Positions 1 to 30,763 of a stretch of DNA of 30,763 nt are shown one piece after another (the first letter of the stretch is position 1; each line of letters opens with the position of its first letter). The position numbers and the translations under genes are program-made. Where the stretch lies: the IMG/VR virus record IMGVR_UViG_3300030098_003049, positions 1 to 30,763 of that record; one strand, 5' to 3'. The stretch is from a virus. The notes below the pieces were generated by a model. That model had not been told where the DNA came from. It made no database searches and saw only the letters and a program-made list of their open reading frames with translations.

Positions 1-96
1 ACTAATGAAAATGTAGATTGGAACGAAGCAGAAAATAAAGCAAATAAAGAATTTAAAGATATTAAAGAGATTATATTTAATCATCTTTATAACTAA
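1..96 (+). CDS. C-terminal end of an unknown protein (partial)
   Basis: The window opens inside an open frame that runs 31 codons and ends with TAA. The visible tail is Asn-, Glu- and Lys-rich and ends in HLYN. Its start lies outside the window, so the family cannot be judged. The next gene follows after about 20 bases that include an AAAGGAAAGG SD, consistent with one polycistronic + strand early operon. It is called a gene because it is in register with the window edge and sits in tight operon spacing. Confidence 0.5.
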   Translation, partial: TNENVDWNEAENKANKEFKDIKEIIFNHLYN

Positions 97-115
97 CTAA
101 AAAGGAAAGGGTAAA

Positions 116-292
116 ATGAAAAAATATAGAGTATATCAAACAATTTCAATTTTTGTAGAAGCAGAAAATGAAGTTGAAGCAGTAGAAAAAGTAAGAAGCG
201 ACGAAAATACATATTTAGGTTGGGATAAGTGGAATACTGAAAAATGTGATAGTATTATAGACTTTTATCCACCATTAACTAAAAAGGAATAA
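116..292 (+). CDS. Small DpnD/PcfM-like protein, copy 1
   Basis: This encodes 58 residues starting MKKYRVYQ after a clear AAAGGAAAGG SD. The layout is a short beta strand (KKYRVYQTISIFVEA) followed by an acidic helix (NEVEAVEKV). It matches the small DpnD/PcfM-type fold found in phages and mobile elements, which has no firmly known function. It is followed at once by a second protein of the same layout (297-461), so the two look like diverged tandem copies. The family call is by pattern only. The gene itself is well supported by its SD, its spacing and the reuse of the MKKY start. Confidence 0.6.
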   Translation: MKKYRVYQTISIFVEAENEVEAVEKVRSDENTYLGWDKWNTEKCDSIIDFYPPLTKKE

Positions 293-296
293 TAAA

Positions 297-461
297 ATGA
301 AAAAATATTTTGTATCAATAATAGAAACAATAAACTATAATTATAAAATTGAAGCAAAAAATAGAAAAGAAGCAGAAAATATTGCTTTTGAAAGAATGAC
401 AAGTGGAGAAGGTTTTTTAGATAAAGACTTTATAATAAATGTAGAAAATGTTAATAACTAA
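297..461 (+). CDS. Small DpnD/PcfM-like protein, copy 2
   Basis: This encodes 54 residues beginning MKKYFVSIIET. The first half is a beta hairpin ending in KIEAKN, and the second half is a helix with KEAENIAFERM, then GEGFLDKDF and a closing strand. That order (strand, EA-rich helix, gap, strand) is typical of the DpnD/PcfM-like C-terminal domain seen in phage early regions. The preceding gene ends four bases upstream. No enzymatic residues are recognised. Family assignment is moderate and function unknown. Confidence 0.6.
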   Translation: MKKYFVSIIETINYNYKIEAKNRKEAENIAFERMTSGEGFLDKDFIINVENVNN

Positions 462-476
462 TAGAAAAGGAATAAA

Positions 477-830
477 ATGAAAAAAGATAAAGCAATATTT
501 ATAATAGAGGGTAAAATAACTGAAAATATGCACTATGAACTATCTAAAAAAATAGATGAGGCTGCTAATAGTTTTGGTTTAGAATCATATTTAGATGATG
601 TTTGTAAGCATAATAACACTATAACTAATGAATGTTCAGATTGTAATGATGATGAATTATATGATTTACTTTTAAAACCAATATTAAATAGTATAAGAAA
701 TTCTTATATTGGTGGAGCAAATAATAATTTAACTGATTTAATTTATGATATTCACGAAGGCGAAGCAGATTTAACTGATGAATTGGTTGAAAAAATAGAA
801 CAAGATATATTAAGGAGGTTAAGTCTATGA
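477..830 (+). CDS. Unknown early protein, 117 aa
   Basis: This is an acidic protein of unknown family with an AAAGGAATAAA ribosome site. It opens with a short strand (KAIFIIEGKI), then helices, and has a Cys cluster near the middle (CKHNN then CSDCNDDE, roughly residues 43-56) that could bind a metal but is not a full zinc finger. The 3' end carries AAGGAGG, which is the SD of the next gene, and the two genes overlap by four bases, so they are translationally coupled. No catalytic motif is seen. Confidence 0.6.
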   Translation: MKKDKAIFIIEGKITENMHYELSKKIDEAANSFGLESYLDDVCKHNNTITNECSDCNDDELYDLLLKPILNSIRNSYIGGANNNLTDLIYDIHEGEADLTDELVEKIEQDILRRLSL

Positions 831-1111
831 GAGATATTATAAATACTTGGACTTATGTTCATTTTGAAAAAGAAAATACAGAAAAGTATATTAATGAGTT
901 TATAAAAGAAAATACCGATTGGAATAATGTTAATAATGTTGATGTTATATCTGATACTATAACTTGGCAATATACAGATGAACACGGAAAGAAAGTAACA
1001 AAAACTAAATCAGAAAGTTATAATAAATATAGAGTATTATTTAATAGAGAAATTATAACTAACACTAAATCAATCCTTGAAGAATATATTAAAGAAGATT
1101 GGTTTATATAA
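827..1111 (+). CDS. Unknown early protein, 94 aa
   Basis: It starts at an ATGA overlap with the previous gene and is led by a strong AAGGAGG SD. The protein is polar, with many Asn, Lys and Glu residues and several aromatic residues (NTWTYVHF near the start, DTITWQY in the middle, DWFI at the end). It has no membrane segment and no motif that I recognise. It is the last gene before a 365-base stretch without a credible gene, so it probably closes this first early cluster. Confidence 0.55.
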   Translation: MRDIINTWTYVHFEKENTEKYINEFIKENTDWNNVNNVDVISDTITWQYTDEHGKKVTKTKSESYNKYRVLFNREIITNTKSILEEYIKEDWFI

Positions 1112-1350
1112 TAACTTATAATATGACCTATGATGAATGTTTGAATGCAAGAATCCTAAGCCCTAGAAATTATAATCTGGGGTTGATTCTCGCTATGACC
1201 TACGAAGTTATGCCGTCATACAAGTTTAGATATTTTATAAAGACAGGTCTATCTAATTTCAATCCTAACCTTGAGAATTTGTCTGCCCTTCTGGTGTTCT
1301 CATTATTATATTTAGTCCCAGAAGTCTTTAACCAACTGACTAAATAAGGA
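1111..1350 (+). ncRNA. Folded leader or possible RNA upstream of the repressor
   Basis: The stretch 1112-1476 has no credible gene. Its first part is less AT-rich than its surroundings and can fold. At 1147-1193, GCAAGAATC pairs with GATTCTCGC (one mismatch), and the stem continues as AA/TT and CCC/GGG around a 15-base loop. An outer ATAACTT (1111-1117) pairs with AAGTTAT (1205-1211). Further on, AGACAG can pair with TTGTCT. It could be a regulatory RNA, a long leader of the repressor gene, or a decayed gene. No known RNA family is recognised and it is not a tRNA. Confidence 0.25.
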
Positions 1351-1357
1351 TTGTAAT

Positions 1358-1456
1358 ATAAACAAACATTATAATTATAAACAAACTATTTCTTATAATT
1401 ATAAATAAATAAAATAAATGTTGCATAAATGAAATATCCATTATAGATTTATGCAA
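1358..1456 (+). promoter_or_regulatory. Operator-like repeats upstream of the XRE repressor
   Basis: Three repeat types are stacked here. The 12-base perfect palindrome TTATAATTATAA occurs at 1369-1380 and 1393-1404, 24 bases apart. The direct repeat ATAAACAAAC occurs at 1358-1367 and 1377-1386. A perfect inverted repeat, TTGCATAAAT (1421-1430) and ATTTATGCAA (1447-1456), has a 16-base spacer. A weak promoter (TTGCAT, 15 bases, TATAGA at 1442-1447) lies within the inverted repeat, so a bound repressor would block it. The repeats are seen directly; the operator role is inferred from the repressor gene that follows 20 bases later. Confidence 0.5.
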
Positions 1457-1476
1457 AGAATATATGGAGATTATAA

Positions 1477-1695
1477 ATGAATAACATAAAAAAAATTATA
1501 AAAGAAAAGAGAATACGACAGACTGAAATATGTGAGGCTCTTGACATTAATGAAAGCGTTTTATCTTTGATTATAAGTGGAAAGAGAAAGCCAAACCAAG
1601 AAAGGCTTAGAGCCTTAGCTAAATATTTAAAAGTCAGTATAAAAGACTTATATCCAAATGTAGAAGTAAAAAGAATAAACTATTATTATATATAG
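1477..1695 (+). CDS. XRE/Cro-type helix-turn-helix transcription regulator
   Basis: This 72-residue protein is a single HTH_3-type DNA-binding domain. Helices 2 and 3 read RQTEICEALDINESVLSLIISGKRKPNQERL, split across residues about 14-44, with the usual Q-T-x-x-A/C-x-x-x-x-I-x-x-S-x-x-S-x-I-x-x-G-K-R pattern. There is no dimer or ligand domain beyond it, so it is Cro-sized. The SD is TGGAGA just before the ATG. Upstream palindromes suggest autoregulation and control of early transcription. A lysogeny role is not implied, as no integrase or antirepressor is seen. Confidence 0.88.
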   Translation: MNNIKKIIKEKRIRQTEICEALDINESVLSLIISGKRKPNQERLRALAKYLKVSIKDLYPNVEVKRINYYYI

Positions 1696-1707
1696 AAAGG
1701 GAAAAGA

Positions 1708-1854
1708 ATGAAAATTAATGAAACTTGTAATGACTCACATTTAGTAGATATTATATTAAGTGTTGAAGATATAAAAAGAATACAAAATGGCGAAGTTGTT
1801 TATGTGGAATGTGTAAAAGATGAAACTGAAATATTTATAAAAATGGAAGGATAA
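1708..1854 (+). CDS. Unknown protein, 48 aa
   Basis: This small acidic protein starts at ATG 1708 behind a GAAAGGGAAAAG ribosome site, 12 bases after the repressor gene, and ends at 1854, three bases before the annealing protein. It reads as strand-helix-strand with DIKRIQNGEVVYVECV in the middle and a closing FIKMEG. This may be a small beta fold, but no family is recognised. Its spacing shows that it belongs to the same operon. Confidence 0.55.
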   Translation: MKINETCNDSHLVDIILSVEDIKRIQNGEVVYVECVKDETEIFIKMEG

Positions 1855-1857
1855 AGA

Positions 1858-2484
1858 ATGAAAATGCAAGAAATATGGAATAAATTATCTGCAATAGATG
1901 TTAATAAACACACAGAAAAAAAAGGTCAATTTACTTATTTGCCTTGGAATTTCTGTATATCTACTCTAATGGAACATTATCCAGATGTAAACTATGATTT
2001 CTTACATTATACTGATAGTAATGGTATGGTAAGAGATTATATTATTGCTCCAGATGGCTCGTGTTCTGTTGAGTGTATAGTTACTATAAATAAGATAACT
2101 AAAAAAATGTGGTTAGCAGTAACCGATTTTAATAATCGCCCAATTAAAAATCCAAGTTGTGTAGATATAGCCAATACTAAAATGAGATGTTTAACTAAAT
2201 GTATATCTACTGGTTTTGGTTTAGGCTTTTATATTTATAAAGGCGAAGGTGTGCCGTCTGAAGAATTTTACACTGAAGAACAAACTGGAGAGTTCGCCAA
2301 ACTGATAGAACACGAATGTTTTAAAGGTAAAAAGAAAGCAGTTAAAGATGAATTGCGAAAATCTACATCTAAATCTCACTACCAAAAAGTCCTTAATATG
2401 ATGAAACAAAGGATAGAAGAATTTGAGGACAAAACAGAAGGTATTCATCAAGAAATAGATAATCAACTGAAAAGGAAAATCTAA
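1858..2484 (+). CDS. DUF1071/Sak-type single-strand annealing protein
   Basis: The 208-residue protein opens with EIWNKLSAIDVNKHTEKKG and TYLPWNF, the hallmark of the DUF1071 (SSAP, Rad52-like Sak) family of phage recombinases. These proteins coat single-stranded DNA and anneal complementary strands during phage recombination and replication. The conserved core covers roughly residues 1-135 and includes DIANTKMRCLTKCISTGFGLGFYIYKGE, split by the usual M-R-x-L-T-K helix. The remaining C-terminal part is charged and helical, with a probable coiled coil at 175-208. The SSB-like, resolvase-like and NinB-like genes downstream fit a recombination module. No exonuclease partner is adjacent. The family call is strong by pattern, but biochemical activity is inferred. 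Confidence 0.78.
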   Translation: MKMQEIWNKLSAIDVNKHTEKKGQFTYLPWNFCISTLMEHYPDVNYDFLHYTDSNGMVRDYIIAPDGSCSVECIVTINKITKKMWLAVTDFNNRPIKNPSCVDIANTKMRCLTKCISTGFGLGFYIYKGEGVPSEEFYTEEQTGEFAKLIEHECFKGKKKAVKDELRKSTSKSHYQKVLNMMKQRIEEFEDKTEGIHQEIDNQLKRKI

Positions 2485-2681
2485 TGTATGATTGGATGAT
2501 AAAACATAAAAAAGAATGTAACCTTGATGAAGACACTTGTGAACAATGTTATCATATAGGCGAGTCATTATGGTCTTTAACAGAAGCACAAGAGTATATA
2601 GAAGCAAAGAAAAATCAACCTAAACCTGCTAAACCTAAACAAGAACTTAAATGGAATTATAAATTAGGGAGGTATATGTAA
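2484..2681 (+). CDS. Unknown protein with Cys/His cluster, 65 aa
   Basis: The ATG shares one base with the stop of the annealing protein gene (TAATG), so translation is coupled. Near residues 12-24 there are CNLDEDTCEQCYH residues that could bind a metal, and the C-terminal third is Lys/Pro-rich (QPKPAKPKQ). It may be an accessory protein of the annealing protein, but I do not recognise a family. Confidence 0.55.
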   Translation: MYDWMIKHKKECNLDEDTCEQCYHIGESLWSLTEAQEYIEAKKNQPKPAKPKQELKWNYKLGRYM

Positions 2682-2849
2682 ATGAACAAAGAATCGATAA
2701 TAAACCTAATTAAAAACGAATGTAACGATTTCGCAGCCAAAGTTATGGACATTTATAAAGATTATGGTATAATGATAGAGTTTAGTGTTTATGATGAAGA
2801 TGAGAGATTTCAAGATGCTATGAAAGATGAGAAAAATGAATCTAAATAG
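2682..2849 (+). CDS. Unknown protein, 55 aa
   Basis: It starts directly after the previous stop, behind the strong AGGGAGG SD that lies inside the preceding gene. The acidic protein has one helix (INLIKNECNDFAAKVMDIYKDYG, split by charged residues) and then a strand and acidic tail. There is no recognised family. Its 3' end overlaps the next small gene. Confidence 0.5.
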   Translation: MNKESIINLIKNECNDFAAKVMDIYKDYGIMIEFSVYDEDERFQDAMKDEKNESK

Positions 2850-3003
2850 TCTTGACGGAATAGTAGAAGAACTTGATTATCATCTGCTTTGGTATAAATG
2901 GATGACTAAAATATGTCCTACACCAAAAGAAATGGCAGATTATGATAAACTTGATAAAAAAGAACAAATCAATTACTTAAAGGAGAAAGTAAATGGAAAA
3001 TAA
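2827..3003 (+). CDS. Unknown protein, 58 aa
   Basis: The open frame runs from ATG 2827 (or ATG 2836, whose upstream GATGAG is a similarly weak SD) to TAA 3003. It overlaps the previous gene by 23 bases or less and the next by 11. The protein is helical, with NSLDGIVEELDYHLLWYKWM, then CPTPKEMADYDKLDKKEQINYL (in two parts), a pattern seen in small phage proteins of unknown role. The SD of the next gene (AAAGGAGAAAG) is inside its 3' end. Start choice is uncertain. Confidence 0.5.
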   Translation: MRKMNLNSLDGIVEELDYHLLWYKWMTKICPTPKEMADYDKLDKKEQINYLKEKVNGK

Positions 3004-3208
3004 AGATATGACAGGTGTATTGTTTATGGTGGAAGATAGAGCCTCAGATAAACACCCTAATCTTACTGGTAATGTACTTATAAAAGGCGAGAAGTATTAT
3101 ATCTCGGCTTGGACTAATACTGCTAAAGAAAGTGGTAAAAAGTATATTAGACTTATACTAAATGAAGAACAAAAACAAACCAAAACGGATAACGATTTGC
3201 CGTTTTAA
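2993..3208 (+). CDS. Small SSB-like (OB-fold) single-strand DNA-binding protein candidate
   Basis: The 71-residue protein looks like a short five-strand OB-type barrel (TGVLFMVEDR, NLTGNVLIKGEKYYISAWTN in pieces, KKYIRLILNEEQ) and ends in TDNDLPF. That acidic ending with a final Phe is the same kind of C-terminal tip used by bacterial SSB (DDIPF-like) to dock recombination and replication partners. It lies between the annealing protein and the replication-type protein. It is much shorter than cellular SSB, so it would be a minimal phage version. The tip is seen directly; the single-strand binding role is inferred. SD AAAGGAGAAAG. Confidence 0.55.
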   Translation: MENKDMTGVLFMVEDRASDKHPNLTGNVLIKGEKYYISAWTNTAKESGKKYIRLILNEEQKQTKTDNDLPF

Positions 3209-3223
3209 GAAAAGGAGTAAAGA

Positions 3224-3388
3224 ATGAGTAAATATGATAAAGAAAAAGAATGGCATTTTAGATTCAGAGGAGAGAGTCTTGGTGTTATGGATGAAACTTT
3301 AGAAGGAGCTTATGGATATTTTTATAGCACATATAAAGGTGTTACAGAAGCCGAGTTAGATGATGCTTATGAAAGGGGGAATGAATAA
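3224..3388 (+). CDS. Unknown protein, 54 aa
   Basis: It has a clear AAAAGGAG SD, starts at ATG 3224 and ends in a TAATG overlap with the next gene. The protein is aromatic-rich and acidic (EKEWHFRFRGE, YGYFYSTYKG, ELDDAYERGNE). No domain is recognised. Confidence 0.55.
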   Translation: MSKYDKEKEWHFRFRGESLGVMDETLEGAYGYFYSTYKGVTEAELDDAYERGNE

Positions 3389-3657
3389 TGGTAAGAACTA
3401 CATCAATAATTGCTTATAATGACTTAAAATCAAGTGGTAAGCAGCCTACTCAAAAACAAATCATCTTAAATACTTTAAGGGATAATAAGGAAGATATGAG
3501 TTTACAAGAGATTTGTGATAGAACTAACTTTCAAATAAATGCAGTAAGTGGGAGAGTTAATGACTTAAAGAAAGCAAACCAAGTTGTTGAAGCTCCTGCT
3601 CGCAAATGCACTATAACTCGTAAAACAATAACTCCTGTTAGAGCATTACGATTCTAA
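3388..3657 (+). CDS. Winged helix-turn-helix DNA-binding protein
   Basis: This 89-residue basic protein has the order expected of a winged helix. A helix TQKQIILNTLRDN is followed by the HTH SLQEICDRTNFQINAVSGRVNDLKKAN (residues about 38-64) and a short wing KCTITRKT. This type is common in phage replication regions, as an origin- or promoter-binding factor. It overlaps the upstream gene at TAATG and the downstream replication-type gene at TAATGG, so all three are probably co-translated. Target DNA cannot be told from sequence. Confidence 0.65.
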   Translation: MVRTTSIIAYNDLKSSGKQPTQKQIILNTLRDNKEDMSLQEICDRTNFQINAVSGRVNDLKKANQVVEAPARKCTITRKTITPVRALRF

Positions 3658-4136
3658 TGGAGATAGCAATCAGAGAAAAGGGTAAAGTTAGGTGGGTTAA
3701 AGTACACAAGTCAGTAATAAGCACATTGATAAAAGGAACTAAGGCAACTGCTTTACCTCTTTCTTCTGATATAGATTTTGATAAATGGTGGGATTTATAC
3801 GGAAAAAAGACGACTAAAAGACAAAGTTTACAATACTGGAAGAAACATATTACAAAAGATTTAATATCAAAGATTATGAGCCATACAAAACATTATATTA
3901 AAGATAGGGATAAGGTATATAGGCTTGACCCAATCAGATACCTCAAAAGAGCCACTTGGGAAGATGAGGTTATATCTGATAGTAAAGAATATGAAAATTA
4001 TAAATTAGATACAAGAGGAGCATCAAGGTTTGGTTATTGTTCAAAATGTGGAGATACTTATTTCGGAGGGATTAAGACTATCCACTTGGAAGAAACTAAA
4101 TGTTGTAATGCTAAAATTCTAACAAAAAGAGGATAA
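3657..4136 (+). CDS. Phage replication initiator-like protein with C-terminal zinc site
   Basis: The centre (residues about 40-105) carries DFDKWWDLYGKK, SLQYWKKHI, DKVYRLDPIRYLKRATWEDE. This follows the W-x-x-Y-x-K-K ... R-x-D-P-x-x-Y-L-x-x-x-x-W-x-D-E pattern found at the C-terminus of many phage replisome organiser or DnaT/O-like proteins, where it helps load the helicase. The C-terminal part adds a probable zinc ligand set, C128-x2-C131, H143 and C149/C150. No separate origin-binding domain is present, but the winged-helix protein just upstream could supply it. No helicase, primase or polymerase gene is visible, so replication would rely on the host. Confidence 0.6.
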   Translation: MEIAIREKGKVRWVKVHKSVISTLIKGTKATALPLSSDIDFDKWWDLYGKKTTKRQSLQYWKKHITKDLISKIMSHTKHYIKDRDKVYRLDPIRYLKRATWEDEVISDSKEYENYKLDTRGASRFGYCSKCGDTYFGGIKTIHLEETKCCNAKILTKRG

Positions 4137-4137
4137 A

Positions 4138-4272
4138 ATGGAATTATATATTGATTCTGAAAAACTAAAGATAGCTATACAAGGATTACAGGCGATTATA
4201 GAAGAAGCAGTTGAAAATTCGCCTTCAAGAAATATAGCCGAAAAAACTTTAGACGAAATAAATAACTTATAG
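4138..4272 (+). CDS. Unknown small helical protein, 44 aa
   Basis: It starts one base after the previous stop behind AAGAGGATAAA. It is almost one continuous helix (LKIAIQGLQAIIEEAVEN, then RNIAEKTLDEINNL) and may form a small coiled-coil dimer. Its stop codon lies in the 5' arm of a folded element (4271-4338), so ribosomes ending here would run into that stem. Confidence 0.5.
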   Translation: MELYIDSEKLKIAIQGLQAIIEEAVENSPSRNIAEKTLDEINNL

Positions 4273-4358
4273 GGTAGGTAGTATAGCACACGAGTCTCGC
4301 ACACTCATTCATCTCCCTCCTTAAGAGATGCCTACCCTCCACTTTAAAAAGGAGTAAT
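4271..4358 (+). promoter_or_regulatory. Folded RNA element with SD-complementary loop (element A)
   Basis: AGGGTAGGTA (4271-4280) pairs with TGCCTACCCT (4329-4338) as a 10-bp stem with one G-U pair, enclosing about 48 bases. Inside, CATCTC (4310-4315) can pair with GAGATG (4325-4330) as an alternative hairpin. CTCCTT (4317-4322) is exactly complementary to the SD AAGGAG (4349-4354) of the gene at 4359. No U-run follows, so it does not look like an intrinsic terminator. A switch that hides or frees the SD is inferred. It shares short sequence blocks with the element at 5694-5763. Confidence 0.4.
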
Positions 4359-4580
4359 ATGAAAAGGAAATGCCCACGATGTAAAATGCCTAAAAATAAA
4401 GGGCAATGGGCAGATGGTGGTTGGACTAACACAACTTACTGCAAAGAATGTCAGAAATATTATAATAATATAAAAAGAAACAAAGCACAAGAAAAGATTA
4501 TGAAAGCAACAAACAATGGTAAATGTTGGTGGGTATTACAAAGCATAAATGCTCAAAGGCACTTTAGGAAGGACGATTAA
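4359..4580 (+). CDS. Small zinc-ribbon protein, 73 aa
   Basis: Two CxxC pairs (C5-x2-C8 and C28-x2-C31) with KMPKNKGQW between them form a probable zinc ribbon of the type that precedes HNH nuclease cores or mediates DNA contact. The rest is basic and helical, with no H-N-H triad, so it looks like a lone zinc ribbon rather than a nuclease. SD AAGGAG is well placed, and may be masked by element A. It overlaps the resolvase-like gene by one base (TAATG). Confidence 0.6.
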   Translation: MKRKCPRCKMPKNKGQWADGGWTNTTYCKECQKYYNNIKRNKAQEKIMKATNNGKCWWVLQSINAQRHFRKDD

Positions 4581-4885
4581 TGAACAAAAGTAAGGCGAAA
4601 GGGAATAGATTTGAAAGAGAAATAGTAGATGCCGTTGAATTGCACGAAGTTAAATGTGTTCGTGCTTGGGGGAGCAACGGCAGAGCATTAGGTTGTCACG
4701 AAGAAGTAGATATTTTAATTGATGATGATATTAAGGTTCAGGCGAAAGTTAGAAAGGCTTTGCCGAAATGGATTAAACCCTCTGTAGAAGTAGATATACA
4801 AGTAATTAAAGAGGATAGAGGAAAGATTTATGTAGTACAAGAATTGAATGATTGGTTAGTTAATTTAAAGGAGAAAAAATGTTAA
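4580..4885 (+). CDS. Holliday junction resolvase-like nuclease (PD-(D/E)XK)
   Basis: The 101-residue protein has the order of archaeal-type Hjc-like resolvases found in phages. KGNRFEREIVDAV (E12/E14), VRAWGSNGRALGCHEEVDILI (D44) and VQAKVRKALPKWI (Q54-x-K56) give the E...D...(E/Q)xK active site. Such enzymes cut four-way junctions or process branched DNA during recombination and before packaging. Q replaces the usual E of the ExK motif, which also occurs in active relatives of this superfamily. Its neighbours (annealing protein, NinB-like protein, HNH protein) fit a recombination role. It overlaps the next gene by seven bases. Confidence 0.75.
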   Translation: MNKSKAKGNRFEREIVDAVELHEVKCVRAWGSNGRALGCHEEVDILIDDDIKVQAKVRKALPKWIKPSVEVDIQVIKEDRGKIYVVQELNDWLVNLKEKKC

Positions 4886-5691
4886 TTTATAAAGCTACTA
4901 ACATACAAAATAATAAAGTATATTTTTGTATTACCTCAAGAAAATTAAATGATGCAATTTCTATACAAAAATCTACAGCAAGAAAACAAGAAAAAAAAAT
5001 GAAATTTAAAAATGCATATAAAAGCAAAAGCCCATTTCATAATGCATTAAATAAATATGGTGAACATAATTTTTATTATGAAATAATTGATAAAAATTTA
5101 CACAAAAAAGATGCTTTTAAATTAAAAGAGAAACTTATAAAAGAATATAAAGCAAACAATCCAAAGTATGGTTATAATTGCACTACAGGTGGTTATTATT
5201 TTAAAAATAACAAAGAAACTATTGAAAAACAAAGCGAATCTAATAAAGGTAAAAAACTGCCTCAATATATGATAGATATGTTAAAACAAAGAGTAGGAGA
5301 AAAACATCCTTGTTATGGATATAAACATACTGAAGAAACAAAAAGAAAGATGAGTGAAGCACAAAAAAATTCAGATTATGTACAAACAGAAGAAATTAAG
5401 AAAAGAAAAAGCGAAACTATGAAGGCTCATTGGAAAAATCCAACAGAAAAAATGTTAAAAGACCTTTACAATAGAAAACATCAAATAGGCTCAAGAGATA
5501 TAAGAGGACAAAAGAATCCTATGTATGGAAAGGGTATGAAAGGCAAAGATAATCCAATGTATGGTAAAAAAGGTAAATTACACCCATCATATGGAGTACC
5601 TCTATCAAAAGAGAGGTTTGAAAAGTTGCAAAAAGGTAGAGAGAAATATCAAGCAAAAATAAAGAAACAAAAATTAGAAAGAAAAATTTAA
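4879..5691 (+). CDS. GIY-YIG homing endonuclease-like protein with NUMOD3 repeats, degenerate motif
   Basis: The N-terminus (residues 2-17) reads LIYKATN...NKVYFC, a GIY-YIG domain in which both motif glycines are altered (GIY to LIY, YIG to YFC). The conserved Arg (R21), a helix with E84/E89 and the closing GYNCTTGG (98-105) remain. Two NUMOD3-type DNA-binding segments follow (about 139-165, and 209-245 with repeated NPMYGK), then a basic tail. This is the layout of free-standing phage homing endonucleases such as the I-TevI and Seg types, which cut DNA and spread their own gene. The motif changes may weaken cleavage. No intron is seen around it. Confidence 0.75.
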   Translation: MLIYKATNIQNNKVYFCITSRKLNDAISIQKSTARKQEKKMKFKNAYKSKSPFHNALNKYGEHNFYYEIIDKNLHKKDAFKLKEKLIKEYKANNPKYGYNCTTGGYYFKNNKETIEKQSESNKGKKLPQYMIDMLKQRVGEKHPCYGYKHTEETKRKMSEAQKNSDYVQTEEIKKRKSETMKAHWKNPTEKMLKDLYNRKHQIGSRDIRGQKNPMYGKGMKGKDNPMYGKKGKLHPSYGVPLSKERFEKLQKGREKYQAKIKKQKLERKI

Positions 5692-5693
5692 AA

Positions 5694-5777
5694 AAGAGAT
5701 AGGTGGTAGGTTTTTATTCATTCTCCCTGCCTTTGGTACACCCCTTTCGTTACACTATCTCTTAAAATTGGAGAATT
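5694..5777 (+). promoter_or_regulatory. Folded RNA element with SD-complementary loop (element B)
   Basis: AAGAGATAG (5694-5702) pairs perfectly with CTATCTCTT (5755-5763). Inside, GGTAGG (5705-5710) pairs with CCTGCC (5726-5731) through one G-U pair. ATTCTCC (5720-5726) is exactly complementary to GGAGAAT (5770-5776), the SD of the gene at 5778. It matches element A in size, position before a gene, and blocks like TAGGTRGTA and ATTCAT(T)CTCCCT. It starts three bases past the stop of the GIY-YIG gene and has no U-run, so a regulatory leader is favoured over a terminator. Confidence 0.4.
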
Positions 5778-6221
5778 ATGATTTATTTAGTTAATGCTGA
5801 AAATACAGATTTATACAAAATTGGTTACACATCTGTTGGTGCTGAAACTAGATTGAAAGCATTACAAACAGGAAGTCCACATAAACTTAAAATTATTAAA
5901 CAAAGTGATGGTAGCATTTCAAAAGAAAAGTATATACAAAATTGGTTTTATTACAAAAAAACACGAGGCGAGTGGTTTCAGTTTAATGATGATGATGTTA
6001 AGAATGTTATTGATATGATGTTAGACAAAAAAAAGTATTTAACAGAAAGTAAAATTAAAACAAAGTTATTATCATTTAGAACAAGCATTAACAATGACCA
6101 ATATTTAAGAAAATTAATGGAAAGTGATGAACGAAGTATGTCATTCATTATTTCTAAAATGATTGAATTTTTTAGGAAAAAAGGTATTGTTGATTTTAGA
6201 GAAATAAAGGAAATTATATGA
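5778..6221 (+). CDS. T5orf172/Mug113-type GIY-YIG protein with C-terminal ribbon-helix-helix-like region
   Basis: Residues 1-70 match the T5orf172 branch of the GIY-YIG superfamily: MIYLVNAENTDLYKIGYTS, R25 in ETRLKALQTGSP, E50 in the helix and the closing GEWF (64-67). This branch is found in phage and bacterial nucleases. The C-terminal part (about 97-137) reads LLSFRTSINNDQYLRKL then RSMSFIISKMIEFFRKKG, like a ribbon-helix-helix DNA-binding fold. The combination suggests a sequence-targeted nuclease or a regulator. It follows element B with SD GGAGAA. The N-terminal call is good; the RHH call is tentative. Confidence 0.7.
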   Translation: MIYLVNAENTDLYKIGYTSVGAETRLKALQTGSPHKLKIIKQSDGSISKEKYIQNWFYYKKTRGEWFQFNDDDVKNVIDMMLDKKKYLTESKIKTKLLSFRTSINNDQYLRKLMESDERSMSFIISKMIEFFRKKGIVDFREIKEII

Positions 6222-6254
6222 TTTCACACGAATTAGCACAGATTTGGAGGTTAA

Positions 6255-6398
6255 ATGAAGGTTAAACACGAATTAGGATTTGTTTATATAACATCTGATG
6301 GTAAAAGATTTTTATCATATAAAGATGCCGTTAAACACGAAGAAACAATTCAACCTACTATAACTGAACAATGGTTGGATAGAATAAAAGGAGAATAG
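6255..6398 (+). CDS. Unknown protein, 47 aa
   Basis: It has a good SD (TTGGAGG) and starts at ATG 6255. The protein has a strand pair GFVYITSDGKRFLSYKDAV followed by EETIQPTITEQWLDRIKGE (each in parts), similar in layout to tiny phage proteins that read a short beta hairpin plus helix. The function is unknown. The SD of the next gene (AAAGGAG) is inside its last codons. Confidence 0.5.
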   Translation: MKVKHELGFVYITSDGKRFLSYKDAVKHEETIQPTITEQWLDRIKGE

Positions 6399-6399
6399 A

Positions 6400-6519
6400 A
6401 TGGAAATTATATTTACAACATTATTAGCTACGATTGGTGTTTTTCTCATAGCAGGAATCATCATAGAATCAATAGAAAAGTATTTTGATATTAAAGAGAG
6501 GTTTAATAATGAAGGTTAA
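6400..6519 (+). CDS. Small membrane protein, 39 aa
   Basis: One hydrophobic segment (about residues 3-24, FTTLLATIGVFLIAGIIIE) predicts a single membrane span, followed by a short charged tail ending NNEG. The SD is AAAGGAG. It overlaps the next membrane peptide gene by 11 bases. A paired early membrane protein role is possible, but nothing identifies its job. Confidence 0.5.
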   Translation: MEIIFTTLLATIGVFLIAGIIIESIEKYFDIKERFNNEG

Positions 6520-6631
6520 TTGGGTTAATTTCTTTATATATTTAGGTATGATAATATTGGGAGCATTATTTTGGTGGTGGGTTATAAAATACCTATGTAT
6601 AGTTATAGCTTGGTTAATGATGTGCCTATGA
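6509..6631 (+). CDS. Small membrane protein, 40 aa
   Basis: It begins with MKVNWVNFFIYLGM and is hydrophobic nearly throughout, with a WWWV stretch at about residues 22-25, which predicts one or two membrane spans. SD AAGAGAGG is inside the preceding gene. Its stop overlaps the start of the HNH gene as ATGA (6628-6631), which supports both calls through coupled translation. Confidence 0.5.
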   Translation: MKVNWVNFFIYLGMIILGALFWWWVIKYLCIVIAWLMMCL

Positions 6632-6894
6632 ATACTAAGGATTATATTAAATACATAAAGTCTAAACATTGTTTGGTATGTGGCAGCAGTCCAGTAGATG
6701 CAGACCACCAAGATACAATAGGAATGGGTGGCGATAGAAAAAAACAATCTATTAAAGACTTTACTTGCATACCATTGTGCCGTAAACACCACACAGAAAG
6801 ACATAATATAGGTTCTTTTCAATTTGAACATAAACATAGCCTTAACCTATGGAAAGAGGCTTTTTATTTATTAAGGGGGTATTTCGCAGAATGA
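6628..6894 (+). CDS. HNH-type nuclease-like protein
   Basis: The start is set at ATG 6628, in an ATGA overlap with the upstream gene. A longer reading from 6571 has no SD. The 88-residue protein has C15-x2-C18, DADH (D26, H27), GMGGDRKK, then PLCRKHHTERH (C51, H54, H55, H59) and GSFQFE. This is the zinc-bound beta-beta-alpha HNH layout seen in small phage recombination-associated nucleases of the DUF968/Ref-like kind. It would cut or nick DNA. Its neighbours (zinc ribbon, NinB-like) match a late recombination cluster. Confidence 0.72.
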   Translation: MNTKDYIKYIKSKHCLVCGSSPVDADHQDTIGMGGDRKKQSIKDFTCIPLCRKHHTERHNIGSFQFEHKHSLNLWKEAFYLLRGYFAE

Positions 6895-7037
6895 AATGTT
6901 GGCATTGTAAACACGAAGTAATATGGGGTGGAGACAACGATTTTGAAGATTGTGGTTATGAAGGTGAAGGTATTGTAAGTAATTTTCATTGTCCTAATTG
7001 TGAAGCCGAATATGAATGTAGGTATAAAATAAAATGA
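6891..7037 (+). CDS. Zinc ribbon protein, 48 aa
   Basis: It starts at ATG 6891 within an ATGA overlap and is led by AAGGGGG. Two CxxC knuckles (C3-x2-C6 and C33-x2-C36) flank an acidic loop, which is a classic zinc ribbon. It ends in a TGA that overlaps the NinB-like start. It may be an adaptor for protein or nucleic acid binding; no specific family is recognised. Confidence 0.65.
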   Translation: MKCWHCKHEVIWGGDNDFEDCGYEGEGIVSNFHCPNCEAEYECRYKIK

Positions 7038-7384
7038 AATTCGCAGGTAAAGTAAAACAGGGTAAATTAACACTTGATGATAATCTTGGGTTTAGAGACT
7101 ATTTATATCTAATTGAGGGTGATGTTCATCTAGAAATAAAAGTTGCCGAAAAAGTGCGTTCTCCACAACAAAATGCTTACTACAGGGTTATAATTAGGAT
7201 ATTATCTAAAGAATTAGGTTATACTGAACAAGAAATGCACGAAACTATCAAAGAAAAGTATAATATTGAATCTACTAAACAATTATCTGTAGAAGAATTT
7301 ACTGAACTCATTGAAACTATAAAAAGATGGGCAGTAATAGATATGGGTATTGTTTTACCTAATGCTAGGCAACCTCATCAATAG
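7034..7384 (+). CDS. NinB/Orf-like recombination protein
   Basis: The 116-residue protein has the pattern of the phage NinB/Orf family. An N-terminal beta region (KFAGKVKQGKLTL, LEIKVAEKV) is followed by RSPQQNAYYRVIIRILSKELGYTEQEMHE, split, then the hallmark STKQLSVEEFTELIETIKRWA and a closing GIVLPN. Lambda Orf (NinB) binds single-stranded DNA and SSB and helps load recombinases, replacing RecFOR. An SSB-like and an annealing protein are encoded upstream, so a recombination mediator role fits. Translation is coupled by an ATGA overlap with the zinc ribbon gene. Its last 20 bases overlap the end of the convergent tail gene. Confidence 0.6.
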   Translation: MKFAGKVKQGKLTLDDNLGFRDYLYLIEGDVHLEIKVAEKVRSPQQNAYYRVIIRILSKELGYTEQEMHETIKEKYNIESTKQLSVEEFTELIETIKRWAVIDMGIVLPNARQPHQ

Positions 7385-8639
7385 TAACGTTTAAACTATA
7401 AACATTATGAGCCACTTGTTTAACACTTAAAGTATTTTGTCTAAAAGTACATATTGAGAATTGGTCTGGATTATTATTTCCAGCTTGTGTTAAATTGCCA
7501 CTTGCATCATATTGGTCTGCATTTGGTTGAAATATAAAAGGCAGAGTTCCACCTAAAGTACAATTCCATACAAAATTAAAACTATTGTCTGAAAGCATAG
7601 GACTTGTTCCTTCTGATGGTGTGGTATCATTTACAATGCTGTTAGAATTTTCATAATTAACCCACATATCATCTTCGCTTATAAATGAGAATGATAATTT
7701 CCAACTTTTTAATCCTTTTCTCCCTAAACCGCTTTTAACTCTTTGGTCAAAATGAGCACCTCCATCAGTCCAATGGCCGTGAACCCTATCTTTTGAATCT
7801 AATTCAAATGGCGGATATTTATAAACATTTGCTCCATCCCAATCTCTTTGATAGGATTCATTTTCAGAACGATTCATAGTCCATTCTGTTGGCCCATCAT
7901 AATAAATGTTCGCTAATGTTTTGCCACCTATTGTTTTTTGTTTCTTAATACCATCAAATCGTCTTGACATTGTAAGTTTTAAATCAGGGTTATGAGGAGC
8001 ATCCCAGTATCTACCTATTACAAGAGAGCCTAATTGATGTTTCCAATTTTCATCAAACATATCATTACTTAGATAAAAAACTTCAAATGTTGTCCAATAT
8101 TTAGCACTAGGTGTATCCCAAGTCGCTATACTTGTTCCATTATAATTTGGAGTAAAAACTCTATCTGAACCCCCTGAATCATCAGATATAGTTGTATTAT
8201 TAAAATTTAAAACTTCTGTAAATCCACCATAATCAAGAATATTTGAAGAACTTATCTCTCTTGCTGCTGCTGAGTCGTTAGGATAGTCTTGGTTCATTTT
8301 CATAAACCTTCCTCTTATATAAGGTTTTGCAGAATCTGTTCCAAGATTATGATTTAAAAGAGCACAAAAGTTAGGAGCAAACCCAACTTTAGGGTTCGCA
8401 TATTCAGACTCTCCATAATTTTGTCCAATTTTAAAAGCATATGTACCACTAGTTGAAGGTGTTCTTTTTCTTAAATGTGGATTAGAAGGATTTAAATATA
8501 ATAATTCAGCTCCTCCAAAATTTACACCATCCCCCCAATTTATATGATGTGCTCCGTGACCCCATTGAGTCTCTCCTGTAGCGTGTAAAAATGTAGGTAT
8601 ATCTACATAAAATCTTGGCGTTTTAACTTGCTTTCCCAT
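7365..8639 (-). CDS. Tail-tip or distal tail structural protein, 424 aa
   Basis: This large, aromatic, Asn/Gly-rich protein has no signal peptide or membrane span. Motifs include HHINWGDGVNFGGAELLYLNP near residue 32 (in pieces) and a C-terminal section GGTLPFIFQPNAD...PDQFSICTFR that resembles the closing beta domain of minor tail proteins. It is the last gene of the late operon, behind the large tail-tip protein and starting at a TAATG overlap with the upstream gene (SD AGGAGG). Minor tail, fibre or receptor-binding roles are all possible. A carbohydrate-binding role would fit the aromatic content but is a guess. Confidence 0.55.
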   Translation of the reverse strand: MGKQVKTPRFYVDIPTFLHATGETQWGHGAHHINWGDGVNFGGAELLYLNPSNPHLRKRTPSTSGTYAFKIGQNYGESEYANPKVGFAPNFCALLNHNLGTDSAKPYIRGRFMKMNQDYPNDSAAAREISSSNILDYGGFTEVLNFNNTTISDDSGGSDRVFTPNYNGTSIATWDTPSAKYWTTFEVFYLSNDMFDENWKHQLGSLVIGRYWDAPHNPDLKLTMSRRFDGIKKQKTIGGKTLANIYYDGPTEWTMNRSENESYQRDWDGANVYKYPPFELDSKDRVHGHWTDGGAHFDQRVKSGLGRKGLKSWKLSFSFISEDDMWVNYENSNSIVNDTTPSEGTSPMLSDNSFNFVWNCTLGGTLPFIFQPNADQYDASGNLTQAGNNNPDQFSICTFRQNTLSVKQVAHNVYSLNVTIDEVA

Positions 8640-9220
8640 TAATATCCTCCTGTACTGCCATCAACCATTGTATAGGTTCTTGTTGTTCTACGTCTTTTTT
8701 TAATTTTTTCTTTTTCTACCTTTGGTAAATTATAGTCAGGTAAATGATAACGAGTTCTTTTAACCTTTCCAAATCTTTTTGTACTTTTATAGTCTTCCCA
8801 ATTTGATGAACCTTTATGAAATTCAAATTCCTGAAGATTGAAATCTGGTAAGTTATCTCCATCTTTAACATATATATCAACAGGTTTTGCTTCCTCGTTA
8901 CCAGCAATAACTTTATTAATATCTATATTACCTTTATAAGTAAATAATAATTGTTCATTTATTGGATTTGTTCCTAATGTAAACATAACCATCCTTGAGC
9001 CGCTTCCTTGCATAACCCACCCCTCTGGAAGTTGTGGCGTTATTTCTGCTTTTCCTGAAAATTCTAATTGAATCCCCATAATATTTATATGTGAATTTAA
9101 AAAACACGAACCATTATCAGTTTCTATAGTTGGAGGAGATATATTTTTTCCACTTGAACTTGAAACACCTTTAATTTTTTTGTTTCTAAATATTTGTTTT
9201 TTAAGTAGGGCTTGCTTCAT
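8639..9220 (-). CDS. Tail-associated protein, unknown family, 193 aa
   Basis: I chose ATG 9220 because AGGGGGGAG lies just before it; the upstream in-frame ATGs (to 9244) have no SD. The N-terminus is basic (MKQALLKKQIFRNKK), the middle has beta-like segments (INIMGIQLEFSGKAEI, SRMVMFTLGTN), and the C-terminal third is strongly basic (KVEKEKIKKRRRTTR). It lies between the two tail-tip genes, overlaps the upstream one by 20 bases and the downstream by one, and so is probably a tail-tip partner or assembly factor. No family is recognised. Confidence 0.5.
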   Translation of the reverse strand: MKQALLKKQIFRNKKIKGVSSSSGKNISPPTIETDNGSCFLNSHINIMGIQLEFSGKAEITPQLPEGWVMQGSGSRMVMFTLGTNPINEQLLFTYKGNIDINKVIAGNEEAKPVDIYVKDGDNLPDFNLQEFEFHKGSSNWEDYKSTKRFGKVKRTRYHLPDYNLPKVEKEKIKKRRRTTRTYTMVDGSTGGY

Positions 9221-12200
9221 CTTCTCCCCCCTCATCTTCATCATTACTGTTTACGATTTGGTTTACTAACATTACTATATCTAAAAGATTAACAGTACCA
9301 TCACCATTCATATCCGCTGTATCAGGTAAATGTTCTGTATTATTATAAGCGACTGCACCTGCCATTATTACAACATCTAAAGCATTAATACTACCATCAT
9401 CATTTAAATCACCTAAAAGAGGTGGTGGTGGAGTAAAATAAAGTTGTGTGAAATATAAGTCTTTAGTATATTCTGTTCCTTGATATGTTATTCTTAAAAT
9501 ACCAATAATTCCTGTATGGCCTTCAGGTATTAAATACGGAGTAGATAAATAAACTTTTCCACCCTTTCTAATTCCGTTTTCAAAATTATAATGTGTAGAA
9601 TAGCTAAAATAATTGTTAGCAGATTGCTCTTGACCTTCTTGTACTTCTTGCATAACTTGTGGCGGTTGACTATCTCCATATTCAAAAGGTTCTTCATTGA
9701 GTATAACCAATACGTCAACATCAAATTCACCTTCTATATTTGTTGAAATAATAGCAGTAGGACTATGATTTAAATTATCATTACCATTTTCCCAATAAAC
9801 ATCAATATATGGTTCATCTGAAAAATCTTCTTGCCAACCTGAAGTGTCTGTGCCCTCATCTATATCGGTACCATAGTCATAAGGGTCTCCTTGTTCAAAA
9901 TTTGCATCACCATTGTTGCCACCAAAAGAAGGAGTGCCAGACTCTTCTGTTTCTTCTACATCCCAACCATCATAAAAACCAAAATAACCTCTATGGACCT
10001 GTACTGCTTCAATATCAACTCTATCTAAACTTTTTCTTACATTTGTAACAAAGAAATATTTGTATATTAATTGACCATTTCTATTAGTGTTTTTAGTATA
10101 ATCATAACCAAAAGCCTTTACATTACCTAAAAGTTCATCAAAATAAATATAATCACCAACTTCTAGGTTCAAATAGTCTATAGATAGTTTTAATTTAATA
10201 ATTAAATGTTGATTAGCGTACCAATGTAATAATCTTTCTTGTAATTTTCTCGCTTCTGTTAAATCTCTTATATATTCTGATTCTACTTCTAATTTTGCCT
10301 CTTCATTTGTTAATCCGTAATAACCAATATCATAAACAAAACTATCATCATTTGGATACATTAACTGAGTAGCCTCATCGTAAGTTTCAACATTAATATT
10401 CCCATCAGAATTTGTAAAACCATAACCTGTTTGCCCATCAAAATCCCCTGTTCCATAATTTATATTATATTTTACATTTATTGAATTTTTAACATCATCT
10501 ATTTTAGTTAATGAAAAAGAATAATTTAAAACTTTTGAATTATCTAATTTTACTCTATCTATTGATTCTATAGTATTACTGTTAAATTCTTGGAATAAAT
10601 GCAAAAATTTGAAATGACCTTTTGCATTAAATGTTGGTATAGTTAATGATGACTTAAACAATTTTTCCATAACATCTTTAGCTTCTTTTGTTTCGTTTAA
10701 TGTAAACGCATTTAAAATTCTATCTGTTGCATTAGAATGTTCAATATTACCAATATAGCCGAGTTCTGTTCTTAAAATATCAGCCATTATATCTTCTGCT
10801 GATTGTATAACAAGAGGTAAGTCTCCAATTATATAAACTTCTACACCTTCGTAAAATTCAGGATGTGCGGAGGCATTACTTTTTCTAAAAGTCATTCTTT
10901 TTTCTGTATCTGTCTCTTGAGTATAATGAATTTCGTGATAACCAAAATCAGTGTCGTCACTACCATATACCGAAACTATATTACCAATATTAAATGAAGA
11001 TACTTCTGGATATTCTACTTTATCAAACGTTACATTATAATAAGTTCCTGAACTACCACTAACATCGGCTGTACACACTCCATATATATTAATATCTACA
11101 GTATCTGAAATTCTTCCAGCAACATCAGCAAAATAAGACTCACTTACAGCTTCAGTTACTACAGTATCCTGTAAACAATAAAAATTAAAAAGTTGCCCAC
11201 AATAATATCCTCTATCATTAGTGCCGCTACTTCCTACTCTGTGCATTTGAGGTACACCCAAAGTTACCCCAGAAAGTTTAGTTGTTTCATCAACATAAGT
11301 TGACTCGTAATAAGTTGAAACATCGTGAGTAATTGTTTCTTCTGTACTTGATTGATAAGGAGCTACATCGTAATTTACAGACCAAACAGTATCATCATCT
11401 TGAGGGAATATAGGCCATTCGTGAGGAGTGCTACTATATTCTGGGTTTATTATATCTCTAGCTCTATTAGACGCTGTGCTTTTTAATCCTGAACCCCAAT
11501 CTGCATTAGGTGTAGAACCAAAATGCCAAATCATTGGTAACATTCTTTTTCCAGTATCAGTCATATTATGAAAACTATGATAATCCATATCATAAACATA
11601 CTTTGTTGAACAAGGGTAATTCCCAACATTTGATTTAAAATTAAAAATAACTTTAGTCCAACCAGAATGGTCTAGTTCTTCAAGGTTTACAGCGGTTAAT
11701 AATAAACCTCTATCACTATAACCGTCTTGAAGTCTATTTACAGGGAAGAAGCCACGAGTGTTATCTTTATGTATCCAGTTGTTATCTATAAAAGTAGAAT
11801 CTCCTCCGTGATTTGTATGATTGCAATCAGTTGGTTCCCACCAACTTTGGTCGCCATTATCCCAATTATCATCATAAGGAGAATCTTCACTTGCACTTGT
11901 AATAAAAGCATATCTATTCCAAGGTTCGTAACCAGACTGCCCATCTCTAACGTAATCTGTAAATCCGTATATTCTATGGGTACTATTAAATGAACCTCCA
12001 TTTGAATCACTATAGGTTTTAAACTCAACTTTTTCAATAGGTCTGTAAATTCTTGTAGGTATACCTATTATTTCTTCATCTTGAACAAATGTATTAGGAT
12101 TAATTACTATAGAAGCTGAAGAATCTTCACCTGAGGACTGCACAAAAGAATATAAATCCTCAGTTAAATCTATCTCAAGGTCTTTATAACTCCAACCTCT

Positions 12201-13031
12201 AACATCAAGTGTTCTACTAATAGGTACAAATGAATCGTTTTGGAATATAGATAATGACCCTACGTTTTTTAAATAATTATGAGTAAACAAAGGATGATTT
12301 TCATTAAAAAAAGAATGACCATAAGCATCTATATTTACAGAATCCATCAACCCTCCAATTAAGGCTCCTTTTTTATCAATGTGTAATTCTTCTAGGCTTT
12401 GACTTATATTACCTTCTTCATTTGTTCCCTCAGAACGTGGTATTAATGGAGATTTATTAACATAACCATAAACCATAGGATATGGTTTTCCAACCATATT
12501 TTCGCTATAATAAGGTTCATTAGGTATACTTTGTGAAGGTAAAGTATTTTGTAAAAGTTGTTGTGTTAAATCTTCTAATGTTAGATTAACAGTATCTTGA
12601 TTTTGGTTAAATCTTCTAATTGTTCCTGTATAAACCAATAAACAATCATTTATACTATCTATTCCATTTGACGTATAATATATTTGACATACTGAATTTA
12701 AATAATCTTGAATTTTATCACTAAATCTTTCTCCTTGAAATTCTGCGTTAGATACAGAAAGAGACACACTTGAAATAGTATATTTATTATCTACAATATC
12801 TGCTTTTGATGCTATATTAGGAGATTTTAATAATAAAGGTTTATAATAATCAACATCACCCTCTTCATTAATTATACTAAATTCTTTAGTTGACAATGTA
12901 ATTACTTCACTTGCTAATGAGTAATCATCATCTTCTAACCTTATGTCTTTATAAATTTTAACTAAAGGGTTTAATGATGTTCTTACTCCATCACCTAATG
13001 CCATTTTAAACTTTGGAGGTAATTCTATCAT
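9201..13031 (-). CDS. Large tail-tip/baseplate hub protein with C-terminal dockerin repeats
   Basis: The 1276-residue protein follows the tape measure gene, the usual place of tail hub or tip proteins. The N-terminal 170 residues (KIYKDIRLEDDDY, TISSVSLSVSNAEFQGERFSD, VNLTLEDLTQQLLQNTLP) look like a hub domain. Residues near 960-1060 (LKLSIDYLNLEVGDYIYF and RVDIEAVQV) resemble the central gpJ-like tail-tip region. After a PPPP linker (about 1201-1205) come two dockerin-type calcium loops, D1208-x-N-x-D1212-G...D1219 and D1240-x-N-x-D1244-G...D1251, then an acidic tail. It probably forms the tail tip, contacts the cell and guides DNA release. Dockerin domains normally bind cohesins; whether they do so here is unknown. 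Confidence 0.68.
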   Translation of the reverse strand: MIELPPKFKMALGDGVRTSLNPLVKIYKDIRLEDDDYSLASEVITLSTKEFSIINEEGDVDYYKPLLLKSPNIASKADIVDNKYTISSVSLSVSNAEFQGERFSDKIQDYLNSVCQIYYTSNGIDSINDCLLVYTGTIRRFNQNQDTVNLTLEDLTQQLLQNTLPSQSIPNEPYYSENMVGKPYPMVYGYVNKSPLIPRSEGTNEEGNISQSLEELHIDKKGALIGGLMDSVNIDAYGHSFFNENHPLFTHNYLKNVGSLSIFQNDSFVPISRTLDVRGWSYKDLEIDLTEDLYSFVQSSGEDSSASIVINPNTFVQDEEIIGIPTRIYRPIEKVEFKTYSDSNGGSFNSTHRIYGFTDYVRDGQSGYEPWNRYAFITSASEDSPYDDNWDNGDQSWWEPTDCNHTNHGGDSTFIDNNWIHKDNTRGFFPVNRLQDGYSDRGLLLTAVNLEELDHSGWTKVIFNFKSNVGNYPCSTKYVYDMDYHSFHNMTDTGKRMLPMIWHFGSTPNADWGSGLKSTASNRARDIINPEYSSTPHEWPIFPQDDDTVWSVNYDVAPYQSSTEETITHDVSTYYESTYVDETTKLSGVTLGVPQMHRVGSSGTNDRGYYCGQLFNFYCLQDTVVTEAVSESYFADVAGRISDTVDINIYGVCTADVSGSSGTYYNVTFDKVEYPEVSSFNIGNIVSVYGSDDTDFGYHEIHYTQETDTEKRMTFRKSNASAHPEFYEGVEVYIIGDLPLVIQSAEDIMADILRTELGYIGNIEHSNATDRILNAFTLNETKEAKDVMEKLFKSSLTIPTFNAKGHFKFLHLFQEFNSNTIESIDRVKLDNSKVLNYSFSLTKIDDVKNSINVKYNINYGTGDFDGQTGYGFTNSDGNINVETYDEATQLMYPNDDSFVYDIGYYGLTNEEAKLEVESEYIRDLTEARKLQERLLHWYANQHLIIKLKLSIDYLNLEVGDYIYFDELLGNVKAFGYDYTKNTNRNGQLIYKYFFVTNVRKSLDRVDIEAVQVHRGYFGFYDGWDVEETEESGTPSFGGNNGDANFEQGDPYDYGTDIDEGTDTSGWQEDFSDEPYIDVYWENGNDNLNHSPTAIISTNIEGEFDVDVLVILNEEPFEYGDSQPPQVMQEVQEGQEQSANNYFSYSTHYNFENGIRKGGKVYLSTPYLIPEGHTGIIGILRITYQGTEYTKDLYFTQLYFTPPPPLLGDLNDDGSINALDVVIMAGAVAYNNTEHLPDTADMNGDGTVNLLDIVMLVNQIVNSNDEDEGGEDEASPT
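9204..9416 (-). other. Dockerin type I domain within the tail-tip protein
   Basis: This segment encodes residues 1206-1276 of the large tail protein. It has two 12-residue loops of the D-x-N-x-D-G-x-I/V-N-x-x-D pattern (DLNDDGSINALD and DMNGDGTVNLLD), each followed by a hydrophobic helix (VVIMAGAVAYN and IVMLVNQIVN), 32 residues apart. This is the paired F-hand layout of type I dockerins and allied calcium modules. The loops have all expected Asp/Asn ligands. It is followed by a run of Asp and Glu. Confidence 0.8.
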
Positions 13032-15424
13032 TAACTCATACCAAAATTGCCACCTCTACGGACAGCTTCTTTAATTGATTCTGCAAGTTCTCCCTCAACA
13101 AAATCTTGCGTCATAACATTACCTGTTACATTTACAACAACACCCCCAGTAGAACCAGTTTCATTCATTTCATTTAAGGTTTCTAAACCTATTGAATCTA
13201 CAGCGTCTCTTCTTAAAATAAACTCACCACGTTCAGCCTCTATCATAGTGCCTCCTTGAAAGTGACGTTTTCCTCCAATATATCCACCTAATTCTGCCTG
13301 TAAGCCAGTTTGGGCATTTTGTGCTTTCATATTATCTATTTGTTCTTGTATTTTCATTACTTGAGCAGCACCTAATAATGAAAGTCTTATCATCTCCACT
13401 GGGTTATTAAGAGCTTTTGTTACAGCTTCTATAGTATTAACTATAGCCATACCCTGTTGGATTCGTGCCGCTACTATTGCTGTCTTTTTATTAGCAGCAA
13501 ATACAGCACCTGCAGCACTTACAGTGTCCTTAGCTAGTTGCCATTTTTGTTTTCCAGTCATTTTATCTAAAGCTATAACCCCCCTATTTGCTTCCATTTC
13601 TTTCTTTATTGTTGCAATTAATCTTTCTTTTTGAACAATCTTTTCAATAATTAATTGAACTTCGGTCTCATCCCCTGATGCTAAAGCTCCTTGCAATTCT
13701 ACATTATCTTCTAAAACTGCTAATAATTCACCATTATTAGTAATTACACCAGCTTGTACAGCTTCAAATATTCCTGAATCTTTTATAAAACCATCAAAAA
13801 AGTCACTACTAAAACCAGTAGCATCTATAAAATCTTGTTTAAATTTTTCATTAGCTGGTGCGTTTCTTTCTACAGCGGCATTATACTCGTCTAAAGCCTC
13901 AGCTGCATCTTTATATTTTGTATTATTTAATATATGAGAAGTATCTAAAAGCACTTCTTTATATCTTTGGTGAGCTGAAATAGCGGCATCGACATCATCT
14001 GTGTATCCCAAAGTTGCTTGGTCAGCTTTATCTAATTTATCAGCAGCCTCATTATAAGTAGCAGCCAAATCAAGAGTATCCTGAGAAAGCTCTTTAACTA
14101 TAGGCGGTAGTGTGAGCTCATTAAGTGCACCAATAAAATCTTTGTCAAAACTAGCTGCTGTAAATCTTAATAAGGCATTTCCTTCTTTTAATTTGTCGTG
14201 AAACTTTGTTAATTGAGTAACACCATTATCAAGGTCCATTTTTTTAATAGAGCCTTTATATTTATCTAAAGCCTTGTTAGCACCCTCAGTTTCTTCTTCT
14301 GTCGCTTCAAACCAACCCATCCATTCCATAAGAGCTACACCAGCAGTTCCTATAGCTAAAATTATAGCACCAATACCACCTGTGCTTGTAACTAAGGCTT
14401 TTCCAAAAACTTTTAATGAACCTGCTGCACCTATTGCAGCAGTTCCTGTTGCTTTAAGAGCAGCTGCGTGAGCTGTTGCAAAAGCGGTAGCTATAGCAGT
14501 CTTAGTTCTAAGTACGACTACACCAGCTTGCCACAAAGCCAAAGCTGTTGTTGCTGAAATAACAAATTCTACAAATTTTCTAATTGGTGCACCTTCTAAT
14601 TGTTTATTCCATTTTGTAAAAGTTTTTATAATTGGATTAAGACCTGTAGATAAAGTCTCACCTAAAGATTCTTGTAAATCACCCATACCATTTTGGAATT
14701 TAACTAATTCAGAGGCTGACATTTGTCCTAATAATTTTGCTAATCCACCGTATTTAGATTGGCTTTGAGCTAAGATTTGTTGAATTTTTTGTTCTTTAGA
14801 GGCTGAAGCATCAATCATAATACCATATCTTGATAATGCGTTTGTTGAAGAGCCAAATGATTTAGCAACTAATAACGCAGCAGAATTAAGGTCCATACCT
14901 TGACCTTCAGCTAAATCTAATGTTGCAGTTGCTAATTGTTTAGTTTGTTCAATATTTGCACCATAAGCACCAAATTGTGACATCATACTATTAATATGCT
15001 CATCACCAAATCTTGTTACTTGTTGTAGTGAGCTTGAATATGTATCTAAGGCTTGTGCTCCGCTAGAGCCAAATTGTAACCCTAATCTTGCAACACTTTC
15101 TTCTTGTTTTCCAAATGAAGCAATATTTTTTGCTACTGCCGCTGATACTAAACCCATACCAAAAGAAACAAGTAATAATTTAGAACGCATAGTAGCTAAA
15201 GAGTTATTTAATAACCTACCTTTATTTGTAATGTCAGCAAAACCATCTCCAACACCTTTATTTCCTATTGTAGTCTTTTTTAACTCAGTATTTAATTTTT
15301 TAAATTGTGCAGTAGCTTTTCTTGCTCTTGTTGTGGTTTGTTCTTGTAAAGTTTTTAATTGTTTTAGTGTTTGGATTAAATTCTGGTCATCCGCCCTAAA
15401 CTTTATAATAATATCATCAGCCAT
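13031..15424 (-). CDS. Tape measure protein
   Basis: The 797-residue protein sits straight after the tail chaperone pair and starts with a long coiled-coil (about 14-50, TLKQLKTLQEQTTTRARKATAQFKKL in parts). It has two hydrophobic stretches (about 81-97 LLLVSFGMGLVSAAVAK and 350-371 GIGAIILAIGTAGVALMEWM) separated by Ala/Gln-rich helices. These are the features of tape measure proteins, which set tail length and leave the tail first during DNA injection. By the usual 0.15 nm per residue the tail would be about 120 nm, fitting a siphovirus. It overlaps the next gene by one base (TAATG-type). Confidence 0.9.
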   Translation of the reverse strand: MADDIIIKFRADDQNLIQTLKQLKTLQEQTTTRARKATAQFKKLNTELKKTTIGNKGVGDGFADITNKGRLLNNSLATMRSKLLLVSFGMGLVSAAVAKNIASFGKQEESVARLGLQFGSSGAQALDTYSSSLQQVTRFGDEHINSMMSQFGAYGANIEQTKQLATATLDLAEGQGMDLNSAALLVAKSFGSSTNALSRYGIMIDASASKEQKIQQILAQSQSKYGGLAKLLGQMSASELVKFQNGMGDLQESLGETLSTGLNPIIKTFTKWNKQLEGAPIRKFVEFVISATTALALWQAGVVVLRTKTAIATAFATAHAAALKATGTAAIGAAGSLKVFGKALVTSTGGIGAIILAIGTAGVALMEWMGWFEATEEETEGANKALDKYKGSIKKMDLDNGVTQLTKFHDKLKEGNALLRFTAASFDKDFIGALNELTLPPIVKELSQDTLDLAATYNEAADKLDKADQATLGYTDDVDAAISAHQRYKEVLLDTSHILNNTKYKDAAEALDEYNAAVERNAPANEKFKQDFIDATGFSSDFFDGFIKDSGIFEAVQAGVITNNGELLAVLEDNVELQGALASGDETEVQLIIEKIVQKERLIATIKKEMEANRGVIALDKMTGKQKWQLAKDTVSAAGAVFAANKKTAIVAARIQQGMAIVNTIEAVTKALNNPVEMIRLSLLGAAQVMKIQEQIDNMKAQNAQTGLQAELGGYIGGKRHFQGGTMIEAERGEFILRRDAVDSIGLETLNEMNETGSTGGVVVNVTGNVMTQDFVEGELAESIKEAVRRGGNFGMS

Positions 15425-15880
15425 CTATTTCGCCTCATTTTTAACTTTATCGTACATATCTTTTTCCTTCTTGGCTAAAGCGTGTTTAATTATAAAAAAA
15501 TATTCTATCCATTTAGCAGGTTGTTCACCATAAGAACCTTTATAAGCAGGAGTTCCTGTTTCAATGGAATAAACATACCTATTTATAAGTTTGGTATATT
15601 TTTTGTCTCTTATGTGATTAAAGCAAGTAAAAAAAGGAATCTGAGCTTTTACGTTACTCGTTATATCAAATTCATTTCCTTGAACTTTATTCAATTCAAT
15701 AGTTTCTTCTATAATTAAATCTATTACCGACCAAATATCTTCTTTTGATTTAAATTCTCTTATCTCATAATTACCATTTACTTTTACAGGTAATTGTGCT
15801 TTATAAGGAAATTCACAATATTGGCAGCCTCCACAGCTTTCAGACAATATAGTCAGTTCTACTTGGAGGCTTTCTCTTCC
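15425..15880 (-). CDS. Downstream half of tail assembly chaperone (made by -1 frameshift)
   Basis: This frame has no ATG at its head; the first possible start is a TTG at 15847 without a good SD. It is open upstream to 15904, in the -1 frame of the preceding gene, so it is probably read as a C-terminal extension (GT-like) of that protein. The shifted segment adds GRESLQVELTIL before SESCGGCQYCEFPYK. It has a Cys motif C-x2-C-x2-C at the front, and the rest is helical and Lys-rich. In lambda-type tails the frameshifted product binds the tape measure and tail tube proteins. With the upstream half it would be about 238 residues. If TTG were used alone, 140 residues would be made. Confidence 0.65.
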   Translation of the reverse strand, partial: GRESLQVELTILSESCGGCQYCEFPYKAQLPVKVNGNYEIREFKSKEDIWSVIDLIIEETIELNKVQGNEFDITSNVKAQIPFFTCFNHIRDKKYTKLINRYVYSIETGTPAYKGSYGEQPAKWIEYFFIIKHALAKKEKDMYDKVKNEAK

Positions 15881-15904
15881 CCCACAAGATAAAAATTCTG
15901 CATT
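15818..15904 (-). promoter_or_regulatory. Predicted programmed -1 frameshift site with stem-loop or pseudoknot
   Basis: On the - strand mRNA the two frames overlap between 15904 and 15861. In that window is GTG GGG GAA (five Gs at 15883-15879), which allows the P-site GGG tRNA to re-pair after slipping back one base. Five bases beyond the GAA codon, AGCCTCCA (15871-15864) pairs perfectly with TGGAGGCT (15833-15826). The loop segment ATATTG (15850-15845) can pair with CAATAT (15823-15818), giving an H-type pseudoknot. Spacing matches known -1 stimulators. The slippery heptamer is not the canonical X-XXY-YYZ, so efficiency is uncertain. Confidence 0.6.
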
Positions 15905-16140
15905 TTAGTAAATATTTCAATCTTATCTTGTAGTGTTAAGGTTTTTAAAAATTCATCAGATGTATCGCCATCAACACCTAAACGAATCCATTTTGTCATT
16001 GTAGAGTGCATCATTTTTACCCCAGCAACATCACCTTTTTCCGTATAATCGTATTGAACCGCATCGAACATTTCATCTCTATCATCTATAGATACATCCT
16101 TTAACTTAATTTTCTTTCCAGATTTAAGTTTGAATTCCAT
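15859..16140 (-). CDS. Tail assembly chaperone, upstream half (G-like)
   Basis: The 93-residue protein is mostly charged, and starts MEFKLKSGKKIKLKDVSIDDRDEMFDAV (in parts), a beta strand pair then helices. This is the usual start of siphovirus tail chaperones (lambda gpG-like), which keep the tape measure soluble during tail assembly. It lies just before the tape measure gene and after the major tail gene, as in other siphoviruses. Near its end a slippery G-run lets some ribosomes move to the -1 frame and add the downstream 151 residues. Confidence 0.7.
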   Translation of the reverse strand: MEFKLKSGKKIKLKDVSIDDRDEMFDAVQYDYTEKGDVAGVKMMHSTMTKWIRLGVDGDTSDEFLKTLTLQDKIEIFTKMQNFYLVGEEKASK

Positions 16141-16144
16141 TATA

Positions 16145-16294
16145 TTATTCCTTATCTTGTTTTTTAACTACCTTTTTAGGTTTTTCTTTTTTGACACCTA
16201 CTTCTTTCCAACCATTAGAAAGTAATCTTTCAATAACTTCTTCATCGTTAGACTTTTTTGGTTTCAAATAACCTTCTTTAGTAAAACTTCTCAT
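16145..16294 (-). CDS. Small Lys-rich protein, 49 aa
   Basis: It is too short to stand out by length, but starts at ATG 16294 after an SD (AAGGAGAA), ten bases after the major tail protein stop, and ends with TAA five bases before the chaperone gene. It has a helix EEVIERLLSNGWKEVGV and then a basic tail (KKEKPKKVVKKQDKE). It resembles small tail proteins or the C-terminal basic tails of head-associated proteins elsewhere in this genome (24634-24834). No function is known. Confidence 0.6.
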   Translation of the reverse strand: MRSFTKEGYLKPKKSNDEEVIERLLSNGWKEVGVKKEKPKKVVKKQDKE

Positions 16295-16303
16295 TTATTC
16301 TCC

Positions 16304-17404
16304 TTATGCTGCGTTATCGCCACCTAATAAGTGTAAAGTATTTCCTGATGAAGGAGCTAATACTTTAGCTTCAAAATTCACCATAGCCACATCATCACTT
16401 GAAACTTCACAAGATGTTAATTTAGCTTTTCCTGCCCATATTCCAAATTTTCCTGTTGAACTTGCACCAAAAAATACACCTGTAGGTGTTTCTGTGGTTC
16501 CAGCAACTGCAACATCTGCCATATATAATGTTAAATATGAATCTTCTGCCGCATCTCTAAAAGCCTCAACCATTTGGTCTGTTTCATTATCGTATTTAAC
16601 AGAACCTCCATAAGTAATAGAAAGCTCAGGCAATGCTTTTGCCCATACTTCAGGCTCTCCGTTTGCTCCTGTTGCTCCTAAAAATTGAGTAGGACAATCG
16701 ATAGCAAAATTAAATGTTTTAAATAATGGAGTTATATCATCTTGTGAAGCTGTTCCTTTAACATCTATATTTCTTTGGCTTAAATTACTTAAATATAAGA
16801 AATTTGTACCAATAGCAGCATTGTCTGTCATTGTAACCGCACCTTTTGTTGGTGTAGATTGTGTTTGGAATGTAGCAGTATAGTTAAATCTTCCTGCCGC
16901 ACTATCCATATCAGCATCTATTGAAAAGTTTGTACAAGTACAACTTTTTAAAGAATATGAATCTGCTGCTGTTGGAGCTTGAAAATATACTGATAACAAA
17001 TAAGCGAAATCAGTTGCTCCACTTGGGTCATCGCCCACTTTAAAATTAAGCCCTTGATAACTACCAAGTGTTAAAACACTATCACTACCTGTTCCACCGT
17101 CAAATTCGTCTCCTGTTGCACTTTCGCACATCATAACCCACATTTCTTGTGTTAATCTACCTGATAAGGTAAATTCTGTTACTACTCTTTTTGTTGATGA
17201 AAATATTTGGTCAAATTCAGCTATTCTGCTTGAACCTGTTCTCATCTCAAACTCTTGTTGTGGATTAAATGGAGGTAGTGTAATACCTTCCACATCCACT
17301 CTGTGATAATTCGCATCATCATTATTAAATGTTCCTGTAGTAGTTTCTACTGCTAAATATACAGAAAACTGCTTACCTGAATAAGTTGTACTATTTAATG
17401 CCAT
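16304..17404 (-). CDS. Major tail (tube) protein
   Basis: The 366-residue protein sits before the chaperone/tape measure genes and after the tail terminator candidate, the normal place of the tube protein. It is beta-rich and Thr/Ser-rich, with GKQFSVYLAVETTTG at the start, GITLPPFNPQQEFEMRTGSSR near 40 (in parts), TEFTLSGRLTQEMW, FSIDADMDSAAGRFNYTATFQTQ and a C-terminal CEVSSDDVAMVNFEAKVLA. The paired strands around FEAKVLA fit a tube protein of the phage tail/T6SS Hcp fold group. SD AAGGAGG lies next to a hairpin in the leader. Confidence 0.72.
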   Translation of the reverse strand: MALNSTTYSGKQFSVYLAVETTTGTFNNDDANYHRVDVEGITLPPFNPQQEFEMRTGSSRIAEFDQIFSSTKRVVTEFTLSGRLTQEMWVMMCESATGDEFDGGTGSDSVLTLGSYQGLNFKVGDDPSGATDFAYLLSVYFQAPTAADSYSLKSCTCTNFSIDADMDSAAGRFNYTATFQTQSTPTKGAVTMTDNAAIGTNFLYLSNLSQRNIDVKGTASQDDITPLFKTFNFAIDCPTQFLGATGANGEPEVWAKALPELSITYGGSVKYDNETDQMVEAFRDAAEDSYLTLYMADVAVAGTTETPTGVFFGASSTGKFGIWAGKAKLTSCEVSSDDVAMVNFEAKVLAPSSGNTLHLLGGDNAA

Positions 17405-17416
17405 TTTTTCCTCCTT

Positions 17417-17442
17417 GGCATAATTTTAAGTTATTTTATGCC
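17417..17442 (-). promoter_or_regulatory. Hairpin abutting the SD of the major tail gene
   Basis: GGCATAA (17417-17423) pairs with TTATGCC (17436-17442), a perfect 7-bp stem with a 12-base loop. On the - strand it stands directly before the AAGGAGG SD (17416-17410) of the major tail protein gene, in a 62-base gap, the largest gap on this side of the tail module. It could stabilise the mRNA 5' end or set translation level. There is no U-run for a terminator. Confidence 0.4.
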
Positions 17443-17466
17443 TGTAATTTAGTTATTATTTGTTAA

Positions 17467-17901
17467 TTATCCAATATTACCTACGTGACTACATTGCCAC
17501 TCCATTTCAACTGTATGAATACCATCTCCTTGTTCTGCATTTATCTGCGTAGATTGGATTTTGCAATTCAATGCTGTTGTGCTATCAGATAAAGTCATTA
17601 TTACATTATCGTGAATCAAAGCCTCAATTCGTGACGTATACCTTAATATATGGTCTATAGTCTTCGTATTTATCATTTTTTCATCAAAATAATATATTAA
17701 TTTTATATTATATTGTCTTTCTTCAGAATCTGTCATTAAAGTAAGTAAACTTGAAGATTCTGGGACAATTCTCAAATATTGGGAGCCGTGCATTTTATCA
17801 TAACCTACACAAGTAGGTAAAGCTCCCTTAAATTCTGTTTTTATAACGCTTTCTAGTTTATCTAATATATTCTTAAAGTTATTAGTAAAAGTTACTGCCA
17901 T
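17467..17901 (-). CDS. Tail terminator/completion protein candidate
   Basis: The 144-residue protein is mixed alpha/beta. It has an initial helix (NNFKNILDKLESVIKTEFKG), then strands with RIVPESSSLLT, EERQYNIKLIYYFDEK, a helix HILRYTSRIEALIHDN, and paired strands at the end (CKIQSTQINAE, HTVEMEWQCSHVG). This alternation matches tail terminator (lambda gpU-like or gp17-like) proteins. Its place just ahead of the major tail protein supports the call. It starts at a TAATG overlap with the preceding connector gene. Confidence 0.55.
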   Translation of the reverse strand: MAVTFTNNFKNILDKLESVIKTEFKGALPTCVGYDKMHGSQYLRIVPESSSLLTLMTDSEERQYNIKLIYYFDEKMINTKTIDHILRYTSRIEALIHDNVIMTLSDSTTALNCKIQSTQINAEQGDGIHTVEMEWQCSHVGNIG

Positions 17902-18887
17902 TAATATAATCTTCCATATTTTCTAATTCTTGTCATTTTTACTGATTTTCCACTTGAAGCATCTACATCTTCATATTTACCAAATACTTCTATTTCCCAT
18001 TCATCAGGTGTTCCAGAAACATTTGCAGTAGAACCTGAATCAGGGTTCATATCTTCACCAGCAAATCTTATTTGTAAACCACTTGCTAAAGATTGGTAAT
18101 CTCCATTTATTATTTCATCAGTAACTACTTGTGTACTTTTAAGTTTATCTCCATCTTTAACATAAACGCTATATTTTGCTGTACCTATTCTACCACCTGT
18201 AGTAATGATTACTTTAATTAAATCATAGCTACCAGTCCATTCACCTCTAGTATCAACAGGTCTAATAGAACCATCAGTATAAGACACATCTCTAATAACG
18301 CCTTGAGATGAATCTCTTGTGACTTGAAAACTTAAAGCAGCCTTACCTTCATTTATATTTTCAATATTCATCATAGCTTCTTCCATAAGAGCATTAGCAA
18401 GTTCACTATTAGGGTCGTGGCTTTTAATCATAAAATTAGCAGCAATCAAAGATGTTGTTCTTATAATCAAGTAATCAAAGTTTCCACTTTTATCTTTAAA
18501 TGCTTCTCTTGGCATATTAGGGTCTAACATACTATCAAGGTATCTACTTGCATCAGTTCTGTACTGTGTAACCATAGCAGTAAATTCTTCTCCTGCTTCC
18601 ATTAGTTTATCAGCAGGATTACTAGCAGAATAATAATAAAGCACATCTTCAGCAGAATTATAAAACCACTCTCCCTCAACATTTAAATCAGTATGTGCTG
18701 ATTGAGCAGGTCCTAAGTCCTCTCCATCTGCAAATAATTGAGTTACTAAACCACTATTATGAGCAGCATATTTATTACTTGTAACTTCTGTCCAACCATA
18801 AATAGATTTTTTATTATCAAAACTATCAAGTTGAGGAAATACTCTCTTTAATTCTTTATGTGTACAATATATTGGTGCTGTAGCCAT
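17901..18887 (-). CDS. Head-tail connector/adaptor-like protein, 328 aa
   Basis: The first part reads IYCTHKELKRVFPQLDSFDNKKSIYGW, then a long insert, and later QYRTDASRYLDSMLDPNMPREAF and a helix TTSLIAANFMIKSHDPNSELANALMEEAMMNIENI (in parts). An N-terminal Y-C-T-x-x-E-L form and a helix bundle with DASRYLD are common to gp6-like head-tail adaptor proteins that sit under the portal. The C-terminal 130 residues (VRDVSYTDGSIRPVDTRGEWTGSYD to the end) are beta-rich, with DGDKLKSTQVV. It has an SD AGGAGGAAG inside the preceding 19-residue gene. The call is moderate, as the adaptor part is small relative to the whole. Confidence 0.45.
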   Translation of the reverse strand: MATAPIYCTHKELKRVFPQLDSFDNKKSIYGWTEVTSNKYAAHNSGLVTQLFADGEDLGPAQSAHTDLNVEGEWFYNSAEDVLYYYSASNPADKLMEAGEEFTAMVTQYRTDASRYLDSMLDPNMPREAFKDKSGNFDYLIIRTTSLIAANFMIKSHDPNSELANALMEEAMMNIENINEGKAALSFQVTRDSSQGVIRDVSYTDGSIRPVDTRGEWTGSYDLIKVIITTGGRIGTAKYSVYVKDGDKLKSTQVVTDEIINGDYQSLASGLQIRFAGEDMNPDSGSTANVSGTPDEWEIEVFGKYEDVDASSGKSVKMTRIRKYGRLY

Positions 18888-18946
18888 TACTTCCTCCTGT
18901 ATTTAGTCTTAGTCTTTTTAGTTTTTTTCTTTTTCTTATATGGCAT
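18887..18946 (-). CDS. 19-residue highly basic peptide
   Basis: The frame MPYKKKKKTKKTKTKYRRK runs from ATG 18946 to TAA 18887. It begins one base after the stop of the upstream virion gene and ends in a TAATG overlap with the connector gene. About two thirds of the residues are Lys or Arg. The SD AGGAGG of the connector lies in its final codons, so translation of this peptide could steer connector synthesis. It may also be a DNA- or capsid-binding peptide. Its own SD is weak (TTAGGT), so this is less certain than its neighbours. Confidence 0.45.
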   Translation of the reverse strand: MPYKKKKKTKKTKTKYRRK

Positions 18947-18947
18947 T

Positions 18948-20564
18948 TTATACATAACCTAATATTTCTACTTCTGCATCTATTTTAGAATTACAGCTTC
19001 TTGCAGCTATTGTTCTTAAAATATTACTTGAGGTTATACCACCACTATGAGCCGAATCATAATTAAAACTTACCACAAACTCAGCGTTAGGAGGACCTGT
19101 AAAATCTAAAGCTCCAGTTTCATAATTTATAGAACCTGTTGCAACGCCTAAAAGATTACCTTTACCATCATCATAACTAAAAATAGCTTTATTAGTTTTT
19201 GTGGTACTATATACTTTATCTGTAAGAGTATCATCAGGTAATTTTCCTGCTACTGGGTCCTCTATAGATGTAACAGCAGGGATTCTACCAACTCCAAATG
19301 GTGTTGTTCCTGAACTTGGAGCCTCTAATAATATAGCAGAATTTCTTGTTCTTGTATCTGATGTAAATCTAATATCACCATCTATTATACCTACAGTAAC
19401 TTTCTTTTCAAATAAGTTTCCTGCTGTATAAAATTGAGCATCAAGTGCTGCTTGAATCTTACTTATAATACCATTATTACCTCCAAAGTTTACATTAGAA
19501 GTATCTGTTGTAAATGATAAACTAGCAAATGTACTACCACCATCAACGGTTATATTAAAAGCGTAATCTGTTGAAACTGCTAATCCCGAATTTGTTGTAG
19601 ATGTAATTCCAGATAAACCAAATTCTTGATAACCTTTATTGTAGAATTTCATAGCAAAAGAACCTTTAACTATACCTGATGCAACATCATCAGAAGTTCT
19701 TCCATAACCAAATAAGTTTTGCGAAGTATATCTTCCACTTTTATTTGTTTGAGCTATACCTAAAGCATTAGCATCATCGTGATATTTATTATAATCTTCT
19801 TGTGTATTAAACCAAGGAAAATAAACTTTAGCATTAACTACAACACCATTAGTAGAATCAGTTTGAGCATCTTTATCTGCTGTAATTGAACCGTGAACAC
19901 CTCTTTCTACAACCATAGTAGTTGAATTAGTTATAGATTCAACTTTCATAATTTCTATATTAGTAGCAGTAGTACCTGTAGTAGAACCTACTTGAATCAA
20001 ATCTCCAACTTTAAAATAATCTGTATCATCAACAACAAATGTAGTGGTATCATTTTCTAATGCTGTTGCAATATCAACTACAGCAGCACCATATAATTTA
20101 CCATTATTAACATCATAACCACCTTTATTATCAATAGTTTTAGCGTTAGCTGCTGAATGACTGTTTTCATAACTTACTAACCATTGGCTTGGTAAAACCA
20201 TAAATTCATTTCCTCCAAGCAAATAAGAAAAATCTCTTCTTGTACTTGCTCCGTCGCCACTTATATCAATGCTATTTAAAGCATCAGTATTAGAACTGTC
20301 TGCCCAATCTGTTGTTTGAAATTGAAGTTCAACTCCTACTGGTGAATTGTTTTTTATAACTACTAGTTTAGAACCTGAAAGCCTTGCTCCAGCATCACCA
20401 GCAATAGATGCAGCAAGACCAAATGAAGCAATATTTTTAAATGTATTACTATTATCAACAATTTGTTTTGTAGTAACAACCTCTTCGTATTGTTTTGTCA
20501 TACTGCAAAGATAATCTCCATCATCACTTGCTTTTATTTCTAAATTTGTTTCTAATCTTGCCAT
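18948..20564 (-). CDS. Virion structural protein candidate, 538 aa
   Basis: A Ser/Thr/Gly/Asn-rich, beta-rich protein with no membrane segment. It opens ARLETNLEIKASDDGDYLCSMTKQYEEVV and has segments such as TTFVVDDTDYFKVGDLIQVGS (a short beta domain typical of tail or head fibres) and KAIFSYDDGKGNLLGVATGSINYETGALDFTGPP (in parts). It lies in the late structural operon between fibre candidates and the connector, with SD AAGGAGAAG. A role as head fibre, tail fibre or decoration protein is possible; the exact family is not recognised. Confidence 0.5.
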   Translation of the reverse strand: MARLETNLEIKASDDGDYLCSMTKQYEEVVTTKQIVDNSNTFKNIASFGLAASIAGDAGARLSGSKLVVIKNNSPVGVELQFQTTDWADSSNTDALNSIDISGDGASTRRDFSYLLGGNEFMVLPSQWLVSYENSHSAANAKTIDNKGGYDVNNGKLYGAAVVDIATALENDTTTFVVDDTDYFKVGDLIQVGSTTGTTATNIEIMKVESITNSTTMVVERGVHGSITADKDAQTDSTNGVVVNAKVYFPWFNTQEDYNKYHDDANALGIAQTNKSGRYTSQNLFGYGRTSDDVASGIVKGSFAMKFYNKGYQEFGLSGITSTTNSGLAVSTDYAFNITVDGGSTFASLSFTTDTSNVNFGGNNGIISKIQAALDAQFYTAGNLFEKKVTVGIIDGDIRFTSDTRTRNSAILLEAPSSGTTPFGVGRIPAVTSIEDPVAGKLPDDTLTDKVYSTTKTNKAIFSYDDGKGNLLGVATGSINYETGALDFTGPPNAEFVVSFNYDSAHSGGITSSNILRTIAARSCNSKIDAEVEILGYV

Positions 20565-20573
20565 TACTTCTCC

Positions 20574-21353
20574 TTATCTAAAATGGTATAAAACCTGTGC
20601 GTTAATATTAATATCGTCTGTATTTGTTTCGTTTTCAACAAAAAAAGCAAGAACTTTACCTGCATTAACATTTGCGGACTGTATTGTTAGTGCTGTTTGT
20701 TTAACAACTCCACTATCTACTGCGGTTGCTTGACCATCTGCAATAACTGCTCCAGCACTCAAGTCTCCGTCATCAGTATCACCATTATTTGATATTGTAT
20801 AACTCATTAAATGGTAATTTAAAACACAATCTGTTGCTTGGTCAGTAGATGCAAAAACTTTTACTGCGTCTACTGTTATATTTATAGGAACATTAAAAAG
20901 CATACAAACGAGGTCTTCATCTCCTAAAATTCCAGTAGTTAATGGGTTTGTGCCAGTTCCAGCAACTTTTTCCGCTGGTGTTCCACCAAAATTCATACCA
21001 CCTAAAGGAACATAATTATGATAACCTGCACCTGAAGGAACTATTCTATATCCTTTATATGATAAAATTTGAGTATTAGCAGCTGTTGCTGTGCTTCCAA
21101 TTTTTACTAAAGTATTACTACTATCAACTTTTAATACATAATTACCTGCTACATCTCTAACAGCAAAAGCTGATGTACTATCGTCATTTTGTGGATATAC
21201 TAATAAATTATCATCACTTACTGATAAACAACTTGCTGTTCCTTCCCCATCTTCTATAATTGAAACAACATTTGAAACTCCGTTTGTTTCATCTCTTACT
21301 TTTAATAAACTTTTATATGTATTAGCTGGTGATTTTCCTCGTAAACTTCCCAT
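20574..21353 (-). CDS. Virion protein, head or fibre candidate, 259 aa
   Basis: The start MGSLRGKSPANTYKSLLKVRDETNGVS then a short repeat of GYRIVPSGAGYHNYVPLGG is typical of marine phage fibre or head proteins. The C-terminal domain (about 140-259) is beta-rich, with AGTGTN...DEDLVCMLFNVPINITVDAVKVFAS then LSAGAVIADGQATAVDSG and a final VLYHFR. The same overall layout is found in the next protein (21369-22334) and in 24123-24641, so these may be related virion proteins with a C-terminal jelly-roll-like domain. The call is by context. Confidence 0.45.
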   Translation of the reverse strand: MGSLRGKSPANTYKSLLKVRDETNGVSNVVSIIEDGEGTASCLSVSDDNLLVYPQNDDSTSAFAVRDVAGNYVLKVDSSNTLVKIGSTATAANTQILSYKGYRIVPSGAGYHNYVPLGGMNFGGTPAEKVAGTGTNPLTTGILGDEDLVCMLFNVPINITVDAVKVFASTDQATDCVLNYHLMSYTISNNGDTDDGDLSAGAVIADGQATAVDSGVVKQTALTIQSANVNAGKVLAFFVENETNTDDININAQVLYHFR

Positions 21354-21368
21354 AATTATCCTTTATTT

Positions 21369-22334
21369 TTAACTATCATATACTACCGTTACTACTGGCC
21401 TACAATAAACATATTGTCCATCACTATTACTATCACCTTGCATTGTTACGCATAAGGATTCTCCTGCTGCAAAATCAGCAGCAGTTCCATCAAGTGAACC
21501 ATCGGCTTTTTCTTTATAATAAGTAGTATCACTTGGGTCTGTAAAAGTTAATCTACTTATATGGTCACAAGCAACTGAAGTTAATCCACTACCAGTATTA
21601 GACATAACCCCAAATTTCCATAAATCTACATAAATTTCTCCATCAGCAGTATCCCATTCTAAGTCTGCACTAAAAGCTGTTACATTACCAGCTTCAGGCA
21701 TCATTAAAGAATATTTTAAAGTATCTACATTTACTGCTGTATCTCCTGTTCCAGATACAGTAGCTATAGTTGCTGTTTTAAGATGATAATTTGGGAACCC
21801 ACCTGAAAACCTACTATTTGTAGCTACAGTATATCTTCCTGCAAATTCTGAAGCAAACGCTTGTTTTGCTTTTTTAGTAACAGCTCCACTTGATACTGTA
21901 AAATCATCACTACTAAAACTTGCTATACCTTTATTAGAATCTGAAGCGTCTTCACCTTTTATTTTAATATATCCACTACTAGCGTCATATTCTGTATCAA
22001 TACCTTCATCACCTATTATATAAAAAAGTGCATCTCCATCAGAAAAGATAAGATTACCTGAATCAGTCCAAATTCCAACTTTGTCAATTTTAGAATTTAA
22101 ATCAGAAGCTAATCCTGATTCACCATAATTTATCCTAACAGAACCTGTTACTTCTAAATCGCCAATAATTTTAACTTTACCATTAACACTATTATCGTGG
22201 TTGGCAGAAGAAACTTCAATAGGAGAAGTTTCTCCACCTACCTTTAATGGTTGAAAATGAACAGACAAAGGATAACCATCACCTAAAGTGATTTCATTAA
22301 CCAAATTGCCATCCTCTTTTTTCTTGTAAGACAC
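21369..22334 (-). CDS. Tail or head fibre-like protein, 321 aa
   Basis: The N-terminal half has DGYPLSVHFQPLKVGGE, then VKIIGDLEVTGSVRINYGES, a phrase typical of phage fibre shafts, followed by repeated strand-turn units (FSDGDALFYIIGDEGIDTEYDASSGYIKIKGED, in parts). The C-terminal half (from about 170) is beta-rich: LKTATIATVSGTGDTAVNV, LKYSLMMPEAGNVTAFSADLEWDTADGEIYVDLWKF, and finally YCRPVVTVVYDS. It is probably a trimeric fibre or receptor-binding protein. It overlaps the preceding gene by one base (TAATG). Specificity cannot be read from sequence. Confidence 0.55.
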   Translation of the reverse strand: MSYKKKEDGNLVNEITLGDGYPLSVHFQPLKVGGETSPIEVSSANHDNSVNGKVKIIGDLEVTGSVRINYGESGLASDLNSKIDKVGIWTDSGNLIFSDGDALFYIIGDEGIDTEYDASSGYIKIKGEDASDSNKGIASFSSDDFTVSSGAVTKKAKQAFASEFAGRYTVATNSRFSGGFPNYHLKTATIATVSGTGDTAVNVDTLKYSLMMPEAGNVTAFSADLEWDTADGEIYVDLWKFGVMSNTGSGLTSVACDHISRLTFTDPSDTTYYKEKADGSLDGTAADFAAGESLCVTMQGDSNSDGQYVYCRPVVTVVYDS

Positions 22335-22615
22335 TATTTATCTGACCTCAATCCTCTGATTAAACCTCTTAGTGCTCCACCTACAAAGTTATCTACTAAA
22401 TCAATGAAAAAAGGCTCTACAGTCTTGTTCCATATTCCTTTTGTAAATTTCCATTGAGATAACCCTAAAGTCATAAATCTACCTGCTGCGAAGCATATTC
22501 CTTCAACCCAAGCACAAATTTCCTCATTTGGTATCTTTTTAAGCACATAAAGCACAATTCCACCACCTGTTCCACCTACTAATAATCCTGCGTTATTTGA
22601 TATAAAATCTAACAT
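22334..22615 (-). CDS. Small protein with hydrophobic N-terminus, 93 aa
   Basis: Residues about 8-26 (AGLLVGGTGGGIVLYVLKK) form a hydrophobic segment, preceded by MLDFISNN. The second half, GICFAAGRFMTLGLSQWKFTKGIWNKTVEPFFIDLVDNFVGGALRGLIRGLRSDK (in parts), has two amphipathic helices with Trp. It may be a holin-like or virion-associated membrane protein. Its place between the lysis genes and the fibre genes suits either. SD AAAGGAGAAA is inside the preceding gene. Confidence 0.45.
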   Translation of the reverse strand: MLDFISNNAGLLVGGTGGGIVLYVLKKIPNEEICAWVEGICFAAGRFMTLGLSQWKFTKGIWNKTVEPFFIDLVDNFVGGALRGLIRGLRSDK

Positions 22616-22616
22616 A

Positions 22617-22784
22617 TTATTTCTCCTTTATAATAGTTTCTAATATTTCTATACGGCTTCTAAGTCTTTCAACTTCTTTATCTAACTCATTAGGTTCTTC
22701 AACATAGTGAAGAATTTTGTCTAGTTTAAATTGCTTTCTGATTAGTTTGGCAACTGCTTTGATAATCATACTCTGCACTAACAT
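22617..22784 (-). CDS. Small amphipathic/coiled-coil protein, 55 aa
   Basis: It overlaps the metallophosphoesterase gene by seven bases, from ATG 22784 (an internal ATG at 22769 is also possible). The N-terminal part is basic and hydrophobic (SMIIKAVAKLIRKQFKLDKIL) and the C-terminal half is a heptad-patterned helix (NELDKEVERLRSRIEILETIIKEK, in two parts). It could bind the membrane through the first helix and self-associate through the second. Its 3' end carries the SD of the next small gene. No family is recognised. Confidence 0.55.
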   Translation of the reverse strand: MLVQSMIIKAVAKLIRKQFKLDKILHYVEEPNELDKEVERLRSRIEILETIIKEK

Positions 22785-23560
22785 TTTCCGTTCCCATCTA
22801 TAATCTCACCCCATAATGAAGTTTTGCCGTTTATTATTTGTATAATATGGACTGTAAACAGTCCTCCTCTAAAAAAATCTACAATAGCAAAAGCGTGTGC
22901 CCAATTAATCCTTCTATGGTCAAGCCAATCATTAGCTTCTGCTGCCATATCCTTTAAACATCCGATACTCCACGCAGACTTTGGTCCGTCCATATGTGTA
23001 GCAGACATTTGTTGTAAATCGTGCCAATGTCCATACATAACATTGCAACCAAGTTTACGCAAATGGTTACTTGTATGGTATTGACCACCATATTGATGTC
23101 CGTGATATAGGTATAATTTACCTAATTTTAAGTGTTTTCCAAAGGGAATATATTTGTAACCTCTACCTTTTAAGTCTACTGCATTTTTAAACTTATATTG
23201 AGGTATGTAAGGATACTTCTCAACAGCCATATTTAACCAGTTATCGTGGTTACCTTCTGTGATGTAGCGTTCCTCACAATTCACTTTGTCTAAACTCTCG
23301 TCAATTTGGTCCATACCAGCATTAACATCTTTTACGTCTTTTTCAAAATCTTCTATTAAGAACTCAAGAGGTGGTGCTTTTTTACGTTTATATTTCCAAG
23401 CACTAAAAGCCGACCATTCACCTACATCACCTAAATCAACATAAGCGTCAGGTTTAACTATTTCAATAGTCTTTTTTAATACGTTTATAGCAGGTTGGTC
23501 GTGTAAAGGAAAATGTTTGTCAGGTGTTACTATTACTCTCTTAACTACACCTGTTGTCAC
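22778..23560 (-). CDS. Calcineurin-like metallophosphoesterase
   Basis: The 260-residue protein has all five metal-binding motifs of the family: PDKHFP (D14, H16), DLGD (D45), EGNHDN (N104, H105), YHGHQYG (H153, H155) and YGHWHD (GHWH 177-180). These proteins cut phosphoester bonds in nucleotides, nucleic acid ends or protein phosphate groups, using a two-metal centre. The start is GTG 23560, overlapping the stop of the previous gene (TAGTG). It is unusual that an intact enzyme sits in the middle of lysis and virion genes. It might trim DNA ends or act on a host substrate late in infection. The substrate is unknown. Confidence 0.85.
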   Translation of the reverse strand: MTTGVVKRVIVTPDKHFPLHDQPAINVLKKTIEIVKPDAYVDLGDVGEWSAFSAWKYKRKKAPPLEFLIEDFEKDVKDVNAGMDQIDESLDKVNCEERYITEGNHDNWLNMAVEKYPYIPQYKFKNAVDLKGRGYKYIPFGKHLKLGKLYLYHGHQYGGQYHTSNHLRKLGCNVMYGHWHDLQQMSATHMDGPKSAWSIGCLKDMAAEANDWLDHRRINWAHAFAIVDFFRGGLFTVHIIQIINGKTSLWGEIIDGNGKC

Positions 23561-23718
23561 TATTTAATCTCGCTTTTAATCTTTTTAATTTGATATAAAA
23601 AGTAAGCAATAAGAACAACCATATAGCCTAATTCAATTACTGGACTAAAAACATCTATCCATTGAACTATATAACCACTTAACCCAAGTCCACCAGCCTT
23701 TAAACTTTCAACGTCCAA
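23560..23718 (-). CDS. Small single-span membrane protein, holin candidate, 52 aa
   Basis: It starts at TTG 23718 behind AGAGGTAGAG and overlaps the lysozyme gene by 11 bases. It ends in TAGTG overlap with the phosphoesterase gene. The sequence begins MDVESLKAGGLGLSGY and has one predicted membrane span (about residues 27-43, IELGYMVVLIAYFLYQI) followed by a basic tail (KKIKSEIK). A membrane protein fused so tightly to an endolysin gene suggests a holin, pinholin or spanin-like job. The open frame has no ATG start, which lowers confidence. Confidence 0.5.
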   Translation of the reverse strand: MDVESLKAGGLGLSGYIVQWIDVFSPVIELGYMVVLIAYFLYQIKKIKSEIK

Positions 23719-24121
23719 ACTCTACCTCTTTTACTCTATTACTTAATTCTTTTGCTCTATTAGGTGTTTGTTTCGCCCAAAGGCTATCAAGCATTTCTAC
23801 TGAAGCATCGTGAAATTGCTGATTTTGTAAATAGGCTATTGTTTTTTTAAACTTAGAAAACCCACCTACACCTAATTGATAACACATCTCCATAACAACA
23901 TCTTTAATCTCTTGTGGCATATAACCATACCATTTAAACTTAATCTTAATCATATCGTGTAAGGCTTTAAGTTTACGCTCAAGAATGATGTCGCATATAT
24001 CTGCATCTAATTCTAAATCTTTAATGGCGAAGCCGTAGCCTATAGTATCAATACCTAAACTATCTTTATAAACTACACCAACATAGCCTTCGTGTTTCTT
24101 AATACTCTCTATTAAACTCAT
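23708..24121 (-). CDS. GH24 lysozyme (T4-type endolysin)
   Basis: The 137-residue protein has the E-x8-D-x5-T triad of T4-type lysozymes: E11 in KHEGYV, D20 in YKDSLG, and T26 in DTIGYG. Later helices with MEMCYQLGVGGFSKFKKTIAYLQ and AKQTPNRAKEL (in parts) match the family's C-terminal lobe. There is no signal peptide or SAR membrane anchor, so it would need a holin for access to the peptidoglycan. It cuts the sugar backbone of the cell wall for release of new virions. It begins one base after the preceding gene stop. Confidence 0.92.
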   Translation of the reverse strand: MSLIESIKKHEGYVGVVYKDSLGIDTIGYGFAIKDLELDADICDIILERKLKALHDMIKIKFKWYGYMPQEIKDVVMEMCYQLGVGGFSKFKKTIAYLQNQQFHDASVEMLDSLWAKQTPNRAKELSNRVKEVEFGR

Positions 24122-24122
24122 A

Positions 24123-24641
24123 TTAATCTTCTATGTGTAATATTAACTGTAAATCACCATCTGCAAATGTAGGAGTGGTTGATGATGTTAATATAGCTTG
24201 AACATAAACACTTGTACTATCTGATGCTGCCTGTAATAACATTAAATCATCATTATTTTCTCCTGAAACACTCGCAGCAACCATTTGATGAATTTTTGAA
24301 TTATCAATATGACTCCCACTTGTAGCAATATCATTATCTAATTTACTTAAACCACATATATTATTAGCAAGTAAATTTGCATCAGTAACATTAGCAGTTG
24401 CGTTTATTACGCCAAGACCTGTATTCCCTTCGGTAAAAATAAATGTTATATCATCTGAACCAGCAGTTTTATCAAAAATATAACCTCCAACCAATTTAGA
24501 GCAACCACCTTTTTCTAATACTGCTCTTGGTATTTCTGTTGCAGTAAATAAAACATCTCCCTGAGCATAAGCATCTGTGCTTAATGTAGGGGTAATTCTT
24601 ATAATTCTTTTACTACTTCTAACCACTCCATCTCTACTCAT
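24123..24641 (-). CDS. Head decoration-like virion protein candidate, 172 aa
   Basis: It has a beta-rich layout (RIIRITPTLSTDAYAQGDVLFTATEIP, then GGYIFDKTAGSDDITFIFTEGN and a final DLQLILHIED) with no catalytic residues. It lies two genes downstream of the major capsid gene, a common place for decoration or head-fibre proteins. It overlaps the previous gene by eight bases. Role by context only. Confidence 0.5.
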   Translation of the reverse strand: MSRDGVVRSSKRIIRITPTLSTDAYAQGDVLFTATEIPRAVLEKGGCSKLVGGYIFDKTAGSDDITFIFTEGNTGLGVINATANVTDANLLANNICGLSKLDNDIATSGSHIDNSKIHQMVAASVSGENNDDLMLLQAASDSTSVYVQAILTSSTTPTFADGDLQLILHIED

Positions 24642-24834
24642 CTACAGCCTCCTTTTTAGGTGCTTTTTTCTTTTTAGGTTTTGCTTTTGGTTTAGATTTT
24701 TCTATAACCTCTATATCAAATCTTCCGTCTTTTTCTAAATTTTCTAATTTTTTTGCAGTAATAAAACACTCAACATTAAGTGTCATTCCTGAAGGAACTT
24801 TGTTTCCTCTAAATATAACTTTACAATCTTTCAT
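24634..24834 (-). CDS. Small Lys-rich protein following the capsid gene, 66 aa
   Basis: The start is set at ATG 24834 because a CAACAGGAGATTAT ribosome site precedes it; an upstream in-frame ATG (24876) lies in the hairpin and has no SD. It reads MKDCKVIFRGNKVPSGMTLNVE (split), a strand pair and helix, and then a strongly basic tail KPKAKPKKKKAPKKEAVDE. Basic C-terminal tails of this kind are common in small phage head proteins. The function is unknown. Confidence 0.6.
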   Translation of the reverse strand: MKDCKVIFRGNKVPSGMTLNVECFITAKKLENLEKDGRFDIEVIEKSKPKAKPKKKKAPKKEAVDE

Positions 24835-24854
24835 ATAATCTCCTGTTGAATATA

Positions 24855-24873
24855 GGGAGGCATAAAGCCTCCC
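24855..24873 (-). terminator. Stem-loop downstream of the major capsid gene
   Basis: GGGAGGC (24855-24861) and GCCTCCC (24867-24873) form a 7-bp GC-rich stem with a five-base loop, flanked by further AT pairs (ATATA and its partner). It lies 26 bases after the stop of the capsid gene on the - strand. A U-run is missing on that side, so it may be a partial terminator or an mRNA stability hairpin that raises capsid mRNA over the genes that follow. A smaller ATTAAC/GTTAAT repeat precedes it. Confidence 0.5.
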
Positions 24874-24899
24874 CATATATTATTAACTTAGTTAATTGC

Positions 24900-25841
24900 T
24901 TACCAAGAAGTTGTTCCTTCTTCAACAATTCCCCAACATTTAGTTTGACTTGCATCTTGAACTAATTTAGCTCCACCGATATAATCGCCCACTAATTTGT
25001 GTGCAATATAATCAATGTCATATTCTGAGCTTACTGAAGGAGCTTTACTAAAACCGTATGCTAATGCAGAACTGTGAATTAAGAATCCACCTAATACATT
25101 ACCATTAGTTAAAGCACCATCATCAGAATCTACAGCATCATTATGATTTGTAGATGTAATATGGTTAGAAAGAACTACATTCATACCCATAACAGAACCA
25201 ACTTGTCCATTAGGAACATCAACTGCACCTGTTTTAGAAATATGAATAAAATCATCTATTCTAAATAATGAAGCATATAAAGTTGGATTTAGTATAAGTG
25301 TACACTCATTAAGTGGACAGTTATTTTCTAAAGCAACTTTACTCATATGTGCTAATGTAGCAGCATCAATAGTTTTTGCTACTGTATTACCTGCAATATT
25401 AATACATTCTGTTGTTAAAGCAAGAGCAGTTTCTACTTCTGTTTCAAATCCTAAAGCTAATTTATAACCAATAGAATCTGCATACATTGAAAGTAGGTCT
25501 GAACTTGATTGAACCACACCCATATCTTCAACCATTGCTGAAGCATATTTATGTGAAGTTAATGCTAATGCAATACTGTCTTCTGTTGCATTAGTGTAGT
25601 TAACAGGAACGTGAGGTGCTTTAGTAGCTGCATCTGCAACATCTGCAACTGATGGTATATTAACTGTATCACCACCTGCTGAAACTAAAGAACTATAATC
25701 TGTTCCTACATTTGTCATCACTAAGTTTTTCTTAAATGATGCTCTGACTGCTGCTGCCCATATCTCTGGTATAAATACTGCTAATTCAGTATCAGAGGCT
25801 TGAGATGCAGCTGGATTTGCTAAACCTGTACTTGTCGCCAT
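24900..25841 (-). CDS. Major capsid protein
   Basis: The 313-residue protein begins with a short Ala/Ser-rich arm and then ELAVFIPEIWAAAVRASFKKNLVMTNVG (in parts), SAGGDTVNIPSVADVADAATKAP and VNYTNATEDSIALALTSHKYASAMVEDM. This order (N-arm, long helix, E-loop-like beta section, and P-domain) is typical of HK97-fold major capsid proteins of siphoviruses. No protease gene is seen next to it, so the arm is not obviously removed. It is separated from the scaffold gene by 59 bases with a possible hairpin, and followed by a stem-loop. Confidence 0.85.
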   Translation of the reverse strand: MATSTGLANPAASQASDTELAVFIPEIWAAAVRASFKKNLVMTNVGTDYSSLVSAGGDTVNIPSVADVADAATKAPHVPVNYTNATEDSIALALTSHKYASAMVEDMGVVQSSSDLLSMYADSIGYKLALGFETEVETALALTTECINIAGNTVAKTIDAATLAHMSKVALENNCPLNECTLILNPTLYASLFRIDDFIHISKTGAVDVPNGQVGSVMGMNVVLSNHITSTNHNDAVDSDDGALTNGNVLGGFLIHSSALAYGFSKAPSVSSEYDIDYIAHKLVGDYIGGAKLVQDASQTKCWGIVEEGTTSW

Positions 25842-25857
25842 TTATTTCTCCGAATCT

Positions 25858-25898
25858 AATCCTCTATCAACTGCCAAATGCGACCTTCAAGTAGGATT
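25858..25898 (-). promoter_or_regulatory. Possible hairpin in the capsid gene leader
   Basis: AATCCT (25858-25863) pairs with AGGATT (25893-25898), with flanking CTA/TAG extension, giving a modest stem around a long loop in the 59-base gap between scaffold and capsid genes. It may set capsid translation relative to scaffold. The stem is AT-rich and short, so this is weak support. Confidence 0.25.
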
Positions 25899-25900
25899 TT

Positions 25901-26422
25901 TTATTTTTTAGTATATTGAGCCACAATATCTTTCCAATTACTTTTTCTGTCTGCTTTGCTCATATTAGTCCAACCACTTACATCTTTAGCTGGGGTTTTG
26001 ACTGTACCTCTTACTTGAGGTTCAGGAGCAGTCTGTTTAGTAATAGTAGACACCACTAACTCTAATGTTTCTAAATCTTTATTTAAAAATTGTTCTCGCT
26101 TATCTTTAGGTAACTGTTCTAATAAAGAAGTTTTTCTATTTTCTTCATATGTTTGCCATTTTGCAGCTTTTTTAGATAAATTTTCATTTTCTAAAGAAAC
26201 TTTTTCATATAAAGTTTTAAACTCTTCTTTTTCTTTAAGTTTAAGATTTTCTTGAGATTCTAACTTCTTTTCTAGTTCAGCTAACTTATTTTCAGCTTCT
26301 TGAGCTCTTTTTCTATACTTCTTGCTTTCTGCTATGTACTCATTTTGAGCCACTTCCTGAGTAACATTCTCTGCACCACTATCCACAACTGTTTCATTTG
26401 ATACTTGTTTTTCTTCGGACAT
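25901..26422 (-). CDS. Scaffolding protein
   Basis: The 173-residue protein is highly charged, with a disordered acidic N-terminus and a coiled coil from about residue 30 to 105 (ESKKYRKRAQEAENKLAELEKKLES, then LYEKVSLENENLSKKAAKWQTYEE). A C-terminal segment (GTVKTPAKDVSGWTNMSKADRKSNWKDIVAQYTKK, in parts) may contact the capsid. Position just before the capsid gene and these features fit a scaffold that guides capsid assembly and is then lost. It is the first gene of the late operon. Confidence 0.82.
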   Translation of the reverse strand: MSEEKQVSNETVVDSGAENVTQEVAQNEYIAESKKYRKRAQEAENKLAELEKKLESQENLKLKEKEEFKTLYEKVSLENENLSKKAAKWQTYEENRKTSLLEQLPKDKREQFLNKDLETLELVVSTITKQTAPEPQVRGTVKTPAKDVSGWTNMSKADRKSNWKDIVAQYTKK

Positions 26423-26458
26423 ACTGTCTCCTATCTTGTATATTTATTAAAGCAAAAT

Positions 26459-26501
26459 ACTATATCTTGCGTTTGTCATACATTGTAACTTAAATTAAAA
26501 T
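26459..26501. promoter_or_regulatory. Divergent promoter region between scaffold and large terminase
   Basis: On the + strand TTGTCA (26473-26478) and TAAAAT (26496-26501) are 17 bases apart. On the - strand TTACAA (26488-26483) and TATAGT (26464-26459) are 18 bases apart. Both look like sigma-70 promoters and overlap. The + strand start would be just a few bases ahead of the terminase ATG at 26511, so the transcript would be nearly leaderless. The pattern is seen in sequence; use is inferred. Confidence 0.4.
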
Positions 26502-26510
26502 GGCAGAAAA

Positions 26511-27821
26511 ATGCAACATTTAAATAATTATAAAAAAAAATGGTTCAATTATTTAGACTATTCTCCACACGAAGGTCAAAATAAATTGCATTTTCCTACT
26601 AAAAAATCTGCAAGGTTTTTTGTAATGATTTGTGGGAGGCGTTTTGGGAAGACTACGGCATCGGCAATGGAAGCGACATTCTACGCCTCCCAGCCGAACC
26701 AACGTATTTGGCTGGTAGGTCTTTCGTATGATAAAGCCGACTTGATGTTCAGAGAAGTGTGGGATAAGATGGTAAAAGGACATCAGAATGATATTATCAA
26801 GGCTTCAGAGAAAGAAAGATATATCAAATTCAAATGGGGAACAACCGTAGAAGCTAAATCAGCAGATAATCCTGATTCACTTGTTGGTGAAGGGTTGGAC
26901 TTGCTGATTATAGATGAGGCAGCGAAAGTAAGACCTAGAATTTGGGATATGTATTTATCTCCCACTCTATCTGATAGAAAAGGTAAGGCGATTTTTATTT
27001 CAACGCCAGAAGGGTTTAATTGGTTATATGATTTATACCTGCTTGGAAAAAGTGATGAACTTTGGGAATCACATCAAGCACCGTCTTGGGATAATAATTT
27101 CGCTTTTCCTACAGGTGCAGATGACAAATTTCTCGTTGAGAGAAAACGTAATATGTCTAAAGAGCTTTTTGACCAAGAGTATGGAGCACAGTTTACTTCG
27201 TTTGAAGGTAGGGTTTATCCTTTTGATAGAAATATTGATGTTGGTTATTACCCTCATAATGCCCATCTTCCTACTTTTTGTAGTATTGATTTTGGGTACA
27301 GGATGCCTTCTGTGGGATGGTATCAAACGTACAGAGTAAATGGTGAATGGCATATTAATATGATAGATGAAATAATACATCAAACAAATATAAAAACAGA
27401 TGAGCTAGTAAGTATGATAAAAAGTAAACCTTATAATGTAATGAGATATTACGGTGACCCAGCAGGTTTACAGGCACAAGGTCAATCAGGTGTAGGAGAT
27501 ATAGAAATTTTTAGAAAAAAAGGTATAAACGTTAGGACAATAACAGATAAAGCCTCAAGAAGTATAACAGCAGGTGTTAATCACGTTAGAAGTTTTATAG
27601 AAAACGCTAACGGAGAAAGATACCTTCATTTAAACAATAATTGTATAGGTATGGCAGAAGATTTAGAAAGTTACAGGTATCCTGAAGTTCAAGACGGTAA
27701 ACCATTAAAACAAGAGCCATTAAAAGACGGATACCACGACCACGGTTGCGACCAATTAAGATATTTTTTTATTAACCATTTTCCAATTAAAAACAGAGAA
27801 ATTAAAGTGAGGAAACGATAA
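26511..27821 (+). CDS. terL: Terminase large subunit
   Basis: The 436-residue protein has an ATPase with Walker A CGRRFGKTT (41-49), Walker B LLIIDEAA (D135, E136) and coupling motif IFISTP (161-166). The C-terminal RNase H-like nuclease has CSIDFGY (D260), a second acidic site at D286/E287, YGDPAG (D316) and HDHGCDQLRY (D410, D414). This is the motor that pumps DNA into the prohead and cuts the genome. Length is normal for phage TerL. No good SD is seen; start is at the only ATG with a full Walker domain downstream. Confidence 0.95.
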   Translation: MQHLNNYKKKWFNYLDYSPHEGQNKLHFPTKKSARFFVMICGRRFGKTTASAMEATFYASQPNQRIWLVGLSYDKADLMFREVWDKMVKGHQNDIIKASEKERYIKFKWGTTVEAKSADNPDSLVGEGLDLLIIDEAAKVRPRIWDMYLSPTLSDRKGKAIFISTPEGFNWLYDLYLLGKSDELWESHQAPSWDNNFAFPTGADDKFLVERKRNMSKELFDQEYGAQFTSFEGRVYPFDRNIDVGYYPHNAHLPTFCSIDFGYRMPSVGWYQTYRVNGEWHINMIDEIIHQTNIKTDELVSMIKSKPYNVMRYYGDPAGLQAQGQSGVGDIEIFRKKGINVRTITDKASRSITAGVNHVRSFIENANGERYLHLNNNCIGMAEDLESYRYPEVQDGKPLKQEPLKDGYHDHGCDQLRYFFINHFPIKNREIKVRKR

Positions 27822-29143
27822 TGTATGAACAAGATATAATAACAGAAAGTTTAAAAAAATTAAAGATTTATAATCATAACCAAAGAGAAAAATATGTAAA
27901 TAAATTACTTGATTATTATAATGGAAATAATACGGAAAATTATATATCAGGAAGGTTTGATTTAGAGGCTTTTAGGGAAGTTCCGCCTTATGAGGCAAAT
28001 ATAACCAAAAAATTTATAAATAAAATGTCTCGTATATACACTATAGGTGCGGACAGGAACGTTAATAAAAAATATGATAATCTCTCTGTATTAAAAGACG
28101 CTAAAATGAAACATATTGAAAGAATGACACGCTTAGTTGGTAGTATAGCTGTAAGGATAATGTTTGTTGATGATGAAATGCCTCACTTTGATTATCAACC
28201 TATATATTATTTTCATCCTTTCTTTGGAAGCGACCCTTTTAAACCAACTTCTATATGTTATCCTTTAATGAACTATACAACAGATTCTTCTAATTCAGAT
28301 AAATTACAATATATTCATTGGAATGATAAAGAATATGTTATTTTTGATGATAGTGGAGGAATTTTAGAACAACAATCTCATAATTATGGTGTTTTACCTT
28401 TTGCTTTTACTCATAGAGAGCATCAATGTGATTCTTTCTATGTTGAAGGTGCAAATGATATTGTTAGTGCTAATGAGCATATTAATATTACAATGACAGA
28501 GATGCAACTTGGTTTAAGGTTTCAAATGTTTGGACAACCTGTAGTTTCTGGTGCAGATTTAGGAAATAGACAAAGATTTGGTTCTGATGTTATATTAGAG
28601 CTTCCTTCTGATGCAAATTATGATATTAAATCACCATCAGGCGATATTAATAAAGTTATTGAGAACGTTAAATTTCAAATGGAACTTGCAGCACAAAATA
28701 ATCACTTATCTGTTCAATTTGCTCAAGATGGTGGCGAAACACCAAGTGGTATTGCTTTGAAAATTAAAGATTTAGAAAGTTTTGAAGATTATCAGGATGA
28801 TTTGGCTTTATGGACACAATACGAGCACGAAATTTACCAAATTGAGAAGAAAATAGCAAGAACTTTTAATATAAACTTACCTGAAGGTTTAAAACTTGAT
28901 TTTAATGAACCTGAATATCCAATGACGGTACAAGACCAAATAGCCCTTGATAATCATAGATTAAACTTAGGACTAATAAGTAAGGCTGAATTAATGGTTG
29001 AATACAATAAAGACTTGACTTTAAAAGAAGCAGAAGCTAAATTAGAAGAAAACAAATCTAAATTAGAAAAACCCAAAGAAATAAAAGAAACTGAAGAAGT
29101 TGAGGAAGTAGAGAACCAAGATGGAAGTAAAGACGAAATTTAA
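27821..29143 (+). CDS. Portal protein
   Basis: The 440-residue protein directly follows the terminase and overlaps it by one base (TAATG). It has the portal hallmarks: an N-terminal helical part (REKYVNKLLDYYNGN), RFDLEAFREVPPYEANITKKFINKM, a central YGVLPFAFTHRE, then ANEHINITMTEMQLGLRFQMFGQPVVSGA, SPSGDINKVIENVKFQMELAAQ and a SPSGIALK-like GETPSGIALKIKDLE stretch (in parts). The portal ring is the entry point for DNA and the docking site for terminase and tail. Its acidic C-terminal tail (KETEEVEEVENQDGSKDEI) is typical. Confidence 0.9.
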   Translation: MYEQDIITESLKKLKIYNHNQREKYVNKLLDYYNGNNTENYISGRFDLEAFREVPPYEANITKKFINKMSRIYTIGADRNVNKKYDNLSVLKDAKMKHIERMTRLVGSIAVRIMFVDDEMPHFDYQPIYYFHPFFGSDPFKPTSICYPLMNYTTDSSNSDKLQYIHWNDKEYVIFDDSGGILEQQSHNYGVLPFAFTHREHQCDSFYVEGANDIVSANEHINITMTEMQLGLRFQMFGQPVVSGADLGNRQRFGSDVILELPSDANYDIKSPSGDINKVIENVKFQMELAAQNNHLSVQFAQDGGETPSGIALKIKDLESFEDYQDDLALWTQYEHEIYQIEKKIARTFNINLPEGLKLDFNEPEYPMTVQDQIALDNHRLNLGLISKAELMVEYNKDLTLKEAEAKLEENKSKLEKPKEIKETEEVEEVENQDGSKDEI

Positions 29144-29597
29144 TATAAGTTTTGCAGAAGGTTTAAAAGAATTAGGGAAAAGAAAATTAAATAAAAGTTT
29201 ATTAGAACAGATAATTAAACCTATTGTAGAAAAATCTAAAAGATTTATTAAATCTGGAAAAGTAAGACCAGCTCTTGCTAAATCAACTATAGAACAAAGA
29301 AAAAAAATAGGAATTTCACAATCAAAACCTTTATTTAAAACAGGTGCTTTAGCTAATAGTTTAAGAGCTGATACTCAAGGCATAAAATCAAGTGCAAGAA
29401 ATAATAAAGGTGAATATTACGCTAAATTCCATTATTATGGAGGAGATAATGGAAGTCCTCCTGAAAGAAAATTTATAACCGCTAAAAGTGAAGGAGAATA
29501 TTTGACCTCTGAAAAATCATTTCCTGATAAAATTAACAAGGAATTTAAATCAAAATTCAGTAAATTGTTAAGTAATAGGATAAGGAAAAAGAAATGA
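29121..29597 (+). CDS. Phage virion morphogenesis/tail completion-like protein
   Basis: The 158-residue protein overlaps the portal gene by 23 bases. It carries RPALAKSTIEQRKKIGI, KPLFKTGALANSLRAD and PPERKFITAKSE (about 110-125). This layout of a K-T-G-x-L-x-x-S-L motif with a late P-x-R-x-F segment is found in Mu gpG-like and HK97 gp10-like morphogenesis proteins at the head-tail junction. Its C-terminus is Lys-rich (KFSKLLSNRIRKKK). It lies in the packaging operon rather than with the tail genes. Confidence 0.65.
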   Translation: MEVKTKFNISFAEGLKELGKRKLNKSLLEQIIKPIVEKSKRFIKSGKVRPALAKSTIEQRKKIGISQSKPLFKTGALANSLRADTQGIKSSARNNKGEYYAKFHYYGGDNGSPPERKFITAKSEGEYLTSEKSFPDKINKEFKSKFSKLLSNRIRKKK

Positions 29598-29824
29598 AAA
29601 AATCAGACAGAGAGCTAATAGAAATCCTTCTTAAAAATTTAATTAATATGCACGAGAAAATAAACTTAATAGTTGAATTTATGGGAACTGAATTAAATGA
29701 AGAAGAATATAGTAGAAAATTCTACAAAGAAGAAGATAAGTTAGTAGATATAGACAAAAATACTTATGAAACAATGTGCGACTTAATGGGAACTGGGCAC
29801 ATCCCTTTTATGGGGATAGCGTAA
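29594..29824 (+). CDS. Unknown protein, 76 aa
   Basis: It begins with an ATGA overlap at 29594, behind an AGGAAAAAG ribosome site. The protein is acidic and helical (ELIEILLKNLINMHEKINLIVEFM in parts), with a C-terminal MGTGHIPFMGIA. No membrane span or motif is recognised. It may be a packaging or capsid accessory protein, by place only. Confidence 0.5.
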   Translation: MKKSDRELIEILLKNLINMHEKINLIVEFMGTELNEEEYSRKFYKEEDKLVDIDKNTYETMCDLMGTGHIPFMGIA

Positions 29825-29833
29825 TGGAGAACA

Positions 29834-30130
29834 ATGGATATTTTACAAGTATTGGAACAATTTGGAATACCAGTAGCGATGTCGATAGCGTTCGGATTTT
29901 TTATATGGAAACAGAACAGATTCATACAACAAACTCTAATGCAAGAACTCGACCAAGACTTCAAGAGGTTGGAAGGTATTATTATTAAACTCATTGACCA
30001 ACAAAAACTGGTACAAATGGAAGTAAAAAAATTTCACGGAATATACAAATCACTAATAGAGATATACGCAAGAAAAGACGAAAATACTGACAAAATTATG
30101 AGAATAATGGAGAAAGAAAGAAATGAATAA
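29834..30130 (+). CDS. BhlA/UviB-like holin candidate, 98 aa
   Basis: The N-terminus MDILQVLEQFGIPVAMSIAFGFFIW has one membrane span (about residues 9-26), followed by a coiled-coil region (EVKKFHGIYKSLIEIYARKDENTDKIMRIMEKE, split). This is the layout of the BhlA/UviB small membrane protein family, which is linked to holin or bacteriocin activity. SD TGGAGA lies ten bases before the ATG. It is placed away from the endolysin, in the packaging operon. Function by layout. Confidence 0.55.
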   Translation: MDILQVLEQFGIPVAMSIAFGFFIWKQNRFIQQTLMQELDQDFKRLEGIIIKLIDQQKLVQMEVKKFHGIYKSLIEIYARKDENTDKIMRIMEKERNE

Positions 30131-30266
30131 GATTAAAAAAGTGCGTATAGAAACACCTATGGGTACTATTGAAAGTGATTCAGGTAATCATTTAGTGGAT
30201 GTAGGTACTGTAGTATTATTAACTTTTGTTTTATATTTAGTTATAAGATTTATAAAAAGACGCTAA
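30123..30266 (+). CDS. Small membrane protein, 47 aa
   Basis: It overlaps the previous gene by eight bases and has one membrane span near the C-terminus (about 26-43, VGTVVLLTFVLYLVIRF) with a basic end (IKRR). It may act with the BhlA-like protein, or as an accessory. Its last four bases overlap the end of the convergent small-terminase-like gene. Confidence 0.55.
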   Translation: MNKIKKVRIETPMGTIESDSGNHLVDVGTVVLLTFVLYLVIRFIKRR

Positions 30267-30763
30267 CCTTCTTCTGCCCTTACAATAGATTCTTCCCACT
30301 CTTTTCTTTGACCTTTAGTAGGCTTTCTAGCAGGTAATGGTGGTATTCCAACAGCTTCTGCTCTTTTCTTCCATCTATACCACTCTCTACGCTGCTGGTT
30401 ACGTTTAGGGGAAGTATTTTTACGTCTATCCTTATCAATCTCTTTTTTTAAGGCAATCTTTTCCTCTTTAACCGTTTTTTGAGGTTTTCTCTCAGGTAAG
30501 TCCTCAGGAATAACCACATCTTCAAATACCTCTATAACTTCGGCGTCTTGTACATCCTCAGCCTTTAAAAACTTCTCAAAAGGACTATCTATAGTAACAT
30601 TTACATTCTTAACCAATTTACCACTATGCTCTAGTACCAACCTAGCAGCTTGTACATTACCGTGCTTAGCTTCTCTAACCATAGCATTGATAACAGCAGG
30701 TAACTGACTTCCGAACTCAGTCATATACCTTTCATAAATCTTATCTATAAACATTGGGTCTTG
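30263..30763 (-). CDS. Terminase small subunit-like protein (probably truncated by window edge)
   Basis: From ATG 30754 the frame gives 163 residues, but the frame stays open (QDP) to the window edge, so the true start probably lies beyond. The visible part has FGSQLPAVINAMVREAKHGNVQAARLVLEHSGKLV, the typical small-terminase segment of helices with A-K-x-G-N/D-x-x-A-x-x-x-L-E (in parts). After it comes a charged C-terminal half with WYRWKKRAEAVGIPPLPARKPTKGQRKEWEESI. TerS finds the packaging site and hands DNA to TerL. Here it is convergent with the TerL-portal operon, so the two are controlled separately. Confidence 0.65.
   Translation of the reverse strand, partial: QDPMFIDKIYERYMTEFGSQLPAVINAMVREAKHGNVQAARLVLEHSGKLVKNVNVTIDSPFEKFLKAEDVQDAEVIEVFEDVVIPEDLPERKPQKTVKEEKIALKKEIDKDRRKNTSPKRNQQRREWYRWKKRAEAVGIPPLPARKPTKGQRKEWEESIVRAEEG

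Follow-up and report, generated by a model that had tools for sequence, protein, structure and literature searches.

The window, i.e., the whole stretch of 30,763 nucleotides that was analysed, is a virus record with a G+C content of 31.6%. Its tail genes lie on the minus strand, where a probable tail tube gene is followed by a small, putative G-like tail assembly chaperone ORF, a second frame that overlaps the end of this ORF in -1, and a long tape-measure-like ORF (Table 1). The -1 frame ends one base before the tape-measure-like ORF, and a long ORF stands directly after the -1 frame in nearly every relative sampled (in some it is cut by the end of the locus). No family match in Pfam, PHROGs or NCBIfam was found for the tape-measure-like ORF or the probable tube protein. 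An earlier description made from the letters of this DNA (the sequence-only reading) had proposed a downstream frame that has no ATG, is open only from 15904 and overlaps the upstream gene, and we see the same: from 15904 onward the window shows no ATG in the -1 frame ahead of the conserved domain, the sole start-like codon early in this frame being a TTG at 15847, at which no Shine-Dalgarno (SD)-like sequence was found. All positions that it gave hold, the G-run, the spacer, stem 1 and both parts of stem 2 are where it described them, and its 238-residue product is recovered when the length of the fusion of the 0 frame with the -1 frame is recomputed (238 aa).

Several other ORFs of the window carry recognizable domains. 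A 1276-aa tail-region protein (9201-13031, minus strand) has a C-terminal dockerin type I domain (PF00404, E 1e-9, residues 1206-1259), which is unusual in a phage tail-region gene. Two adjoining ORFs on the plus strand (4879-5691 and 5778-6221), one with a NUMOD3 motif and one with MUG113/T5orf172 (GIY-YIG-like) domains, are possible homing endonucleases, and the phage lysozyme at 23708-24121 on the minus strand (PF00959) is probably the endolysin.

Table 1. Features of the tail chaperone junction and its neighbours in the window.
Feature	Position	Strand	Remarks
Probable major tail (tube) protein	16304..17404	-	366 aa; upstream; identity from position alone
Upstream G-like tail assembly chaperone ORF (putative), 0 frame	15859..16140	-	93 aa; stop TAG 15861-15859
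-1 frame extension (putative T-like domain)	15425..15904	-	opens after TAA, first codon 15904; would be translated after the slip from 15883 on
Candidate slippery site G_GGG_GAA	15877..15883	-	0-frame codons GGG GAA; -1 codons GGG GGA
Spacer GAGAA	15872..15876	-	5 nt from slippery site to hairpin; mostly 3-6 nt in relatives
Stem 1, 5' arm AGCCTCCA	15864..15871	-	perfect 8 bp with 3' arm
Stem 1, 3' arm TGGAGGCT	15826..15833	-	pairs with AGCCTCCA across a 30-nt loop
Proposed stem 2, 5' part ATATTG	15845..15850	-	in hairpin loop; present in window, not conserved
Proposed stem 2, 3' part CAATAT	15818..15823	-	present in window, not conserved
Tape-measure-like ORF	13031..15424	-	797 aa; directly downstream; identity from position, length and composition

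Relatives were collected by scanning IMG/VR twice (24 and 73 loci, the latter by a direct search for the -1 frame extension), and removal of the loci without the junction left 92 entries, the window included (some contigs were found by both scans). Among these, 63 junction entries are distinct when compared over 74-75 nt from the G-run, and two main groups were analysed for stem 1, a close group of 36 sequences and a distant group of 26; for the proteins, 69 distinct upstream and 78 distinct downstream homologues were aligned. Judging from the metagenome sources of the relatives, we read the phage group as marine. A tblastn comparison with annotated phages, for which the queries were the two halves and two distant members of the downstream family, gave no useful match to a cultured relative, no cellular hosts or prophages were found in two scans of genome contigs, and there was no match in Rfam.

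The -1 downstream frame overlaps the upstream gene in all 92 loci, and in every one of them an in-frame GGG preceded by G lies in the overlap, where the window reads GTG GGG GAA. The sequence-only reading had named the lack of the G-run in relatives as a contrary outcome; in the loci that carry the junction, the arrangement of the run is kept throughout. Among the distinct sequences, 62 of the 63 have GGGGGAR, the lone variant (L092:3022-3028) being GGGGAAG (0-frame GGG AAG TAG) with an 11-bp hairpin still present. This constancy is not a matter of codon usage, because GGG accounts for only 80 of the 739 glycine codons (11%) elsewhere in the junction genes. Most members of the distant group have the 0-frame stop right after the slippery codons (GGG GAR TAG), so that their short product would end exactly at the slip; the short product of the close group extends about six codons past it. 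GGGGGAR does not fit the canonical X_XXY_YYZ heptamer, which is usual, not universal, among -1 programmed frameshift sites, and its second codon re-pairs only through a G.U pair.

The reading frame under selection changes at the same place. In 23 close relatives, the 50 codons just ahead of the G-run give a pN/pS of 0.32 when read in the 0 frame and 1.60 when read in -1; between the G-run and the conserved cysteines, the values are 0.32 for the -1 frame and 0.87 for the 0 frame. Purifying selection thus acts on the 0 frame ahead of the G-run and on the -1 frame after it. Because the run is conserved in 92 loci, the selected frame switches at it and the genes lie where, judging from their presumed neighbours, such a pair would be expected, a -1 frameshift at the five Gs between the halves of a tail chaperone is strongly supported, as the sequence-only reading had proposed. 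We put the probability at roughly 0.9 that this is -1 programmed frameshifting between lambda G/GT-type tail assembly chaperone halves, with a simple hairpin as the stimulator.

The perfect 8-bp stem that had been noted five bases past the G-run (stem 1) is present, and the covariation looked for in relatives is borne out. When synonymous codons of the -1 frame were resampled with the protein kept, the stem of the window was stronger than expected (p about 0.015; folding z -3.1), and the same holds at p<=0.05 in 54 of the 63 sequences (mean folding z -3.2), a count that overstates the number of separate trials, the sequences being related and not independent. The base pairs that differ between lineages are a stronger argument than such counts. 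In the close group, stem 1 is paired in 95% of cells, with a G-C/C-G swap; its covariation score was reached by 0 of 500 shuffles, and sliding the partner collapses the pairing. The distant group has a 12-pair version (AUCCCUCACAUU/AGUGUGAGGGGU) with 88% of cells paired, well above the slid controls, although it includes many G.U alternatives and its double changes are only modest. Since the register of the 3' arm differs by one base from one group to the other, they were counted apart and covariation was not pooled over the 63 sequences. A natural test of the hairpin is provided by two relatives (L040 and L041, junctions at about 3001 and 1081, respectively), in which the 3' arm has been relocated about 10 nt upstream and the stem is rebuilt as AAGCCTCAGAC/GTTTGAGGCTT (11 bp, 16-nt loop). 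The clearest exceptions are four relatives in which stem 1 is weak or absent (L066, L073, L080 and L089). The hairpin is kept while its base pairs change in compensating ways, its register slides and, in one case, its 3' arm is relocated. The spacer, 5 nt in the window and mostly 4-6 nt in relatives, compares with about 5-9 nt as usual for stimulatory structures, and the spacing and conservation support a role of the hairpin as the frameshift stimulator.

In the sequence-only reading the stimulator was an H-type pseudoknot, in which ATATTG in the loop of stem 1 pairs with CAATAT downstream (stem 2). The two parts are perfectly complementary in the window and about ten relatives, and a predicted H-type pseudoknot has been reported next to GGGGGAA in corynephage phi16 (PMC5506516). 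All 6 bp are kept only in these close relatives, which are nearly identical there, and the region encodes Ile-Leu and Gln-Tyr. Over the 36 relatives, stem 2 is paired in 70.8% of cells, compared with 69.9% for shuffled and 71.8% for +3-slid pairings; 19 of the 36 lack its weakest pair, and stem 2 taken alone shows no covariation above shuffle level; the best loop-to-downstream pairing varies from sequence to sequence. The geometry is also poor, with 11 nt between the stems and 2 nt to cross the 8-bp stem 1. With pairing and covariation at shuffle level and an unfavourable geometry, the H-type pseudoknot was rejected as a feature of the family, and it is an improbable stimulator of the frameshift; it might still play a part in the lineage of the window alone.

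A different pairing was preferred over stem 1 by RNAalifold in the close relatives alone, namely that of the G-run with CCUCC, which is beyond the covariation test because it hardly varies and which would be prevented by a ribosome that occupies the slippery site. One could imagine the conserved CCUCC arm as a two-way switch that pairs either with the slippery GGGGG or with the downstream GGAGG, in which case the spacing of successive ribosomes would set the ratio of short to long chaperone; we regard this as a long shot.

A rival reading without any frameshift takes the downstream frame as a gene of its own, which starts at the TTG at 15847 or at another internal start and is perhaps translationally coupled. 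It would agree with the TTG or ATG found at this codon position in many close relatives, and with an ATG at +62 that follows a GAGG-like sequence in many members of the distant group. However, in 35 of the 63 distinct sequences the stretch of the -1 frame from its opening to the conserved CxxC contains neither ATG nor GTG nor TTG, so that independent initiation cannot be the route of the family. The ATG at +62 comes only after the CxxC and lacks conservation, no SD-like sequence precedes the earlier starts in the census of the 63 sequences, and the invariant G-run and the -1 selection upstream of the start would be left unexplained. The good ATG with an SD sequence that the sequence-only reading had named as a contrary outcome was not found ahead of the CxxC in this census, and we consider a separate gene very unlikely. 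Just after the CxxC, many but not all members of the distant group (e.g., L061:1794-1870) have GAGGGG-TGT-ATG, which resembles a ribosome-binding site with a start codon, and internal initiation of a shortened T-domain is possible there.

Slippage of the RNA polymerase on the G-run, which would yield mixed mRNAs, fits a conserved core that is a homopolymer run; but five Gs are short for efficient transcriptional slippage, which is usual on longer A or T runs, and the fixed codon phase and a hairpin at ribosomal spacing are not needed by this model, which leaves it with very little probability. The single frame break between the halves of one apparent functional unit could also suggest that one gene was broken by an error of sequencing or assembly, or by an indel that made it a pseudogene; this was rejected and has a negligible probability, the identical break occurring at the G-run in 92 concordant contig loci with purifying selection on both frames.

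The two halves of the predicted frameshift product were also examined as proteins. Neither had a convincing match in Pfam, PHROGs or NCBIfam; of the 78 downstream proteins, 8 hit PHROG 9001 ("tail assembly chaperone") weakly, with E values of about 0.01. AlphaFold2 gave confident models, with a pLDDT of 90 for the upstream product and 92 for the downstream domain. For the upstream model, the only PDB chain at Z>=2 was the HK97 tail assembly chaperone 2OB9, a weak match (Z 3.4, rmsd 4.7 over 80 residues, 6% sequence identity), and its weaker matches to viral models repeatedly include annotated tail assembly chaperones; the similarity to 2OB9, weak as it is, agrees with and points to the family predicted by genomic position. 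The downstream domain has the conserved motifs CxxC, PFFxC and GSYGEQPxxW, and in the 78-protein alignment C17, C20 and C87 are invariant and perhaps form a metal site. Its model had no PDB match above Z 4 and no match to a known fold, and no convincing sequence match was found for it.

Frameshifting of the lambda type in tail chaperone genes is widespread in tailed phages, and the junction very probably works along the same lines. Most ribosomes would end at the TAG and release the 93-residue G-like protein. A minority would pause at G_GGG_GAA when the entry channel is obstructed by the hairpin that begins 5 nt further on, and we infer that these slip back by one base: the tRNA-Gly in the P site could re-pair fully, GGG on GGG, and the tRNA-Glu in the A site could move from GAA to GGA via a central G.U pair. 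The shifted ribosomes would continue in the -1 frame and produce the 238-residue GT-like fusion. By analogy with lambda (reviewed in PMC5009743), the common short form would coat the tape-measure protein and the rare fusion would recruit the tail tube protein. Two protein families that are unnamed in Pfam, PHROGs and NCBIfam thereby receive a probable function, where gene callers would otherwise give a short orphan and a truncated ORF.

The arrangement resembles lambda G/GT in that a -1 shift close to the end of a short chaperone gene would give two products with a common N-terminus, and in its place, with the presumed tail tube gene on one side and the tape-measure-like gene on the other. Lambda slips on G_GGA_AAG, whereas here the site is G_GGG_GAR with a conserved hairpin, and no sequence similarity was detected; HK97 gave the best structural match of the upstream product (2OB9, see above). 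The sequence-only reading had called both the slippery site and the pseudoknot unusual. For the site this stands insofar as it departs from X_XXY_YYZ; yet GGGGGAA recurs in the tail chaperones of actinobacteriophages (PMC10885494, PMC5506516), and a predicted pseudoknot has been described as well, so that both elements have precedent. GGGGGAA was the sole form taken by the "fivetwo" motif of PRFect among about a thousand SEA-PHAGES cases, and the PRFect authors proposed G.U re-pairing for it (PMC10885494). Our sites share the heptamer and the kind of gene with these actinobacteriophage sites and differ from them in that they belong to metagenome viruses (31.6% G+C in the window) with unrelated proteins and a documented covariation of the hairpin. 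The tail assembly genes of corynephage phi16 combine GGGGGAA with a predicted H-type pseudoknot, and an internal SD (GAGG) was proposed for them (PMC5506516); the heptamer and a predicted downstream RNA structure are common to both systems, while our phages have no evident SD-like sequence directly ahead of the site and conserve the hairpin but not a pseudoknot. GGGGGAR, known until now mainly from annotations of G+C-rich actinophages, is thus supported, by a deep comparative test, as a frameshift site that is evolutionarily maintained, with a covarying hairpin adjoining it, in unrelated A+T-rich uncultured phages.
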